Part shown: positions 1 to 64,000 of the stretch, piece by piece | Numbering within the stretch: the first letter of the stretch is position 1 | Layout: every line of letters starts with the position of its first letter | Assembly: GCF_024714475.1 (NCBI RefSeq) | Contig: NZ_JAMZMI010000002.1 | Coordinates: forward strand, 744,001 to 808,000 | Source: Marinoscillum sp. MHG1-6 | Lineage (GTDB): Bacteria > Bacteroidota > Bacteroidia > Cytophagales > Cyclobacteriaceae | Length of the DNA stretch: 64,000 nt | Reading direction: 5' to 3' | Notes under the pieces: generated by a model | What the model was told of the DNA's origin: nothing | Database searches by the model: none | Seen by the model: only the letters and a program-made list of their open reading frames with translations | Program-made: the position numbers and the translations under genes

Positions 1-792
1 AATAATCAAAACGTCAGCAGTAGCATAGTATCCTGGAAGATCATCAGCATCCACCTTGCCCAAAAGATGTACTCGTTCATTTGACCGAACTTTGTTGAAA
101 TACTGTTCCGTTGTATTCAACATCATTTCACCGTCAGCCAAAGGTCCAACGAAAATAAAGTCGGCATTAGGGTTCTCCGAAATGGCGTCACTCAAACTTT
201 TCCAATCTAAATAAGGCATATTCAAATTACCGGCATATAGGATCTTCACCGATTGCTCACCGGGTAATTCAATTGGATCAGAAATTCCTCCATCATTATA
301 ACCATGATGAATAAAGTGAGCATTCGGATTATAGGTTTTAAGCCTCTCACCTATGAATTGAGTGGTATAAAAGCACACATCTGCCGTACCAGCAGCCCTG
401 GCTGTTTCAAAATTTTGATTGAGATCAACGATATGAGAAATATTATATGTTCGGAGCAAGCTAAAATCAAAAAAAACCGAATTATCGAAAGACCATATAA
501 TATCAAATCGTCGTTTGCAATAATTCTCAATCTTCTTCAACCTATTACGGATCAATCGACTGGAAATAAAGGAAGGCAATTTTCTCAATCCTTTCATGAA
601 TTTAGGATAATCGAGAATACTGAGATTAACATATTCGCTTTCAGAAAGCTTCCAATTTCCCTTGGGTGGATTCGCAAAAACAACGTGGTTACCCCGTTCG
701 GCCAGTACCCTGGCATAATGGTGCTTGGACACAAAAATATGATCCCAGGGCTCTGGGGAGATTAGAAGGATGTTTTTCCCATTGGGCTGCAT
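1..792 (-). CDS. Glycosyltransferase, partial (3' end beyond window)
   Basis: An open frame runs from an ATG at 792 through 264 codons to the window edge without a stop, so the C-terminus is missing. The protein starts MQPNGKNILLISPEPWD and continues with KHHYARVLAERGN and a VVFANPP strand. This is the usual N-terminal Rossmann layout of GT-B glycosyltransferases. A second Rossmann half begins near residue 190 with KILYAGNLN, followed by DFIFVGPLADG, RVHLLGKV and ADVLII, typical of GT4-like enzymes. The stop of the plus-strand-adjacent GT61 gene is only 11 bases away on the same strand, so it belongs to the surface-glycan block. Donor and acceptor sugars cannot be told from sequence. Confidence 0.8.
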   Translation of the reverse strand, partial: MQPNGKNILLISPEPWDHIFVSKHHYARVLAERGNHVVFANPPKGNWKLSESEYVNLSILDYPKFMKGLRKLPSFISSRLIRNRLKKIENYCKRRFDIIWSFDNSVFFDFSLLRTYNISHIVDLNQNFETARAAGTADVCFYTTQFIGERLKTYNPNAHFIHHGYNDGGISDPIELPGEQSVKILYAGNLNMPYLDWKSLSDAISENPNADFIFVGPLADGEMMLNTTEQYFNKVRSNERVHLLGKVDADDLPGYYATADVLII

Positions 793-803
793 CACCGAAT
801 TCT

Positions 804-1958
804 TTATTCTAAAATTTTGCTGACAATCTCCTTAACAAGATGTATATCAACTATAATATTTTCGTTTTCTGTTTGCTGGCAAGCAACTACATGGTATTGA
901 TGTCCATAGTAATGCGCAATCTGATAAAAAGTACTAGTGCTCTCCGTATACCTTCTTTCAGGAAACAACTCCACCACATCTAAACTATCAGAAAAGATTG
1001 TGTTTGTGAGAGCCGCTCCGTGAGCCGTTACAACAATCGAGGCCTCTTGAAACAACTGGATTTGATCCAAAACCTTCATGTTTGAGAGTATTACCATATC
1101 AAAACGATATTCCTCCAACATTCTCAACAACTCGATTTCATTGACCACTTTCCTTCCTCCCGCATCAGATCTTGAAACATAAATTCTCTTATTCAATTTT
1201 GTACTTCTTGGCAATCTATTCCTTAACCAATCAAACCCAGCTTTTGATAAAATATGAGTTTTGGCCCATTTTGGATCTTCGGAAGGCACTTGAAGGTATC
1301 TACGAGATGTTACCAGCAGACTATCCACTTTAGATCGGTTTGAAGTCCATGTAAAAATTTCTGAACCAAAGCCAAGTGCCTCTAGAAACTCATATTGGTA
1401 ATTTGGAGCATCATTATCAATAATGATTTTTGGCCTTTCATGAGTCAATCTCTCAAAAACCTCATATGCCTCCAACATTGGTAAAAGATCATTCACCCAG
1501 TGATAATAATTGAGAGAGAGTGAATCAACAAGAGAAAACGCTGAGCCAACGGATTTTGAAGCTTTAAATAATCCAGGGAACATAACATATTTAGCATCTC
1601 CAGACCTCAACAGGTATCCAAGTGAATTACCCGAAGACTCCAAAATGAGACTCCCATTACAATCTATTGCCAAACAGCGTTTACCTCTCAACTCCGCATT
1701 TCTAATATTTACATAAAATGGTTTATCAATTCTTTGTGTTTTTTTATAATCATTCAGCCAACCAAATTTCTTCTCAAACTTTTTTGGGTAAAAGTTGTGC
1801 GTACGACCATGAAAACTAACAGCTTGTTCAATTGAGTAATTATTAACCTGATATTTTTGAATCAATGAATTTCTATCAACAACCTGTCCCGAACTGTTAA
1901 CCCACCTCTCCCATAGCACTTTCAACAATCTCCTATATACGATTAAAATAAACTTCAT
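804..1958 (-). CDS. GT61-type (DUF563) glycosyltransferase
   Basis: This 384-residue protein fits the GT61/DUF563 family. The C-terminal half carries the family pattern: IYVSRSDAGGRKVVNE, then a helix-rich stretch, then VVTAHGAALTN and DVVELFPE. The middle has SLNYYHWVNDLLPML, matching the conserved Y-H-W/F-D-x-L-P region of these enzymes. No signal peptide or clear membrane segment is present beyond a mildly hydrophobic N-terminus, so it probably works on the cytoplasmic face on lipid-linked glycan. It ends 3 bases before the start side of the next gene upstream on the same strand, so the two are almost certainly co-transcribed. The sugar specificity is unknown; bacterial GT61 enzymes are usually found in capsule or O-antigen loci. 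Confidence 0.82.
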   Translation of the reverse strand: MKFILIVYRRLLKVLWERWVNSSGQVVDRNSLIQKYQVNNYSIEQAVSFHGRTHNFYPKKFEKKFGWLNDYKKTQRIDKPFYVNIRNAELRGKRCLAIDCNGSLILESSGNSLGYLLRSGDAKYVMFPGLFKASKSVGSAFSLVDSLSLNYYHWVNDLLPMLEAYEVFERLTHERPKIIIDNDAPNYQYEFLEALGFGSEIFTWTSNRSKVDSLLVTSRRYLQVPSEDPKWAKTHILSKAGFDWLRNRLPRSTKLNKRIYVSRSDAGGRKVVNEIELLRMLEEYRFDMVILSNMKVLDQIQLFQEASIVVTAHGAALTNTIFSDSLDVVELFPERRYTESTSTFYQIAHYYGHQYHVVACQQTENENIIVDIHLVKEIVSKILE

Positions 1959-1961
1959 AAG

Positions 1962-3095
1962 TTATATACCAAGGCTTTCAATTAAATCCTTGAGTTCATC
2001 AAGTTCAACCGCAAATACATCACTTTTTTGGGTGTATTTTCCACAAATCCTAAAATAGCTCCCCCCCAATATTTTAGTTTGATGTTCATAATGTAGTGGA
2101 GTATACTTTGACTCCGGTACTATTTCTATGAGGGTATAAGTTTGATCAGAAAAAGCAAGGTTTGTTAAACCAGCTCCATGAACACCTACGCATATTTCCA
2201 CACTTTTAAAAAGGGCTATTTGTTCCTTCAGGGGCATTTTGCTTGTATCATAACATTCAAACCCTTTTAATTTTAGAAATTCTGATAATTCAGAAGTGTT
2301 GGCTAAATATCTTCTAGTACCATACGGTCGATACAGAAATATTCTCTTGACAGCTCGGCTCCCAATCAGTGAAAGTACCTCTCGAAATGGACTATCATTT
2401 AAATATTTAATTGGATATTGGTATCTAGAGGCCTTCGAGAAAAAAACCTTTGAGTTTATTTTGACTTGTGTGCCAGAAGGAATAGAGTCAATTTTCAATT
2501 CCTTTAGTACGGGAAACATCCCGAAAAATTCATTTACAAAAGATTTTTGAGAAGCATTCTTCGGTATCAGTATTACAACATCTTTTAGACCTATTTTACT
2601 AATGAATAACAAGGTTGGGATAACATCGGTAAAAAAATGATAATAATTAGACCAACCATACCATAGCATGTTAACTGCCTTAGAATATTCAATTTTTGAA
2701 GAGACAGATGTAAGATTTTTGATTTGCATCCAAATTAAGGTTGGATACAAAAAGGAGCCAGATGGAAATTTGGCATATGGGAATGAATACCATAGTGGAA
2801 CAATACCTCGAAAAGCAAACGACCAACCCGTTGAAGAATCTATAACTACAGGCTTGTCTAAGGAATAAATGTAGGACTCAAATAATGAGTAGTGGAAATT
2901 CTCCAACTTGTTTGAGCATGCCTTGACACCTGGATAAAACTCTTGAATAAAGTTCCCATCAACCTGTTCGTAATGTTCTACCCGCATGAACGGCTGAATA
3001 AAACCAAAAAGATCAATAAAAATATACCCACCAATTACCCGATCAACCCTGGAAATAATATTCTTAATTCGTTTTAGCCAACTAACTGTCCGCAT
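1962..3095 (-). CDS. GT61-type (DUF563) glycosyltransferase, second copy
   Basis: This 377-residue protein has the same architecture as its downstream neighbour: MLWYGWSNYYHFFTDVIPTL in the middle, IFLYRPYGTRRYLAN, then VGVHGAGLTNLAF and TLIEIVPESKYT near the C-terminus. These are GT61/DUF563 hallmarks. Overall similarity between the two proteins is visible but low, so they look like diverged paralogues rather than a recent duplication. The ATG at 3095 lies inside the 3' end of the upstream GT4 gene (14-base overlap), indicating translational coupling within a glycan operon. Linkage and donor are not predictable from sequence. Confidence 0.82.
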   Translation of the reverse strand: MRTVSWLKRIKNIISRVDRVIGGYIFIDLFGFIQPFMRVEHYEQVDGNFIQEFYPGVKACSNKLENFHYSLFESYIYSLDKPVVIDSSTGWSFAFRGIVPLWYSFPYAKFPSGSFLYPTLIWMQIKNLTSVSSKIEYSKAVNMLWYGWSNYYHFFTDVIPTLLFISKIGLKDVVILIPKNASQKSFVNEFFGMFPVLKELKIDSIPSGTQVKINSKVFFSKASRYQYPIKYLNDSPFREVLSLIGSRAVKRIFLYRPYGTRRYLANTSELSEFLKLKGFECYDTSKMPLKEQIALFKSVEICVGVHGAGLTNLAFSDQTYTLIEIVPESKYTPLHYEHQTKILGGSYFRICGKYTQKSDVFAVELDELKDLIESLGI

Positions 3096-4197
3096 GGTAC
3101 TTGGATTCGATTTCCTTCAACACTTCATAATATTTCCAACCCACCGCTTGAGGCGAGAGGTTAGGAACATGTTCCATTTTCGGGGATTCTGAAAGGCAGC
3201 TTTGCATTGCCTTGGTAAACGCTTCTGAAGTATTTTCCATTACAAGAAAACCATTATCCTCATTGACAAACTCTGGTATTCCACCAACAGCACTTGCAAT
3301 TACCGGACAACCACAAGCTAAAGCTTCAGCACAGACAACGCAGAATGTCTCATATTCACTCGCATGGACTAGGGCTATTGCATGTTGCATATAACCTGCT
3401 ATTTCTTTCGAATCCAGTTGCCCTAAAAACTGAACATCTAAATCTAATGAACAAGATTTCATTTCATCTAAAAGAGGTCCATATCCCGCAATTTTCAGGG
3501 AAATATTTGAGTTTCTTTTGGCTAACTCAGCATAAGCGCTAATAGCAACCATTGGAATCTTTGGTGATTTCCATTGGCTTACCATAAAGAAAAAGCGATC
3601 ATTCACATTCTGAACAGAGGGCTTTTCATTCTTAAAAACTTCAGAATCTACAATATTTGGAACAGCATATAGGTTTAATGGAACATTAGCAAAATGAGCT
3701 ATATCATCGCCAAGTGCCTTAGAAACTGTAATTACCGGAATACCCTGTTTGAAAATTCTACGAATGGCATTGAGTTTTGAAGAACCTGGTATGTTAAAGT
3801 GATAATGGTAAGCGCTCCAGTGCTCGGTGATTACAACCGGTATTCGAACATATTTTTTAACCAAATTAAAATAGGTCAGCAAAGGGTACGCTATATGAAC
3901 ATTCAGCAAATCAGGCTTACCTACCCTCGTTTTCCAAAAAAAGAAATAACAAAAAAAAATGAATCCCAAAAATTCATATAGTTTCCAAAACTTAATGGGT
4001 AGAGTTAGTGTATAACTTAATTCAAAATCACTAATTCTTTCCTTTTTAAATCTAAAGGGACCCTTTACGATCTCAAAATGGTAAACAACGTTTTTAGTAT
4101 GTTTTGAAAGTGCCTGGATATGTCTTTTTATCCACAACGCAGCATATGGATTTTCCTTTGTAGGATACCAATTTGTAATATGGAGTACCTTCATCAT
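3082..4197 (-). CDS. GT4 family glycosyltransferase
   Basis: This 371-residue GT-B enzyme begins MMKVLHITNWYPTKENPYA, the common GT4 opening in which the N-terminal domain meets the acceptor. The C-terminal domain has FFMVSQWKSPKIP, KIAGYGPLLDEMK, VQFLGQLDSKEIAGYM and the EX7E-like nucleotide-sugar segment EYETFCVVCAEALACGCPVI. Together these define a retaining GT4 transferase acting in the cytoplasm on a lipid-linked or growing glycan. Two ATG codons stand in tandem at 4197 and 4194 and either could be the start. It overlaps the downstream GT61 gene by 14 bases and is separated from the ABC exporter upstream by 169 bases of AT-rich DNA with no gene. Confidence 0.88.
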   Translation of the reverse strand: MMKVLHITNWYPTKENPYAALWIKRHIQALSKHTKNVVYHFEIVKGPFRFKKERISDFELSYTLTLPIKFWKLYEFLGFIFFCYFFFWKTRVGKPDLLNVHIAYPLLTYFNLVKKYVRIPVVITEHWSAYHYHFNIPGSSKLNAIRRIFKQGIPVITVSKALGDDIAHFANVPLNLYAVPNIVDSEVFKNEKPSVQNVNDRFFFMVSQWKSPKIPMVAISAYAELAKRNSNISLKIAGYGPLLDEMKSCSLDLDVQFLGQLDSKEIAGYMQHAIALVHASEYETFCVVCAEALACGCPVIASAVGGIPEFVNEDNGFLVMENTSEAFTKAMQSCLSESPKMEHVPNLSPQAVGWKYYEVLKEIESKYHADS

Positions 4198-4366
4198 ATC
4201 AACCGAAATTTACGGATGCATTCTAATAAATGGATATACATAAAAAATGCATTTTATATGGCCAACATTTTCAATTCTCACCCTATTTCACTCCTAATTC
4301 GTCGAACAATATTCCTTTAGCGGGTCAAAGTCATAAAAGGCCAGTTAATGTCGCAACGATATTTCA

Positions 4367-6079
4367 TCAAATCGCAATAACCCTATCGCAGTACTTCAAC
4401 GTACTCTCCCTATGGGCAATAATTACCATGGTAATATTATTATCATGCAATGATCTTATTGACTCGGTGATCTCTTCCTCTGTTTTTGTATCCAAGGCTG
4501 ATGTCGCCTCATCAAAAAACAACACCTCCGCTCCATGGTATAATGCACGGGCAATACCTACTCTTTGGCGCTGACCTCCCGAAATTCTAGCACCTCGCTC
4601 ACCTATGTTGGTATCAAGGCCTTCAGGCAAGGAATCCAACATATCGAGAAGTTGCGATTTCCTCAGCACCTCCATCAACTTCATTTCATCTATTTGATCT
4701 GGTTCTATACCAAATGCAATATTGTCTCTTAACGACCCATCTATAAGAAAAACATCCTGACGTACATAACCACATTTCATTTGCCAGGAGGATAAGGTTT
4801 CCTTAGATATATCAACATCATCAACCAATAACTTCCCGTGTCTCAGGCTAAGAAAACCCAGCATAACATTCATGAGAGTTGTCTTCCCTGAACCGGATTT
4901 TCCCATTATTCCAACTGCCTCCCCCTTTCGAATTACCAGAGAAAAATCCTTAATAATGGGAGTTTTGGCATTCGGGTATTGATAGGCAATCTCTTTCAGC
5001 TCAATTTTCTCATCAAATGAGATCTCTTTGACCGCGATAATCTGGCTTTCTTTACTTGCAGGAACATACTCCTCTAAGAGTTCAAGAGAGAACTCAAAGT
5101 TTTTAATATTCATTACCGATTGCATCAATCGGTTAATGGATGGTATTGATCGATATGCCGCCAAACCAAAAACGCTCATCAGTGCTAATATTTTCTCAGG
5201 ATCTTTAAGCGCAAAAAGACCGTAAAGCAACATGATCAAAATGGCAATAATGACACAAACTTCCACAAGTCGGTTCGGAATATTTAGCAAGACTAGCATG
5301 CCCACTCTATAATGACTGGCCTTCCTAATATTTGAAAGAAATCTTTTTTTAAAATTTCCAAATACTCCATTAATCGCAACATCAACATAGCCAAATACCA
5401 GTTCATAAACAGGTTTGGAAATTTGAGGTCCCAATTCATTCAAGTAACGCCCATAGAGATTAATTTTATTCCTATTGATCCGGTAAAAAAGTAAAAACAC
5501 TGGTAAAACAATTCCCACAAGAAGTAGTAAGGCCCAAGCATCATAAATAAGGAGCGATGAAATAATCAATATCAAAATGATTATCTCATTAAGAAATAAA
5601 AACACACTCACTAACATTTGTTGGGCAAACTGCTGAGGCACGGTATTAATCCTATTTAATACCTTATTAGAGTTATTACCGGTAAAATATAAAAAGCCTT
5701 TTTCATAGGCAGCCCTAAAAACCTTTGAAGAAAGTTTTTCATGCAAATCCCAACAAAACATCGCCTGCCATTTTTGAACCCATATAGCAAAGAGATTTTT
5801 GATCGCAATAAATAGGAGGATTGCTCCAGACAGAAACAAAATGAACATGTTGTCATTTTCAAAATCCAAAGCTGTAAAGACCGAATGAGTAATGCTGTTT
5901 TGATGAATAAAACCATCCTTGAGTATGGCGGCCAACAGAGGTAGTATAGACGCCAGACCCACAATCTCTAGCAACGAACTAGTCACTATACCTAAAAAAA
6001 GTCCCGCTGCTTGCTTTTTGAAATTAGGAGGCAAAATCTTTAGAATTCTACCTATTATTTGAAATATTGGGTTATCCAT
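4367..6079 (-). CDS. ABC exporter, fused membrane and ATPase domains (lipid/glycan flippase type)
   Basis: This half-transporter has an N-terminal membrane domain with about six hydrophobic segments over the first 320 residues and a C-terminal nucleotide-binding domain. The latter shows Walker A (GIMGKSGSGKTTL), the Q-loop region (CGYVRQDVFLID), signature ISGGQRQRVGIARAL, Walker B VLFFDEATSALD and the H-loop IIAHR. This is the MsbA/PglK-like architecture used to flip lipid-linked saccharides. The frame also opens at a GTG at 6100, but the ATG at 6079 gives a normal N-terminus (MDNPIFQIIGR), has GGAGG 14 bases upstream and reduces the overlap with the upstream gene to 8 bases. The protein stops right after CDRVIAI, which is unusually short after the H-loop; no frameshift is evident. 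Confidence 0.9.
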   Translation of the reverse strand: MDNPIFQIIGRILKILPPNFKKQAAGLFLGIVTSSLLEIVGLASILPLLAAILKDGFIHQNSITHSVFTALDFENDNMFILFLSGAILLFIAIKNLFAIWVQKWQAMFCWDLHEKLSSKVFRAAYEKGFLYFTGNNSNKVLNRINTVPQQFAQQMLVSVFLFLNEIIILILIISSLLIYDAWALLLLVGIVLPVFLLFYRINRNKINLYGRYLNELGPQISKPVYELVFGYVDVAINGVFGNFKKRFLSNIRKASHYRVGMLVLLNIPNRLVEVCVIIAILIMLLYGLFALKDPEKILALMSVFGLAAYRSIPSINRLMQSVMNIKNFEFSLELLEEYVPASKESQIIAVKEISFDEKIELKEIAYQYPNAKTPIIKDFSLVIRKGEAVGIMGKSGSGKTTLMNVMLGFLSLRHGKLLVDDVDISKETLSSWQMKCGYVRQDVFLIDGSLRDNIAFGIEPDQIDEMKLMEVLRKSQLLDMLDSLPEGLDTNIGERGARISGGQRQRVGIARALYHGAEVLFFDEATSALDTKTEEEITESIRSLHDNNITMVIIAHRESTLKYCDRVIAI

Positions 6080-7382
6080 CCTTTTTATCAAGTCCTCCAC
6101 TTATCAAAACCAACATATAAAACCCCATCATCGGAATTTTATATCTCATCAAAGTACCAAAGTTTGCAGTACTTAGCCCTACCGCAAAGGCAAAAACCAA
6201 ACCAAAGGCCAGACAAAATACCAGAAACGGATCTTGAAATATTCGACGAAATCCCTTTTTGACGACCAGCGCATAAATAGTAAGTATCAAAAGGGTCAAA
6301 CTTTCTATTGCACTTAACAACATCAATGGGTTTCGCACTTCCCAAAGGTAAGGTCTGAATAAACTGACATTAATGGCCCTGGGCATTAAACCCACCATGC
6401 TCCCCCAGGTTCCATCCGGCAAACCGATGTCGTATCCTCCTTCTCCTCCTGTTCTGGCTCCCCAGCCATACCTGATATCATAGGCCGTCATCGCTGCGCG
6501 ATCGGCGATCGTGTCTAAGGCATATTTTTGACTGTAAGAACTGACCTGATCCAGCGTAAAATAACCAGCCAGTAAAAAAAGTGCTAATAACATTGGGGCA
6601 ACCAAAATCTTAAGGGCTGTACTGCGAATTCGACTTTGATATTTCCAATATAGCCAAATAAAAATCATCGGCACGTAACAAATAATGATATAGGATTTTA
6701 TCGAGTAGATCAGGTAAGCTGAAAAAAGGATAATAAGCCAATTGGTCAAATTCCTATTATGAAAATCAATGGCTCTAATGACTCCAAAGGTCAGCCAACC
6801 TAAAGCACCCAGGGTCATCGTGTCCTTTAAAATACCGGAGCCCCAAAACACCGTGCTTGGCACAAACAATATGGCAATCGCGAACCAAAAATAATTGCCG
6901 GAATATTTGCTAACCACCACAGAATAAAAAGCCCAAAGTCCACTAAAACTGAAACATGCAAAAAACAAAGCGGTGGCGGTGTATGTGTGAAAAGTCAGCA
7001 GGTCAATCAATGCCGCAATACGAACAACGACAAATGAATTAGGATCCCGGTAATACCAGATATGCTGACTAAACTCAAAGGTGTCTCCACTTCTTACTGA
7101 GCCTCCTGACTCCATGAGCAGCTTAAATCCAGTTGCGAAATCATCCATAAAGGCCTCCCAGATCCAGCGGCTACCATGAGTGAAATAATTGAAAGTATCT
7201 CCACCGTCATAATAGAATTGGTAGATCAACCCAAGAGCAATCGCTCCAGCAAATCGAGCCAATAAGGCAGGAATAAAGTATTTGCGTGTTTCCGGTCTGG
7301 TAACATGGGGACGAATCAGGTAGGCTCCCAGGACAAACAGGAACAAATAGATTGGTGTGATAAATAAATCCTGAACGCCCAC
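6072..7382 (-). CDS. Polytopic membrane protein of the glycan locus (possible polymerase or GT-C enzyme)
   Basis: This 436-residue protein has roughly ten hydrophobic segments spread over its whole length and a large polar loop around residues 50-120 containing YYDGGDTFNYFTHGSRW. A second polar loop (about 285-335) carries YGWGARTGGEGGYD. The layout resembles O-antigen polymerases and GT-C transferases, which have one large periplasmic loop, but I recognise no diagnostic motif and the function is inferred from position only. The start is a GTG at 7382; no ATG lies near it. The gene overlaps the ABC exporter by 8 bases, which argues that the two are made together. A Wzy-like polymerase next to a flippase would be a natural pairing. 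Confidence 0.7.
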   Translation of the reverse strand: MGVQDLFITPIYLFLFVLGAYLIRPHVTRPETRKYFIPALLARFAGAIALGLIYQFYYDGGDTFNYFTHGSRWIWEAFMDDFATGFKLLMESGGSVRSGDTFEFSQHIWYYRDPNSFVVVRIAALIDLLTFHTYTATALFFACFSFSGLWAFYSVVVSKYSGNYFWFAIAILFVPSTVFWGSGILKDTMTLGALGWLTFGVIRAIDFHNRNLTNWLIILFSAYLIYSIKSYIIICYVPMIFIWLYWKYQSRIRSTALKILVAPMLLALFLLAGYFTLDQVSSYSQKYALDTIADRAAMTAYDIRYGWGARTGGEGGYDIGLPDGTWGSMVGLMPRAINVSLFRPYLWEVRNPLMLLSAIESLTLLILTIYALVVKKGFRRIFQDPFLVFCLAFGLVFAFAVGLSTANFGTLMRYKIPMMGFYMLVLISGGLDKKDG

Positions 7383-7409
7383 TTAATTATTCTTTTAAAT
7401 TTACCGCCA

Positions 7410-8471
7410 ATGAATATTCTTATCCTTGCGCCCTATCCATTGCAGCGTGCTCCATCTCAGCGATTTCGCTTTGAGCATTATCTCAAATTTATGGAAGAAA
7501 ATGGTATCGCATGGGAATTTCAGTCATTCCTTTCCGAGTCTGAATGGGACTTCATTTTCAGCCAGGGCCATTCGCTCAAAAAATTAGTAGCCATTTTCAA
7601 AGGCTTCGCCAGAAGAATAAAAATGCTTTTTCAGGTCAGTAACTTCTCTCACATTTTTATCCACCGGGAGCTTACACCCTTTGGTCCGCCCATCTTTGAA
7701 TGGATCATTGCGAAACTGCTTCGCAAAAAAATTATTTATGACTTTGATGATGCCATATGGATGGCTGATCATCACCGGGAAAACTTTCTTTGGAAAGCTC
7801 TAAAATGGAGATCAAAGGTTAGAAATATCAGCAAATGGAGCTGGAAGGTAACAGTTGGAAACCAATTTCTGGCAGACTATGCCAATCAGTTCTGCCATCA
7901 GGTGGAAGTCATACCAACAGTTGTAGATACAGAGATTCATACCTCAATCAATACAGAACCAGTATCCAAAAAACCTGTGATTGGCTGGACCGGCTCACAC
8001 TCTACGCTCCCCTATCTCGATCAAATTGTTCCAGCCCTCAAGGCTTTAGAAAAGGTCGCCAATTTTGAGTTTGTGGTCATTGCTAACAAAGACCCTCAAC
8101 TCGATTTAAAAAACGATCGATTCATCCCCTGGAAAAAGGAAACAGAAATAGCTGACTTGTCCAGCATCGATATTGGTGTCATGCCACTCACTGATGACCC
8201 CTGGGCCAAGGGGAAATGTGGTTTCAAACTGATCCAGTATATGTCCTTAGGAATTCCTGCGGTTGCATCGCCAGTTGGAGTCAATACAAAATTGGTTTTA
8301 CAGGAAGAAACGGGCTACCTGGCTTCGAATGAGGAAGAGTGGCTTGAGAGTCTGAAAAAATTAATCGACAAGCCCGATCTGAGATCATCAATGGGAGCTA
8401 ATGGGAGAAAATTGATTGTAGAGCAATATTCTGTGGAGGCTACGAAAGAGAAATTTTTAAAGCTTTTTTAG
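7410..8471 (+). CDS. GT4-like glycosyltransferase
   Basis: This 353-residue GT-B enzyme starts MNILILAPYPLQRAPSQRFR, with the acceptor-domain motif followed by IFIHRELTPFGPPIFEW and IIYDFDDAIW, common in the RfaB/GT1-like Bacteroidota subgroup. The C-terminal domain has KPVIGWTGSHSTLPYL, FEFVVIANKD and the donor-binding stretch CGFKLIQYMSLGIPAVASP. It is transcribed away from the minus-strand glycan block, sharing only 27 bases with the start of the polytopic protein gene, so a small divergent promoter region must serve both. Its 3' end overlaps the convergent TPR gene by 15 bases. It probably contributes to the same surface glycan. Confidence 0.87.
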   Translation: MNILILAPYPLQRAPSQRFRFEHYLKFMEENGIAWEFQSFLSESEWDFIFSQGHSLKKLVAIFKGFARRIKMLFQVSNFSHIFIHRELTPFGPPIFEWIIAKLLRKKIIYDFDDAIWMADHHRENFLWKALKWRSKVRNISKWSWKVTVGNQFLADYANQFCHQVEVIPTVVDTEIHTSINTEPVSKKPVIGWTGSHSTLPYLDQIVPALKALEKVANFEFVVIANKDPQLDLKNDRFIPWKKETEIADLSSIDIGVMPLTDDPWAKGKCGFKLIQYMSLGIPAVASPVGVNTKLVLQEETGYLASNEEEWLESLKKLIDKPDLRSSMGANGRKLIVEQYSVEATKEKFLKLF

Positions 8472-9635
8472 TTTTTTGAGCTGCTCCCTGGCCTCTTTGT
8501 TGGCATCATCCCTTCTCTTGGTAATATCCTTCACCTGCTCATAGTAAGTTGTAGCGTCTTCATAATTTTCAGTCAGATTAGCGATTCGTGCTAAATGCAC
8601 CACAGAATAAATGTAGTAGCCCATATCCGTGGCCTCCGCCTCCTCCCCAAAGGATTTGGCCATTTCGTAATATTTTATTGCCTGATCATAGTCACGCCGG
8701 ATTCTGTAAACATGCCCCAGAAAAAATGCGGCATATCGTCCTGAATTTGCTTCATAACCTTCCTCACCATTCTCCAGAGCCTCTAATATAGACTCACAAA
8801 CAGGAACCAACTCCCTGTAACGTGCTGACGTATAGAGTAACCTTGCATAAAAACGATGAAAATACGCATTACCCGGAAAAGTTCTGTGAAGGTATTCCGC
8901 TACCTGCATGGCGGTCTCAACATCCTGTTCTTCTAGTGCTGTAATCCTCATAAGAAAATACTGCGCCTCTGTTCTGGTATAAAAAGCATTACGGGCTACC
9001 TCCTTCAACTGCTGTATCCCCAGTTCCTTATCCCCGTCCGGAAACATGAGCATAATCGGCTTAAGTAACGGGTAATTTTCAGGTATCCATTCAGCATAGT
9101 AATTGAATAATGCATCTCCAAAGAGGAGTTCCGGACTCAGGTCTTCCTGACCTCTACACTCTTCAAGGTAGTTCATAGCATTTTTCCCTGCTGCTGCAGC
9201 TCTGCCCCAATCGTGCCTTTCCGAATATAACCTGCCCTTAAATGCATAGGCGGCGGAAAGAAAAAAGGCCCCTTCCACGGGGTTATGTTCATCATGAAGT
9301 CTTTGGGCTAACACAATAGCCGTATCCATGTAGGCGTAAAACGTATCATCAAAGGTCTCATTCCGGAAATTGGGAACAATCCGCCACCAATAATTCAGCC
9401 CCATCATAAAATATGGAAGCGGATGCCAGCCATATTGTTTTTTGAGGTAATTAAAATGTCTGAGGGATCGCTCAAAGCGAAAGTTATACATGTCGTTGAT
9501 GGCCTGAGTGGCTTCCATTTGCACGTAAGCATTGGAAAGCAGACTGTAAGTACTGTCTATTTCAGGTGGAAGTAGCTGCGCGGAAGAAACCCGACATAAT
9601 CCGACCAATAAAACAACGATGATAATCCTTTTCAT
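8457..9635 (-). CDS. Secreted tetratricopeptide-repeat protein
   Basis: The protein is 392 residues when started at the ATG at 9635, which gives a clean signal peptide (MKRIIIVVLLVGLCRVSSAQ). An upstream extension to 9698 would place 21 polar residues in front of it and is unlikely. After the signal, about eight helical hairpins follow, recognisable as degenerate TPRs, for example YFMMGLNYWWRIV, AAAFFLGHVYRIRRDYDQAI and YYEMAKSFGEEAEA. There are no catalytic motifs. Such proteins usually act as periplasmic scaffolds. The C-terminus is strongly basic (REQLKKLKKL). It lies head to head with the DUF2723 gene across 241 bases and tail to tail with the GT4-like gene. The function is unknown. Confidence 0.75.
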   Translation of the reverse strand: MKRIIIVVLLVGLCRVSSAQLLPPEIDSTYSLLSNAYVQMEATQAINDMYNFRFERSLRHFNYLKKQYGWHPLPYFMMGLNYWWRIVPNFRNETFDDTFYAYMDTAIVLAQRLHDEHNPVEGAFFLSAAYAFKGRLYSERHDWGRAAAAGKNAMNYLEECRGQEDLSPELLFGDALFNYYAEWIPENYPLLKPIMLMFPDGDKELGIQQLKEVARNAFYTRTEAQYFLMRITALEEQDVETAMQVAEYLHRTFPGNAYFHRFYARLLYTSARYRELVPVCESILEALENGEEGYEANSGRYAAFFLGHVYRIRRDYDQAIKYYEMAKSFGEEAEATDMGYYIYSVVHLARIANLTENYEDATTYYEQVKDITKRRDDANKEAREQLKKLKKL

Positions 9636-9876
9636 AGAGTCCTTTTCGCAAAACGTACAGGTAATGAAATAGTTCTGCCTGTACATTAGCTTATACAAAT
9701 ATCATACAATAATCATGGTGGCGGGTCCGGTACACACTCACAATCTATTAAACTTTGTTAAAGTGGTTAAAATAAGACGGTTGGGTCATTTTTCGGGAAA
9801 CAGACATTCATTTTGAAACGTACCTGTTATTTATTCATAATTAGTAATTTCGCCAGACTCACACAAAACTTAACTG

Positions 9877-12800
9877 ATGGGATACCAAAGGATTAACGTA
9901 ATCACCGGATGGGCAACATTTATTGTTGCGCTTGTTGTATATCTGCTCACTATTGAACCTACCGCCAGTTTTTGGGATTGCGGTGAATTTATTGCCTGCT
10001 CATATAAACTAGAAGTGCCTCACCCTCCGGGTGCGCCGTTCTTCCTGCTTATTGGACGCATTTTCTCCATGTTTGCGGGTGGAGATGTAACGCAGGTGGC
10101 TTATTGGGTCACTATGATCAGTGTATTGAGTAGTGCCTTTACCATCTTGTTTTTGTTTTGGTCGATCACACACCTGGTCAAAAAAGTACTTCACATCAGC
10201 AAAGGTGAAGAGACTTCTGAGCAAATAACATTGATCATGGGTGCCGGACTTATTGGTGCACTTGCCTATACCTTTAGTGACTCATTCTGGTTCTCAGCAG
10301 TCGAGGCCGAGGTGTACGGTATGTCATCCTTCTTTACTGCCTTTGTGTTCTGGGCCATCCTCAAATGGGAGAACATTGAAGATGAGGCTCAGGCCAATAA
10401 ATGGTTAATCCTAATTGCCTACATGGTCGGATTATCAATCGGTGTCCACTTGTTGAACCTCGTGACCATTCCAGCGATGGCATTGATTGTTTACTTCAAG
10501 AAAAACGAAACGCTTTCCAGAAATGGGATCATCCTTACTTTACTGGCAGGAGGTGTGATAGTTATAACTGTTTTGATTGGAATCATTCCGGGACTTCCTT
10601 CTATTGCGGGTACTCTGGAAGTATTCTTTGTTAACTCTTTGGGACTGCCATTTGGCTCTGGTGTGATCTTCTTCGGAGTTGTATTCATAGCTGCACTGAT
10701 CTACGGATTATACTATTCTGTCAAAAAGCAAAAGGTTGGCCTAAATGTGATTCTGTTAGCATTCACCTTTATTATCATTGGATATGCTTCCTACACCATA
10801 ATCCCGATCAGAAGTAGTTACGATCCACCAATCGACGAAAACGACCCGGATGACATCGTAACTTTCGTATCCTACCTAAAACGTGAACAATACGGTAGCC
10901 GACCGTTATTCCATGGACAATATTATACCGCAAGGGTGGTAGAGCAGAAAACCACCGGAAAGACTTACATGAGGGGTGAGGATGAGTACATCGTGAAAGA
11001 GGAAAAAATGGACTACGTCTATGATCCAAAACACACAACGATCCTTCCAAGGATGTACAGTTCCCAGGATCACCACAAAAAGAGATATATGCAAATCACA
11101 GGCCTGAGAGACGGGGAAAAGCCAAGTTTCTCTGACAACCTGTATTTTATGATCCGTCACCAGCTTGGGACCATGTATATGAGGTATTTCTTATGGAACT
11201 TCTCCGGTCGGGAGTCAGATATTCAGGATGCTGAATGGGTGGGTATCTCAGGAGCCTTCGATGAGCTCCCTCCAACCCTGGCAAACAACAAAGGAAGAAA
11301 CATCTACTTTGCGTTGCCGCTGATACTCGGGATACTTGGTATGTTCATCCAGTACAGCAAGGATCAAAGATATTTTTACACCACCTTGTTACTCTTTTTC
11401 CTTACAGGAGCAGCTCTGGTACTTTACCTAAACTCTCCTCCTATTGAACCAAGAGAAAGAGATTACATCTATGCAGGATCGTATTACGTCTTTGCTATTT
11501 GGATCGGGTTTGGTGTGTTGACCATCTATGAATGGATAAAGGCTGCCACCAAAAAGGGGAAAGTTGCAGTGATATTGGCCATCTTAATAAGTGTGCCAAT
11601 CCCTGCCATTATGGCGAGTGAAAACTGGGATGATCATGATCGTTCAGATCGCTATTTTTCAGTGGATGCGGCCAAGAATTACCTGGCCACCTGTGCTCCA
11701 AATGCCATGATCTTCACCGGGGGTGACAATGACACCTTCCCTCTCTGGTATGCGCAGGAAGTGGAAGGTTTCAGAACTGATGTACGTGTGATCGTACTGA
11801 GTTACTTTAACACAGATTGGTACATTCAGCAGATGATGCGCGACGCCTATGAGTCTGAGGCGTTACCATTTAGCCTGAGACTCAAACATTATCAGCAGGG
11901 TGGGATGAACGACTACCTGCCTGTCGTTGAGAATGAGAGTTTAAAAGCCGGGATTAGTGCTGATAAATATCTGCAGCTTCTTAAAAGCAATGAGCCGAAA
12001 TTGCGAATTCCACTTTCAAACGGAAAATACTATAATTCTATCCCGTCAAGGAAATTCTACCTGAATGTGGACGTAGAGAAAGTAAAATCTTTAGGGATTG
12101 TTCCAAAAGCAATGGAAAATAAGATTGTGGACCGAATGGAATGGACGGTTTCTGGTAGTGGAATGGAAAAAAACAGTCTGGCAGTAATGGATCTCATAGT
12201 CAACTCAAACTGGGAAAGACCAATCTATTTCAATACTACCAGTATAAATAGCCTTAACATGAACCTCAAGAAATACGTGGTTCAGGAGGGTATTGCCTTC
12301 CGATTGCTTCCAATCAATGGAAAAGGTGGAAGAGAATTTGAAGTAAGTACCGAGGTGATGTATGACAACCTCATGAACAACTACCAGTGGCGTGAGCTTA
12401 ACAATCCTGAGGTGTATTATTCTGAGGATTATAGAAACTTCTGTTTGAATCACAGATCTTCTTTTAACACACTTGCTCAAAACCTGTTGGAAAAGCGAGA
12501 AGTGGAGCGCGCATTTAAGGTTATTAAGAAGAGTTTGGATGTTATGCCAAATGAATCTATTCCTTTCGACTATTTCAATGTTCAACAGGTAGGCCTTCTA
12601 CTCTCGATTGACAAGATGTCGACCTACCTGGGAGACTCAGCTACATCCGAAGTAAACGTTTCTGAAGCCAAAGAAATCGCAGATTATATCACTGATATTG
12701 CGGCTAAAGAAAGCGCTGAGATGCTGGATTATTACCTGGATGGAAATATGACGGATCAGTCTGAATTACAAAAAAGGATACTTTCGCTCAATGAGCTTGC

Positions 12801-12888
12801 GAGAGCCTATCGAGCTTACGGTGATCGGGAAAAGTCAGCGGAGTTAGAAAAGTTGTTCGACACCTATTATAGACGAATTCAAAACTAG
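9877..12888 (+). CDS. DUF2723 GT-C-type integral membrane protein
   Basis: This 1003-residue protein starts with a membrane segment (GWATFIVALVVYLLTI) followed by the DUF2723 signature SFWDCGEFIACSYKLEVPHPPGAP. The N-terminal 560 residues contain about twelve hydrophobic segments, and the rest is a large soluble domain with TPR-like helices at the end (RAFKVIKKSLDVMP). The acidic DCGE motif in the first loop matches the catalytic acidic pair expected of GT-C transferases using lipid-phosphate sugars. The human family member TMEM260 is a protein O-mannosyltransferase, so an O-glycosylation role is plausible here but is inference. It is a single-gene unit closed by the hairpin at 13105-13131. 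Confidence 0.85.
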   Translation: MGYQRINVITGWATFIVALVVYLLTIEPTASFWDCGEFIACSYKLEVPHPPGAPFFLLIGRIFSMFAGGDVTQVAYWVTMISVLSSAFTILFLFWSITHLVKKVLHISKGEETSEQITLIMGAGLIGALAYTFSDSFWFSAVEAEVYGMSSFFTAFVFWAILKWENIEDEAQANKWLILIAYMVGLSIGVHLLNLVTIPAMALIVYFKKNETLSRNGIILTLLAGGVIVITVLIGIIPGLPSIAGTLEVFFVNSLGLPFGSGVIFFGVVFIAALIYGLYYSVKKQKVGLNVILLAFTFIIIGYASYTIIPIRSSYDPPIDENDPDDIVTFVSYLKREQYGSRPLFHGQYYTARVVEQKTTGKTYMRGEDEYIVKEEKMDYVYDPKHTTILPRMYSSQDHHKKRYMQITGLRDGEKPSFSDNLYFMIRHQLGTMYMRYFLWNFSGRESDIQDAEWVGISGAFDELPPTLANNKGRNIYFALPLILGILGMFIQYSKDQRYFYTTLLLFFLTGAALVLYLNSPPIEPRERDYIYAGSYYVFAIWIGFGVLTIYEWIKAATKKGKVAVILAILISVPIPAIMASENWDDHDRSDRYFSVDAAKNYLATCAPNAMIFTGGDNDTFPLWYAQEVEGFRTDVRVIVLSYFNTDWYIQQMMRDAYESEALPFSLRLKHYQQGGMNDYLPVVENESLKAGISADKYLQLLKSNEPKLRIPLSNGKYYNSIPSRKFYLNVDVEKVKSLGIVPKAMENKIVDRMEWTVSGSGMEKNSLAVMDLIVNSNWERPIYFNTTSINSLNMNLKKYVVQEGIAFRLLPINGKGGREFEVSTEVMYDNLMNNYQWRELNNPEVYYSEDYRNFCLNHRSSFNTLAQNLLEKREVERAFKVIKKSLDVMPNESIPFDYFNVQQVGLLLSIDKMSTYLGDSATSEVNVSEAKEIADYITDIAAKESAEMLDYYLDGNMTDQSELQKRILSLNELARAYRAYGDREKSAELEKLFDTYYRRIQN

Positions 12889-13104
12889 ATTATCCAAAAT
12901 ACGATGTAATTTTCAAGAAAAAGCTTCCATGGTGGCGTCCATGCTGAATTATTGGTTTTACATTTCGAATAAGAACAAAAATATCAGAAATCCCAAAGGC
13001 CACCCCGATGAGATACCCGATAAAACAGGCTTTTGATTAATTTAAAGCCTATTTTCCGAGTATGACGCTTTTTCTTTCTCGAATTCAGTTTAATATATTG
13101 ATAT

Positions 13105-13131
13105 AAGCAGGCTTTCAAGCCTGCTTTTTTT
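13105..13131 (+). terminator. Intrinsic terminator after the DUF2723 gene
   Basis: A perfect 8-bp stem (AAGCAGGC / GCCTGCTT) with a 6-base loop is followed directly by a run of seven T. It closes the 9877-12888 transcript after a 216-base tail. That tail holds no gene; it has only a weaker 7-bp inverted repeat at 13027-13050. Confidence 0.85.
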
Positions 13132-13185
13132 ATGCCTTACAACCTCTACAATCAGCACATCGTTGAACCTAAAAACCTTCTAAAT

Positions 13186-13626
13186 ATGATAGCTGAATTC
13201 CGCTCTATATTCGAACGAGACATCGAAAAACTTAAGACTGAAATCGAATCCTTTCAATCCGAAGCTAATCTTTGGGTTACCAAAGGAGCCATTACCAATA
13301 CTTCTGGAAACTTGTGCCTGCACCTCGTCGGCAACCTAAAGGCTTTCGTAGGTAATAATATGGGTGGCATCAAATACACCAGAGATCGTAAAGCTGAGTT
13401 TAGTTTAAAAGACATCCCCAGAGCCACGCTTGTGCAGATGGTGAATGAAACAAAAGAAGTTGTATTACAAACTTTCGAAACACTCACCAGTGAAGACCTG
13501 GAAAAAAAGCATCCGCAAAATGTTCTAGGATACGAGATGACCAACCGGTTTTTTTTGATCCATTTGGCATCGCACCTCTCCTACCACCTCGGACAGATCA
13601 ACTACCTGAGGCGTATGCTGGAGTGA
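13186..13626 (+). CDS. DinB-like superfamily protein (DUF1572 type)
   Basis: This is a small four-helix-bundle-type protein of about 146 residues. It has NLCLHLVGNLKAFVG near the first third and LIHLASHLSYHLGQINYLR at the end; the spaced His residues are the likely metal ligands typical of the DinB/YfiT superfamily. A longer frame from 13132 is open, but that ATG sits immediately behind the T-run of a strong terminator, so transcripts for this gene can hardly include it. The ATG at 13186 gives the usual family length. Bacterial members include bacillithiol and mycothiol transferases, but most are uncharacterised, so no substrate is assigned. It is a single gene, convergent with msrA. Confidence 0.75.
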   Translation: MIAEFRSIFERDIEKLKTEIESFQSEANLWVTKGAITNTSGNLCLHLVGNLKAFVGNNMGGIKYTRDRKAEFSLKDIPRATLVQMVNETKEVVLQTFETLTSEDLEKKHPQNVLGYEMTNRFFLIHLASHLSYHLGQINYLRRMLE

Positions 13627-13629
13627 TCC

Positions 13630-14292
13630 TTACTCAATTCCTTCTTTCAGCAGCTCGGGAAACTTTGATTGAAATTTCTTAAGCCGGGGAATCGACACAC
13701 TACGAACGTAGGGTTGGTACGGGTTTCTCTTCTCAAAATCCTGATGATATTCCTCGGCTTCCCAGAATTTTTTAAAGGCCAGAATTTCAGTAGCAATTGG
13801 CTGATCATAGGCCCTACTTGCATCCAGGGAATCCCTAAAACCTTCAGCAATCCGCCTTTCTTCTTCATTTTGGTAAAAGATGATCGATCGGTATTGGGTT
13901 CCATAATCCGGATGCTGCCCATTAACTGTAGTAGGGTTTTGAGAACCATAATAGACCTTCACAAGAGTTTTGAATGATACGACCTTAGGATCGTAATACA
14001 CCTTCACCGCCTCTGCATGCCCGGTGATTCCCGCACTAACCTGTTCATAGGTTGGGGAGGATTCCTTACCTCCGGAGTATCCGGACACCGCCTCTTTCAC
14101 TCCCCGAACACTTTCGTAAACGGCCTCCACACACCAAAAACATCCACTGGCAAAATAGGCGGTCTCATATTGTTCCAGTTGCTGGGGGTTGAGTTTCTCA
14201 GTCTGCCTTCCTTCTGAATTAGATGAAGGTCCGCAAGTGCTGAAAAAAAGTGATAGTATTATCAATAACGCCATAAGTCTCATTCCTTTCAT
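13630..14292 (-). CDS. msrA: Peptide-methionine (S)-S-oxide reductase, lipoprotein form
   Basis: The protein repairs methionine-S-sulfoxide in proteins. The catalytic motif SGCFWCVEAVYESV is present, followed by VSGYSGG, QVSAGITGHAEAVKVYYDP and GTQYRSIIF, all MsrA landmarks. The start chosen is the ATG at 14292, preceded by AGGAG; a TTG at 14313 would also be in frame. The first 20 residues form a lipoprotein signal with lipobox FSTC, so the enzyme is anchored in the envelope rather than cytoplasmic. The C-terminal tail lacks the recycling cysteines seen in E. coli MsrA, so it probably relies on direct reduction or on the second Cys of the GCFWC motif. It is a single gene, convergent with the DinB-like gene. 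Confidence 0.93.
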   Translation of the reverse strand: MKGMRLMALLIILSLFFSTCGPSSNSEGRQTEKLNPQQLEQYETAYFASGCFWCVEAVYESVRGVKEAVSGYSGGKESSPTYEQVSAGITGHAEAVKVYYDPKVVSFKTLVKVYYGSQNPTTVNGQHPDYGTQYRSIIFYQNEEERRIAEGFRDSLDASRAYDQPIATEILAFKKFWEAEEYHQDFEKRNPYQPYVRSVSIPRLKKFQSKFPELLKEGIE

Positions 14293-14417
14293 TCTGAAAG
14301 TTAAACTCCTCAAGCTTCATATAGTTGTGTTTTTCCAACTCAATGCCCGGGCTTGACAGCCAGCAGACAAATCTATCGGTATCCATATTTTCATGGACTT
14401 AGTTATCTTTCGCCTTC

Positions 14418-15218
14418 ATGAAAAACATTTTTCGGACCCTCGGCTATGGGATCGTCATTTACATTGTATTCAGCTTTTTGATCAATTTGATAAAGTTATC
14501 AAAGAGAGAACACGCCTACTGTGACGAATACAGCCAGGTCAACCCCTTTACAAAAGATGCTCACCACTTTCGGTATTGGCGACTCGGTGATAAACGTGGT
14601 GATTTTTGTACTGATTATGAATCCATTTTTAAACTCAGCGAGGAACGCTCACTCAATCGAACTGAGATGGTGCTCGATGAGGACGATTATCACAACTTCT
14701 GGGGTACCGTCTACATGAAGCTTGTCGCTCAAAGTCACGGCGATCTGGATTTTATTGCTGATTCACTTCTGAATATTTCCACTTCCATGGGCATGGATGC
14801 CTCTACCCTGGCCGAGTTGACGGTCAGCTTCATTCAGGACATCCCATACAGCTATGTACTAGGTGATGATTGTGGGAACAGGAACACACAAGGATTTGAT
14901 TGCATTGGCAATCAGGCCTATGGTATTTTATCGCCTTATGAATTTCTTCACACGCTTTATGGCGATTGTGATACCCGAGCTGTTCTACTTTATGCCATAT
15001 TACAAAAAATGAATTTTGACCCGATGATCGTAGTGAGTGATGAATACGCCCATGCCATGCTTGCTCTCAACATTCCTTCCTCGGGAGATTACATCGAACA
15101 CGGCAAAAAGAAATATTACTTTTGGGAAACCACCGGCGCCGGTTGGCCCATCGGCATGCTGCCACCGGACTGCAGCAATGTAAATTATTGGAAAATAGCT
15201 TTAGTCAATGAACTATAA
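14418..15218 (+). CDS. Membrane-anchored transglutaminase-like cysteine protease-fold protein
   Basis: This 266-residue protein has an N-terminal membrane anchor (LGYGIVIYIVFSFLINLI) and a C-terminal transglutaminase-like domain. The catalytic Cys sits in LYGDCDTRAVLLYAIL and the His in YAHAMLALN, with a likely third polar residue in YFWETTGAGWPIG, in the order expected for the papain/transglutaminase fold. The domain is therefore likely to be active and to face the periplasm. Its stop overlaps the start of the DUF350 gene by 11 bases, so the two are translationally coupled. No substrate is known; family members act as amidases, proteases or crosslinkers. Confidence 0.75.
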   Translation: MKNIFRTLGYGIVIYIVFSFLINLIKLSKREHAYCDEYSQVNPFTKDAHHFRYWRLGDKRGDFCTDYESIFKLSEERSLNRTEMVLDEDDYHNFWGTVYMKLVAQSHGDLDFIADSLLNISTSMGMDASTLAELTVSFIQDIPYSYVLGDDCGNRNTQGFDCIGNQAYGILSPYEFLHTLYGDCDTRAVLLYAILQKMNFDPMIVVSDEYAHAMLALNIPSSGDYIEHGKKKYYFWETTGAGWPIGMLPPDCSNVNYWKIALVNEL

Positions 15219-15726
15219 CATCGCTTTACTTGGAATAATAGAAGTCGTTTCTGCCATCTCCATAGGAATTTTTATTCTCGCGCTCACGTACAAAATCGTA
15301 CAATTTGTAGGCGAAAAATACTATGGCATCAAGGAGTTTAACCATGCTTACAGCATCTTCACCGCGGCCATTATCCTATCAGTAGGCCTAATGGTCAGTG
15401 GAGTGATTCAACCCTTGATCTCATCATTCCGACTATTAAATAAAGAGGAAGGAACACTCCTTTTGGCATTCAAGTACATTGGGACCGGAGCCGTCTATAT
15501 TGCTATCGCCTATGTTGCAGCAGTACTGATTGGACTTATTTCTACTTTTCTCTACTCGAAACTCACACCAATTGATGAATTCGAAGAAATCAGGAAAAAC
15601 AACATCGGTGTTGCCATTATTGTAAGTGCGATACTTATTACCCTGACCATGCTCTCCAAAAGTGGTGTGGTCATGATCATTGAAGCGCTCATCCCATATC
15701 CTCAATTGCCCCCTACAGGATTCTAA
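15208..15726 (+). CDS. DUF350 small integral membrane protein
   Basis: This 172-residue protein has four membrane segments (about 8-30, 47-70, 87-110, 132-152) and the DUF350 hallmark EEIRKNNIGVAIIVSAILI before the last helix. DUF350 proteins are often next to genes for membrane-modifying or glutathionylspermidine-related enzymes, but their function is unknown. Here it overlaps the transglutaminase-like gene by 11 bases, suggesting that both act as one membrane unit. Its 3' end overlaps the convergent ada gene by 4 bases. Confidence 0.8.
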   Translation: MNYNIALLGIIEVVSAISIGIFILALTYKIVQFVGEKYYGIKEFNHAYSIFTAAIILSVGLMVSGVIQPLISSFRLLNKEEGTLLLAFKYIGTGAVYIAIAYVAAVLIGLISTFLYSKLTPIDEFEEIRKNNIGVAIIVSAILITLTMLSKSGVVMIIEALIPYPQLPPTGF

Positions 15727-16793
15727 AAAAGTTCTAAATCTTTTGCGATCGCCCCTTCATGTTCCAGTAGCCATTTTTTGCGAGGTAATCCACCGGCGTA
15801 ACCGGTTAAACTTCCATCTGATCCAATCACACGGTGACAGGGGATGATAATGGCAATGCGATTCATCCCGTTGGCACGGGCTACTGCCCTTACCGCATCA
15901 GGATTGCCCAGGGCTTCAGCTTGTTGCTGATAAGACCTGGTCTTTCCGGGAGGAATTTTCCCTAATTCTTCCCATACCCGAACCTGAAATTCTGTCCCGG
16001 GGATAACCAGTGGAATATCAAATTTTGCCCGTGTACCTTCAAAATATTCTAAAACCTGCTTTTCAGCCAATTTGGTAAACTCGTTTTCTCCTGGTAGGAT
16101 ATGCCCATTCAACCTTTTTCTTAGATCAGCAAATTCTGTTTCCAGCATCCGGCGATCGGTAAACTCCAACAAACACAGCCCCTCATCCGTGGCGCCGGCA
16201 TACATGGGGCCAAGGGGTGTTTCAAATCGATGTAAATGAATTACATTTTGAGTAGTAGAATTTTCAGGAGCCATACCGAAGAGGTTTTTAAATGCCGAAC
16301 CAAATCCGCTTAGAGAATCATAACCGGTTTTGAATGCACTTGAAGTTACGCTATTGCCATTTTTGATTTCACTATAAGCCGAATTGATCCGGATCATACG
16401 CTGATAGGCCTGGAAGGTCATCCCATGATGTTGATTAAACCAACGCCTGATCTTCTCCGGTGGGATCCCCATGCTACGAATGACCCCGTCGGAGATTCTC
16501 ACTTCAGGTTTTTCAGCAACCATTTGGATTAACTGCTTAACCTCATCTGGCACTTGCTTTACTTTTTGAGCTGGATTACAAACTTTGCAGGGACGATATC
16601 CATGCTGCAGCGCCTCTTTTGACGTGGTGAAAAAAATGACATTTTTAGGCTTTGGCTTACGAGCTGTACAGGTGGAAACGCAAAAAATCCCAGTGGTTTT
16701 TACACAGACATAAAATACACCCAGGTATTGAGTGTCTTTGTTGACTAGTGCCTCATAATATAGATTGATATCCTTTTTATCCTCGACGAGCAT
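15723..16793 (-). CDS. ada: Bifunctional Ada: methylphosphotriester and O6-methylguanine DNA methyltransferase / AraC regulator
   Basis: This 356-residue protein removes methyl groups from DNA phosphotriesters and O6-methylguanine and activates the adaptive response. The N-terminal zinc site has Cys38, Cys42, Cys69 and Cys72 (GIFCVSTCTARKPK and GYRPCKVC), the same positions as in E. coli Ada. An AraC-type helix-turn-helix spans about 95-175. The C-terminal alkyltransferase has its acceptor Cys319 in IIPCHRVIGSDGSLTGYAGG. It is full length compared with E. coli Ada (354 residues). It lies downstream of the pectinesterase on the same strand across 74 bases and is probably an independent unit. 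Confidence 0.95.
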   Translation of the reverse strand: MLVEDKKDINLYYEALVNKDTQYLGVFYVCVKTTGIFCVSTCTARKPKPKNVIFFTTSKEALQHGYRPCKVCNPAQKVKQVPDEVKQLIQMVAEKPEVRISDGVIRSMGIPPEKIRRWFNQHHGMTFQAYQRMIRINSAYSEIKNGNSVTSSAFKTGYDSLSGFGSAFKNLFGMAPENSTTQNVIHLHRFETPLGPMYAGATDEGLCLLEFTDRRMLETEFADLRKRLNGHILPGENEFTKLAEKQVLEYFEGTRAKFDIPLVIPGTEFQVRVWEELGKIPPGKTRSYQQQAEALGNPDAVRAVARANGMNRIAIIIPCHRVIGSDGSLTGYAGGLPRKKWLLEHEGAIAKDLELF

Positions 16794-16867
16794 AGCGTTT
16801 CAGGTTTACTCATACAAAGGAGAGACAATCCATCGTGATCCACAACCGAAATTTGAACAAGTATTTT

Positions 16868-17812
16868 TTAGGGCTGCCAGCCTCTTAGCACCTTATCTCT
16901 GGTATGGGCTTTGGCTTCCTTCTTAGACAATTGCTTTGACCAGGATATCCGGGTATCAGGAGAAGCGCCAGGGCCGAAAGATTTATACTCAGCATAGTAG
17001 GTGGTGCTGCGGTCATCTTCATTGCTCCACTCATGCCAGCCGACAGGTAGTATATGTTTCTCCATTTCGCAATTGATAAAAACAGTTCTGGCATATTTTC
17101 TCCACGGTCGCCCCAGATAAACTTCATCCACGCCGTCTTCAGCAGTCAGCTTGCAGTTACTAAAAACAAATCCGAATTGATCTCCTTTTTCAGTTGAGGC
17201 GGCAGTGATATAAGAGTTGCTTCGTGACCGAATTTCACAGCCTTCAAACCAGGCTGTACCCTGACCAAATATGAAATCAGTTGTCCCGCTGATAAAGCAG
17301 TTTTTGAAATAAGTCCTATAGCCCTCACCCGTGAGGTACATCGTATCCTGATGCCCCTGAAATGAACAGTTTGTAAAACTTACCCTGTCACCTTCCACAT
17401 GAATAGCCACCGCCTGACCAACGGGGCCTGAGGAATTGATAATAGTTAGATTTTCGCCATGAAAATCATTCGCATCCACCAACATCGTATAGGTATGAAA
17501 AGTACCATTCCTGCCATTGGCCATTTTGCCGAAGTGGTCTTCCCATGTTATGATCGTGCTATCTTGATCCTCCCCAATGATGGAAAGGCGTGTGTTCCAT
17601 GAAAAAACCTCCACTTTTTCTTCGTAGACACCATTTTTCACATAAATGGTAATGGGTACATCCGGGAATGCTTTGGTGGCGAAAATCGCTTCGCTAATGC
17701 TTGAGTAATCACCCGACCCATCAAGGGCAACAGTTATTTTTGTAGCATATCCCTGCGCATGACAGAAAATGGCACCTGTTAGTAATACGACTGTAAAAAA
17801 GAAATTCTTCAT
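16868..17812 (-). CDS. Pectin methylesterase (CE8), secreted
   Basis: The enzyme demethylates homogalacturonan so that pectate lyases can cut it. A signal peptide (MKNFFFTVVLLTGAIFCHAQ) is followed by a right-handed beta-helix domain with all CE8 signatures: NGVYEEKV, QAVAIHV, GHQDTMYL (Asp156), GTTDFIFGQG (Asp179, nucleophile) and YLGRPW (Arg235, Trp237). There is no T9SS tail and no lipobox, so it is likely periplasmic. It is the last gene of the minus-strand pectin operon, 71 bases after the propeller-like gene. Length (314) is normal for bacterial CE8. Confidence 0.94.
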   Translation of the reverse strand: MKNFFFTVVLLTGAIFCHAQGYATKITVALDGSGDYSSISEAIFATKAFPDVPITIYVKNGVYEEKVEVFSWNTRLSIIGEDQDSTIITWEDHFGKMANGRNGTFHTYTMLVDANDFHGENLTIINSSGPVGQAVAIHVEGDRVSFTNCSFQGHQDTMYLTGEGYRTYFKNCFISGTTDFIFGQGTAWFEGCEIRSRSNSYITAASTEKGDQFGFVFSNCKLTAEDGVDEVYLGRPWRKYARTVFINCEMEKHILPVGWHEWSNEDDRSTTYYAEYKSFGPGASPDTRISWSKQLSKKEAKAHTRDKVLRGWQP

Positions 17813-17883
17813 TGGGTTTAATATCTGTTCAAACGATTGTTTTGCAATATAACAACAGATTTCATTCCAAAAAGAAAGTTCTC

Positions 17884-19722
17884 TTACTTCATCTTCACAG
17901 AAGTGATCTTATAATAGGCCATAGGCACCTCTTCGCCCGCGCCTGGCAGGTCATAATCCTGATCTGTCGGGGTGTCCGCATTGGGAAAACGTCTTACCTC
18001 CCCTGTTCGGAACATGAGCTTTTCAATTGAAGGGACCGGAGCAAAGAACATTCTTCTGATCTCGAACTTATCATTCACATAGAGCGAATAGACACGGTTG
18101 GGAACATCAAAATCAATTCTGATCTTATAAGCCTGACCAGCCTCATAATCCGCGAAAGCATTGAGTCGATATCCATTCTTTACCAGCATTTTTCCCCGCT
18201 CATCGAAAATCACTCGAATGGCCGGAGTGCCATTTCCTGACTGAAGTTCAATATGAAGCAGACCAGTATCATTCTGACCGGGGATCACAGCTATCTCTAT
18301 TGAACCGACTTGCGTTTTTGGCAGCACTCTTTCAGCCTTCGCATAATCGAATGGGTCTTTGTCTCTGAGAACAAATGCTTTTTTATCCTTCTTCCCTTCC
18401 ATTTTGGCCGTAGCCCAAATCGGACTGTAGGTATTCCACGCATCCAGTTCTGCTCCATTCGGCATTTCAGAGAAAACATCGTTAACTGGACCCTCTACCA
18501 CATCTGTCACCGGAACCGGAACCTGAGCCACCCAGATATCCTCCTTGTTTACACTATAGGTCAACCATAGGTTACCATCGGGAGGAACGCCATTTCCCTC
18601 TAAGATTCCTCTCACATACTGAGGTCCATAAGACTTGTAGTTGCCTCCATATCGCATAGGGGTAATCTCTCCGTGAACTAAAAGCAGATTATCATATTCC
18701 AATCCATCCTCACTCACAGAGATCGCAAGCGGCCACCTGAATTCTGATGGGTTGTACACGGTTGCGAACCTATCATCCGTGGTTTTTTGTCCCCAGATTT
18801 TGGCATTACTGTTTACAAAGCCCGGGGCTCTTAACGGGGTGTACTCCCACGACTTACCACCGTCATTGCTAATAGAAGTTAAGGCATGCTTCCATAGCCC
18901 TACCACCCGGTCATCATCCAAATGGTAATAACTAAAGGCCTTGTATTCATCCTTTAGTGGGATCAAAGGATCATCGCGATCTGCCTCCTCTACCCATTGC
19001 TGCATCATTAATGGGTCAGCCATCAATTCATCACAGGCCTTTACAAATCCCTCATCATCACTTTCCTTGTAGAAGGGGTAGGCTGTATTTTCCTGATTCC
19101 ACCCGTGATTGTATCTAATAAAATAAATGGGGCCAAGTGTACCATCTTCATAGATTTCCCTGACCACACGACCGATACCATTTCCATCATTTGGATGGTC
19201 TTTTCTATTCAGCGCGATGCCGTAGTAAGCCAGGGTCAGCAACTTTCCATTTTCAGCTATATAGAACCCCATACGCTGATGCATTACCGCATCCAAATCC
19301 TTTGCAACGCCATCCACACCATCTTTTGTGGTTCCATCCGGAATTGGATAAATGGGAAACATGACCGTAGGTTTGGTCCAGTTAGTACCATCTTCTGATG
19401 AAACCATAAAGGACATACCCGGAGGAATATGCTCTCCCACAGGATTGCTTAGATATTGCACGTAAAAGGTGTTATTCCAATAAACCATCATGGGTGCATG
19501 ATTGTAGGTCCAGCCATAACCATCAGATTTCTCAGGGTATTCCCGATCGGCTCTCGCCACCTGAACATTATGGACACCTACAGCAGACCTCAATTGGCCA
19601 GTGTGATAATCGATGTTGGATAGTACTGTTCCTGTGTAGTGAACAGTATCCTGAGCCAACAATGGTGATGAAATGAAAATTGTGATAATCAGGAAGGACG
19701 TAAATATTCTAGTCAAAGTCAT
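17884..19722 (-). CDS. Secreted propeller-like protein with C-terminal lectin-like domain, function unassigned (pectin locus)
   Basis: The 612-residue protein has a signal peptide ending near FISSPLLAQ. Residues 30-430 show repeated short blades of the BNR/Asp-box kind (SFMVSSEDGTNWTKP, SISNDGGKSWEYTP, AISVSEDGLEYD), the pattern of sialidase-like or GH43-like beta-propellers. Residues 450-612 resemble a concanavalin/LamG-type domain (GSIEIAVIPGQNDTGLLHIEL, YSLYVNDKFEIRRM). Sialidase arginine triads are not evident. Placed between a pectate lyase and a pectin methylesterase, it is likely a pectin-active glycoside hydrolase or lyase, or a binding protein. I cannot assign a CAZy family from reading alone. 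It is co-transcribed with its neighbours (gaps of 71 and 36 bases). Confidence 0.75.
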   Translation of the reverse strand: MTLTRIFTSFLIITIFISSPLLAQDTVHYTGTVLSNIDYHTGQLRSAVGVHNVQVARADREYPEKSDGYGWTYNHAPMMVYWNNTFYVQYLSNPVGEHIPPGMSFMVSSEDGTNWTKPTVMFPIYPIPDGTTKDGVDGVAKDLDAVMHQRMGFYIAENGKLLTLAYYGIALNRKDHPNDGNGIGRVVREIYEDGTLGPIYFIRYNHGWNQENTAYPFYKESDDEGFVKACDELMADPLMMQQWVEEADRDDPLIPLKDEYKAFSYYHLDDDRVVGLWKHALTSISNDGGKSWEYTPLRAPGFVNSNAKIWGQKTTDDRFATVYNPSEFRWPLAISVSEDGLEYDNLLLVHGEITPMRYGGNYKSYGPQYVRGILEGNGVPPDGNLWLTYSVNKEDIWVAQVPVPVTDVVEGPVNDVFSEMPNGAELDAWNTYSPIWATAKMEGKKDKKAFVLRDKDPFDYAKAERVLPKTQVGSIEIAVIPGQNDTGLLHIELQSGNGTPAIRVIFDERGKMLVKNGYRLNAFADYEAGQAYKIRIDFDVPNRVYSLYVNDKFEIRRMFFAPVPSIEKLMFRTGEVRRFPNADTPTDQDYDLPGAGEEVPMAYYKITSVKMK

Positions 19723-19758
19723 TTCTCAGTTATTTCAATCTCAATCAATTTACTTGAT

Positions 19759-21414
19759 TTAGTATTTCAGTGTATCGTTATTATTCTCAGGGTCTGTATA
19801 ATCCACTTTTTTGGTCGGATCAATATTGTAGATAAACTTCTCAATATTGGTGTAGCCATCCCCTGAAAGGTCCCCCGTGGCATCTGATGCATCTTTAGGG
19901 TTGAGGCCATATTTCTTTTCCCATTTATCCGGCATACCATCTTTGTCTTTATCCTTGTACGGCTTTCCTTCGTAAGAAGGTAGTCCTCCGACCTGGCTTG
20001 GATGGGTAATGATGCCTTTTCTATAGGAGTCTTCCGGCAACCTTCTGTTGATATATTCTTTGCCTATTTCAGTTTTTCCACCCTCCACGTATTTTATTTC
20101 TCCGGTTCGCACTTGCTCTACTACGCGTTTGTCAACCGCGTCTCTTTTGGGCAGCGTTGCTCCTGCATTCGCCAGCACATACTCAAATGATTCTTCAGCT
20201 GATTTGATTTCCAGATTTGGAAGTGGAAAAGGATTTTCCACTTTGATCTTTTTCAAGAGTTCGACATAATCCGTTCTTCCCTGAGGTTGAACTCCTCCAT
20301 TCCAGTTATCAGCTGTGACTTCAGGATAACCCTCAGTGACATTACCACCTACATAGGCTTTCCCGTACTCAGGTTCTTCTGTTTTGCTCCTATTGGCTTC
20401 CGGTTTCAGCAACCGGTAGGCAATGGGCTCATCAGGAGTAATGGGACCCGGCTTGAAATAATTATTGACAATATTAAATTTTGATCGATGATCACCACCG
20501 TCCACTGACCTGTTCCACCAGTTAAAGAGTACATTATTAACCATGTTGAATTGACCATACATGCCAATCGATGGATTTCTGGAGATATTGCATGCCCACA
20601 GGTTGTTGTAAAACAAGCAGTTCAAGCCACCAATGGTACTGCCAAAAGCATGATTGTAGGTGTCGAGTGCTTCTGAGGAAATAGTATTCTGAATAGTAAT
20701 ATTGACGGTCGGTAACTTGATCCTTTGTCCGTCTTCAGTCTCATAGACGTGACGATACATCGAAATATTTTCATCTAACCCCCAGCTCGCTGACACATGA
20801 TCGATCATGATGTTACCCACACCATTTCCACCAAGTGCATCATCTCTCCTGGCTACTTCCGTGGCCCCTCTTCTAAACTTCATATGTCGGATAACCACAT
20901 CATGCGTGTCGATCCAAACCGATTCACCTGTTATACATACCCCATCCCCAGGGGCAGTATTCCCTACGATGGTCACATAAGGTGCGCGAATGCTAACCGG
21001 GCTTTCCAGTTTTATGACACCAGCAACATTAAAAACAATAATTCTTGCTCCGCCTTGTTCACAGGCCCATCGAAAAGAACCCTTTCCTCGGTCTTTCAAA
21101 TTGGTAACCACGAACACCTTACCTCCTCGTCCACCGAAACTATAGGCTCCTCCTCCTTTAGCACCAGGGAAAGCCGGAATAGTTGCCTGAGGCAAGTCCG
21201 ATGGCTTAGCTGCCCATGGGATATAGGGTTTCCCATTCCTGGCATCTTCTCTAACGATTGACAATGCCTTTTCCCATGCCTGATCTGACAGCTCCTGTGC
21301 TTGAGCCATCTCCTCATCCGACGCTGCCTGTACTCCTGGTGGGATTTCAGGGTATTGCGCGGTAGCGACGAAAGTGATCAAATGAATTAATATGAAAGCG
21401 ACTAAAAGTCTCAT
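19759..21414 (-). CDS. Pectate lyase, PL1 family, with calcium-binding C-terminal repeat
   Basis: The ATG at 21414 gives a normal signal peptide (MRLLVAFILIHLITFVATAQ); the frame is open to a TTG at 21438 but this is not needed. The lyase domain begins with IPAFPGAKGGGAYSFGGRGG and KVFVVTNLKDRGKGSFRWA and has the core PL1 stretches RIIVFNVAGVI, VVIRHMKFRRG and NIMIDHVSASWGLDEN. The end carries a thrombospondin-3-like EF-type repeat (DKDKDGMPDKWEKKYGLNP, then DLSGDGYTNIEKF). It cuts polygalacturonate by beta-elimination, calcium dependent. It lacks a T9SS sorting domain, unlike the larger PL1 enzyme at 29945, so the two are probably used on different sides of the outer membrane. Confidence 0.92.
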   Translation of the reverse strand: MRLLVAFILIHLITFVATAQYPEIPPGVQAASDEEMAQAQELSDQAWEKALSIVREDARNGKPYIPWAAKPSDLPQATIPAFPGAKGGGAYSFGGRGGKVFVVTNLKDRGKGSFRWACEQGGARIIVFNVAGVIKLESPVSIRAPYVTIVGNTAPGDGVCITGESVWIDTHDVVIRHMKFRRGATEVARRDDALGGNGVGNIMIDHVSASWGLDENISMYRHVYETEDGQRIKLPTVNITIQNTISSEALDTYNHAFGSTIGGLNCLFYNNLWACNISRNPSIGMYGQFNMVNNVLFNWWNRSVDGGDHRSKFNIVNNYFKPGPITPDEPIAYRLLKPEANRSKTEEPEYGKAYVGGNVTEGYPEVTADNWNGGVQPQGRTDYVELLKKIKVENPFPLPNLEIKSAEESFEYVLANAGATLPKRDAVDKRVVEQVRTGEIKYVEGGKTEIGKEYINRRLPEDSYRKGIITHPSQVGGLPSYEGKPYKDKDKDGMPDKWEKKYGLNPKDASDATGDLSGDGYTNIEKFIYNIDPTKKVDYTDPENNNDTLKY

Positions 21415-21570
21415 TATGCTTATTTCAGGGTTATACAAATGTTGTTATCGAGTAAGGCAGGATCTCAAGAAAAGTAAATTTAATTACGGCTTTTAAAGGC
21501 AATTGTCAAAATAGGCCTCAGGTCATCTTTACAAATTCCCTCATGGCATTTATTGGATTTGAATACAATG

Positions 21571-21597
21571 AATAACCCCGGACTTGCCGGGGTTATT
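21571..21597 (-). terminator. Strong hairpin after the PKD lipoprotein gene
   Basis: An 11-bp perfect stem (AATAACCCCGG / CCGGGGTTATT) with a 5-base loop lies 40 bases after the stop of the gene at 21637. It separates sigma-SusC-SusD-lipoprotein from the enzyme genes downstream. It has no long T-run, so it may attenuate or protect the 3' end of the susCD message rather than stop all transcription. Confidence 0.6.
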
Positions 21598-21636
21598 ACA
21601 TCACTTAACAACTACTTACCAAACCAACTTTAACAA

Positions 21637-22584
21637 CTATTCTATTACTTCAGCTAAAAAGACATTATCTATTGTTACTCCTGATCCCATAGATCCATTC
21701 CAGTTGCCCACCTGCATAGCGAAATAGTAAGTGCCTGCAGAATCTACCATGATCCTGCCTCCAGTACTCGGGTCGTTAGGATCGTTAGGATCAGGATCCT
21801 GAGCAATACCATCACAGGCCACATCACGGATGTCACCTTCGAAGGGCTCTTCACCGCAGCCTTTCCAAAAATTAAGTCCTATGACCTTAGATGAATTCTT
21901 GTCAATGCCATAAACGGTACTTGGACAAGCAGGAGCATATCCTTCTCCCGCTTTCGGTTCCTCCGGCCCAATGATGATCGTAAACCAGGCATTATTGAAA
22001 TTTCCACCTTTGATGTCTGTCAACAAAAGGTATTCTGTATTCGCCTTCAGCTCCACCGGCTGATAGGCTACTACCTGATAGGATTTTGCTTCTGTAGCCT
22101 GACCGGAAAAGAATAGCGTGCCTGATGAGGTAAACTCATAATCTATAGCCCTACTTTCTTCTCCATTAGGAAGTACCGTCCACAATTGGTCGTCATCCAT
22201 GGAGCCCCCTGCAATAATGCTAGGAGCCGTTGGCACTCCTCCCGGGCTTTCAATGGTTATCCCTTTTGTCATTACGTCTTCATTATCATCAATACTTATT
22301 ACCGTCAATGTGACACTATAGGTACCCGTGACGCTATAGGTATGAGCGGGTGATTCATCCGACGAAGTTGCGCCATCTCCAAAATCCCAGGAATAAGAGA
22401 CGCCATTGGCTGAAGCATTGATAAAGTGATAGGTAAAACCATCTTCTCCATCAAGCTGGGCCGCAAAGTCCGCTACTGGTGGATACACTCCCGGCACTTT
22501 TTCCTCACTGCAGGAAGTAATTATCGCTAATAATGAAATGAGTATTATACCCTTTATTGTTTTTATCTGTTCAATTGATTTCAT
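21637..22584 (-). CDS. PKD-domain lipoprotein, probable surface glycan-binding protein
   Basis: The 315-residue protein has a lipobox (LAIITSC, Cys25), so it is lipid anchored, probably on the cell surface. A PKD domain spans about 37-112 with the classic YSWDFGDGATSSDESPAHTY motif. The C-terminal 190 residues look like a beta-sandwich carbohydrate-binding module. A low-complexity linker-like loop, DPDPNDPNDPSTGG, lies near residue 265, encoded by short tandem repeats of GTTAGGATC. Its position directly after susD is that of SusE/F-like surface glycan-binding proteins. It has no enzymatic motif. Role: pectin-oligomer capture, inferred from context. Confidence 0.78.
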   Translation of the reverse strand: MKSIEQIKTIKGIILISLLAIITSCSEEKVPGVYPPVADFAAQLDGEDGFTYHFINASANGVSYSWDFGDGATSSDESPAHTYSVTGTYSVTLTVISIDDNEDVMTKGITIESPGGVPTAPSIIAGGSMDDDQLWTVLPNGEESRAIDYEFTSSGTLFFSGQATEAKSYQVVAYQPVELKANTEYLLLTDIKGGNFNNAWFTIIIGPEEPKAGEGYAPACPSTVYGIDKNSSKVIGLNFWKGCGEEPFEGDIRDVACDGIAQDPDPNDPNDPSTGGRIMVDSAGTYYFAMQVGNWNGSMGSGVTIDNVFLAEVIE

Positions 22585-22740
22585 TTTGGATTGTTTAAAA
22601 ATTTTGTGTTAGCCAGAAGGCGCTCAAAGCACCTTTAAGGCCTTACCAGTCAATTTTAAATAGCCGGAAAGTGAGCTCTTGAATTCTCACAAGAGGCACC
22701 TCCCAGCATTAATGTTCCAAATATTTGGATTCAACCTGCT

Positions 22741-24345
22741 TTATTCATAGGCAGGATTTTGCGGATATTCTCCGGCATCCAGAGATATTGCCGAAAGAGG
22801 AATTGGCCTTAGAATCTTATAATTTCCATTGGCTCCAAGGAATGGATCTATTCCACCATCCACGAGGGTTTTGATATCCGGGTTTCGAACTTTGGTGTAC
22901 TCCATCAACTTACCAGTACGTTTCAAATCCAACCACCTGAATCCTTCACCAGCCAGCTCGCGCGCACGTTCCTCAAGGATGAAGTCAATATCTACCGAGG
23001 CAACCGTACCCGCTCCGGCTCTTGCTCTAACAGTGTTGACTCTATCAATAGCATTACCACTATTTCCTGACTGAAGGTAAGCCTCAGCTGCTATCAAATA
23101 AGTCTCTCCCAATCGTGCCAGATACAGGTCATGAGTGTATTGCACACTTGTTGTTCGCACCCGGTCAAATTTTCTCAAACCAGGGAAATCATCCTGATTC
23201 AAAGGGTCCCACCAGTGGGCGTCCAAAGGAGAGATCACGGTTCCTGCTCTGTTGTCAGGATCTTCGGCCCTCCATGTTGCGGTATCGGCCAATTGAGTAG
23301 CAGTACGCGGATAGTAATAATTAACCGTACTGTTGTCAGGATCAATTGCCCAACCAGAGTACGGACTGGTTCTTACACTGAGGAAGGTTCCCTCGAATCT
23401 CTCATCATTATCTTCAAATAAAGTGAAGAGATACTCGGTTGGATGCAGCACATTTTTCTTGCTTACCCCATCATCGCTTCCCTGAACGAGAGGCCCCCAT
23501 GGGTAGTCCCAATTGTGTGCTCCTCCGTTTTGAGTAGAGGAACCGGCGTATTGTATAGACCAAAGCACCTCCTCATTGTTATCATTATCATAGGCAAACA
23601 ACTCATCAAAGCCTAGGTTAAGACCCTGTCCATTAATAGCAGCATCCGCCATTGTAGCTGCATCTGCGAAGTCTGATGCAGCCCCATAGTCCTCATATCC
23701 CCTCGTGAGATAAACTTTTGCCAGAATATGCTGTGCGGTACGTTTAGAAACCCTCCCGAAGTCAATTTGCTCCAATGGCAAAATTTCAATGGCCGCTTCC
23801 AGCTCATCAATGATGAACTGATAAACATCCGCTGCGGGAGCCCTGTCAAAATGAACGATTGGAGTCGTAATCAGATCCTCCACTAACGTGACATCACCAA
23901 AATTCTGTACCAGCATAAAGTAGTAGAAGGCCCTAATCACTTTCACTTCTCCCACTCTCACTTCCAGATTGGGAAATGCTTCCGTCTGGGTGGAATATTC
24001 CAACGCGAGATTTGCCATCTGAATACTCTGATAGAGACTGCTAAACAATCGCTCTACATCACTGCTTCCGGGAGTGAGCGTTTGATAGCTCGAAAGTCCC
24101 AGTGGCACCTCCTGATGAGCACCGAAAAATAGGTCGGTTCCTGCACAGAACACAAACGGTGTTGGCTGATAAACATCACGAAGCGATGAATAAGCCGCAT
24201 TGACCAGCCCTTCATAACCTGCTTCGGTGTTGTAGTAATTTTCAGCGGTTGTATTACCAAGGTTTTCTTCATCCAAAAACCCTGAGCATCCGGAGATCAT
24301 TGTCCCCGCAAAAACTATATATATAAATAATCTTATGCTTTTCAT
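22741..24345 (-). CDS. susD-like: SusD/RagB outer-membrane glycan-binding lipoprotein
   Basis: This 534-residue protein is the SusD partner of the TonB-dependent transporter encoded just upstream (4-base gap). The lipobox FAGTMISGC puts the lipidated Cys at 20, followed by FLDEENLGNTTAENYYNT. TPR-type helices typical of SusD follow (VIRAFYYFMLVQNFGDVTLVED, TAQHILAKVYLTRGYEDYG). The RagB-type C-terminus has LGETYLIAAEAYLQSGN, AIDRVNTVRARAGAG and EERARELAGEGFRWLDLKRTG, ending in the usual ISLDAGEYPQNPAYE tail. It forms the lid over SusC and binds the oligosaccharide, which from context is a pectin fragment. Confidence 0.97.
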   Translation of the reverse strand: MKSIRLFIYIVFAGTMISGCSGFLDEENLGNTTAENYYNTEAGYEGLVNAAYSSLRDVYQPTPFVFCAGTDLFFGAHQEVPLGLSSYQTLTPGSSDVERLFSSLYQSIQMANLALEYSTQTEAFPNLEVRVGEVKVIRAFYYFMLVQNFGDVTLVEDLITTPIVHFDRAPAADVYQFIIDELEAAIEILPLEQIDFGRVSKRTAQHILAKVYLTRGYEDYGAASDFADAATMADAAINGQGLNLGFDELFAYDNDNNEEVLWSIQYAGSSTQNGGAHNWDYPWGPLVQGSDDGVSKKNVLHPTEYLFTLFEDNDERFEGTFLSVRTSPYSGWAIDPDNSTVNYYYPRTATQLADTATWRAEDPDNRAGTVISPLDAHWWDPLNQDDFPGLRKFDRVRTTSVQYTHDLYLARLGETYLIAAEAYLQSGNSGNAIDRVNTVRARAGAGTVASVDIDFILEERARELAGEGFRWLDLKRTGKLMEYTKVRNPDIKTLVDGGIDPFLGANGNYKILRPIPLSAISLDAGEYPQNPAYE

Positions 24346-24349
24346 GATC

Positions 24350-27300
24350 TTAGAATTTGATGTTAGTACCTAGCTGATAAATAGAGAATGAAGTATTTGT
24401 GGCATCTACACCAGACATACTTGCACCTGCCCATTCTGGATCAAAACCTTCATATTTCGTGAATACGAATGGATTGAACGCATTGAAATAAACCCGAACT
24501 TCTGAGATACCCACCTTACCTAGTAGGTCACGAGGTAAATTGTATCCAAGGGTAATGTTCTGGATACGAGTGAATGAAACATCCTTGTTGTATCCCGGAT
24601 ACCCATAATCCTCAGCATCTTCTCCATAATACTGCCCCATGTAACTCGGCTGAGGGTACTCATTGGTATACCGTGGACCCGAGATTGGATTATCTCTTTT
24701 ATAATAAGGCACATCAAGAATAACCTTGCTATTGAAATCGGTAAACTCTCTATGGAAAGGGCTGTAAACCAACATACCTTGTTTCGTATAAATGGTAGCA
24801 GACAAATCCCAATTCTTGTATCTGAATGTAGTTGAGAAAGTACCAATCCAGTTTGGAGCCGGTGAACCTAAAACTTTCATATCATTATCAATATCTATCG
24901 CTCCATCACCATTCAGGTCCTTTACTTTGGCTGTACCTTCCAGTGCTTGCTTATCTGCCTCTGATTCATAGGTGTCTGAAGCCTGCCAAACACCATCATA
25001 GACCATAGAGTAGATTACGTCAACAGGTTCACCAATAAACCACCTGTTTGGAACATCATCTTCCTTCGCTCCATAGAGATCAACGATTTTATTGATGTTT
25101 TTTGTGAAAATGAAATTGGTCTCCCATGAAAAATCATCACGATCAATATTCACAGTACGGAGCTGTACTTCAACTCCTTTGTTGCTCACCGAGCCTACAT
25201 TGTCAATCATGGTACCCCAACCTGTAGGCATTGCCAGCTTTCTCTCCATGAGCAAATCCAGCGACAACCTGTCGTAAACATTGACTTCACCACTTACCCT
25301 ACTTCTAAACAAACTGAAATCTGTTCCAAGGTTCCATTCTCTTGTTCGCTCCCAGGTCAAATCCTTATTGGAAATGGCACTCGGTACAAATCCGTCTGCA
25401 GTGCTTCCATCCCAATCATAATAAGCCTGTCTATTTAAGGATGACTGTGTTGAATAAGCAGGAATATTGTTGTTGCCCGTATAACCAAAACTCAAACGCA
25501 ATTTCAGATTGTCCACTATCGTATTGGAAAGGAAAGCCTCCTCGGACATTCTCCAGGCAACAGCTGCTGATGGGAAGTAGGCCCATTTGTTGTCCTCAGC
25601 CAACTTAGAAGACCCATCCCATCGTACCGTAGCCGTAAAGTGATACCGGTCTCTGAATGAATAGTTTAATCTGTTGGTAAATGAGAGCAAAGTATTTTTA
25701 CTAAATCCTGTACTCGCATCCCTCTGAGGAGCACTTTGAGTATTATACCAAAGTGATTCAAACGGCACATCTCTACCATAAGCAAATGCATTCTCCGTTC
25801 GGTTCAATTGAGAAGATTGAATAAAATCATAACCCATGCTGTGTTCTCCAAACTTTTTGGAAATGTTCAACTGGTTGTCCCATATGTAAGACAAGAAATT
25901 ATCATTCCACATTCTTGCTACGGAAATCGATCTGGTAGCAAAGCGATCAAAATACTCACCTGACCTTACGAATCTTGCATTTGGTGAAAAGGTAGACTGA
26001 AAGCTTAACCATTCAACAGGCTTGTATTTCAGGTAGAAATTGGAAATGATATAGTACTCTTCCACATTATACTGAGAATTGCTTTCGAGGTAGGCGTAAG
26101 GGTTCACGTTGCCGGAAATACCCACCATCGGTGACTGGATGTAATTTCCATCAGCATCTTTGGCCGGAGCGTAAGATGGCATTCTGAAAATCTGACGAGT
26201 ATAGCCCTGTCTGGAAACCAGTTCTCTTTCCGAAAACGCGAGGTTGACATTGGAGCCTACAGAAAACATCTTATTCGGTCTTGCATCAATACTTGCCTTG
26301 AAATTATACTTCTTGTAGTATTGGCCCTTGGCATTTCCATCATCACCCTGATATCCAAAACCAACTACGTAGCTTGAAGTTTCACCACCACCAGCAGCAG
26401 ATACAAAATGGTTTTGCTGGATACTTGGCTTAATCAATTCATCAACCCAATCAGTACCTCTTCTCTTAGCTAGGGCATCACCCCAATAACTGCCAATCCC
26501 ATCTTCATTGGTGATGTATGGAAATCCATAAAGCGTAGATGGTACAATGGTATTGCCCTGAACAAGGTCTCTGGCCATTTGCCTGTCTTTATTCCACATT
26601 ACACTTTCATCATAACTATTGAGGAAATCAGGCATGTTGCTCACCTTTCGCAATCCTACGAAACCGGAATAGTTCACTGTAGTTCGCTTATTCTTAACTC
26701 CGGCTCCTGACTTAGTGGTAACTATTACCACACCATTGGAACCACGAGATCCATAGATCGCCGTAGAAGAGGCATCCTTTAATACATCAATTCGCTCAAT
26801 ATCATTTGGGTTGAGGAAATTGATATCATCCGTCATAACCCCATCTACCACAAATAGTGGCGAAGCTCCATTCAGAGAATTAGCACCCCGGATTTGAATG
26901 GTAAAGCCGCTACCCACTGTACCAGTTCTCGGAGAAATATCCACACCGGCTATATTTGTTTGCAGTGCTCCCATCGGACTGGTGGCTCCCACTTTTGTGA
27001 GTTCCCTGTTACCGACAGAGGCCACAGCACCTGTGAGGTCTTTCTTCTGAATGCTTCCATATCCCACAACAACCACCTCTTCAAGGCTTGTGAAATCGGG
27101 TTTTAAGGTCACATTCAATTCAGTCTGCCCGTTAATAGGCACCTCCACAGATTGGTAACCAACAAATGAGACCGTGAGTAACAGATCGGATCCGGCAGAA
27201 ATATTCAGATTATAGTATCCATCAAAATCTGTTACCGTGCCAACGTTTGTCCCTTTAACCAAAACTGTAGCACCTGGTAGTCCTTCGCCGCTTTCATCTG

Positions 27301-27718
27301 TCACCCGACCACTTATCGGGGTCTGTTCGATTACTACTTCGATACCGTCGGTTTGGTGGGACTTTACGCTTATGCGATTATTTACCTGCTTAAATCCAAC
27401 ATTCGCTTGTTTAGAGATGTCCATCAATAAGGATTCGACCGTATTCTCACGGGCCTGCAGGCTTAGTTTTATTTCATTGTCAAGGTTTTCTCTGTTGTAC
27501 ACGAAGACATAATCTGAGTTTTTTTCAATCAGCTTAAATGCCTTCTCAAGGTTGATTCCCTCAGCAGTGAGACTAATTTTCGCCTCCTTTACACTTAATA
27601 CACGTTGGGCATTGCCTTCACTCGCCAATAGGGCGTTGATGATGAAAGCATAGACAACCAAACCGTAAACAGAAACTTTTCCAAACATTACAATGAAGGG
27701 TAGAAGTTTATTTTTCAT
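24350..27718 (-). CDS. susC-like: SusC/RagA TonB-dependent transporter with STN signalling domain
   Basis: This 1122-residue importer carries oligosaccharides across the outer membrane. Domains in order: signal peptide (1-37), STN domain about 48-112 (ISLTAEGINLEKAFKLIEKN), a carboxypeptidase-regulatory-like domain about 130-210 (VSFVGYQSVEVPI), plug (VVVVGYGSIQKKDLTGAV; IERIDVLKDASSTAIYGSRG; NGVVIVTTKSG) and a large beta-barrel ending in YQLGTNIKF. The STN domain is the one that contacts FecR-type anti-sigma factors, and those genes lie immediately upstream, so this is a transducing transporter. Gene order sigma-fecR-susC-susD matches other regulated pectin loci. Confidence 0.97.
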   Translation of the reverse strand: MKNKLLPFIVMFGKVSVYGLVVYAFIINALLASEGNAQRVLSVKEAKISLTAEGINLEKAFKLIEKNSDYVFVYNRENLDNEIKLSLQARENTVESLLMDISKQANVGFKQVNNRISVKSHQTDGIEVVIEQTPISGRVTDESGEGLPGATVLVKGTNVGTVTDFDGYYNLNISAGSDLLLTVSFVGYQSVEVPINGQTELNVTLKPDFTSLEEVVVVGYGSIQKKDLTGAVASVGNRELTKVGATSPMGALQTNIAGVDISPRTGTVGSGFTIQIRGANSLNGASPLFVVDGVMTDDINFLNPNDIERIDVLKDASSTAIYGSRGSNGVVIVTTKSGAGVKNKRTTVNYSGFVGLRKVSNMPDFLNSYDESVMWNKDRQMARDLVQGNTIVPSTLYGFPYITNEDGIGSYWGDALAKRRGTDWVDELIKPSIQQNHFVSAAGGGETSSYVVGFGYQGDDGNAKGQYYKKYNFKASIDARPNKMFSVGSNVNLAFSERELVSRQGYTRQIFRMPSYAPAKDADGNYIQSPMVGISGNVNPYAYLESNSQYNVEEYYIISNFYLKYKPVEWLSFQSTFSPNARFVRSGEYFDRFATRSISVARMWNDNFLSYIWDNQLNISKKFGEHSMGYDFIQSSQLNRTENAFAYGRDVPFESLWYNTQSAPQRDASTGFSKNTLLSFTNRLNYSFRDRYHFTATVRWDGSSKLAEDNKWAYFPSAAVAWRMSEEAFLSNTIVDNLKLRLSFGYTGNNNIPAYSTQSSLNRQAYYDWDGSTADGFVPSAISNKDLTWERTREWNLGTDFSLFRSRVSGEVNVYDRLSLDLLMERKLAMPTGWGTMIDNVGSVSNKGVEVQLRTVNIDRDDFSWETNFIFTKNINKIVDLYGAKEDDVPNRWFIGEPVDVIYSMVYDGVWQASDTYESEADKQALEGTAKVKDLNGDGAIDIDNDMKVLGSPAPNWIGTFSTTFRYKNWDLSATIYTKQGMLVYSPFHREFTDFNSKVILDVPYYKRDNPISGPRYTNEYPQPSYMGQYYGEDAEDYGYPGYNKDVSFTRIQNITLGYNLPRDLLGKVGISEVRVYFNAFNPFVFTKYEGFDPEWAGASMSGVDATNTSFSIYQLGTNIKF

Positions 27719-27843
27719 AAATTTGATATGGTTTAGTGAAACAATGGATCACTGAATTTGGGTCTGAGAGATATATGTTGGCGCATGTTACTCAGGCCCT
27801 TTTTTATTTTCGCAAAGTCAGTGGGCAATGCTATGGGTTTATG

Positions 27844-28938
27844 TCATGGGCTTATTTGTTTTGGGTTAAATTCAAGGGTGATTCTTTTCCCGTCAATTTT
27901 ATATTGAAAATCGAGGGTATAACTTAGGCTTTCCAACACATTGGATAAATAGTCATCTTCAAACTGACCGGTACATAACAGGTCCTTGCTTTGCTGTCTT
28001 TGTCCCTTTACTTCGAAAGAAACATCATACCAACGCTCAAGGACATTGAGCGCCTGATCCAATGGTGTGTCTTTAAAATAGATGATCCGATTTCTCCAGA
28101 GGGCCTTCTCCGAAAGATTGAAAGTTTGCTCTTTAATGGATCTGCCATTACAAATAGCCAATTCTCCGGGATATAATATAGCCTCCTCAACCTGCTTAGA
28201 TTGGTTGGATACCACACGCACTTTCCCGGTCATTAAACTTACTTCCTGAGTCGCGCCTTCATAAGCATTCACATTGAATGATGTTCCTAATGCTGTAGTA
28301 CTCATGTATTCCGTCACTACCGTAAATGGTCTTGAGGCATCTTCAGCCACTTCAAAAAAGGCCTCGCCAGTCAGGTGAACTACCCGATCATTTGTATTAA
28401 ACCTGGAGTCATAGGATATTTTACTTTCTGAATTCAGGAAGACCTTGGAGCCATCAGGAAGAAATACGGTAGACTTCTGCCCTCTAGGATTTTCCTTTTC
28501 TGTAATGGTAAATTCGGCAACCTGGTTTACTTCCACAGGATTCCAATCGACTACAATAGGCAAAGAAGCCATGACAACCAGGGCAATGGCTGCCGCGATA
28601 CCATAATAAAGACTCCTGGATCTTCTGTTTACATCCGGGTATCTAGCTAAAATAGACTGTGGCCCTAGAGGAATAACACTTGGCTCAACATCTTCAGATA
28701 TAGAAGATTCAATATTATTCCATATTTCATCTTCGACCTCGACCGAGGGACTATACCTATACCGCGACAAGCCCAAAAGAATTTCACGGGCCATTTTCAC
28801 ATCCCCTACTTTCTGTTGATTTTCATTCAGCCAGTTTTCCCAAAATAAATTGGCACTACGATCAGGGTTCAGCACCCAACTTTTAAAAAAGTGGTCTGCC
28901 ACAAAATCCTCAACCTTATAATCGCTATAGTTCGTCAT
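27844..28938 (-). CDS. fecR-like: FecR-type anti-sigma factor
   Basis: This 364-residue single-span inner-membrane protein holds the ECF sigma factor until SusC signals. The N-terminal cytoplasmic part (1-105) carries the sigma-binding helices. A membrane segment spans about 111-130 (YYGIAAAIALVVMASLPIVV). The periplasmic FecR domain follows with GQKSTVFLPDGSKVFLNSES, VHLTGEAFFEVAEDASRPF and TALGTSFNVNAYEG, and a C-terminal DUF4974-like STN partner domain has DTPLDQALNVLERWYDVSF. It sits between the sigma gene (165-base gap) and susC (125-base gap). Together they form the classical three-part cell-surface signalling unit. Confidence 0.95.
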   Translation of the reverse strand: MTNYSDYKVEDFVADHFFKSWVLNPDRSANLFWENWLNENQQKVGDVKMAREILLGLSRYRYSPSVEVEDEIWNNIESSISEDVEPSVIPLGPQSILARYPDVNRRSRSLYYGIAAAIALVVMASLPIVVDWNPVEVNQVAEFTITEKENPRGQKSTVFLPDGSKVFLNSESKISYDSRFNTNDRVVHLTGEAFFEVAEDASRPFTVVTEYMSTTALGTSFNVNAYEGATQEVSLMTGKVRVVSNQSKQVEEAILYPGELAICNGRSIKEQTFNLSEKALWRNRIIYFKDTPLDQALNVLERWYDVSFEVKGQRQQSKDLLCTGQFEDDYLSNVLESLSYTLDFQYKIDGKRITLEFNPKQISP

Positions 28939-29103
28939 CGAGTGATAAAAATTATCGCTTTGATATTAAGGGGATGATTTTGACTGATTCTATCCAGGAA
29001 TCGATGAAAAAAGCTGAAAGTTTATGACTGATAATGATTTTTAGATTAAATCACCCTTTTCGCCGCATATAAACAGCCATTTTATTGAAAATATAGCAAT
29101 GAC

Positions 29104-29694
29104 CTAGCGGGGAAGGCTTTGCCTGAGCGAAGAAATAGCTCTCCAGACGAGCCTATAGACAGATTGTATGCTCATTGACAAGATAGCAGAGGCTTCTTCA
29201 TAACTTTTCTCCTCGAAGAAGATCAGCATAATGACTTCTCGTTGTCGAGGAGGTAAATCATTAATTAACAATTTAATCCTGTTTCTTCTTAATGACCCAT
29301 CCTGCTCACTGATCATTGACATTTCCTGGGAAGGGATAAATTCCAACTCAACATTTTCAGGAGCAGTATTGTGATCATATCGCTTATCCTCCTCGATGAT
29401 TGAAAGCAATTTATGTCTTAAGGACTTGATCAGGTATGACGCAGGATTATCAACATCACTTAGGTTTGAACGTCTCTGCCAAAGGTCTACAAACAGCTGT
29501 TGTATAGCATCCTTAACAGCTGGTTCCTTTGGATGCATGGTCATGCCATAATTGTATAACTGGGCGAAGTGCGAGCGGTATATCTGTTCAAAAGCCTGCC
29601 GATTCCCAGACTTAAACTCAAGCCACAACTCGGAAGGGGAAAACTTGCTTTGATATGTATTATGATATGACTGCAAATCGGCTGAGTTAAGCAA
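29104..29694 (-). CDS. ECF RNA polymerase sigma factor (Bacteroidota susCD-associated)
   Basis: This 196-residue sigma factor has region 2 (ELWLEFKSGNRQAFEQIYRS, LYNYGMTM, AIQQLFVDLWQRR, SYLIKSLRHKLL) and region 4 (INDLPPRQREVIMLIFFEEK, YEEASAILSMSIQSVYRLVW), the normal two-domain ECF layout. No ATG is available: the frame is closed upstream by a TGA at 29710-29712, and the first Met codon lies inside region 2. The likely start is the TTG at 29694, or the TTG at 29676. It presumably activates the downstream susCD operon when FecR releases it. Confidence 0.9.
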   Translation of the reverse strand: MLNSADLQSYHNTYQSKFSPSELWLEFKSGNRQAFEQIYRSHFAQLYNYGMTMHPKEPAVKDAIQQLFVDLWQRRSNLSDVDNPASYLIKSLRHKLLSIIEEDKRYDHNTAPENVELEFIPSQEMSMISEQDGSLRRNRIKLLINDLPPRQREVIMLIFFEEKSYEEASAILSMSIQSVYRLVWRAISSLRQSLPR

Positions 29695-29891
29695 TATTAT
29701 TTCAACAATTCAACCTATAATATGAATTGTATTATTAACACTTTAACAATATTACGGACAAAATTTATTAAATGTCAAGTCATTAGCTCTTAAGTGAAAG
29801 ATTAAATGTGAAAAACACAAATAATAATATTCCTATTGTTCCTTCACCCTTCCCACCTCCTGCCTCTCAAGGTTTCCTCAGATTTTAAGTG

Positions 29892-29899
29892 TACCTTTG
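29892..29899 (+). promoter_or_regulatory. Probable -7 box of the T9SS pectate lyase gene
   Basis: TACCTTTG is a perfect match to the Bacteroidota -7 consensus TANNTTTG, 45 bases before the ATG at 29945. No good -33 TTTG/TTG stands at the standard distance, so the promoter may need an activator or the local ECF factor. Confidence 0.4.
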
Positions 29900-29944
29900 A
29901 CACGCCTAAGTTCTTCGATTTTGTTTTAATATCAATTCCGGAGC

Positions 29945-32797
29945 ATGCAACAACACTCAAAAACCCCATTGCACAGATTAAAAAATCTCTGCTTATCATC
30001 ACTTCTCATTGCGACTTTATTTCATGCAGCCCAGGCACAGGAACCTGCAGTAGCCGTTGACTTCAATTTTTCCGGACGTCAGGAAGGTGAAGTACACGAA
30101 CCCATTTTCAATTCATGGATTATTGCCCCGGGCACTTCAGATAGCCTAGCTATTTCAGGTGTTGAATTTAAAGTAGAGGCAGTTGGCTATACTTCCAGTT
30201 GGTATAAAACTGCCATGCAGTCGCCATACTTTGCCAGATTAGTTAGTGATGGATTGCTGTCAGGGGATGTGACCATCTATATCAAAGGGCTAAAAGCGGG
30301 GACGCATAGTTTCGTGGCATACCATAATACTTTTTCGAGTCCTGAGACAAACGTTTTCGCGCCCATCGATATTTATGCCCAGGGGGTAAAAATCCATGAT
30401 GATCTTGAACAAAGTAACCGGGTTACAGCAAACGACCTTGTTGCGACGTCGTATGTCGAGTTTACCATCGCAGTGGGAGAAACTGCAGCCATCAGGTATG
30501 TTGTAGATACAACTCCAATTGTAGTTGAGGGGAAAACCTATAATTCAACTGTACACCTGAATGGATTCAAACTAAATTCCGGCGATCCTAAGAGGCAGGC
30601 CAAATTACCCATCCCACTTCACACTGATGAACATGCCAATGGAGATACCGGCAATATTGATCTATACTGGTCTCCAATCAATAGCGCACTTTCCTCAAAT
30701 GTCTATTTCGGCACAAGCGAATCGGCATTGCTCACTGCTACCACAGAATCAGCTGAATTTATCAAAAATACGACCGAAACGACAACTAATGTAACGCTCG
30801 GTAACGGGAATAATAGATATTACTGGCGTATTGATCAGGTCTTTGACACCGATACAGTAAAGGGTGAAGTCTGGAATTTCAAACCTCGACAAATCGCCTT
30901 TGAAGGTGCAGAAGGTTATGGACGTTATGCCCAGGGCGGACGTGGCGGCAAAGTAGTACACGTGACCAACCTCCATGATAATGGTCCGGGAAGCTTGCGA
31001 GAGGCAGTCGAAACAGACCTCGGCCCCAGAACTATCATTTTTGATGTCTCGGGGATCATTACCCTTGAATCTCGCTTGAGCCTAAATGACGATTACGTAA
31101 CAGTAGCCGGCCAAACATCTCCTGGAAAAGGAATTTGTATCAGACAGGCACCTTTCGGGTTGAGCGGGGCTGACGATTGCATCGTTCAAAATATACGCGT
31201 GAGACTGGGATCTGGTCCAACCTATGACGGCATGGGAATGTCAGGGTGCAATCACAGCATTATTGACCACTGCTCAATCAGTTGGACCATTGATGAGGCA
31301 TTCAGTTCCAGAAATGGCTTGAACATAACTTTGCAGCGCACATTGATCAGTGAGGCACTCAATGCTGCCGGACATCAAAATTACCCTGATGGAGCCAGAC
31401 ATGGATACGCAGCTACCATTGGCGGTAGTATTGGTAGCTTTCACCATAACCTACTAGCTCACAACTATGGGAGAAACTGGAGCCTGGGCGGCGGTTTGGA
31501 CGGATCACTCTACTATGCCGGTGAATTAGATATTTTCAATAATGTAGTCTACAACTGGGGAGGTAGAGCAACCGATGGCGGAGCGCATGAAGTCAATTTT
31601 GTTAATAACTATTACAAAAAAGGAGCGGGCACTTCTCAAAGTACCGTTTTAAAAGCTCAACTAGAAGGTACTGGTAAAGGCTCTCAAAGCTATTATTACA
31701 CCGGCAACATACTCGAAAACACTAATGGCTCGCTCGCCTGCGATGGATCAGATAACACCTGCGCCCGGACCTATGTTACTTCAGGTGGGCAGGTAGTGGA
31801 CTGGGAAGTTTTTGTTAACAATCCCTTCTTTCCATCTCAAGGAAATATCCAGACTGCCAATGACGCCTACAAAGACGTCCTCTCCGATGTAGGATGTGTC
31901 CAACCTGTTTTTGACGATCATGATATAAGGATCATCAACGAAACAGTCAACGGAACCTTCACCTATCGAGGAAGTCGAACCAACCTACCCGGTATGCCGG
32001 ACGCGCATGAAGACGTTGGAGGATGGGAGAATTACCCGGAACTCATGCGGCCGGAGAACTATGATACCGACCAGGACGGATTACCTGACTGGTGGGAATT
32101 CGAAAAAGGTTTGAACTCTTCATCCGCTGAAAATGATCTGTCAGATGCCAATGGCGATTTGAATGGTGATGGCTATACCAATTTGGAAGATTACCTGGTC
32201 TGGATGGGGACACCGCATTTCATGATCCCTACAGACAGTTTTATTACTATCAACATGCTCTATTACACCAGGGGCTATACGGAAAGTCCTGTATTTACCG
32301 TTGTGTCCTATGAAAACTGTACCGCGGAAATTCTTGGAAATGATGAGGATCTAAAAGTAACTGCTGGCACAATCGGGCTTGGTACAGTAACCTTCAAAGT
32401 AACTGATGCAGAAGGCAGCTCGAAAGTCATCAACATCAACTTTGCAATAGGAATCACCATTCCAGCTTCAGTGATTATCGCAGAAGACCCTGTGGATACT
32501 ACGAACACAGAAATCCCGGTTGATACCACTGACACCACAGAAACATTAAATCTGGGAAAAAATGAGATGCCCAGACTGTTCCCGAACCCTACTTCAGGAA
32601 CCCTAATGGTATATCATCCAAGTGGCATGAATTCCATTCAGGTAACTAACTTACTCGGTGAAAAGGTATTGGAAATCAACACTCTCGACCACCCCGATAG
32701 CATCACCATTGACGTCTCAACACTAAGCAAAGGCATTTATTTCATATTGACTGGTCATCCTTCTCAAGCAGAAAAAATGAAATTCGTCAAGAGATAA
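29945..32797 (+). CDS. Large multidomain PL1 pectate lyase with T9SS sorting domain
   Basis: This 950-residue secreted enzyme begins with a signal peptide cleaved after AAQA (31). Residues 33-205 form a beta-rich module of unknown family; 215-318 are fibronectin-III-like (IDLYWSPINSALSSNVYFG, RYYWRIDQV). The PL1 lyase domain spans about 318-690, with AEGYGRYAQGGRGGKVVHV, RTIIFDVSGIITL and SIIDHCSISWTIDEAF. A calcium-type repeat follows near 705 (DTDQDGLPDWWEFEKG, DLNGDGYTNLEDYL). The last 75 residues are a type A T9SS sorting domain (RLFPNPTSG, ITIDVSTLSKGIYF, MKFVKR). It is therefore exported to the outside or cell surface. It is divergent from the sigma factor gene, so probably in the same regulon. 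Confidence 0.93.
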   Translation: MQQHSKTPLHRLKNLCLSSLLIATLFHAAQAQEPAVAVDFNFSGRQEGEVHEPIFNSWIIAPGTSDSLAISGVEFKVEAVGYTSSWYKTAMQSPYFARLVSDGLLSGDVTIYIKGLKAGTHSFVAYHNTFSSPETNVFAPIDIYAQGVKIHDDLEQSNRVTANDLVATSYVEFTIAVGETAAIRYVVDTTPIVVEGKTYNSTVHLNGFKLNSGDPKRQAKLPIPLHTDEHANGDTGNIDLYWSPINSALSSNVYFGTSESALLTATTESAEFIKNTTETTTNVTLGNGNNRYYWRIDQVFDTDTVKGEVWNFKPRQIAFEGAEGYGRYAQGGRGGKVVHVTNLHDNGPGSLREAVETDLGPRTIIFDVSGIITLESRLSLNDDYVTVAGQTSPGKGICIRQAPFGLSGADDCIVQNIRVRLGSGPTYDGMGMSGCNHSIIDHCSISWTIDEAFSSRNGLNITLQRTLISEALNAAGHQNYPDGARHGYAATIGGSIGSFHHNLLAHNYGRNWSLGGGLDGSLYYAGELDIFNNVVYNWGGRATDGGAHEVNFVNNYYKKGAGTSQSTVLKAQLEGTGKGSQSYYYTGNILENTNGSLACDGSDNTCARTYVTSGGQVVDWEVFVNNPFFPSQGNIQTANDAYKDVLSDVGCVQPVFDDHDIRIINETVNGTFTYRGSRTNLPGMPDAHEDVGGWENYPELMRPENYDTDQDGLPDWWEFEKGLNSSSAENDLSDANGDLNGDGYTNLEDYLVWMGTPHFMIPTDSFITINMLYYTRGYTESPVFTVVSYENCTAEILGNDEDLKVTAGTIGLGTVTFKVTDAEGSSKVININFAIGITIPASVIIAEDPVDTTNTEIPVDTTDTTETLNLGKNEMPRLFPNPTSGTLMVYHPSGMNSIQVTNLLGEKVLEINTLDHPDSITIDVSTLSKGIYFILTGHPSQAEKMKFVKR

Positions 32798-32885
32798 CCA
32801 GGGCCACATTGATTTTTTTTTAGATCCGAATAATGAACTTTTTCAATGGTCTTTCGATTTTTGATGAAGCCTGACACACCTTAAA

Positions 32886-33767
32886 ATGAAACGAAAGGAC
32901 TTCATTAAAACCTTAGGAGGATTTGCAGCTATGACTACACTGGGAGGATTCAAAACAATTACAGACACCCTGTCAAGAGATGACAAATTGATGCCGGTAT
33001 TATTCATTGGACATGGTTCTCCAATGAACGGGATTGAGAATAATGAATTTAGCAACTACTGGAAAAAGTTGGCTAATGAAATACCTGAGCCATCTGCTGT
33101 TCTTGTGATTTCCGCACATTGGCTAACCAGGGGAACTCATGTCACTGCAATGGATAACCCTAAAACCATCCATGACTTTGGGGGGTTCCCCAGGGAACTC
33201 TTTGAAGTGCAGTATCCTGCACCCGGAGATCCCTTATTGGCGAAAGAAACTGCAGAGTTAATTCTAAGCACTAATGTGGGATTGGATCATGATTGGGGAC
33301 TGGATCACGGAACCTGGACGATAGTCAGGCACATGTATCCGGACGCACACATCCCCGTGTTGCAGCTTAGTATTGACTATCACAAACCGGCCTCCTACCA
33401 CTATGCTCTGGCCAGTGAGTTGGCTCAGTTACGCAAAAAGAGGGTATTGATTATTGGCAGTGGAAACATGATCCATAACCTGAGAATGGTAGATTGGAAA
33501 AATATGGAGGTGGATAATTATGGCTTTGACTGGGCGCATGAAATCAATGCCAAATTCAAGGAGAAAATATTGAACAAGGAACATCCTGATCTCATTGATT
33601 ATAAGAAACTGGGACCTGCAGCTAATTATGCTATCCCAACTCCCGATCACTATTACCCTCTGATCTATAGCCTGGGATTACAACAGGACAAGGAGGATGT
33701 AGACATCTTCAACGACAAGTATGTAGGTGGTTCTCTTAGCATGACATCTGTCCGCATAGGAAAGTAA
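32886..33767 (+). CDS. ygiD-like: Extradiol ring-cleavage dioxygenase, YgiD/LigB family (4,5-DOPA dioxygenase-like)
   Basis: This 293-residue non-heme metal enzyme contains the LigB-fold signatures VLFIGHGSPMNGIEN, VLVISAHWLTRG, TIHDFGGFPRELFEVQYPAPG, GLDHDWGLDHGTWTIVRHMYP, VLIIGSGNMIHNLR and YAIPTPDHYYPLIYSLG. The His residues at the metal site (GHGS, AHW, DHGTW, PDHYYP) are intact. The first 20 residues (MKRKDFIKTLGGFAAMTTLG) resemble a Tat/Sec-type leader of the MKRRDFIK kind but with KRK in place of the twin arginine, so export is possible but uncertain. E. coli YgiD opens L-DOPA; the true substrate here is unknown. Its 3' end is closed by the hairpin at 33786-33813. Confidence 0.9.
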   Translation: MKRKDFIKTLGGFAAMTTLGGFKTITDTLSRDDKLMPVLFIGHGSPMNGIENNEFSNYWKKLANEIPEPSAVLVISAHWLTRGTHVTAMDNPKTIHDFGGFPRELFEVQYPAPGDPLLAKETAELILSTNVGLDHDWGLDHGTWTIVRHMYPDAHIPVLQLSIDYHKPASYHYALASELAQLRKKRVLIIGSGNMIHNLRMVDWKNMEVDNYGFDWAHEINAKFKEKILNKEHPDLIDYKKLGPAANYAIPTPDHYYPLIYSLGLQQDKEDVDIFNDKYVGGSLSMTSVRIGK

Positions 33768-33785
33768 CTAAAATCCAGACACAAA

Positions 33786-33813
33786 AAAACCCTTCGGAAA
33801 TCCCAAGGGTTTT
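33786..33813. terminator. Bidirectional terminator between ygiD-like and T9SS-tail genes
   Basis: A 9-bp stem (AAAACCCTT / AAGGGTTTT) with a 10-base loop is flanked by A-rich and T-rich sides, so it can end transcripts from both the plus-strand dioxygenase gene and the minus-strand mini-protein gene. Confidence 0.8.
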
Positions 33814-33832
33814 AATTGAATAAGATTATAAA

Positions 33833-34207
33833 TTATTTTTTTAGAAACTTATACGCTTGTTTGAATCTTAAGAACTCATCTTTTACCACCAGGAAGTAAT
33901 ACCCAGTAGCGTAGTCCTTAATAGATATGCGATATTTTCCAGCACCAATCTCCTCGGGCTTCACCTTGATCTCATTTCCAATGATGCTGTGCAACTCAAA
34001 CTCTGTGTTCTGTAAGGTGCTGTTTTTGATGCTAACAATAAGATAGTCAACAGCAGGGTTTGGGTAAAGCTCAATTTTGTTCGTAGCATCCAATGATTCT
34101 ACCACGAGATTATTCTCTGCGGAGATCACAGGACCACTAGCTTCCTGGGCATAGGTTGCCAGGGAAAATAGAAGGCTGAACGATATAATGATGAGCTTAT
34201 TGTGCAT
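33833..34207 (-). CDS. Orphan T9SS C-terminal sorting-domain mini-protein
   Basis: The protein has only 124 residues: a signal peptide (MHNKLIIISFSLLFSLATYAQ), a spacer of about 25 residues, and then what looks like a complete type A T9SS sorting domain (IELYPNPAVDYLIVSIKN, FELHSIIGNEIKV, AGKYRISIKDYATGYYFLVV, ending FKQAYKFLKK). No cargo domain is present between signal and tail. It is not a broken gene: the frame is intact and starts at an ATG with its own terminator downstream and 141 bases of leader region upstream. The function is unknown; a minimal surface-attached or secreted peptide is possible. Confidence 0.75.
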   Translation of the reverse strand: MHNKLIIISFSLLFSLATYAQEASGPVISAENNLVVESLDATNKIELYPNPAVDYLIVSIKNSTLQNTEFELHSIIGNEIKVKPEEIGAGKYRISIKDYATGYYFLVVKDEFLRFKQAYKFLKK

Positions 34208-34348
34208 TTACATACAAATTACGGAAATTTTTAATGAATGTTTAACACCTTCACGGATTTTTCACAGAAAAAACATACAAAATCACATTTTTTAACAAAT
34301 GACATAATTACATTATATCAATAAATCATTGTGTTTTAAGCACTTAGC

Positions 34349-35869
34349 CTAATTCACGTCATTTTTAAATGAAGTCAGTGTTATTATCGCTTCGGGTAAC
34401 CATTCGATAAGATCAGACGCCATCAGGCTATTAACACCCAACGTATCCGCTGCAAGATCTCCCGCTAACCCATGCAAATAGACACCCAGAGAGAGCGCTT
34501 GAAATGGCTCATAATTTTGAGCGAGCAACCCGGAGATAATTCCTGTAAGCACATCCCCACTACCTGCTGTAGCCATTCCGGGATTACCCGAAGGATTAAA
34601 ATAAGTTCTCCCTTCAGCATCACACACCGCAGAATTAGCTCCTTTCAACACCACATGCAAATGGTGTATTTTACAAAATTCCTGAAGCAGTTTAAGCTTT
34701 TCAAAATCATCTGACCAGCCCCCCACCAATCGACGGAATTCTCCCGGATGGGGCGTAAGGATTGACCCCTCCGGAACTTTGGCTAATAACTCCGGATTCG
34801 CACCGATGATATTCAGTGCATCCGCATCTAGCACTACCGGATTTTTTGTCCTGGTCAACAGCTCTTCCAATGCCTTTCTGGTAATTTCTCCCTGACCAAT
34901 ACCAGGGCCTATTCCCATCACATCGAAATCAAAATCAGTGGTTACCTCAGAAATGCAATTCTGATGAATGTCAGCTTCAACCATGGCTTCAGGTAGCCCA
35001 ACCTGAAGGATCCTCACACCACTCTTAGGAACGTGCATCATCAAGAGTCCGGCTCCTGAACGCATGGCTGCCCGCCCGCACAGTAAAGCTGCGCCCATAC
35101 TTCCGTACTTTCCTGCCACAATCAACAGCCGACCGGCATCACCTTTATGCATAAATTTTTTTCTTGGCTTGAGCAAAGCGGCAAAATCAGACTTCTGATT
35201 ATAAAAAAACGCCGTATCCTGACTATTGATAAACCCTTGATGAAGACCAATGTCCTCAATGAACCAATCTCCAACATAATCCTGGTAGTCGGGCTGAAAA
35301 AAGACCAGCTTTGGTGTTTGAAAGCTAATCGTAGCCCAGGGCCTAATAATAGCCTCATGCCCGGCGGGTTGATCAGCAAATAGTCCGGAAGCGATATCCA
35401 CGGAAATTACCCTGGCTCCCGCTCCATTAATATGATGGATCAAATCCTCGAACAATCCCTTTGGGGGCCTACTCAGACCTGACCCGAAAAGCGCATCAAT
35501 TACAATCTCCCTATTATCCAGAAGAGGAAAATGGCGCACTGTCTGAATAAAGTTCATACTTTCCTGAGCCGGGTACCTCTCGTGGTTGATCACAAAATCT
35601 TGCGACGCCTTAGTCACGTCTCCGATGATAAAAATGCTCACGCTCCAACCTTGCTCTGACAATATTCTTCCGATCGCCAAACCATCTCCTCCATTATTGC
35701 CGACTCCGCAAAAGATAACCATCCTCCGCCCCCTATCAACAATTTTAAGAAAGCGATCCACAAAGGCATGCGATGCACGTTCCATTAACTGAATGGAAGG
35801 AATGGGCTCGTTTTGAATTGTATAAGCATCAGCTGCCCGGATTTGCTCTGTTTGGAGGATCGGGATCAT
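34349..35869 (-). CDS. nnr: Bifunctional NAD(P)HX epimerase / ADP-dependent NAD(P)HX dehydratase
   Basis: This 506-residue enzyme repairs hydrated NADH and NADPH. The N-terminal YjeF_N epimerase domain (1-220) has VIFCGVGNNGGDGLAIGRIL, VIDALFGSGLSR and VISVDIASGLFAD. The C-terminal ribokinase-like dehydratase domain has GDAGRLLIVAGKYGSMGAAL, VMGIGPGIGQGE, VLDADALNI, ILTPHPGEFRRL and GNPGMATAGSGDVLTGIISG. The fused order matches E. coli Nnr (YjeF). It follows nuoD on the same strand by 51 bases, so it is probably transcribed with the complex I genes; that fits its role in keeping the NADH pool clean. Confidence 0.95.
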   Translation of the reverse strand: MIPILQTEQIRAADAYTIQNEPIPSIQLMERASHAFVDRFLKIVDRGRRMVIFCGVGNNGGDGLAIGRILSEQGWSVSIFIIGDVTKASQDFVINHERYPAQESMNFIQTVRHFPLLDNREIVIDALFGSGLSRPPKGLFEDLIHHINGAGARVISVDIASGLFADQPAGHEAIIRPWATISFQTPKLVFFQPDYQDYVGDWFIEDIGLHQGFINSQDTAFFYNQKSDFAALLKPRKKFMHKGDAGRLLIVAGKYGSMGAALLCGRAAMRSGAGLLMMHVPKSGVRILQVGLPEAMVEADIHQNCISEVTTDFDFDVMGIGPGIGQGEITRKALEELLTRTKNPVVLDADALNIIGANPELLAKVPEGSILTPHPGEFRRLVGGWSDDFEKLKLLQEFCKIHHLHVVLKGANSAVCDAEGRTYFNPSGNPGMATAGSGDVLTGIISGLLAQNYEPFQALSLGVYLHGLAGDLAADTLGVNSLMASDLIEWLPEAIITLTSFKNDVN

Positions 35870-35920
35870 ATATTAAATATAATACCAACTGAAATCGAAA
35901 AGGGTGCTGTTGCGGATGAT

Positions 35921-37132
35921 TTATCTGTCAACCTCACCTAAAACGAAATCCACTGAACCTACGATTGCGATCAAGTCAGCAATCATGACGCCGCGAGAAA
36001 TTTCAGGTAATACCGATAAATTGGAGAAACAACAAGAACGGGCTTTACACCTCACAGGTATATCTGACCTTCCGTCTGTTCGGAAATAGAAGCCAAGTTC
36101 GCCCTTTGGATTTTCCGCACGCACATAAAAATCCTGAGCTTTGGGGCGGATCTTTTTAGGAACCGCTTCCCTCGGATCAAACTCCCTGGTCCTCTTGTGA
36201 TTTGTGGTTAATTGGGTAAGGCACTGCTCTATTATTCTAACAGACTCTTTGCATTCCATCATTCGCACCCATGTTCTGTCCCAACAGTCCCCGGTGGCAC
36301 CAACCGCTCCAGTTCCAACCGGAACGTCAAACTCCAATTCCGGATAGACACTATAACCATCAACGCGTCTCAGATCAAACTTCAAGCCCGACGCTCTAAG
36401 CATGGGTCCTGTGACTCCATAATTAATTGCAAGATCCGAGGTCAAGACCCCAACGTTGGCGGTACGGTCAATAAATATTTTATTAGAAATCAGAAGATTC
36501 TCAACGTCTTCCAACTTAGGCTTTAAATAAGCAATGAACTCTTTACAGCGCTCCTCAAAGCCCACAGGCAGATCATAAAATAAGCCTCCTACCCAAATGT
36601 AATTGTATAGCATGCGCGCACCGGACACCCATTCAAGCAATCGCTGAATATGTTCGCGATCTCGCATCATCCAGAGAAATGGTGTAAATGCCCCAATATC
36701 CAGACCATAGGTACCAATGGCAATAAAGTGAGATGCCAGTCGATTCAACTCGGCAACCAGAACCCGAATATATTCAACTCGCTTAGGTATCTTATCTTCA
36801 ATACCCAGCATACGCTCAACACCCATCGCAAAGGCGTGCTCACTATTCATGGCTGCCACGTAATCCATGCGATCCACATACGGCAGACCTTGATTAAACG
36901 GCACTGATTCCGTATGCTTTTCAAAACAACGATGGAGATATCCCAAATGGGGAACAACATCTTTCACGATCTCACCGTCGGTGATCACTTCTAACCTAAG
37001 CACACCATGGGTAGAAGGGTGTTGTGGACCCACATTGATAAGCATCTCTCCGGACTCGAGCTTTTCCGGATCATAGAGTGTTGGCTCGGAATTCTCAAAA
37101 TGCTTTGGATTGTATTTGTATTGAATCTCCAT
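35921..37132 (-). CDS. nuoD: NADH-quinone oxidoreductase subunit D
   Basis: This 403-residue subunit forms part of the quinone-binding Q-module of complex I on the cytoplasmic arm. Landmarks are MLINVGPQHPSTHGVLRLEV, VPHLGYLHRCFEKHTE, YVDRMDYVAAMNSEHAFAMG and the carboxy end VMIADLIAIVGSVDFVLGEVDR. In the penultimate region it reads VRCKARSCCFSNLSVLPE, where most homologues have CKVRAPSF, a local change. It begins one base inside the stop of nuoC. The gene order in the direction of transcription is nuoA, B, C, D; no nuoE-N follows in this window. Confidence 0.97.
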   Translation of the reverse strand: MEIQYKYNPKHFENSEPTLYDPEKLESGEMLINVGPQHPSTHGVLRLEVITDGEIVKDVVPHLGYLHRCFEKHTESVPFNQGLPYVDRMDYVAAMNSEHAFAMGVERMLGIEDKIPKRVEYIRVLVAELNRLASHFIAIGTYGLDIGAFTPFLWMMRDREHIQRLLEWVSGARMLYNYIWVGGLFYDLPVGFEERCKEFIAYLKPKLEDVENLLISNKIFIDRTANVGVLTSDLAINYGVTGPMLRASGLKFDLRRVDGYSVYPELEFDVPVGTGAVGATGDCWDRTWVRMMECKESVRIIEQCLTQLTTNHKRTREFDPREAVPKKIRPKAQDFYVRAENPKGELGFYFRTDGRSDIPVRCKARSCCFSNLSVLPEISRGVMIADLIAIVGSVDFVLGEVDR

Positions 37133-37644
37133 CAGAACGACTGCTTGTTATTGTCCTCCCTATCATAAACCACCGTAATCCCGTGATATTTTTCCTGCTC
37201 AGAATAATCTTTCTGCAACGGATGTCCTTCCCAATCTTTAGGTAGTAAAATCCTCCTCAAATCAGGATGACCTACAAATATTATCCCCACCAGATCATAT
37301 GCTTCGCGCTCATGCCAATTGGCCGTGCGCCAGATATCACATACAGATGCTATCTCCGGATTGGTTCTATCCAATACACACCGAATAGACAGGTGCCCAT
37401 CAAATGGAATACTGTAAAGGTTGTAGGCTACCTCCATAGTGCCAGCCTCCGGACCATTATCTATTCCTGTCAGGCAACTGAGCGAGTCAAAATAGGTACT
37501 CTCATCAGCATGCAATAGCTCACAGACCTCCCTAACCTTTCCTGCATCAACCAGCAGTGCATTGGGTGTTGCATTAAGGTCCTCTCCGGTCACTGCTCCT
37601 GGAAACTCCTTTTCTACTAAAGACTTTATTTCCTCGAAGGTCAT
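37132..37644 (-). CDS. nuoC: NADH-quinone oxidoreductase subunit C
   Basis: This 170-residue peripheral-arm subunit binds NuoD. The conserved block [20 protein letters not shown], followed by [21 protein letters not shown], is diagnostic for the 30-kDa subunit family. It is a separate gene rather than the NuoCD fusion seen in enterobacteria. Its start overlaps the nuoB stop by 4 bases and its stop overlaps the nuoD start by one, so the set is tightly coupled. Confidence 0.97.
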
Positions 37645-38174
37645 GATACTTTAGTCTTCTTTTTATCAAGTAACTTCTTCAACGCCTCCGGTTTCATCAA
37701 AGACTCCCCGCGTATTTTCTCCTGCAACTTCATAAAACCTCCTATGAGCGCCTCTGGTCTTGGAGGACAGCCCGGAACATAGACATCTACCGGAATGATT
37801 TTATCTACGCCCTTCACCACGTGATAGCCATGCTCCCAATAAGGGCCTCCGCAATTGGCACATGAACCCATTGAAATTACGTATCGAGGTTCGGCCATCT
37901 GCTCGTAAAGCCTTCTTACCCGATCTGCCATTTTAAAAGTGACCGTTCCAGCCACGATCATTACGTCTGATTGGCGTGGCGAAGGTCTTGGTATGACCCC
38001 AAAACGGTCCATATCATAACCGGAGGTCATCGCTCCCATCATTTCGATGGCACAACAAGCCAGACCAAACCCCATGGGCCAAAGACTTGAAAGTCTAGCC
38101 CAGTTCAGCAAGTCATCTACCTTGGTGATGATCACACCACCCTGTCCGAATTGTTGATCAAGTAAACCGCCCAT
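37641..38174 (-). CDS. nuoB: NADH-quinone oxidoreductase subunit B (Fe-S cluster N2)
   Basis: This 177-residue subunit carries the terminal [4Fe-4S] cluster N2 that passes electrons to quinone. The ligand cysteines are present: the tandem pair in [11 protein letters not shown], one in [14 protein letters not shown] and one in [15 protein letters not shown]. The conserved [16 protein letters not shown] segment is present as well. It overlaps nuoA by one base and nuoC by four. Length and motifs are normal. Confidence 0.98.
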
Positions 38175-38635
38175 TAATTTTTATATTTCTCGTACGCTCC
38201 TGAAGGAATTTTAGATTGATAATCCGATGGTTTTGGTTTTGGCTTCACCCATTCAAGCATACCATTGGCCCAAACATATACCAGACCAAGAGCCAGTATG
38301 ATAATGAAAATAAAGGTTTCCGTTAATGAAAATATCCCCCAGAGTCCATCCGTTTCTGCCACCATTTCTTTGTTCCCAAAAACAATCGCCCATGGAAAAA
38401 GAAATACTAGTTCCGTTTCAAAAAGAAGGAATATCAAAGCCACAATATAAAATCTAATATTGAAGACTTTCCATGAAGAACTTGCAGGAACTTCCCCAGA
38501 CTCATAGGTAGAAAGTTTCTCTTCATTGGGTCGCTCAGGCCGCAGGATCTTGCCAGCCAATAGCGTTACCATCACAAAGGCAATTCCGCCAATGAGAAAC
38601 AGTAAAACCGTTCCGAAGCCTGAAATTTCAATCAT
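38174..38635 (-). CDS. nuoA: NADH-quinone oxidoreductase subunit A
   Basis: This 153-residue membrane subunit has three predicted helices (about 8-30, 63-85, 100-122). The NuoA landmark between the first two helices is [24 protein letters not shown], with [15 protein letters not shown] in the second helix. The C-terminus ([21 protein letters not shown]) is polar. It is the first nuo gene of the cluster, beginning 21 bases after the stop of the LonN-domain gene on the same strand, so the promoter may lie in front of that gene. Confidence 0.95.
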
Positions 38636-38656
38636 GGTTGCAAATTACATCAAACC

Positions 38657-39286
38657 CTAGAACTTAAGCGGGTCCAAATGTTTAAAATGGCCGTTCAACT
38701 TGATTTTTTCCTTGGCTTGCTCTGCCCTTTCAAGCATAGGAATCAGCCTTGAGAGATGCTCATGAACATAGATTTGTCGCTGTTTTTCAGACTCCATGGC
38801 AAGAAGGGCATACTCCTCATCAAGCTTCAATCCGATCTTATGAATGACCTGATACATAGACATATCATAATTCAAATCGATACTATTCTCCTGTTTCAGC
38901 CATCTGAACAAATCCTGAATTAAATCAACAATCTCTTCATGAAGATTAAAATCTTTATCATCTCCAAACTGAAGCAATTCAACCACTCCTCCCGCATATA
39001 ATTTGGATTCCCAGGGATTTTGATACTCAACAACCTTAAAAACCCTGACCGCCTGGGTTTTGATATCCATTCGCCCATCATCATAAACCTTAGTCAGGTC
39101 AGTGATTTTTACTTCGGTCCCAAACTCAATGGTATTGAGCGCAAAAGAGGGAATTCCAAAGGTAGTTTTGGTCTGAATGCAGTCTCCCACCAACTGCTTA
39201 TATCGTGGCTCAAAAATGTGCAAATTCAATAGCTCACCAGGAAAAGCCACAAGATTCAACGGAAACAACGCCATTTCTTTTTCCAT
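38657..39286 (-). CDS. Lon N-terminal (substrate-binding) domain protein
   Basis: This 209-residue protein consists of a LonN/PUA-like domain without the AAA or protease parts. It opens ALFPLNLVAFPGELLNLHIFEPRYKQLVGDC, which is the LAN/PUA pattern of Lon substrate binding, and continues with FGTEVKITDLTKVYDDGRMDI and VFKVVEYQNPWESKLYAGG. The second half is helical. Stand-alone LonN proteins are common in bacteria but their role is not settled. It is the first gene of what looks like a lonN-nuoABCD-nnr operon and is divergent from the META lipoprotein gene across 44 bases. Confidence 0.88.
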   Translation of the reverse strand: MEKEMALFPLNLVAFPGELLNLHIFEPRYKQLVGDCIQTKTTFGIPSFALNTIEFGTEVKITDLTKVYDDGRMDIKTQAVRVFKVVEYQNPWESKLYAGGVVELLQFGDDKDFNLHEEIVDLIQDLFRWLKQENSIDLNYDMSMYQVIHKIGLKLDEEYALLAMESEKQRQIYVHEHLSRLIPMLERAEQAKEKIKLNGHFKHLDPLKF

Positions 39287-39330
39287 ACCCTATTAACAGC
39301 TAAAAATTTAAAGGGTTTAAATTGCCCCAC

Positions 39331-40014
39331 ATGAAAATCAATCTCACCTCATTCATTTGTACGTGTATCATCGTGTTGATGGTTCTTGACGGATGTAAAA
39401 ACACAAAGAAACAGGAACCGGTCTCTAACACACCTATCCTTCAGCCAGAATCAACAACTTCTAACATCGACTTCGTGGCAAGCGGTAAAAATTGGTCATT
39501 GACTATCGATTTTGATAATGAGTCCACATTGATTTTCAAAGAAGATACTTCCGTATTCCAAACATCCAATTTTCAGTTCAACAACGGAAAGACCATCAAT
39601 TTGGATATGGGCTTAGCAATAGAAAACAAAGGCTGCGATGTCGAAGATTTCTATTCTGTCACCATTCTCAAGGGAGGGAAAACGCTCAAGGGATGTGGGC
39701 ATTTCACCAACCCGGCCTATGAATTACTTGGTCAATGGTCTCCAGAAAGTAAAGCTGATGGAGTGATTGACTTTATGTCCACTGTCAAAATCAAAGGCTT
39801 TGACGGATGCAATCAATTCTTTGGACATTATCAGGCCTCCGGTGACCTTATTGATTTTCAGGCAATCTCCAGAACAAAAAAAGCTTGTCCGACTTCTGAA
39901 AAACCAAATCTCGAGAGCCTCACCTCTGACTTTATTGCTTATAAAATTCGTAGCGATAGCTTATGGCTAAGTAATGAAAAATCTGAATTACTTCTTTTAA
40001 GAGCCTATGAATAG
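39331..40014 (+). CDS. META-domain lipoprotein (HslJ-like)
   Basis: This protein of about 227 residues has a lipoprotein signal (FICTCIIVLMVLDGC). The ATG at 39331 is preferred over an in-frame TTG at 39322. The C-terminal part carries a META/HslJ-like domain: KIKGFDGCNQFFGHYQASGD, then KACPTSEKPNLESLTSDF and DSLWLSNEKSELLLLRAYE. A weakly related domain seems to lie in the first half (NFQFNNGKTINLDMGLAIENKGCDVED). Members are envelope proteins linked to stress or metal tolerance; no activity is known. The stop overlaps the next gene by 8 bases. Confidence 0.82.
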   Translation: MKINLTSFICTCIIVLMVLDGCKNTKKQEPVSNTPILQPESTTSNIDFVASGKNWSLTIDFDNESTLIFKEDTSVFQTSNFQFNNGKTINLDMGLAIENKGCDVEDFYSVTILKGGKTLKGCGHFTNPAYELLGQWSPESKADGVIDFMSTVKIKGFDGCNQFFGHYQASGDLIDFQAISRTKKACPTSEKPNLESLTSDFIAYKIRSDSLWLSNEKSELLLLRAYE

Positions 40015-40495
40015 GGTACGCATCAATCAGGGTCGTATTTTGTCAGGGATGTATATTTTGGGCATCCTCCTGCTAACCCTGTTTTTGATCGCTTTATCCT
40101 TTAACTATTTACCGGAGCTGTTAGCCATCCCTGTGGTAATAATGCTCGGCTTAACATTCCCAATGGTTTGGTCATCATTCTATATCATTGAGATCGACAC
40201 CCAATCCAAAACTATTTCAGAATACATATGGATAATGACCTTCAAAATCAATGTGGAAGTCACACGCTTTGATTCCCTGGAGAAAATTTTTGTTAACCAG
40301 GTTGGTCTTTCCCAAAATTATCATCAATACTCCGGAGCGGTCCACGAAGTCAGGTCAAGGGAATTTCAGGCATATATTAAAATCGATACTGGAGAAAAAT
40401 TTTACCTTGTCAGCGGCAAGAACAAAGGGGCTCTGAACAAAAGCCTGAACAGCATCGCACAGAAATTGAAAGTCCCTGTGATCTGGAATGAATAA
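40007..40495 (+). CDS. Small two-span membrane protein, function unknown
   Basis: This 162-residue protein has two hydrophobic stretches near the N-terminus (ILSGMYILGILLLTLFLIAL and LPELLAIPVVIMLGLTFPMV) and a polar C-terminal domain of about 95 residues that looks like a small PH-like or beta-rich cytoplasmic domain (IDTQSKTISEYIWIMTFKINVE, AYIKIDTGEKFYLVSGKNKG). I recognise no family. It overlaps the META lipoprotein gene by 8 bases, so the two should be produced together. Confidence 0.65.
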   Translation: MNRVRINQGRILSGMYILGILLLTLFLIALSFNYLPELLAIPVVIMLGLTFPMVWSSFYIIEIDTQSKTISEYIWIMTFKINVEVTRFDSLEKIFVNQVGLSQNYHQYSGAVHEVRSREFQAYIKIDTGEKFYLVSGKNKGALNKSLNSIAQKLKVPVIWNE

Positions 40496-40499
40496 AAAA

Positions 40500-40522
40500 G
40501 GCCACCCACCAGGTGAGTGACC
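40500..40522 (-). terminator. Terminator after the Amt fusion gene
   Basis: On the minus strand an 11-bp arm pair with two G-U pairs (GGTCACTCACC / GGTGGGTGGCC) is followed by a T-run at 40494-40499. It lies 25 bases after the stop of the Amt fusion gene. The central bases must open to form a loop, so the effective stem is shorter. Confidence 0.6.
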
Positions 40523-40546
40523 CTCAATTATCAGTGCCTAAATCCA

Positions 40547-42808
40547 TTAAGGCTTGACTCCCATAATGAGAATATCTTCTTCCTGAGGAATCCCGTACAT
40601 CCATTCGTCAAGCTCCCTTCCAACAGCTATTTTTTGTTGGATCATGCTCTTTTCAGCTATGCCGGTTATTTTATCTTTCAATCTTCCTGCGCCAAATTTC
40701 TTGCCTGAACCATTGATCTGGTTGGCGTAGCCATCCGTACAGATATAGAAAGCATCGCCATGTTCATATGAGATGGTTTGACGCTCAAACTGCTTGGCAC
40801 CTGCAGTATTTTTCCCAAGCGGAATATCCAAACCAAGATATTCTTCGAGTCCTCCTTCCTTCGGCTTCACATACAGCTTGATTCGCGACCCCGATGCTGA
40901 GTAATAAACTTTACCATTAAATGTATTAAGCACGAAAACCCCTACTTCCACCCCTCTGGAGGTATTGATTTTTTTATTCGATTGCTCCAGGGCGAGAATG
41001 AGTTTTTGATCCAGGTATTCCAAAATCTTCTCTGGAGGCAAAACACTTTTCATACCCACAATTTCATTAAGTAGGGAAATGGTCAACGCTGACAAGAAGG
41101 CATTGGGAATGTCCTTATCCATACAAGAAGCCACAACGGCAATTTTGTAACCTTTCTCTTTCCTATGCCAGTAAAAATCTGCGGACACCTTCCCTTTAGC
41201 GCTCAGCATCACAAAACTATCAGGGAATACGCTCACAATGCTATGTTCTTCTCCTAGCAATACATCCTGCATGCCACCTATCACTTCCGATTGTTCATTG
41301 TAAGCTACTCCTTCCACGATCTCACGTTCAGAGATGGCTTCGTCGCGTTGGTCTTCCAATACTCCGGCCAGGTATCTGACAGCCTTAAGTGGGGAGACTG
41401 AATTACCGTAGTCATCCAGGTATTGCACTCCTTCAGCTCTTACCAGCTTTAACCTGGTTTCACGAGGCATGTTCAGATATTCTTTAACAGAAAGGAGGTT
41501 ATATGCTTTATCACTGATTCTAACAGAAACCTGACTTACGCTACTCTCGGGCATATCTTCCAGATCCTGCGCGGTATCTACGTTGGCAAATACAGAACCT
41601 TCCATTTCTTCTTTAGGGGAAAGCCTTAATCCAAAAGTGGCTTTCACAAGGGCAAAAATCACATAGGCAATGGATGTAGTAAAAACGAAGCAAACCAGAA
41701 TCCCGAAGGCCTGTACCCCAAGCTGTGTCCATCTTGGATGTGCCAACAACTCTTCTTTACCGAAAAAGGCCACACAAAGGGTTCCGAAGATCCCTCCGAA
41801 ACCATGCACAGGAATAGCTCCAACCGGATCATCCAATTTGAATTTCTCAATGATCAGCACATAAGCCACATTGTGAATCACCCCGGATATGAGCCCGATA
41901 ACGATACTCATCATTGGATCTACCACATTACAGCATGCAGTAATGGCCACTAACCCTGTTAAAGCTCCACCAATGATCTTTTCAATAGCATCAGCATTCT
42001 TCTGAAATATCTTAACATGCAAATAAGCACTTAGAGCTGCAGCTGCAGCTGCAAGGTTGGTATTCAAAATAATGCTTACAACATCCTCATTGAAAGCCAG
42101 CGTACTTCCACCATTGAATCCCCACCAGCCTAACCAAAGGATCATTACTCCCAGGATACTGTAGGAATAGTCTGACGCCTTTACCGGCTGCACTTTCCCT
42201 TTAGCAGAAAACCGTCCCAGCCTTGGTCCTACCATATAAATCCCAACAAAGGCTACCCATGCACCGACAGAGTGCACCACAGTAGATCCGGCAAAATCCA
42301 TGAATCCCATGCTCGCTAACCAGGGATCATTCGATTCGTCCAGAAGATTGCCCCAGGCCCAATGTCCGAAGATGGGATAGATAATCACTGCTGTAAATAA
42401 CGAGGTGATGAAGTAAGGTAACAACGCCGTTCGTCCGGACATGGCGCCCGATACAATCGTTAGAGCAGTTCCCGCAAAGGCAAGTTGGAAAATGAAAAAG
42501 GTCAGCGTATAACCGTCATCAAATCCATCACCCAAAAAGAAATTCAGACCAATAAGGCCTGAACCGGATGTTCCGAACATGAGTCCGAAACCAATCAGGA
42601 AGAAAGCCAAACTCCCCGCAACCCAGTCCATCAGGTTTTTAACTCCGATACCTGGTCTGTGTTCGGCTTTGACAAGTCCTGTTTCTAGAACTTTAAATCC
42701 GGCTTGCATAAAAAATACAAGCGCGGCGGCAATGAGTACCCATAGGGTATCCACAGTGGCAAAATTAGCTGCAAGGACAGCAATTGGTTGGTTGGTTGTA
42801 ATCTCCAT
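40547..42808 (-). CDS. amt-like: Ammonium transporter fused to a degenerate SpoIIE-type phosphatase domain
   Basis: This 753-residue fusion has an intact Amt/Mep channel up to about residue 405. Asp171 lies in DFAGSTVVHSVGAW, the pore histidines are His179 and His335 (PVHGFGG), and FNGGS235 matches the ammonium-site serine; the usual cytoplasmic LSPKEEMEG tail follows. Residues 405-535 form a linker with helices (NLLSVKEYLNMPRETR, YLAGVLEDQRDEAISE). Residues 540-753 align with the Bacteroidota SpoIIE/PP2C domain (SADFYWHR, ALTISLLNEIV, ICTDGYANQ, KKFGAGRLKDK, EEDILIMGV). The expected ADCTGHGVPGAF motif reads ASCMDKDIPNAF (561 onward), so a metal-binding Asp and the GHG turn are lost; ADQ also reads ANQ (696). 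It is likely a catalytically dead or altered sensor-output domain. No glnK/PII gene is adjacent. Confidence 0.9.
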   Translation of the reverse strand: MEITTNQPIAVLAANFATVDTLWVLIAAALVFFMQAGFKVLETGLVKAEHRPGIGVKNLMDWVAGSLAFFLIGFGLMFGTSGSGLIGLNFFLGDGFDDGYTLTFFIFQLAFAGTALTIVSGAMSGRTALLPYFITSLFTAVIIYPIFGHWAWGNLLDESNDPWLASMGFMDFAGSTVVHSVGAWVAFVGIYMVGPRLGRFSAKGKVQPVKASDYSYSILGVMILWLGWWGFNGGSTLAFNEDVVSIILNTNLAAAAAALSAYLHVKIFQKNADAIEKIIGGALTGLVAITACCNVVDPMMSIVIGLISGVIHNVAYVLIIEKFKLDDPVGAIPVHGFGGIFGTLCVAFFGKEELLAHPRWTQLGVQAFGILVCFVFTTSIAYVIFALVKATFGLRLSPKEEMEGSVFANVDTAQDLEDMPESSVSQVSVRISDKAYNLLSVKEYLNMPRETRLKLVRAEGVQYLDDYGNSVSPLKAVRYLAGVLEDQRDEAISEREIVEGVAYNEQSEVIGGMQDVLLGEEHSIVSVFPDSFVMLSAKGKVSADFYWHRKEKGYKIAVVASCMDKDIPNAFLSALTISLLNEIVGMKSVLPPEKILEYLDQKLILALEQSNKKINTSRGVEVGVFVLNTFNGKVYYSASGSRIKLYVKPKEGGLEEYLGLDIPLGKNTAGAKQFERQTISYEHGDAFYICTDGYANQINGSGKKFGAGRLKDKITGIAEKSMIQQKIAVGRELDEWMYGIPQEEDILIMGVKP

Positions 42809-43080
42809 AATAGTAGTCCGTCATTTGTCTTTATCCAAGATCGAAAGTTAAGATCAATTTCAACAGAATGGAGAATCACTGAATTAAAATCTAATAGAAT
42901 AGCCAATAATATAAAATATTGATAATTATCAATTTAATTTTTTGAACATTATATAATTGGCGTTATACAAGGGGATTGTGCATTACATTATTTTCATAGA
43001 CGATTTTTTCGAAATCATACCTCAATACAGAATTTTATTCTGAGATACCCGATTAGGCAGAATATTAGAATGATCTAACT
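42809..43080. promoter_or_regulatory. Upstream region of the Amt fusion gene with a 16-bp palindrome
   Basis: The AT-rich stretch between the Amt fusion gene and the icd terminator contains no gene (338 bases in all, including the terminator at 43081-43117). A perfect palindrome ATTGATAATTATCAAT occupies 42918-42933, about 110 bases before the start codon, and could be an operator. I could not find a convincing -33/-7 pair for the minus strand. Confidence 0.45.
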
Positions 43081-43117
43081 AAAAAAGAAAAGGCCGGCCC
43101 AATATGGGTCGGCCTTT
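43081..43117 (-). terminator. Intrinsic terminator of icd
   Basis: A 12-bp stem (AAAGGCCGGCCC at 43089-43100 / GGGTCGGCCTTT at 43106-43117, one G-U pair) with loop AATAT. On the minus strand it is followed by a T-rich run, and it stands 30 bases after the icd stop. Confidence 0.88.
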
Positions 43118-43146
43118 CAATTGAATTATTCTAATATATTACTGAC

Positions 43147-45396
<2,250 letters not shown>

Positions 45397-46215
45397 TTAA
45401 TAACTCTCCTTATCATTAGGAAAGTCTTTTGATTTTATGTCTTTGATGTAATTCGTGGTAGCATCACGAATGACCGTATTGAGGTCAGCATATTGTCTGA
45501 GAAATCGGGGTTTGAAATCCTGGGTAATCCCAAGCATATCATGAACAACCAGAACCTGACCATCTACTTCTGCACCGGCTCCAATACCGATAGTCGGGAT
45601 TTTAAGCTCTTCCGTTACTGTTTTAGCCAGGTGGGCCGGTATTTTTTCTAATACCACTCCAAAGCATCCGAGTTCTTCCAACAACTTTGCATCCGACAAC
45701 AGCTTGTCTGCCTCCTGCTCTTCCTTGGCCCTGACCGTGTAGGTACCAAACTTGTAGATCGATTGTGGAGTCAGCCCAAGATGTCCCATCACCGGGATCC
45801 CCGCTGAGAGCACTCTACTCACACTCTCCTTAATTTCAACACCACCTTCCATCTTCACCGCATGAGCACCTGACTCCTTCATAATCCGAATGCAAGACCT
45901 GAGCGCCTCAGAACTGTTCCCCTGATAGCTCCCAAATGGGACATCCACTACAACCAGAGCCCTGTTCACTGCTTTGACCACGGAGGTAGCATGCCATATC
46001 ATGTGATCCAGGGTGATGGGTAAAGTGGTGTCATTCCCTGCCATCACGTTAGAAGCAGAGTCACCTACCAGTATAACATCTATGCCTGCTTCATCCAGAA
46101 TTCTGGCCATTGAAAAATCATAGGCCGTGAGCATCGCTATTTTCTCGCCCATTGCTTTCATTTCCAAAAGTCGATGGGTCGTTAATTTTTTAAAAGTGCC
46201 CTGTGCTGAACTCAT
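45397..46215 (-). CDS. panB: 3-methyl-2-oxobutanoate hydroxymethyltransferase
   Basis: This 272-residue enzyme makes ketopantoate, the first committed step of pantothenate and CoA synthesis. PanB motifs are complete: [111 protein letters not shown]. Metal-binding Asp and the catalytic Glu lie in these. The gene stands between a redoxin gene (49 bases) and icd (27 bases), all on the minus strand. No panC is nearby. Confidence 0.97.
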
Positions 46216-46250
46216 ACTGATGTATCCTTCGGATTAGACGCTAAGAGGCG

Positions 46251-46281
46251 CAAAACTAATAAAATCATCCCTCTCGGGAAA
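46251..46281 (-). promoter_or_regulatory. Possible panB promoter
   Basis: On the minus strand TAGTTTTG (46251-46258) fits the -7 consensus TANNTTTG. A TTTC at 46278-46281 stands 19 bases upstream, one mismatch from the -33 TTTG. It would start transcription about 30 bases before the panB ATG, overlapping the end of the redoxin gene. Confidence 0.4.
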
Positions 46282-46843
46282 CTACTGACGGCTTCCATTT
46301 GATATTACAACCCATACTTGGCAACTGCTCTTCAGGAGCCGCTTGATCAGAAAGCAAACTTTCAAGCGCATTTCGTAAATCCTTTCCATCATTAGGTTGC
46401 CCATTTCCCGGAGTTGCAGCATCCAGACGTCCTCGATAATAGCATTGATCACGAGCATCAAAGACATAAATATCGGGAGTGCATGCCGCCATATAGGCTT
46501 TTGCTACTTCCTGGCTTTCATCAAAAAGGTATGGAAAATTAAAGCCTACCTCCTCAGCCTGTTTCCTCATATATTCAGGGGCATCCTGTGGATACTTTTC
46601 GACATCATTCGAGGAGATCGCCACAAAGCCAATCCCCTTTTCTTTATAAAAGTTTGCAACGCTGGCAAGTTCATCCTGAATATGAATTACATAGGGACAA
46701 TGAACACAAATAAACATAACAACAGTCCCCTGCTCACCTTTGATATCTTGATAAGCGACTGATTTGCCAGAAATAGTATCTTCCAGATCGAAGTCTGGCG
46801 CCTTTTCCCCCAAAGGCAACATGTTTGATGGTGTAAGTGCCAT
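46265..46843 (-). CDS. Thioredoxin-fold redoxin (AhpC/TSA-like) protein
   Basis: This 192-residue protein begins with the AhpC/TSA layout LPLGEKAPDFDLEDTISGKS and has the active-site segment VVMFICVHCPYVIHIQDEL, a CVHC thioredoxin-type CxxC. It continues with GIGFVAISSNDVEKYPQDAPE, FPYLFDESQEVAKAYMAACTPDIYVFD and GRLDAATPGNGQPNDGKDLR. This combination is the thioredoxin-family redoxin group widespread in Bacteroidota and cyanobacteria. There is no signal peptide, so it is cytoplasmic. It probably acts in thiol homeostasis; the exact partner is unknown. Confidence 0.9.
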   Translation of the reverse strand: MALTPSNMLPLGEKAPDFDLEDTISGKSVAYQDIKGEQGTVVMFICVHCPYVIHIQDELASVANFYKEKGIGFVAISSNDVEKYPQDAPEYMRKQAEEVGFNFPYLFDESQEVAKAYMAACTPDIYVFDARDQCYYRGRLDAATPGNGQPNDGKDLRNALESLLSDQAAPEEQLPSMGCNIKWKPSVVSREG

Positions 46844-46972
46844 TTGATTATATTTTGGTTTAATGTCTCAAAATTATAACAGCTAAAGGGAGACCTCCAC
46901 CAATTCTGAACTTTAGATCTTAATAACTGAGGAAATCTGATAATTATCTTTATTTTGTGTTTCTACGATCGG

Positions 46973-47968
46973 ATGAAAAGCACCATATATCATATCACCT
47001 TATTCATCCTGCTAACGGGATGCATAGAAACCCAGTCCAGCAAAGGATACAAAAAAACCTCGCTTGATAATTATAACCCACCCGAGAAAGATATTGATGT
47101 AGATTCTAATACCGTTTTCTCAGTTTTCAGAACTCCCCTTCCCGCAAAAAAACTCTCGGCAGAAAAACAGAAGAGCCTGAATCGAAAGTTGGAAATCAAC
47201 AAATTGAGATACACCGAAAATCCATCAGATATTCAGAACGTCATAGAATATTGTCAAACGCTATCCGAATTAGGATGGTATTACGAGGCAATACGCGTTT
47301 ATTCGGAAGGCCTGGATAAAAACCCTACCTCTTTCAAACTATTGAGGTTGAGAGGGCAATCTTACATTACGCTCAGACAGTTTGACCTCGCGTTGGAAGA
47401 CCTTCAGCGGGCCGCTTTCTATTCCCGACCGGCCATCAATGAGCAAACCTCGGGGTACGCATTGACTAATTTCTATACTGAATCGAGAAGTAATGAAAAA
47501 TTTAACATTTTCTTCTGCCTGGGAATGGTCAACTATCTCAAGGGGAGCTACGACAAAACGATCAGCTCATTCAAGCAATGCATGAAGTATGCAGACAATA
47601 TTGAATTAAAGGTATTTATTATCGATTGGTTCTATTTGACCTATCGCAAGCTTGGAAACAATGAGGCAGCCGAAGAATTACTAATGGCCATCCCAAGAAA
47701 CGCAAAGGTTAAAAGCTATTCGGATCATTACAATAGGATTTTGCTCTACCAGGGAGTTGTCAAGGCACACAACTTAATGGCTTATTCTGAGCGACCTGAT
47801 AATAGTCTTGAGCCGGTATTATCCTATGGAGTAGGAACATGGTATTTAGTCAATGGCGAAAAAATGAAAGCAGTAAAAATCTTCGAGAGAATTCTCATGG
47901 GAGAAACATGGGATTCTTACGAATACATTGCTGCAGAGGTTGAATTGAAAAACCTCCAGCCAAACTAA
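46973..47968 (+). CDS. TPR-containing lipoprotein
   Basis: This protein of about 331 residues starts at the ATG at 46973; an in-frame TTG at 46955 would add six residues before the signal. The signal sequence ends in a lipobox (FILLTGC). Residues 85-165 and 180-240 hold TPR-like helical pairs (VIEYCQTLSELGWYYEAIRVY, LLRLRGQSYITLRQFDLALEDL, CLGMVNYLKGSYDKTISSF). No catalytic motif. It is divergent from the redoxin gene and its 3' end is 4 bases from the convergent GDPD gene. Role unknown; a periplasm-facing scaffold is likely. Confidence 0.75.
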   Translation: MKSTIYHITLFILLTGCIETQSSKGYKKTSLDNYNPPEKDIDVDSNTVFSVFRTPLPAKKLSAEKQKSLNRKLEINKLRYTENPSDIQNVIEYCQTLSELGWYYEAIRVYSEGLDKNPTSFKLLRLRGQSYITLRQFDLALEDLQRAAFYSRPAINEQTSGYALTNFYTESRSNEKFNIFFCLGMVNYLKGSYDKTISSFKQCMKYADNIELKVFIIDWFYLTYRKLGNNEAAEELLMAIPRNAKVKSYSDHYNRILLYQGVVKAHNLMAYSERPDNSLEPVLSYGVGTWYLVNGEKMKAVKIFERILMGETWDSYEYIAAEVELKNLQPN

Positions 47969-47972
47969 TCAA

Positions 47973-48878
47973 TTAAAGAGCGTTGATTTCCTGACGCAAC
48001 TCCATCATAATCTCGGGATGATCGGTGATAATACCGTCGATTCCCATATGCATCATTTTCACCATGTCCTCCCTTGTATTGACCGGGTAGGTATACACCT
48101 TAAATCCATGAGCATGCATTCTAAAAACCCTTCTTGTAGAGATTGTTGAAAATTCAGGGTTCAACGCTGACAGCCTGCCTTCCAACTTAGCCCTACCAAG
48201 ATGTAGTCTTGTCTCAACATAGAAGGCAATCAATGGAGTTGAATCTTCTCCTATCAGGATTTTTTTAGTCTGAACGTGATCATCATATTCATGGGCCGCC
48301 TCGAGATATTTATCTTCATAAGACTGCAAAATCACCCAATCGTAGCCATTTTTTTCTTTTCGGATCACATCAATAAGTTTTTCAGCAAAGTCATGGTAAT
48401 GAGGATGATCCATATGTTTGATCTCGATGAGCACTTTGCATCTTCCATTGATTGAGTCTAAGACCTCCTTAAGGGTTGGCACCCTCTCCCCAACATACTT
48501 GGCATCCCCGAACCAGGCACCTGCATCAAGCTTTTTTATTTCCTCAAGGGTATAATCGTGGACTAAACCCGTACCGTCGGTAGTGCGATCAAGAGTTTCA
48601 TCATGAAAAACAACTATTTGCTCATCCTTGGTATTCCGGACATCAATTTCTATCATGTCCACACCCATTTGCAATGCCAGCCCAATTGAGGCCATAGTGT
48701 TCTCCGGCGCCAGGGCTGAAGCTCCTTTATGAGCAATCACCTCTACATACTTATCTTTGAGGGATTTGTCAATTTTTGGACTCACTACAATATTTCTATA
48801 AATCCATGGCTCAAAAAGAGCCACACATAGAAATAAAATCATAAAGGGCATCGAGTAGATGATGAATTTTCTAGTCAT
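47973..48878 (-). CDS. Glycerophosphodiester phosphodiesterase
   Basis: This 301-residue enzyme of the GDPD family hydrolyses glycerophosphodiesters to glycerol-3-phosphate and an alcohol. The catalytic core is intact: VIAHKGASALAPENTMASI, GVDMIEIDVRNTKDEQIVVFHD (catalytic His, Glu, Asp), LDRTTDGTGLVHDYTLEEI and, near the end, GFKVYTYPVNTREDMVKM with IDGIITDHPEIM. An N-terminal hydrophobic segment (FIIYSMPFMILFLCVALFEP) suggests membrane anchoring with the catalytic domain outside the cytoplasm. It is a single gene on minus, 55 bases after aspS. Confidence 0.93.
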   Translation of the reverse strand: MTRKFIIYSMPFMILFLCVALFEPWIYRNIVVSPKIDKSLKDKYVEVIAHKGASALAPENTMASIGLALQMGVDMIEIDVRNTKDEQIVVFHDETLDRTTDGTGLVHDYTLEEIKKLDAGAWFGDAKYVGERVPTLKEVLDSINGRCKVLIEIKHMDHPHYHDFAEKLIDVIRKEKNGYDWVILQSYEDKYLEAAHEYDDHVQTKKILIGEDSTPLIAFYVETRLHLGRAKLEGRLSALNPEFSTISTRRVFRMHAHGFKVYTYPVNTREDMVKMMHMGIDGIITDHPEIMMELRQEINAL

Positions 48879-48933
48879 GGTTTCATCCTTAAGGTTGGAT
48901 AAATTTAATCAAAACCCTCATCCAAAGAAATAA

Positions 48934-50697
48934 TTAATCATTCGTCTCTTTTACTGCTACGCCGATGGACAATTCCTCTAACTGAGCTTGATCCAGTGCA
49001 CTTGGTGAGTCAATCATAATATCTCTTCCTGAAGTGTTTTTAGGGAAAGCTATGAAGTCCCTGATACTATCCTGCCCACCAAATAATGCACAAAGTCGAT
49101 CAAAACCAAATGCAATCCCTCCATGCGGTGGCGCACCATATTCAAATGCACTCATCAGGAAGCCAAATTGAGCTTGAGCTTCCTCTTTGGTAAAACCAAG
49201 AACTTCAAACATTCTGGCCTGTACATCACGATCATAAATTCGGATAGATCCTCCTCCTACTTCCACGCCATTGATAACCATATCATAGGCATTGGCCCTG
49301 ACGTTACCCGGATCAGAATTGAGTTTTTCCATATCTTCCGGATTAGGGGAAGTAAACGGATGGTGCATAGCATGATATCGCTTCGTTTCTTCATCCCACT
49401 CAAGCAGAGGGAAATCCACTACCCATAGCGCAGAAACTTTATTTTTATCTCTTAGGCCCAATCTACTACCCATTTCCAGCCTTAACTCACACATTTGCTT
49501 GCGAGTAGCATCAGCATCACCAGCCAAAATTAAGATCAGGTCACCCGGTTTAGCATTACATTTCTCTGCCCATTTTTTCAGGTCCTCTTCACTGAAAAAT
49601 TTATCAACTGAGCTCTTGAAGGTTCCATCAGCATTACACTTTAGGTAAACTAATCCCTTCGCTCCAATCTGAGGTCTTTTTACAAAATCAGTAAGCTCAT
49701 CAATCTGTTTGCGAGTGTATTCAGCGCATCCCTCTGCATTTATTCCTAACACCAACTCGGCACTATCGAATACCACGAAGCCATTGTTCTGAGTCAACTC
49801 ATTCAGCTCGACAAACTCCATCCCAAAACGCGTATCCGGCTTATCAGAACCATATTTACTCATCGCTTCCGAATAAGGCATATGAGGCAATTCACCAAGA
49901 TCCACATTCTTGATCTCTTTGTATAGGTATCTGATCAAACCTTCAAAAGTTTCCAGAATATCCTCTCTGGTAACAAAGGACATTTCGCAATCTATCTGAG
50001 TAAACTCCGGCTGCCTATCCGCCCTCAGATCCTCATCCCTAAAACATTTTACAATTTGAAAGTATCGGTCGAAACCCGACACCATCAACAACTGCTTAAA
50101 AGTCTGAGGCGATTGTGGCAAAGCATAAAACTGTCCCGGGTTCATGCGAGAAGGAACCACAAAATCCCTGGCACCCTCAGGAGTTGATTTTATCAGCACA
50201 GGAGTCTCAACTTCCATGAATTTTTGATTGGATAGATAACTCCTGGTTTTCTGAAGCATTTCATGTCGAATCTCCAGATTTTTTCTTACGATCCCTCTTC
50301 TCAGGTCAAGATATCGATACTTCATTCTAAGATCCTCACCGCCATCGGTTTCATCCTCAATCATGAATGGCGGAACCTTCGCTTTATTGAGATATTTAAA
50401 CTCAGCAACTTTTACTTCAATCTGCCCCGTAGGAATTTTATCATTGACCGCGAGCCTTTTTACCACTTCTCCGGTTGCAGAGATCACAAACTCTCGTCCG
50501 GCATGCCTCGCAAGTTCAATGGCCTCCTTTGATGTTTTTCCTTCCTCAAAGATCAGTTGCGTCACACCATACCTGTCCCGAACGTCAATCCAAATCATGC
50601 CGCCTTTGTCACGAATCTTTTGGACCCAACCCGTCAGGGTTACTTGCTGCCCAATATGTTCCTCTCTAAGCTCTCCACAGGTATGTGTTCTCAACAT
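48934..50697 (-). CDS. aspS: Aspartyl-tRNA synthetase
   Basis: This 587-residue class IIb synthetase opens with the OB-fold anticodon domain ([41 protein letters not shown]). Class II motif 1 ([20 protein letters not shown]), motif 2 ([22 protein letters not shown]) and motif 3 ([12 protein letters not shown]) are all present, with the bacterial GAD insertion in the middle. The length is typical for the bacterial type. It is a single gene on minus; its promoter region is shared with the divergent hypothetical gene at 50787. Confidence 0.98.
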
Positions 50698-50737
50698 TTT
50701 CTTTAATATTCTAATCTACTATTCAAATAAACAGGCG

Positions 50738-50745
50738 CAAATTTA
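50738..50745 (-). promoter_or_regulatory. Probable -7 box of aspS
   Basis: TAAATTTG on the minus strand matches TANNTTTG, 40 bases before the aspS start. No clear -33 element is seen. It lies next to the oppositely oriented box at 50756. Confidence 0.42.
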
Positions 50746-50755
50746 ACAATAGTTT

Positions 50756-50763
50756 TAGCTTTG
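50756..50763 (+). promoter_or_regulatory. Probable -7 box of the secreted-protein/tadA pair
   Basis: TAGCTTTG on the plus strand matches TANNTTTG, 23 bases before the ATG at 50787. No clear -33 element is present. Confidence 0.42.
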
Positions 50764-50786
50764 AAACGAAAATAAAACAATCAGCG

Positions 50787-51359
50787 ATGAGGCGTACCCT
50801 GACAGTTAGTGTAGTTAGTTTTCTTTCTCTTTTTTTGATTTGTAAGGCTTCCGCTCAGGTAGACATGATCAGGCTTAAGGTCAATGATGAGATTTCCCTG
50901 AAAATGCCTGAGTCCTTTATCCCAATGACCGAAGCGGAAATGATCAATAAATACATGTCCTATCGAACCCCCTTAGCCATGTTCACAAGCGAGGATAGAA
51001 CAGTAGATTTTGGCATCAACAAAAACAGCAGCCCCTGGGCGGGAAATGATCTGACCATCCTGAAAGATTTTTACAAGGCCAATGTACTCAATCTATTCAC
51101 TGAAGTTAAGTTTATACAGGACGACATTATTAACATCTCAGGTAGGGATTTTGCTGTACTCGAATTTGTTTCTCGAATCGACGATGAAGAAAGTACGTTC
51201 GGCAGCCTTAATAAAGCCGTAAGTAAGTACTCATATATTATGTACACCCTTCATCAAGGAAATGTACTCCTGTTCAATTTCACCTGTGGGGCTACCGGTA
51301 GAGCAAAATGGCAACAACCTGCTAACGAGATCATGCAAAGCATTCGCATTAAAGAATGA
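50787..51359 (+). CDS. Secreted protein of unknown function upstream of tadA
   Basis: This 190-residue protein has a signal peptide (VVSFLSLFLICKASAQ). The mature part starts LKVNDEISLKMPESFIPMTE and contains two beta-rich segments, SEDRTVDFGINKNSSPWAG and RDFAVLEFVSRIDDEES. The layout, with a KMPESF-type opening and an IRIKE end, is reminiscent of small Bacteroidota periplasmic proteins with a PsbP/Mog1-like fold, but this is only an impression. I recognise no motif. The TGA stop overlaps the tadA ATG by four bases, so the two are translationally coupled despite different cell locations. Confidence 0.72.
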   Translation: MRRTLTVSVVSFLSLFLICKASAQVDMIRLKVNDEISLKMPESFIPMTEAEMINKYMSYRTPLAMFTSEDRTVDFGINKNSSPWAGNDLTILKDFYKANVLNLFTEVKFIQDDIINISGRDFAVLEFVSRIDDEESTFGSLNKAVSKYSYIMYTLHQGNVLLFNFTCGATGRAKWQQPANEIMQSIRIKE

Positions 51360-51817
51360 GTGATCTAAGCATATATAGTGATGACCATTTCATGAAGCTG
51401 GCTTTTTTCGAAGCGGAAAAGGCATTCGAAGATGGTGAAATCCCGGTAGGTGCCGTGGTAGTTTGTCAAAACCGGGTCATCGCTAAAGCCTACAACCAGG
51501 TTCAAAAACTCAATGATGTGACCGCCCATGCTGAAATGTTGGCCATTACTGCTGCTCAAAACTTTTTGGGATCGAAATACCTGGATGAATGCACTCTTTA
51601 CGTGACACTGGAGCCTTGTGTCATGTGTGGTGGAGCGCTCTATTGGAGTCAAATAAAAAAGGTGGTCTTCGGTGCGCGTGATGAATCTCGCGGCTATCAA
51701 AGATTATCCGAAAATATCCTGCACCCGAAAACGGAGATTATGAACGGCATCATGGAGCAGGAATGTTCTGAGCTTGTAAAATCTTTTTTTCGTAAGATGC
51801 GCGGGAACGATTCCTAA
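51356..51817 (+). CDS. tadA: tRNA-specific adenosine deaminase
   Basis: This 153-residue zinc deaminase converts A34 to inosine in tRNA-Arg(ACG). Zinc and catalytic residues are in place: His58-Ala-Glu60 (TAHAEMLAI) and Cys88/Cys91 (TLEPCVMCGGAL). The substrate-side pattern FGARDESRGYQ follows. The C-terminal helix ends KSFFRKMRGNDS. The start overlaps the preceding gene by 4 bases. TadA is essential in most bacteria, so its coupling to an unknown secreted-protein gene deserves note. Confidence 0.96.
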   Translation: MSDLSIYSDDHFMKLAFFEAEKAFEDGEIPVGAVVVCQNRVIAKAYNQVQKLNDVTAHAEMLAITAAQNFLGSKYLDECTLYVTLEPCVMCGGALYWSQIKKVVFGARDESRGYQRLSENILHPKTEIMNGIMEQECSELVKSFFRKMRGNDS

Positions 51818-51876
51818 ACACGAATGTTCTATATTCGAATTATAGTTGAATTTTTAACACCTAAATACTTAACATT

Positions 51877-52482
51877 ATGTCATTTGAATTACCAGCATTA
51901 CCATATGCTCACGATGCACTTGAACCACATATCGATAAAGCTACCATGGAAATCCACCATGGCAAGCACCACAATGCTTACATCACAAAACTAAATGGTG
52001 CAATTGAAGGCACTGAGATGGCTGGGAAAAGCATCGACGAGATTGTAAAAGAACACAGCGACATACCTGCTGTAAGAAATAATGGTGGGGGTCACTGGAA
52101 CCACTCCTTATTCTGGACTATCATGAGTCCAAATGGTGGTGGCACTCCATCTGGCGAATTAGCTGCTGCAATTGATGAGGCCTTCGGAAGCTTCGAAGGA
52201 TTTAAAACTGCCTTCAGTGATGCCGCAGCAACAAGGTTTGGTTCTGGATGGGCATGGTTGTGTGTTCAAAAGGGAGGTAAAGTTGAGGTTTGCTCCTCTG
52301 CAAATCAGGACAACCCATTAATGCCAGGAATTGGTTGTGGCGGCTCGCCTATCCTTGGATTGGACGTATGGGAACATGCCTACTACCTAAACTACCAAAA
52401 CAGAAGACCTGACTATATCTCTGCTTTCTTCAATGTCATCAATTGGGATGAGGTAAGCAAGCTTTATAGCGCTGGCAAGTAA
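51877..52482 (+). CDS. sodA/sodB: Superoxide dismutase, Fe/Mn type
   Basis: This 201-residue enzyme converts superoxide to peroxide and oxygen. The metal ligands are His27 ([11 protein letters not shown]), the His in [10 protein letters not shown], and Asp and His in [12 protein letters not shown]. The SOD_Fe_C block [19 protein letters not shown] is present. Fe versus Mn cannot be told reliably: [14 protein letters not shown] and the NQDNPLM segment are shared by both. No signal peptide, so cytoplasmic. It is a single gene ended by the strong hairpin at 52502-52534. Confidence 0.97.
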
Positions 52483-52501
52483 TCATGAAATTCCACAACG
52501 A

Positions 52502-52534
52502 AAAAGGCCGACCTGAGATTCAGGTCGGCCTTTT
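52502..52534. terminator. Bidirectional terminator between sod and the convergent gene
   Basis: A perfect 15-bp stem (arms 52502-52516 and 52520-52534, core GGCCGACCTGA / TCAGGTCGGCC) with a 3-base loop. A-run on one side and T-run on the other let it act in both directions. Confidence 0.9.
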
Positions 52535-52561
52535 CATTTTAGGTAAGTTGTTAGTTGTTTG

Positions 52562-53047
52562 TTAGAATCTGGTAAGCAATTCTGTTTTAAAAGGAATCAG
52601 ATTTTTGTCCAGTTCAATCTGCTGTTCTCCCTGATCCTTCGTTTTCACCTGAAGCGTATACCAGATATCCTGGGTAGAGAAATCTGTCTGCTTCACGAAG
52701 GAAATAACCTTGTACTTTCGATACTCCCCCTCCAGATAATACTGAATGGAGATGGGTAATTCGTCATCAAGGTGCTCATACTCTGTCAGCAATTCTCCTG
52801 ACTCGTCATAACATGCCGTCATTTCTCTCCCCTTAAACTCAAAAGAAGCTCTATAAACGGTTTCCTTCTCAGGTGACACAAAAATGTTCCATACTACATT
52901 TGATGACTTTGGGTACTCGTGGTAGTGCCACTTGATCACACTAAAGTCAATTTCGCTTTCTGAAACATTCTGCTGTTGCGAATATAGATTGTGGGAAATG
53001 AGAAAAGCAAGACATATCATTAAAAATGTCTCAATTTTTACTGTCAT
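52562..53047 (-). CDS. Small secreted protein, PepSY-like, function unknown
   Basis: This protein of about 161 residues starts at the ATG at 53047, giving a signal peptide (TVKIETFLMICLAFLISHNLYSQ). A longer frame to a TTG at 53101 would precede the signal and is unlikely. The mature protein has VIKWHYHEYPKSSNVVWNIF, YRASFEFKGREMTACYDESG and ELPISIQYYLEGEYRKYKVIS, the alternating helix/sheet layout of PepSY-like (DUF2874) periplasmic proteins. The family call is tentative. It is convergent with sod and follows the S1/P1-type gene by 84 bases on the same strand. Confidence 0.7.
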   Translation of the reverse strand: MTVKIETFLMICLAFLISHNLYSQQQNVSESEIDFSVIKWHYHEYPKSSNVVWNIFVSPEKETVYRASFEFKGREMTACYDESGELLTEYEHLDDELPISIQYYLEGEYRKYKVISFVKQTDFSTQDIWYTLQVKTKDQGEQQIELDKNLIPFKTELLTRF

Positions 53048-53131
53048 TTCTGGTTGGTAATTGATAATAATAGAATAAGTTAACGTTTTCAGATGTAACA
53101 ATCCAATTTTTAGCCCAAAAAAATGAATGTT

Positions 53132-54094
53132 TCACTCAATTATCTCCCCACTCTCGTGACTTCTATGTAATATTTCCGCTTTCATCATATTGCTTTCAAT
53201 AAGAGTATCAAGCCTTACCCCCCAATCATTGATTCGAGGCTGTCCTCCGTCTACCCAGGCGGTATACCAAAAGTCACCGGTCATTTTTACAGCCTTTCTC
53301 ATCTGACGCTCAACCATGCCGTTTAGCATATCATGATATTTCCTGGAAAAATCAAATGAATAAACTCGTACCGTTGATGCCCCCCTCGCTTCAAAGCTGT
53401 ATTTCTTAGAGTCGGGAAATTTTTCTGTGAGCAATTTCTCCATTAACAATACGGAATCCAGTGCTGCATGAGCTTCCTTCACAGCCTCCCAGGAACGAAG
53501 CTGTGTATTATGAACGTACTCAGCCTTTCCAACGAAAAAATCATAATCCTCAAAAAACAACTCTGGTAGTCTTGATTCCCAAAATCCATGAATCCCATCC
53601 TGACCGGTTTTTTGCCCATTGTAATTGGAGGTCGTATGAAGCGGCACATTCGCATCACCTATATAATGTCCAAGGTCTGCCGACAAACGAAGAACCGCCT
53701 CTGCATCTTGTGTCAAAAAAGCTTGAGTCAACCGATATTGAACCCTATCAATATGCCAGGGTACCATCCCATACAACTGCATAGTATCCAATGTTAGACT
53801 TGCAACCGCCTCCTTAAAATAACGGGGAAGTCTATTCGCTGCGCTATCTCCATACTTATCCAGATCAATGTAATGTCGACAAGCCTCCTCCTTGACCACA
53901 TATCTCCGCATATCAGGGTTTACTGCCTTTTCTGAGAGATAAGCAATATTTCGTTTGTAAAAACCTACCATTTCCACAGGAAGGGTAAAGACTGCCAAAC
54001 GGTTGATTTTCTTATGAGCAAAGAAGCCCCAACCACTAACCCCAACAGAGACCACGACCAATAGAAAGACTGAAAATACCTTTTTCAATTTCAT
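53132..54094 (-). CDS. S1/P1 nuclease / zinc-dependent phospholipase C-like hydrolase
   Basis: This 320-residue secreted protein has a signal peptide cleaved in front of WGFFAHKKINRLAVF. In S1/P1 and zinc phospholipase C enzymes an N-terminal Trp and the nearby His bind zinc, as seen here. Further ligands appear in ACRHYIDLDKYGD, ADLGHYIGDANVPLHTTSNY and GIHGFWESRLPELF. The set is consistent with a trinuclear zinc centre. Whether it cuts nucleic acids or phospholipids cannot be judged. It is divergent from rpsT across 122 bases. Confidence 0.88.
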   Translation of the reverse strand: MKLKKVFSVFLLVVVSVGVSGWGFFAHKKINRLAVFTLPVEMVGFYKRNIAYLSEKAVNPDMRRYVVKEEACRHYIDLDKYGDSAANRLPRYFKEAVASLTLDTMQLYGMVPWHIDRVQYRLTQAFLTQDAEAVLRLSADLGHYIGDANVPLHTTSNYNGQKTGQDGIHGFWESRLPELFFEDYDFFVGKAEYVHNTQLRSWEAVKEAHAALDSVLLMEKLLTEKFPDSKKYSFEARGASTVRVYSFDFSRKYHDMLNGMVERQMRKAVKMTGDFWYTAWVDGGQPRINDWGVRLDTLIESNMMKAEILHRSHESGEIIE

Positions 54095-54150
54095 CCTTGA
54101 AAATTGATCAAATTCTATTCAATATTTTTACATAAGGTTTATTTATTCTT

Positions 54151-54181
54151 TTTTGTTTTATCCACAATTATTCTATCTTTG
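54151..54181 (+). promoter_or_regulatory. rpsT promoter, Bacteroidota type
   Basis: TTTTG (54151-54155) and TATCTTTG (54174-54181) are separated by 18 bases, an excellent match to the Bacteroidota -33 TTTG / -7 TANNTTTG promoter. The start point would lie about 30 bases before the rpsT ATG at 54217. Confidence 0.78.
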
Positions 54182-54216
54182 CACTCCTTTTACAGGATAG
54201 AAGAATTTAAAAGCTC

Positions 54217-54468
54217 ATGGCAAATCATAAATCCGCATTAAAGAGAATTCGTTCAAACGATGCTAAACGTGTGTTGAATAAGTATCAGCACAAAACAACC
54301 AGAACGTATATCAAGAGACTAAAAGAAACTACAGATAAAGCTGAAGCTGAAAAGCTATTGCCTCAAGTTTCTAGCATGCTTGATAAGCTGGCTAAGAAAA
54401 ACATCATTCACGCGAATAAAGCATCAAACATTAAATCAAAGCTTACTCAAAAAGTAAACGCGCTTTAA
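54217..54468 (+). CDS. rpsT: 30S ribosomal protein S20
   Basis: This 83-residue basic, helical protein starts MANHKSALKRIRSNDAKRVL and ends LTQKVNAL, as is usual for S20, which binds 16S rRNA in the body of the small subunit. KNIIHANKASNIKSKLTQKV matches the conserved second half. It has its own strong promoter (54151-54181) and its own terminator (54496-54527), so it is a monocistronic gene. Confidence 0.98.
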   Translation: MANHKSALKRIRSNDAKRVLNKYQHKTTRTYIKRLKETTDKAEAEKLLPQVSSMLDKLAKKNIIHANKASNIKSKLTQKVNAL

Positions 54469-54495
54469 GTTAGACTGCGGTATTAAAATATACTG

Positions 54496-54527
54496 ACCCT
54501 GTTCATTTTACTGGACAGGGTTTTTTT
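54496..54527 (+). terminator. rpsT terminator
   Basis: A stem of nine pairs (ACCCTGTTC / GGACAGGGT, one G-U pair) with loop ATTTTACT is followed by seven T. It lies 28 bases after the rpsT stop and 30 bases ahead of radC. Confidence 0.88.
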
Positions 54528-54557
54528 ATTGCCTGATTTAATTCATTTTTACACATA

Positions 54558-55256
54558 ATGGAATTAACGTCAGACAACTTCTCCATCAAACACTGGGCAG
54601 AAGAAGATCGCCCCAGAGAAAAACTCCTACTTAAGGGAAAAGCCTCCCTCTCCGATGCCGAGCTCATTGGCATTCTAATTGGATCAGGTACAAAAACGCT
54701 CAGCGCAGTAGATGTCGCCAAGATAATCTTGCACGCCACAGAAAATAACCTGAACAAGCTGGCCAAACTTTCGGTAAAAGACCTTATAAAATTTAAGGGC
54801 ATTGGTGAAGCTAAGGCCATCTCAATTGTCAGCGCATTAGAGCTTGGCAGAAGACGAAAGAGTGAAACCCCAACTGCAAAACCAACCATTCAACAATCCA
54901 GAGATGTTTATGAATACATTCGTCCGGAGCTTTTGGATTTGAGGCACGAGGAGTTCTGGATACTCCTTTTAAAGCGAAACAATGAAATCATTAAGAAAAA
55001 GCGGATCAGTGCCGGAGGCATTTCAGGCACCTTTGTGGATGTCAGGATAATTCTTAAAAGCGCCCTGGAAGAAATGGCCAGTAGCATCATCCTGATTCAT
55101 AACCATCCTTCTGGCAACCTCAAACCAAGTCAGGCTGATTTGAGCCTTACGAGGAAAATCAAAGAAGCTGGAGCAACCATGGACATTCCCGTACTCGATC
55201 ACATTATTTTCACCGATAATGGCTATTTAAGCTTCGCGGATGAGTCGCTGCTCTAG
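54558..55256 (+). CDS. radC: RadC-family JAB/JAMM-domain protein
   Basis: This 232-residue protein has an N-terminal UPF0758/helix-hairpin-helix region (LLLKGKASLSDAELIGILIG, LIKFKGIGEAKAISIVSALELG) and a C-terminal JAMM domain with metal motif LIHNHPSGNLKPSQADLSLT and the later catalytic-type DHIIFTDNGYLSF. Named DNA repair protein RadC for historical reasons, its real role is unsettled. It is full length and metal residues are intact. A single gene directly after the rpsT terminator. Confidence 0.95.
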   Translation: MELTSDNFSIKHWAEEDRPREKLLLKGKASLSDAELIGILIGSGTKTLSAVDVAKIILHATENNLNKLAKLSVKDLIKFKGIGEAKAISIVSALELGRRRKSETPTAKPTIQQSRDVYEYIRPELLDLRHEEFWILLLKRNNEIIKKKRISAGGISGTFVDVRIILKSALEEMASSIILIHNHPSGNLKPSQADLSLTRKIKEAGATMDIPVLDHIIFTDNGYLSFADESLL

Positions 55257-55354
55257 CCATCAGCAGACTCCATGACTGATCAATATTTATTATAGATCAT
55301 AATAATAACTTATAATAAATTCAGTAAATTCTATCTGACATTAACACCCCTACG

Positions 55355-55903
55355 ATGAAAAATCTCCGCTACATAAGCGCTCAAGGTTGGCATGCCCCTT
55401 CCTTTCGGTTTAAAAACCACAGCGCGCATCAATTCCGGTCCCTCATTGAAGCTATGACACTCAACCAGGCTTTGTTGGTTTCCTCCATGTACAGAACAGA
55501 CTTGTTGTATTTTTCTGAAAAAAATATGAACAAGCCAATTCTAAAGGTATGGTGTCTTCTGACAGGAAATAACTACACTGATTCACTTGCCCAAAAATTA
55601 TTGACTGGGCAAGGGGATCAGGAAGTCTTTGAATTGTATTTTGATTCAATGTCCCACTTAAAATTGCATGACCGATATTATAAAAGATACAAAACCACAC
55701 TCAATGAAATCTTTCATCTAGAGCCTTCCAATATAATACTCCAGGAACTTACACAATGCGACCGGTTTTTAGCCAGGATGTCAACTAAAAGCCATGATGA
55801 AGAAACATTAATTGACCACCCCAATGAGAGACTGGCTCAGCCCTCCATGTTTCACTTCATCCCATTATGCAATCATTATATCCGGAAGCCCTTTGACAAC
55901 TGA
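55355..55903 (+). CDS. Hypothetical protein, no recognised family
   Basis: This 182-residue soluble protein has no signal peptide or membrane segment. It is rich in His, Tyr and Arg (ISAQGWHAPSFRFKNHSAHQ, LKLHDRYYKRYKTTLNEIFH) and mostly helical in appearance. It contains SMYRTDLLYFSEKNMNKPIL and a Cys in TQCDRFLARM. I cannot place it. It lies alone between radC and the DUF1684 gene with an AT-rich 98-base leader holding nested inverted repeats. The ATG and codon usage look like its neighbours, and the frame is a genuine open coding frame of good length. Confidence 0.62.
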   Translation: MKNLRYISAQGWHAPSFRFKNHSAHQFRSLIEAMTLNQALLVSSMYRTDLLYFSEKNMNKPILKVWCLLTGNNYTDSLAQKLLTGQGDQEVFELYFDSMSHLKLHDRYYKRYKTTLNEIFHLEPSNIILQELTQCDRFLARMSTKSHDEETLIDHPNERLAQPSMFHFIPLCNHYIRKPFDN

Positions 55904-55980
55904 ATAGGATAAGCGAACAAGCAGGAGTAATTTTATGGTTTATTAAATTCCGAAACCTGAAAGTTTCGCATTAATCAACC

Positions 55981-56583
55981 ATGAAAAAAATTCTTTACCT
56001 GGTCATTCCAATCGTTATAGTCATCATTGGGTACTCAATGCTTAGCGGCTCGTCTGAGGATTATATTAATCAAATCCAGGCCAGACGACAAGAGCAAATT
56101 ACCTATCTCAAAACAGCTGATGACAGCCCCTTCAACAGGTTTGATGTGCCCTTTGAAGAACCAAAATACTTTCCTGTCTCAACTGACTACAGAGTGCGAG
56201 CCAATTTGGAACGTTTCTCGAAAACCGAACGAGTAATTCTTCAAACAAGCGATGGAGTTACCAAGAGCTTCATAAAATTCGCCTATGCAAAATTTAAACT
56301 ACAAGGCGAGGCTCATCAATTACTCATTCTGAAGCCCACTGGTTTTGGAGCTGATGAACATTACTTCCTGGGTTTTGCAGACGAAACCAGTGGTGCCTCA
56401 ACCTATGGTGGGGGCAGGTACATTGACCTTGAAATTGGAAAGTCGGACAACATAACTATTGATTTCAATATGGCCTATAATCCATACTGCGCTTATACCA
56501 CCGGTTACTCTTGCCCAATTCCACCTGCAGAAAACATCCTGCCCATTGGAATAGAGGCTGGGGAAATGGATTATAAACATTAA
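55981..56583 (+). CDS. DUF1684 family protein, membrane anchored
   Basis: This 200-residue protein opens with a membrane anchor (ILYLVIPIVIVIIGYSML). The rest matches DUF1684: DYINQIQARRQEQITYLKTA, SPFNRFDVPFEEPKYFPV, GFADETSGASTYGGGRYID and the signature end DFNMAYNPYCAYTTGYSCPIPPAENILPI. The family is widespread in Bacteroidota and Actinobacteria with no known function. It is probably oriented into the periplasm. The conserved Cys pair (PYCAYTTGYSC) and Tyr-rich turn could form a metal or disulfide site. Confidence 0.85.
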   Translation: MKKILYLVIPIVIVIIGYSMLSGSSEDYINQIQARRQEQITYLKTADDSPFNRFDVPFEEPKYFPVSTDYRVRANLERFSKTERVILQTSDGVTKSFIKFAYAKFKLQGEAHQLLILKPTGFGADEHYFLGFADETSGASTYGGGRYIDLEIGKSDNITIDFNMAYNPYCAYTTGYSCPIPPAENILPIGIEAGEMDYKH

Positions 56584-56636
56584 TTGCTAGGGCAAGTAAC
56601 CCCACTTTAATATTTTTGCCGACTAACACAAATCAC

Positions 56637-56664
56637 AGGTGAGGTACAATATGATCACTCACCT
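56637..56664 (+). promoter_or_regulatory. Hairpin in the pheT leader
   Basis: AGGTGAG (56637-56643) and CTCACCT (56658-56664) form a perfect 7-bp stem with a 14-base loop, 20 bases before the pheT ATG. A TATTTTTG box at 56611-56618 fits the -7 consensus and would put the hairpin at the start of the mRNA. A role in controlling synthesis is possible but unproven. Confidence 0.4.
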
Positions 56665-56684
56665 ATTAAACTGAATCAATATCC

Positions 56685-59084
56685 ATGAAAATCTCTTACA
56701 ACTGGTTAAAAGATTTCATTCAAATAGATGAAACCCCTGAAAAAATTGGCAGCATTCTTACCCAAACAGGTTTAGAGGTTGAAAGCATAGATGAAGTTGA
56801 AAAAATTAAAGGTGGGCTTGAGGGGCTTGTGGTGGGAGAAGTCCTTACCTGCGAGCAACACCCAAATGCGGACAAGCTTAAATTGACCAGGGTTGATGTC
56901 GGTAATGGAGAGCCACTTCCAATAGTATGCGGAGCACCAAATGTAGCCACCGGCCAAAAAGTGATTGTGGCCACAGTAAACACCATGATCTATCCGTCTT
57001 CCGGGGAACCCTTCAAAATCAAAAAATCAAAAATCAGGGGCGAAGTATCTGAGGGTATGCTCTGTGCTGAGGATGAGATCGGCATGGGCGCAAGTCACGA
57101 TGGTTTATTAGTGCTGAATACGGACAAACCTAATGGAACCTCGATTAAAGAGTTATTTGATACTGGAAAAGACTTCGTATTCGAAATCGGCTTAACACCT
57201 AACCGTGGAGATGCGACGGGGCATTTAGGGGCCGCACGGGATTTACGTGCCTACTTTAATCGTCCATTAATTGAGACGGACTTTAAGACTCCTGAAAAAA
57301 AGATTGATCGACCAATTGAAGTTTCTGTAGAGAACACAGAAGCCTGCCCGAGATATTCCGGAGCAACCATCAGAGGAGTGAAGGTTGGTCCTTCACCTGA
57401 CTGGCTTCAGTGGAGACTACGTGCGGTAGGTCTTTCTCCAATTAATAATATTGTGGATATCACCAATTACGTGATGATGTCTTTGGGGCAACCCATGCAT
57501 GCTTTTGATGCAGATGTGACTGGTGAAAAGATCACCGTGGGTACGCTTTCGTCCGGCACTAAGTTCAAAACGCTGGACGAGGTCGAAAGAACGCTGCATG
57601 AAAAGGACCTGATGATCTGTAATGATAAAGGTGGAATGTGCATTGCTGGCGTATTTGGAGGAGTGGATTCAGGCGTAAAAGACTCTACCACGGACATCTT
57701 CCTGGAGAGCGCCTATTTCTCTGCCGACTGGGTTCGTGCTACGGCGATGAGACATAGCCTTTCAACAGATGCCTCCTTCCGATTTGAGCGTGGAACAGAT
57801 CCAGAGATCACCATCCAGGCACTTGATATGGCCACCACCCTCATATTAGAATATGCCGGTGGGTATCTGGCGTCGGACTATACTGACATCTATCCATCAA
57901 GAGTCGAGAAAGTAAAAATTCCAACTACTTTCCATAATTTTCATCGATTGATTGGTGAAGAGATTCCTAACGGACGCATTCTTGAAATTCTGAACGGATT
58001 AGATATTGAGACAGTTGAAATGACAGAAGAAGGCTTCACGGCTGTGGTTCCGGCCTACAGAAGCGAAGTAACGAGAGAGGCTGACCTTGTCGAGGAAGTT
58101 CTTAGAATATATGGGTTCAACAATATCCCGCTAGAGGAAACGCTCTCTGCAGGATATATGGCTCATTTCAATGAGAAAGAACCTTACAAGCTTCAGGAAA
58201 ATGTTTCTCAATATCTGGCAGGATCGGGATACTCGGAAATCCAAACCAACTCTCTTACCAATCCGGAATACTTCCATAAAATACCAGTTGGCGAAAATCC
58301 GGTTGAAATTCTTAATAAGTCCAGCGAAGAGCTCGGCTACATGAAGACCACACCTATTTACACGGGTTTGGAATCACTACGACACAATATCAACAGAAGA
58401 CAGAAGAACCTCAGGTTTTTTGAGTTTTCTAAAACCTATCAGAAAGCTGACACCTACAAGGAAACAGAGCTGCTTAGTTTTTACCTGACCGGTGAGAGTA
58501 ACGAGGCATCGTGGAATAAAAGTGCTAATCCAATCACTTTTTATGACTTGATGCAAACTGTTCTTTCTGTATTCAGTTCCCTGAAAATGGACGAGCCCAC
58601 TTTTGAAGAACTAATCGACGAAAATTATTCATATGGCCTGACAGTCACTTATAACAATGCAGTTATTGGCAAGATTGGTAAGCTTCATAACAAGTTGACC
58701 GGATATTTTGATATAGATCAGGAAGTGTTCTATGCTGAATTACTTTGGAAAAAACTGATCAAAGGGGCAAAAACGCAATATGAATTCTCACCGCTATCAA
58801 AATACCCGGAAGTTCGCAGGGACCTGTCTTTGGTGATCGATGAGGGCGTTAGTTATAAGGAGATCAAGCAATTAGCTTTTAAGTTTGAAAAAAAATTGTT
58901 AAATCGTCTTAATGTTTTTTCTGTCTACAAGGGAGACAAGTTGGATGCTGGCAAAAAATCTTATGCTATTAGTTTTTACCTGCAGGACAAAGAGCAAACT
59001 CTGAGCGACAAGGTGATCGACAAAACGATGAATAACCTAATCAGAGCTTTTGAAACAAATATTGGTGCATTAATCAGAAAGTAA
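56685..59084 (+). CDS. pheT: Phenylalanyl-tRNA synthetase beta subunit
   Basis: This 799-residue subunit pairs with PheS to charge tRNA-Phe. It has the N-terminal tRNA-binding EMAP-like domain (about 40-150: GLVVGEVLTCEQHPNADKLK, GQKVIVATVNTMI), the B3/B4 editing region (RYSGATIRGVKVGPSPDWLQ, VDITNYVMMSLGQPMHAFD), the B5 domain (about 400-470) and the C-terminal FDX-ACB domain (YPEVRRDLSLVIDEGVSY). The length fits bacterial PheT. pheS is not adjacent, which is common in Bacteroidota. Its stop codon abuts the next gene with no gap. Confidence 0.97.
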   Translation: MKISYNWLKDFIQIDETPEKIGSILTQTGLEVESIDEVEKIKGGLEGLVVGEVLTCEQHPNADKLKLTRVDVGNGEPLPIVCGAPNVATGQKVIVATVNTMIYPSSGEPFKIKKSKIRGEVSEGMLCAEDEIGMGASHDGLLVLNTDKPNGTSIKELFDTGKDFVFEIGLTPNRGDATGHLGAARDLRAYFNRPLIETDFKTPEKKIDRPIEVSVENTEACPRYSGATIRGVKVGPSPDWLQWRLRAVGLSPINNIVDITNYVMMSLGQPMHAFDADVTGEKITVGTLSSGTKFKTLDEVERTLHEKDLMICNDKGGMCIAGVFGGVDSGVKDSTTDIFLESAYFSADWVRATAMRHSLSTDASFRFERGTDPEITIQALDMATTLILEYAGGYLASDYTDIYPSRVEKVKIPTTFHNFHRLIGEEIPNGRILEILNGLDIETVEMTEEGFTAVVPAYRSEVTREADLVEEVLRIYGFNNIPLEETLSAGYMAHFNEKEPYKLQENVSQYLAGSGYSEIQTNSLTNPEYFHKIPVGENPVEILNKSSEELGYMKTTPIYTGLESLRHNINRRQKNLRFFEFSKTYQKADTYKETELLSFYLTGESNEASWNKSANPITFYDLMQTVLSVFSSLKMDEPTFEELIDENYSYGLTVTYNNAVIGKIGKLHNKLTGYFDIDQEVFYAELLWKKLIKGAKTQYEFSPLSKYPEVRRDLSLVIDEGVSYKEIKQLAFKFEKKLLNRLNVFSVYKGDKLDAGKKSYAISFYLQDKEQTLSDKVIDKTMNNLIRAFETNIGALIRK

Positions 59085-59384
59085 ATGGGAAACGAAACAC
59101 TAAGAACGGAGTTAAGTCAACTTGAAAGAAGGGTCAAACTTTTGCTTAGTGAGCATTCCGCACTGAAATCTGAAATTCAGCAACTAAAAAAAGCCAACGA
59201 AGATTTGAAAAGTCAACTGAGCGCCCAAAATGGGCATTTGACAAACTTTCAAAATCAAGCGAAAATTAGTAGACTTGTAGATAGCATGTTAGCCGAGGGG
59301 AAGACTTCAAATGAATTGAAGACAGTGATCGAGGGCTACATCAAGGAAATAGATAAATGTATAGCTCATTTGGGTGAAGCATAA
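59085..59384 (+). CDS. Short coiled-coil protein between pheT and zapA (ZapB-like candidate)
   Basis: This 99-residue protein has a heptad-rich coiled coil over about residues 3-60 (LRTELSQLERRVKLLLSEHS, LKSEIQQLKKANEDLKSQLS) and a short globular-looking tail (RLVDSMLAEGKTSNELKTVI, GYIKEIDKCIAHLG). The ATG follows directly after the pheT TAA, and zapA starts 5 bases after its stop. It is too short and lacks motifs for family assignment by eye. Position beside zapA and the coiled coil suggest a partner in Z-ring assembly, but that is inference. Confidence 0.78.
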   Translation: MGNETLRTELSQLERRVKLLLSEHSALKSEIQQLKKANEDLKSQLSAQNGHLTNFQNQAKISRLVDSMLAEGKTSNELKTVIEGYIKEIDKCIAHLGEA

Positions 59385-59389
59385 ACCGA

Positions 59390-59674
59390 ATGGCAGAATT
59401 ATCAATAAAGCTGAAGATTGGGAATCGCGAGTATCCCATGAAGGTGAAAGCCGAAGATGAAGAACGCATTAGGCGGGCAGGAAAAATGATCAATGAAAAA
59501 ATCAGATCCTATAAGGATCAGTTTGGTATTGATGATTATCAGGACCTGTTGGCAATGGTTGCGTTTGATTTTCTCGTGGATAAGATGAAAAGTGATGAAA
59601 CCATTGAAACCACGGATGAGTTCGCACTCAACCAAATTCGCACGATTAATCAGCTAATTGTCGACGCAACGTAA
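59390..59674 (+). CDS. zapA: Cell division protein ZapA
   Basis: This 94-residue protein binds FtsZ and bundles its filaments. The N-terminal ZapA domain is visible (LSIKLKIGNREYPMKVKAED, EERIRRAGKMINEKIRSYKD) followed by the helical C-terminal half (YQDLLAMVAFDFLVDKM, FALNQIRTINQLIVDAT). The size is typical. It is co-transcribed with the coiled-coil gene upstream (5-base gap). An 80-base gap separates it from rny; that space is too short for 6S RNA, which sometimes follows zapA. Confidence 0.9.
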   Translation: MAELSIKLKIGNREYPMKVKAEDEERIRRAGKMINEKIRSYKDQFGIDDYQDLLAMVAFDFLVDKMKSDETIETTDEFALNQIRTINQLIVDAT

Positions 59675-59754
59675 TACAAAATCTTTTCCTTTCTGTAGAC
59701 ATCCATCATTGAGTTAGCTCCACTCGCTGACTATCAATATATATACATAAACAA

Positions 59755-61320
59755 ATGGATGATGTAATCATATATGCCGTATTAGGCATAATCGGTATCA
59801 TACTGGGTGTAGGTATCGATCGCGTTCTTCTAAAAAAGATTTTGAAGAAGAACCTGGAAGAGGCGGAGGAGCAAAAAAAGCTTATCCTGAAAGAGGCGGA
59901 GGTCACCGCTGAAAGTATCAAAAAGGACAGGATATTAGAAGCGAAAGAGAAGTTTCTAAAACTTAAAACGGAATTTGATGAAGAGGCTAATCGTAAGAAA
60001 AACCAAATCATCAACAACGAAAACAAGCTCAAGCAAAGGGAGTCCAACCTCTCCAAACAAATTGAGCAGAACAAGCGAGCAGAAGCTGAACTTGACTCAA
60101 TGAAAGAAAACCTTCAAGCTCAAATGGAGGTAGTCAAATCAAGAAAAGAGGAATATGAAAAGCTGAAAAATCAGCAAATCGCGATCCTTGAAAAGGTGTC
60201 AAATCTGACAGCCGAGGAAGCCAAAAATCAGCTTATCGAAACCCTGAAAGATGAGGCCCGCACAGATGCTTCAGCGCACATTAAGGACATTATTGAGGAA
60301 GCCAAACTCACAGCCACTAAAGAGGCTAAAAAGATTGTGCTTCAAACGATCCAACGTACGGCCACTGAACATGCCATCGAGAACTGTGTCTCCGTTTTCA
60401 ACATTGAAAGTGACGACATCAAAGGGAAGATCATTGGGCGTGAAGGAAGAAATATACGTGCCCTTGAAGCTGCCACTGGTGTTGAGATCATCGTAGATGA
60501 CACACCTGAAGCAATTATCATTTCAGGATTCGATCCGGTAAGAAGAGAGATTGCCAGGCTATCCCTTCACAGACTTGTTCAGGACGGCAGGATCCACCCT
60601 GCCCGAATTGAAGAGATTGTGGGCAAGACCAGTAAAAATATCGAAGAGGAAATTGTCGAGATAGGAGAACGAACAGTTATTGATCTTGGCATTCACGGAC
60701 TTCACCCTGAGCTCATTAAGTATGTTGGCAGAATGAGATTCCGCTCCTCCTACGGACAGAATCTTCTCCAGCACTCAAGAGAGGTTGCCAAACTTTGTGG
60801 CACGTTAGCTTCGGAACTTGGGCTGAATGCCAAACTGGCGAAAAGAGCCGGGCTGTTGCACGATATTGGTAAAGTCTACCCTGATGAACCGGATAAGCCA
60901 CACGCTATTATCGGCATGGAGCTCGCTAAGAAGTTCAAGGAAAGTGCTGAAGTATGTAATGCCATTGGAGCCCACCATGATGAGATCGAGATGACCTCGA
61001 TGATCTCTCCAATCATACAGGCATGTGATGCCATTTCCGGTAGCCGTCCTGGAGCACGTCGAGAGATCATGGAGCAATACCTGAAAAGGCTCAAAGAGCT
61101 GGAGAGTGTTGCACTTAGCTTCGATGGTGTAAATAAATGCTATGCCATTCAGGCTGGTAGAGAGCTAAGAGTACTTGTTGACGCAGAGCATGTCTCTGAT
61201 AAACGTGCCAGCGAGATCTCTTTCAATATCTCACAGAAGATTGAAAAGGAAATGCAATATCCGGGTCAGATTAAGGTCACTGTGATTCGGGAGACCAGAG
61301 CGGTAGCATTTGCCAAGTAA
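59755..61320 (+). CDS. rny: Ribonuclease Y
   Basis: This 521-residue membrane-bound endoribonuclease starts mRNA decay. It has an N-terminal membrane segment ([20 protein letters not shown]), a long charged coiled coil (about 30-190), a KH domain ([39 protein letters not shown]) and an HD domain ([40 protein letters not shown]). All catalytic HD residues are present. The end [12 protein letters not shown] is the usual RNase Y C-terminus. It follows zapA and closes the cluster with the hairpin at 61363-61394. Confidence 0.97.
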
Positions 61321-61362
61321 TTTGATGTACCGGTTGAGTTTAGAAATCAACTGACAATAGCA

Positions 61363-61394
61363 TACAAAAAGCCCGGATGTCTGGGCTTTTTGTA
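61363..61394. terminator. Bidirectional terminator between rny and the convergent small gene
   Basis: A 12-bp perfect stem (TACAAAAAGCCC / GGGCTTTTTGTA) with an 8-base loop. It ends both the rny transcript and the minus-strand trx transcript. Confidence 0.9.
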
Positions 61395-61406
61395 TTGTTT
61401 GAAGAA

Positions 61407-61664
61407 TTACGAGTCTATTGAGCCCATAACTCTTTTCATAAAGCCATTGAGCGCCTCCTTCTGTGGAGTTCCATTCTTAACCTCTTTACTCACTTCTAGT
61501 GCTCCATAAAGGTTGGAAAGCAGTTCTCCCAACACATCCAGCTCCTCATCTTTCAACGCCGGAGAATCAGCCAGGTGCTCCAATAACTCAATTGTTTCGA
61601 TCACCCAATCCTCGTCGTTTTGATCTACAAACTCAACGATGTGTTTAATTACTGGTAACTTCAT
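61407..61664 (-). CDS. Small helical protein paired with thioredoxin (DUF6952-like)
   Basis: This 85-residue protein reads MKLPVIKHIVEFVDQNDEDW, then VIETIELLEHLADSPALKDE and GTPQKEALNGFMKRVMGSID. It is fully helical, acidic, and has no Cys. I recall this family as a Bacteroidota-specific small protein found beside thioredoxins (DUF6952), but that name should be checked. Its ATG lies 20 bases inside the 3' end of the thioredoxin gene, in a different frame, so translation is coupled. The role is unknown; an adaptor or target of the thioredoxin is likely. Confidence 0.8.
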   Translation of the reverse strand: MKLPVIKHIVEFVDQNDEDWVIETIELLEHLADSPALKDEELDVLGELLSNLYGALEVSKEVKNGTPQKEALNGFMKRVMGSIDS

Positions 61665-61956
61665 CCAATACTTTAGTTATCACTTCAACTTTGTTTCCTG
61701 CTGACTGAGACACCAACTGTCCGTTCACAAAACCGGCGAAAGTAGGTAGATTCTTGACTTCAGCAAGTGATCTTGATTGAGGAAGCTTTTCAGCATCTAC
61801 ATAGATGAACTTGATATCCTCATTCTCCCCAGCCATTCTTTTAAATTTCGGCTTCACCAGTTTACAATTGCCACACCACGTAGCTCCATATTGCACCATT
61901 ACCTTAGGTGTACTGTCAACAATGTCTTGTAGGTTATCTTCCGCAAGTTCAATCAT
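61645..61956 (-). CDS. Thioredoxin-family protein
   Basis: This 103-residue thioredoxin fold has the active site WCGNC (Cys28, Cys31) in VMVQYGATWCGNCKLVKPKF, in place of the common WCGPC. The rest is typical: IKFIYVDAEKLPQSRSLAEV, NLPTFAGFVNGQLVSQ (cis-Pro region) and EVITKVLDEV. It has no signal peptide and is cytoplasmic. It is the first gene of a two-gene unit with the small helical protein and is divergent from the OxyR gene across 94 bases. Confidence 0.93.
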   Translation of the reverse strand: MIELAEDNLQDIVDSTPKVMVQYGATWCGNCKLVKPKFKRMAGENEDIKFIYVDAEKLPQSRSLAEVKNLPTFAGFVNGQLVSQSAGNKVEVITKVLDEVTSN

Positions 61957-62050
61957 ATCCTTAGTCTTTTATTTAAGTTGTAATTTCTTCTTGAATGCAA
62001 ATTTGAATTAGAAGCTATATAGTATTTTTATCTTCTTATAACTTTTTCTT

Positions 62051-62983
62051 ATGACCTTCGCGCAGCTTGAATATGCCTTAGCCATTCAAAAATATGGAAG
62101 TTTTAGCAAGTCCGCTCAAAAACTCTCGCTATCACAACCAGCCCTTAGCTCACAAATTCAGAAACTAGAAAACGAAATCGGAATAAGATTGTTTGATCGA
62201 TCATCAAACCCCATCATAGCGACAGAAGATGGTCATCAATTCCTTGTGAGGGCTGAAGAAATAATCACGAGTACGCATAAGTTAAAGGACTTTTCACAGC
62301 ATCTTTCCAGTGACTATTCCGGTGAGTTGAGAGTGGGAATTATTCCAACGCTCTCACCCTTCCTGGTTCCTTTATTCAGTCAATCACTTAGCCTCGACTA
62401 CCCAAACTATAAACTCGATATTACCGAGCTGATTACTCAAAAGGTCATTCAGCAAGTTAGATCCGGAGATTTGGATGTGGGGATCATATCAACCCCCATT
62501 CAAGCTCATGGCATCCTCTCTGATCCGCTTTTCTATGAGAAATTCTATTTCTATTCCTCTACAGACCTGGACGGAGCTATCCTGAATGTCAATGACATCA
62601 ATCATGAAGATCTTTGGCTTCTTGAAGAAGGTAACTGCTTTAGAGATCAGGTAAATGACTTTTGCAAGATCAAAGGACTGAGAGAAAGTAAACCTGTAGT
62701 ATATCGCTGCAATTCCATAGATTCACTCATCCGCATGGTCGATAACCATGGTGGTTATACCATACTTCCTGAGCTTACAACCATCAGCCTGACAGAAGAT
62801 CAGGCATCCAATATTAGGCCTATTGAAAGAAAGGCTCGCGAAATTGGTTTGATCACACGAACCATTCCTGATAAAGAGCGCTACATCAAGGTATTAAAAA
62901 CCTACATTCAACAAAATGTACCCAAACATATGCTCAGCAAAGAAAACCTTGAGGTGGTAGATCCAGGCCTGGAGGTCAGCTAA
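62051..62983 (+). CDS. oxyR: OxyR-type LysR transcriptional regulator
   Basis: This 310-residue regulator has an N-terminal winged helix-turn-helix (MTFAQLEYALAIQKYGSFSK, LSLSQPALSSQIQKLENEIG) and a LysR substrate domain. The peroxide-sensing pair is Cys196 and Cys205 in LLEEGNCFRDQVNDFC, with the same nine-residue spacing as E. coli OxyR Cys199/Cys208 and the same GxCxRDQ context. It probably responds to H2O2 by forming a disulfide and then controls its own gene and the divergent thioredoxin operon through the 94-base intergenic region. Confidence 0.9.
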   Translation: MTFAQLEYALAIQKYGSFSKSAQKLSLSQPALSSQIQKLENEIGIRLFDRSSNPIIATEDGHQFLVRAEEIITSTHKLKDFSQHLSSDYSGELRVGIIPTLSPFLVPLFSQSLSLDYPNYKLDITELITQKVIQQVRSGDLDVGIISTPIQAHGILSDPLFYEKFYFYSSTDLDGAILNVNDINHEDLWLLEEGNCFRDQVNDFCKIKGLRESKPVVYRCNSIDSLIRMVDNHGGYTILPELTTISLTEDQASNIRPIERKAREIGLITRTIPDKERYIKVLKTYIQQNVPKHMLSKENLEVVDPGLEVS

Positions 62984-64000
62984 TTAATTCTTACCATAGA
63001 GCTTCTTGCCATCTTCCTCATATTTATCTCCCGGAGTCCACCACAACACATCATTGGTGTTAGCGATTTTGTTTAACGTGTAGATATAAGCTTTGGAGAA
63101 TTTTATGAGGTAATCATAGTCCAGTGTTTGAGGCTCATCGGTAGGCTGATGATAATAATCCGTAATTGCGGCTCCCATTTCTACCACACCTGGTCCATAG
63201 GAGACCGCCGGGACACCCTTAGCAGCAAAGCTTACGTTATCAGATCGGTCATAGAAATTTTCCTCAGGAAACATGTCATCAATAGCCTCCAGTCCAAACA
63301 TATCTGCCCCTTCCACAAGGTACGGGGTCACTGATGTTCTGTTAAAACCTACGATGGTCACTTTACTGATATCATCATACCCTCCTGTATCAGTATTTAA
63401 ATTGAACACTGTTTTTTCAAGTGGGATCAAAGGATGTTCGGCATACCACTGACTTCCCAACAAACCGACTTCTTCTGCATTACACGCCAAAAACAGAATA
63501 GACCTTTTAGCCGGATGCTTTGCAAAGTATTTTGCAGTATTGATCATATTCGCGATGCCGATGCCATTGTCCCTGGCACCGTTCCATATCGAATCTTCTC
63601 CTCCTACGACATTCTTCACCCCCACATGATCCAAATGGGCCGATATCAGGATATAATCATCTTTTAATTCAGGATCGGTTCCCTCAATATAGGCCACCAC
63701 ATTTGGAGCGATCACTTTTTCATTCCCGGAACCTGAAAGCTTCAGGGTAATCTCCTCACCGTCTTTGGACTTAAAATAGCTCAGCAAATCGCCACTTTCA
63801 TCTACCAGCCATCCTGAAGGGAAGGGCTTTGACTGCTGACCATGATCCAATGCAAACTGGTCTCCTGATAAATAGTTAACGATTAATTTCCATGGAATAC
63901 GAGAAGGTCGATACAACTCAATAAGACCCAGAGCACCTCTCTCTCTCGCCAAAGCTGATTTTTGCAATGAGAATTTGTATGACCCTTTGGAGGGATCTCC
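62984..64000 (-). CDS. M28 family zinc peptidase, partial (5' end beyond window)
   Basis: The frame is open from the stop at 62984 to the window edge (339 codons), so the N-terminus is missing. The M28 core is present with zinc ligands in DYILISAHLDHVG, WNGARDNGIGIANM, LFLACNAEEVGLLGSQWYAE and NLNTDTGGYDD, and the last His in TDYYHQPTDEPQTLDYDYL. The missing part should include the signal peptide and the PA-like domain; the first visible residues (GDPSKGSYKF) lie in that region. The enzyme is probably a secreted or periplasmic aminopeptidase. The stop directly abuts the end of the convergent oxyR gene. Confidence 0.92.
   Translation of the reverse strand, partial: GDPSKGSYKFSLQKSALARERGALGLIELYRPSRIPWKLIVNYLSGDQFALDHGQQSKPFPSGWLVDESGDLLSYFKSKDGEEITLKLSGSGNEKVIAPNVVAYIEGTDPELKDDYILISAHLDHVGVKNVVGGEDSIWNGARDNGIGIANMINTAKYFAKHPAKRSILFLACNAEEVGLLGSQWYAEHPLIPLEKTVFNLNTDTGGYDDISKVTIVGFNRTSVTPYLVEGADMFGLEAIDDMFPEENFYDRSDNVSFAAKGVPAVSYGPGVVEMGAAITDYYHQPTDEPQTLDYDYLIKFSKAYIYTLNKIANTNDVLWWTPGDKYEEDGKKLYGKN

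Follow-up and report, generated by a model that had tools for sequence, protein, structure and literature searches.

What can a T9SS sorting domain (CTD) be for when it has no cargo to address? The question is raised by a small minus-strand gene in the window, the whole stretch of 64,000 nucleotides of Marinoscillum sp. MHG1-6 DNA analysed here. An earlier note, made from the letters alone, described an intact frame of 124 residues leading from a signal peptide to a complete type A CTD with no cargo, without stating the strand, and that description holds. The mini-protein is a complete type A T9SS CTD behind a putative Sec signal peptide, scoring above both curated cut-offs: 40.3 bits against the Pfam entry PF18962 (residues 47–111; cut-off 27) and 31.7 bits over the full length of the NCBIfam profile TIGR04183 (cut-off 23). 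At the N terminus a predicted helix at residues 4–18 is followed by TYAQ, and a signal peptide of Sec type is clear by eye. There is no cargo domain ahead of the CTD, just some 25 mostly disordered residues (Table 1). The same genome encodes the translocon and the sortase, SprA and PorU both being matched over cut-off. An Rfam scan of positions 33700–34450 found no RNA family, and the best match of the mini-protein in PHROGs, at E = 0.011, falls on the signal peptide.

Table 1. Features of the mini-protein gene and its surroundings, in window coordinates
Feature	Position	Strand	Basis
CTD-only mini-protein	33833-34207	-	124 aa, ATG start, TAA stop; orthologues exist
Putative signal peptide, residues 1-21	34145-34207	-	sequence; predicted helix; cleavage TYA-Q inferred by eye
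Variable linker, residues 22-46	34070-34144	-	pLDDT below 50 at 21-41; least conserved segment
Complete type A T9SS CTD, residues 47-124	33836-34069	-	TIGR04183 positions 1-72 of 72; fold matches to solved T9SS CTDs
HSIIGN, residues 73-78	33974-33991	-	conserved form of CTD motif B in the family
GYY, residues 102-104	33896-33904	-	CTD motif D form particular to the family; middle Tyr in 0 of 87 other tails
nnr-type gene (NAD(P)HX epimerase and dehydratase domains)	34349-35869	-	conserved upstream neighbour; domain matches
Promoter-like CGTAATTTGTA, just 5' of the start codon	34213-34223	-	core motif seen by eye upstream of 10 of 12 orthologues
Hairpin then U-run, likely shared terminator	33786-33813	-	fold energy of 33778-33832
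Convergent dioxygenase-like gene, downstream of the mini-protein gene	32886-33767		domain matches

CTDs are plentiful in this genome, where TIGR04183 has 73 matches, 72 of them over cut-off, in frames that span 124 residues (the mini-protein, shortest of the 73) to 4739. The next shortest measures 167 residues from stop to stop and 158 from its first start codon. This second smallest CTD frame (L248, positions 610–1086, minus strand) has a short N-terminal region and is absent from the six matches that the profile of CTD-only relatives described below makes in the genome. Five cargo CTDs are among the profile's matches here (1.2e-12 to 9.2e-10), which is to be expected of any CTD. Searching with the single protein brings up nothing else in its own genome at E ≤ 0.001; an orthologue scores 1.2e-48.

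The shortest CTD frame in the genome might be what is left of a larger cargo protein after truncation, and the earlier note had proposed that full-length secreted orthologues would identify it as a truncated remnant. The single-protein search at E ≤ 0.001 matched 46 of 59 genomes, the source included, with cargo CTDs among the matches. The 30 loci that it returned each hold a short frame with a hydrophobic N terminus, of 102–138 residues from start codons picked by eye. All but three divergent sequences (L027, L029 and L030) entered an alignment of 27, from which a profile was built. Across the 59 genomes this profile gave 31 matches at E ≤ 7.1e-19 in 30 genomes, and every one of the 31 is a short frame (104–186 residues stop to stop); after a gap, the next match is a frame of 2218 residues at 1.3e-15. 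The strong matches come from 28 of the 37 genomes drawn from the window's family and two from other families of the order, with one match in each of 29 genomes and two in the remaining one. A scan of named genomes yielded 19 loci, 15 of them CTD-only frames, in Marinoscillum, Reichenbachiella, Ekhidna, Imperialibacter and various MAGs, and four of them large proteins with weaker matches.

The sequences also bear the mark of purifying selection. Two close pairs have omega values of 0.046 and 0.051, and two wider pairs, whose dS exceeds 1, have 0.073 and 0.184; synonymous sites are saturated in four wider pairs, including all three that involve the window. SprA is over cut-off in 58 of the 59 genomes, the 30 with a strong match all belonging to these 58, and all 27 aligned members match TIGR04183 at E ≤ 0.01. 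The mini-protein thus belongs to a family of orthologous short proteins, each with a hydrophobic N terminus, a variable linker and a CTD, that evolve under purifying selection in T9SS hosts. The existence of orthologues excludes a chance frame, and since relatives keep the gene short and conserved it is not a broken leftover. The idea of a truncated remnant, to which we give hardly any credence, is refuted by the short orthologues, the purifying selection and the lack of a parent match in the genome itself; the earlier view of an independent gene is borne out.

The flanks speak to the claim that the gene has its own leader and terminator. A motif CGTA(A/C/T)TTTG lies within 70 bases 5' of the start codon in 10 of 12 orthologues (by eye, two of the 12 being very close relatives), in keeping with a leader of its own; we take it to resemble the -7 element of Bacteroidota. 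A scan for consensus sigma-70 promoters gave one site, fewer than in shuffled sequence. Downstream, the stretch 33778–33832 folds at -15.8 kcal/mol (z -3.06) and contains a hairpin and U-run, so that calling it the gene's own terminator is reasonable, but, lying between two convergent genes, it can serve the dioxygenase-like gene as well. None was listed at the gene by a consensus terminator scan with a loop limit of 8.

Gene order was compared at 30 loci, those of the window, of 26 of the 27 other family genomes (G004 was left out) and of three genomes from a draw across the phylum, on maps of frames of at least 85 residues, which smaller genes would escape. Judged by eye, nnr adjoins the mini-protein gene upstream on the same strand in 20 of the 30 and is no more than three genes away in 22; on the other side, 11 loci have asnS at a distance of up to three genes, and one or both are near in 25. 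The identities of asnS and rpoN come from a profile scan at one locus. In the window, genes for NADH dehydrogenase subunits lie beyond the nnr-type gene. There are no T9SS genes among the immediate neighbours. In several relatives a gene for an outer-membrane beta-barrel protein (PF13568; cluster c9, 11 members, for example L044 1856–2611) is found past asnS and rpoN, a few genes further out on the far side of the mini-protein gene. Elsewhere in the window, at 22741–32797, SusD-like, TonB-receptor, FecR and sigma-factor genes stand beside a T9SS-tagged protein of 950 residues that resembles the pectate lyase PelZ at 89 bits, under the model cut-off of 840; this may be a pectin-use locus.

Which part of the mini-protein does selection preserve? 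With segment borders set by us, the mean fraction of the commonest residue in the alignment stands at 0.26 for the linker, against 0.64, 0.65 and 0.69 for CTD motifs B, D and E. Across 19 genomes the linker, taken as total length minus 101, varies from about 1 to 35 residues, and in L018 the signal peptide runs almost straight into the CTD. A surface peptide, one of the roles that the earlier note had floated, is accordingly disfavoured. For comparison with another CTD we turned to PorU because a model of M36 metallopeptidases was over cut-off in only two of the 59 genomes. Over the last 80 residues in the 19 genomes, median pairwise identity is 36.2% for the mini-protein and 30.0% for PorU, whose CTD is said to be longer; the 500 residues of PorU ahead of its CTD reach 42.3%. 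The mini-protein is the more conserved of the two CTDs in 117 of 171 pairs, or 110 of 136 when two divergent genomes are removed, these pairs sharing genomes and PorU being the single other CTD compared.

Motif D has a signature of its own. Its middle residue is Tyr in 26 of 30 family members by script and in 29 by eye, the script having chosen a later GxY in L016, L017 and L021, and L022 reading GHY. No such Tyr occurs in 87 other tails, which are GxY-bearing ends of long frames from three other searches and perhaps include some flanking genes. The IIGN of motif B is conserved within the family, Lys123 is invariant in the alignment, and Glu85 and Asp110 are kept in 89% and 85% of its rows, figures that describe conservation within the family only. 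Gln21, which would follow the cleavage site, is invariant in all 27 rows; among the divergent loci it is present in L027 and absent from L029 and L030. With an unconserved linker, a CTD more conserved than that of PorU and the GYY signature, these comparisons suggest that the CTD itself is probably the functional part.

The family is not universal even among close relatives. Nine of the 37 family genomes (G001, G008, G018, G020, G021, G022, G026, G031 and G034) lack a strong match, and all nine have SprA and PorU. The nnr gene was found in eight of them, and the roughly 1.5 kb that follows it held a diverged copy in none of the eight, as judged from ATG-initiated frames of at least 70 residues. 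G008 is only 83% complete, and G022 has a weakly matching short CTD frame at another locus. Among the eight genomes of the family in the phylum draw, five match and three (G133, G168 and G249) do not at 1e-9, with 14 candidates scored in each. Since seven near-complete family genomes with SprA and PorU do without it, the mini-protein is unlikely to be a core T9SS component, and it is dispensable, family genomes with a T9SS living without it.

The predicted fold places the CTD in wider company. AlphaFold2, given 15 sequences, returned a model with mean pLDDT 73 and pTM 0.56, in which the linker is poorly defined, strands span residues 44–123 and the block 51–124 reaches pLDDT 82–91. Foldseek found nothing for this model at E ≤ 0.001; its first hit was 4g5a, a DUF3244 structure, at 1.9e-3, and its sixth the CTD of NucA in the T9SS translocon (8glk) at 7.1e-3 with a target TM of 0.74. 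VIA-align gave Z scores of 9.6, 9.3 and 9.3 for the DUF3244 structures 3d33, 4g5a and 3sd2 (77–87 residues, rmsd 2.3–5.1) and of 8.9, 8.3, 8.3 and 8.1 for the T9SS CTDs 8qb1, 8glk, PorZ 5m11 and RemA 8gl6, rows up to one Z apart counting as tied and unrelated Ig folds following close behind. Searching solved structures by sequence, the best E was 0.13 for the single protein, and the profile reached ten chains at E ≤ 1. Seven of these lie between 2.7e-4 and 0.048, including the named T9SS substrates 8glk, 8glj and 8qb1.

The link to DUF3244 (PF11589) is more tenuous at the level of sequence. The Pfam model gave no listed match to the window protein at E ≤ 1, touches six of the 27 aligned members at E ≤ 0.1 with a best value of 0.0069, and hhalign of the family against three DUF3244 proteins gave a probability of 17.6%; with that figure set against suggestive signs from fold and profile, DUF3244 was rejected as a proven sister family. 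Separately, the same model passes its own cut-off on T9SS CTD frames of large proteins and does so at L240 (G000:C19:371079-371237), overlapping a TIGR04183 match. DUF3244 and the T9SS CTD may be remote homologues. In G293, a genome with no SprA match, there are three stand-alone DUF3244 ORFs of 124–128 residues (L244, L245 and L246), each with an ORF nearby that we read as regulator-like (218–309 residues; no Pfam match at 0.001), and one of the three weakly matches Por_Secre_tail (9.6e-5).

Similar genes occur elsewhere in the phylum. Among 296 genomes the profile matches at least 51 at E ≤ 1e-9, the counts being lower bounds since 14 candidates were scored per genome. The best match is a CTD-only frame of 115–158 residues in 16 of the 51; in G320 the frame measures 278 residues stop to stop, but the start of its relatives' CTD-only genes is present. 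G275 has a frame of 87 residues and the other 34 have longer ones. All 51 fall, compared by eye, among the 227 genomes with SprA over cut-off, which is due mainly to ordinary cargo CTDs. In the family of G191, which from its gene content we would guess to be Flavobacteriaceae, a profile of two proteins matches 12 of 119 genomes at E ≤ 9.5e-33, all short frames of 113–143 residues, the two sources included; ten weaker-scoring genomes have a short best match in six cases and a long one in four. There polA lies directly upstream in eight of 11 mapped loci and within three genes in all 11, its identity resting on a profile scan at one locus, and rplM and rpsI are near in some. Other CTD-only genes stand beside hemB with an ABC transporter, or beside a 23S-rRNA-methyltransferase-like gene with a peroxiredoxin-like gene; neighbours were identified from one representative each, and the last two fall below curated cut-offs. 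Four genomes (loci L250, L251, L252 and L253) carry tandem CTD-only pairs of 102–109 residues, one frame measuring 135 from a longer start, that adjoin a gene of 325–338 residues; at a guess, one of these may be of the Fjoh_0547 type discussed below.

The idea of a single ancient CTD-only gene common to all these families was not upheld: with the profile of the window's family, the CTD-only proteins of other families score about 29–42 bits and do not rise above cargo CTDs, which reach 50.6, among the 60 of 101 matches listed, and the loci differ. The groups being inseparable from cargo CTDs by sequence, repeated independent origin and one ancient gene are equally likely.

What, then, does the mini-protein do? 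The explanation we favour, tentatively and at somewhat less than an even chance, is that it is a conserved, functional, cargo-free T9SS CTD protein that acts through its free CTD on the T9SS machinery. It would be exported to the periplasm by Sec and then handled as a type A substrate, through the SprA translocon and the PorV shuttle. With next to nothing attached to it, the free Ig-like domain is where the function would lie. That domain might bind the machinery that handles CTDs (PorV, PorM or the PorU/PorZ complex) or swap its last strand with other CTDs. The outcome, which is the least certain step, may be that T9SS traffic is tuned, sensed or primed, somewhat as by PorA in Porphyromonas gingivalis. 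A regulator of T9SS components or a sortase-substrate decoy, both raised in the earlier note, are conceivable.

The same anatomy would also suit an ordinary small secreted or surface Ig-like protein, a single domain whose CTD fold is both address and product and which serves in a surface coat, adhesion or ligand binding with no control over the T9SS. Many unrelated Ig-like folds align nearly as well, and CTD-only genes sit at different loci in each family, as a general-purpose surface protein might. Against this, conservation peaks in motifs B, D and E, the last two reportedly relevant to contacts with PorM and PorV, and the near-constant single copy per genome is unlike an expanding surface family; we regard this reading as somewhat unlikely, albeit the strongest of the rivals. 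Alternatively, evolution may have turned the fold into a free-standing protein of the periplasm or outer membrane that is independent of the T9SS, perhaps as in DUF3244. The tie between DUF3244 structures and T9SS CTDs among the best aligned folds and the DUF3244 model's reach into some family members agree with this, as does the reported secretion of Fjoh_0547, in the excerpts available of its source, without SprA or PorV. Two members lack YPNP: L027 (1375–1788), which has a charged C-terminal extension and scores 19.7 with TIGR04183, under the cut-off of 23, and L025 (1402–1761), which nevertheless passes at 25.7; some members may therefore bypass the T9SS. The matches of all 27 aligned members to TIGR04183, the low hhalign probability and the window protein's lack of a listed DUF3244 match leave this idea unlikely.

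If instead PorU cut off the CTD and a linker of some 20–30 residues were the product, the protein would be a device for peptide delivery. Its parts are ordered as in any T9SS cargo and most members have a linker, but that segment is the least conserved, varies widely in length and is nearly missing from L018, and we think this quite improbable. The favoured reading, action through the free CTD, may extend further. Conceivably, though we hold it rather doubtful, CTD-only proteins form a recurrent functional class in which the CTD, turned into a free ligand, acts on the PorV shuttle and translocon by competition, priming or reporting, so that cells gauge T9SS load through a substrate without cargo, with DUF3244 domains as relatives that outlived loss of the T9SS.

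A CTD is usually treated as an address label, and the family would imply an independent function for one CTD at least; the sorting tag of the mini-protein probably has such a job. It also offers a ready minimal substrate for studies of cargo recognition, release and counting by the T9SS, and it illustrates how a distinct conserved family can go unnoticed under the name 'T9SS type A sorting domain-containing protein'. Our search of the open-licence PMC literature found no description of a conserved CTD-only family, and excerpts of one paper have T9SS effectors ranging upward from 'very small proteins' (PMC10202324).

Among known systems, DUF3244 proteins share the stand-alone, secreted-type Ig-like domain and provide, from Bacteroides and relatives, the closest solved folds; they differ in occurring in a genome without a SprA match and in having no listed direct match to the window protein. 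Fjoh_0547 of Flavobacterium johnsoniae is similar as a CTD protein with almost no room for cargo, 112 residues long, though it is likened here by description and not by sequence; the accessible portion of the source places it in the medium of sprA and porV mutants (PMC7712824), which is a difference and puts T9SS routing of such small proteins in doubt. The CTDs of PorU and PorZ are said, in a partly available source, to stay on after secretion (PMC11285876), but they sit on large proteins. The isolated CTD of RgpB dimerises through swapping of its C-terminal strand, according to excerpts of PMC4804311, and excerpts of another paper describe PorV as recycled or present in excess, an argument against simple titration by the mini-protein (PMC12618676). 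PorA (PGN_0123) of P. gingivalis is, like the mini-protein, a small CTD protein with a part beyond the usual cargo role: in the available sections of PMC7712824 it acts upstream of PorXY-SigP, keeps its CTD in one surface form and influences T9SS expression. It has 246 residues, however, with an N-terminal FimH-like domain (fragment Q28-R171; PMC7712824, in part) for which the mini-protein, with its short spacer between signal peptide and CTD, has no room. A further likeness is to the type A T9SS CTD itself (TIGR04183/PF18962), of which the mini-protein is a complete example with the same fold; normally a tag behind cargo, the domain here makes up nearly the whole mature protein and carries GYY.
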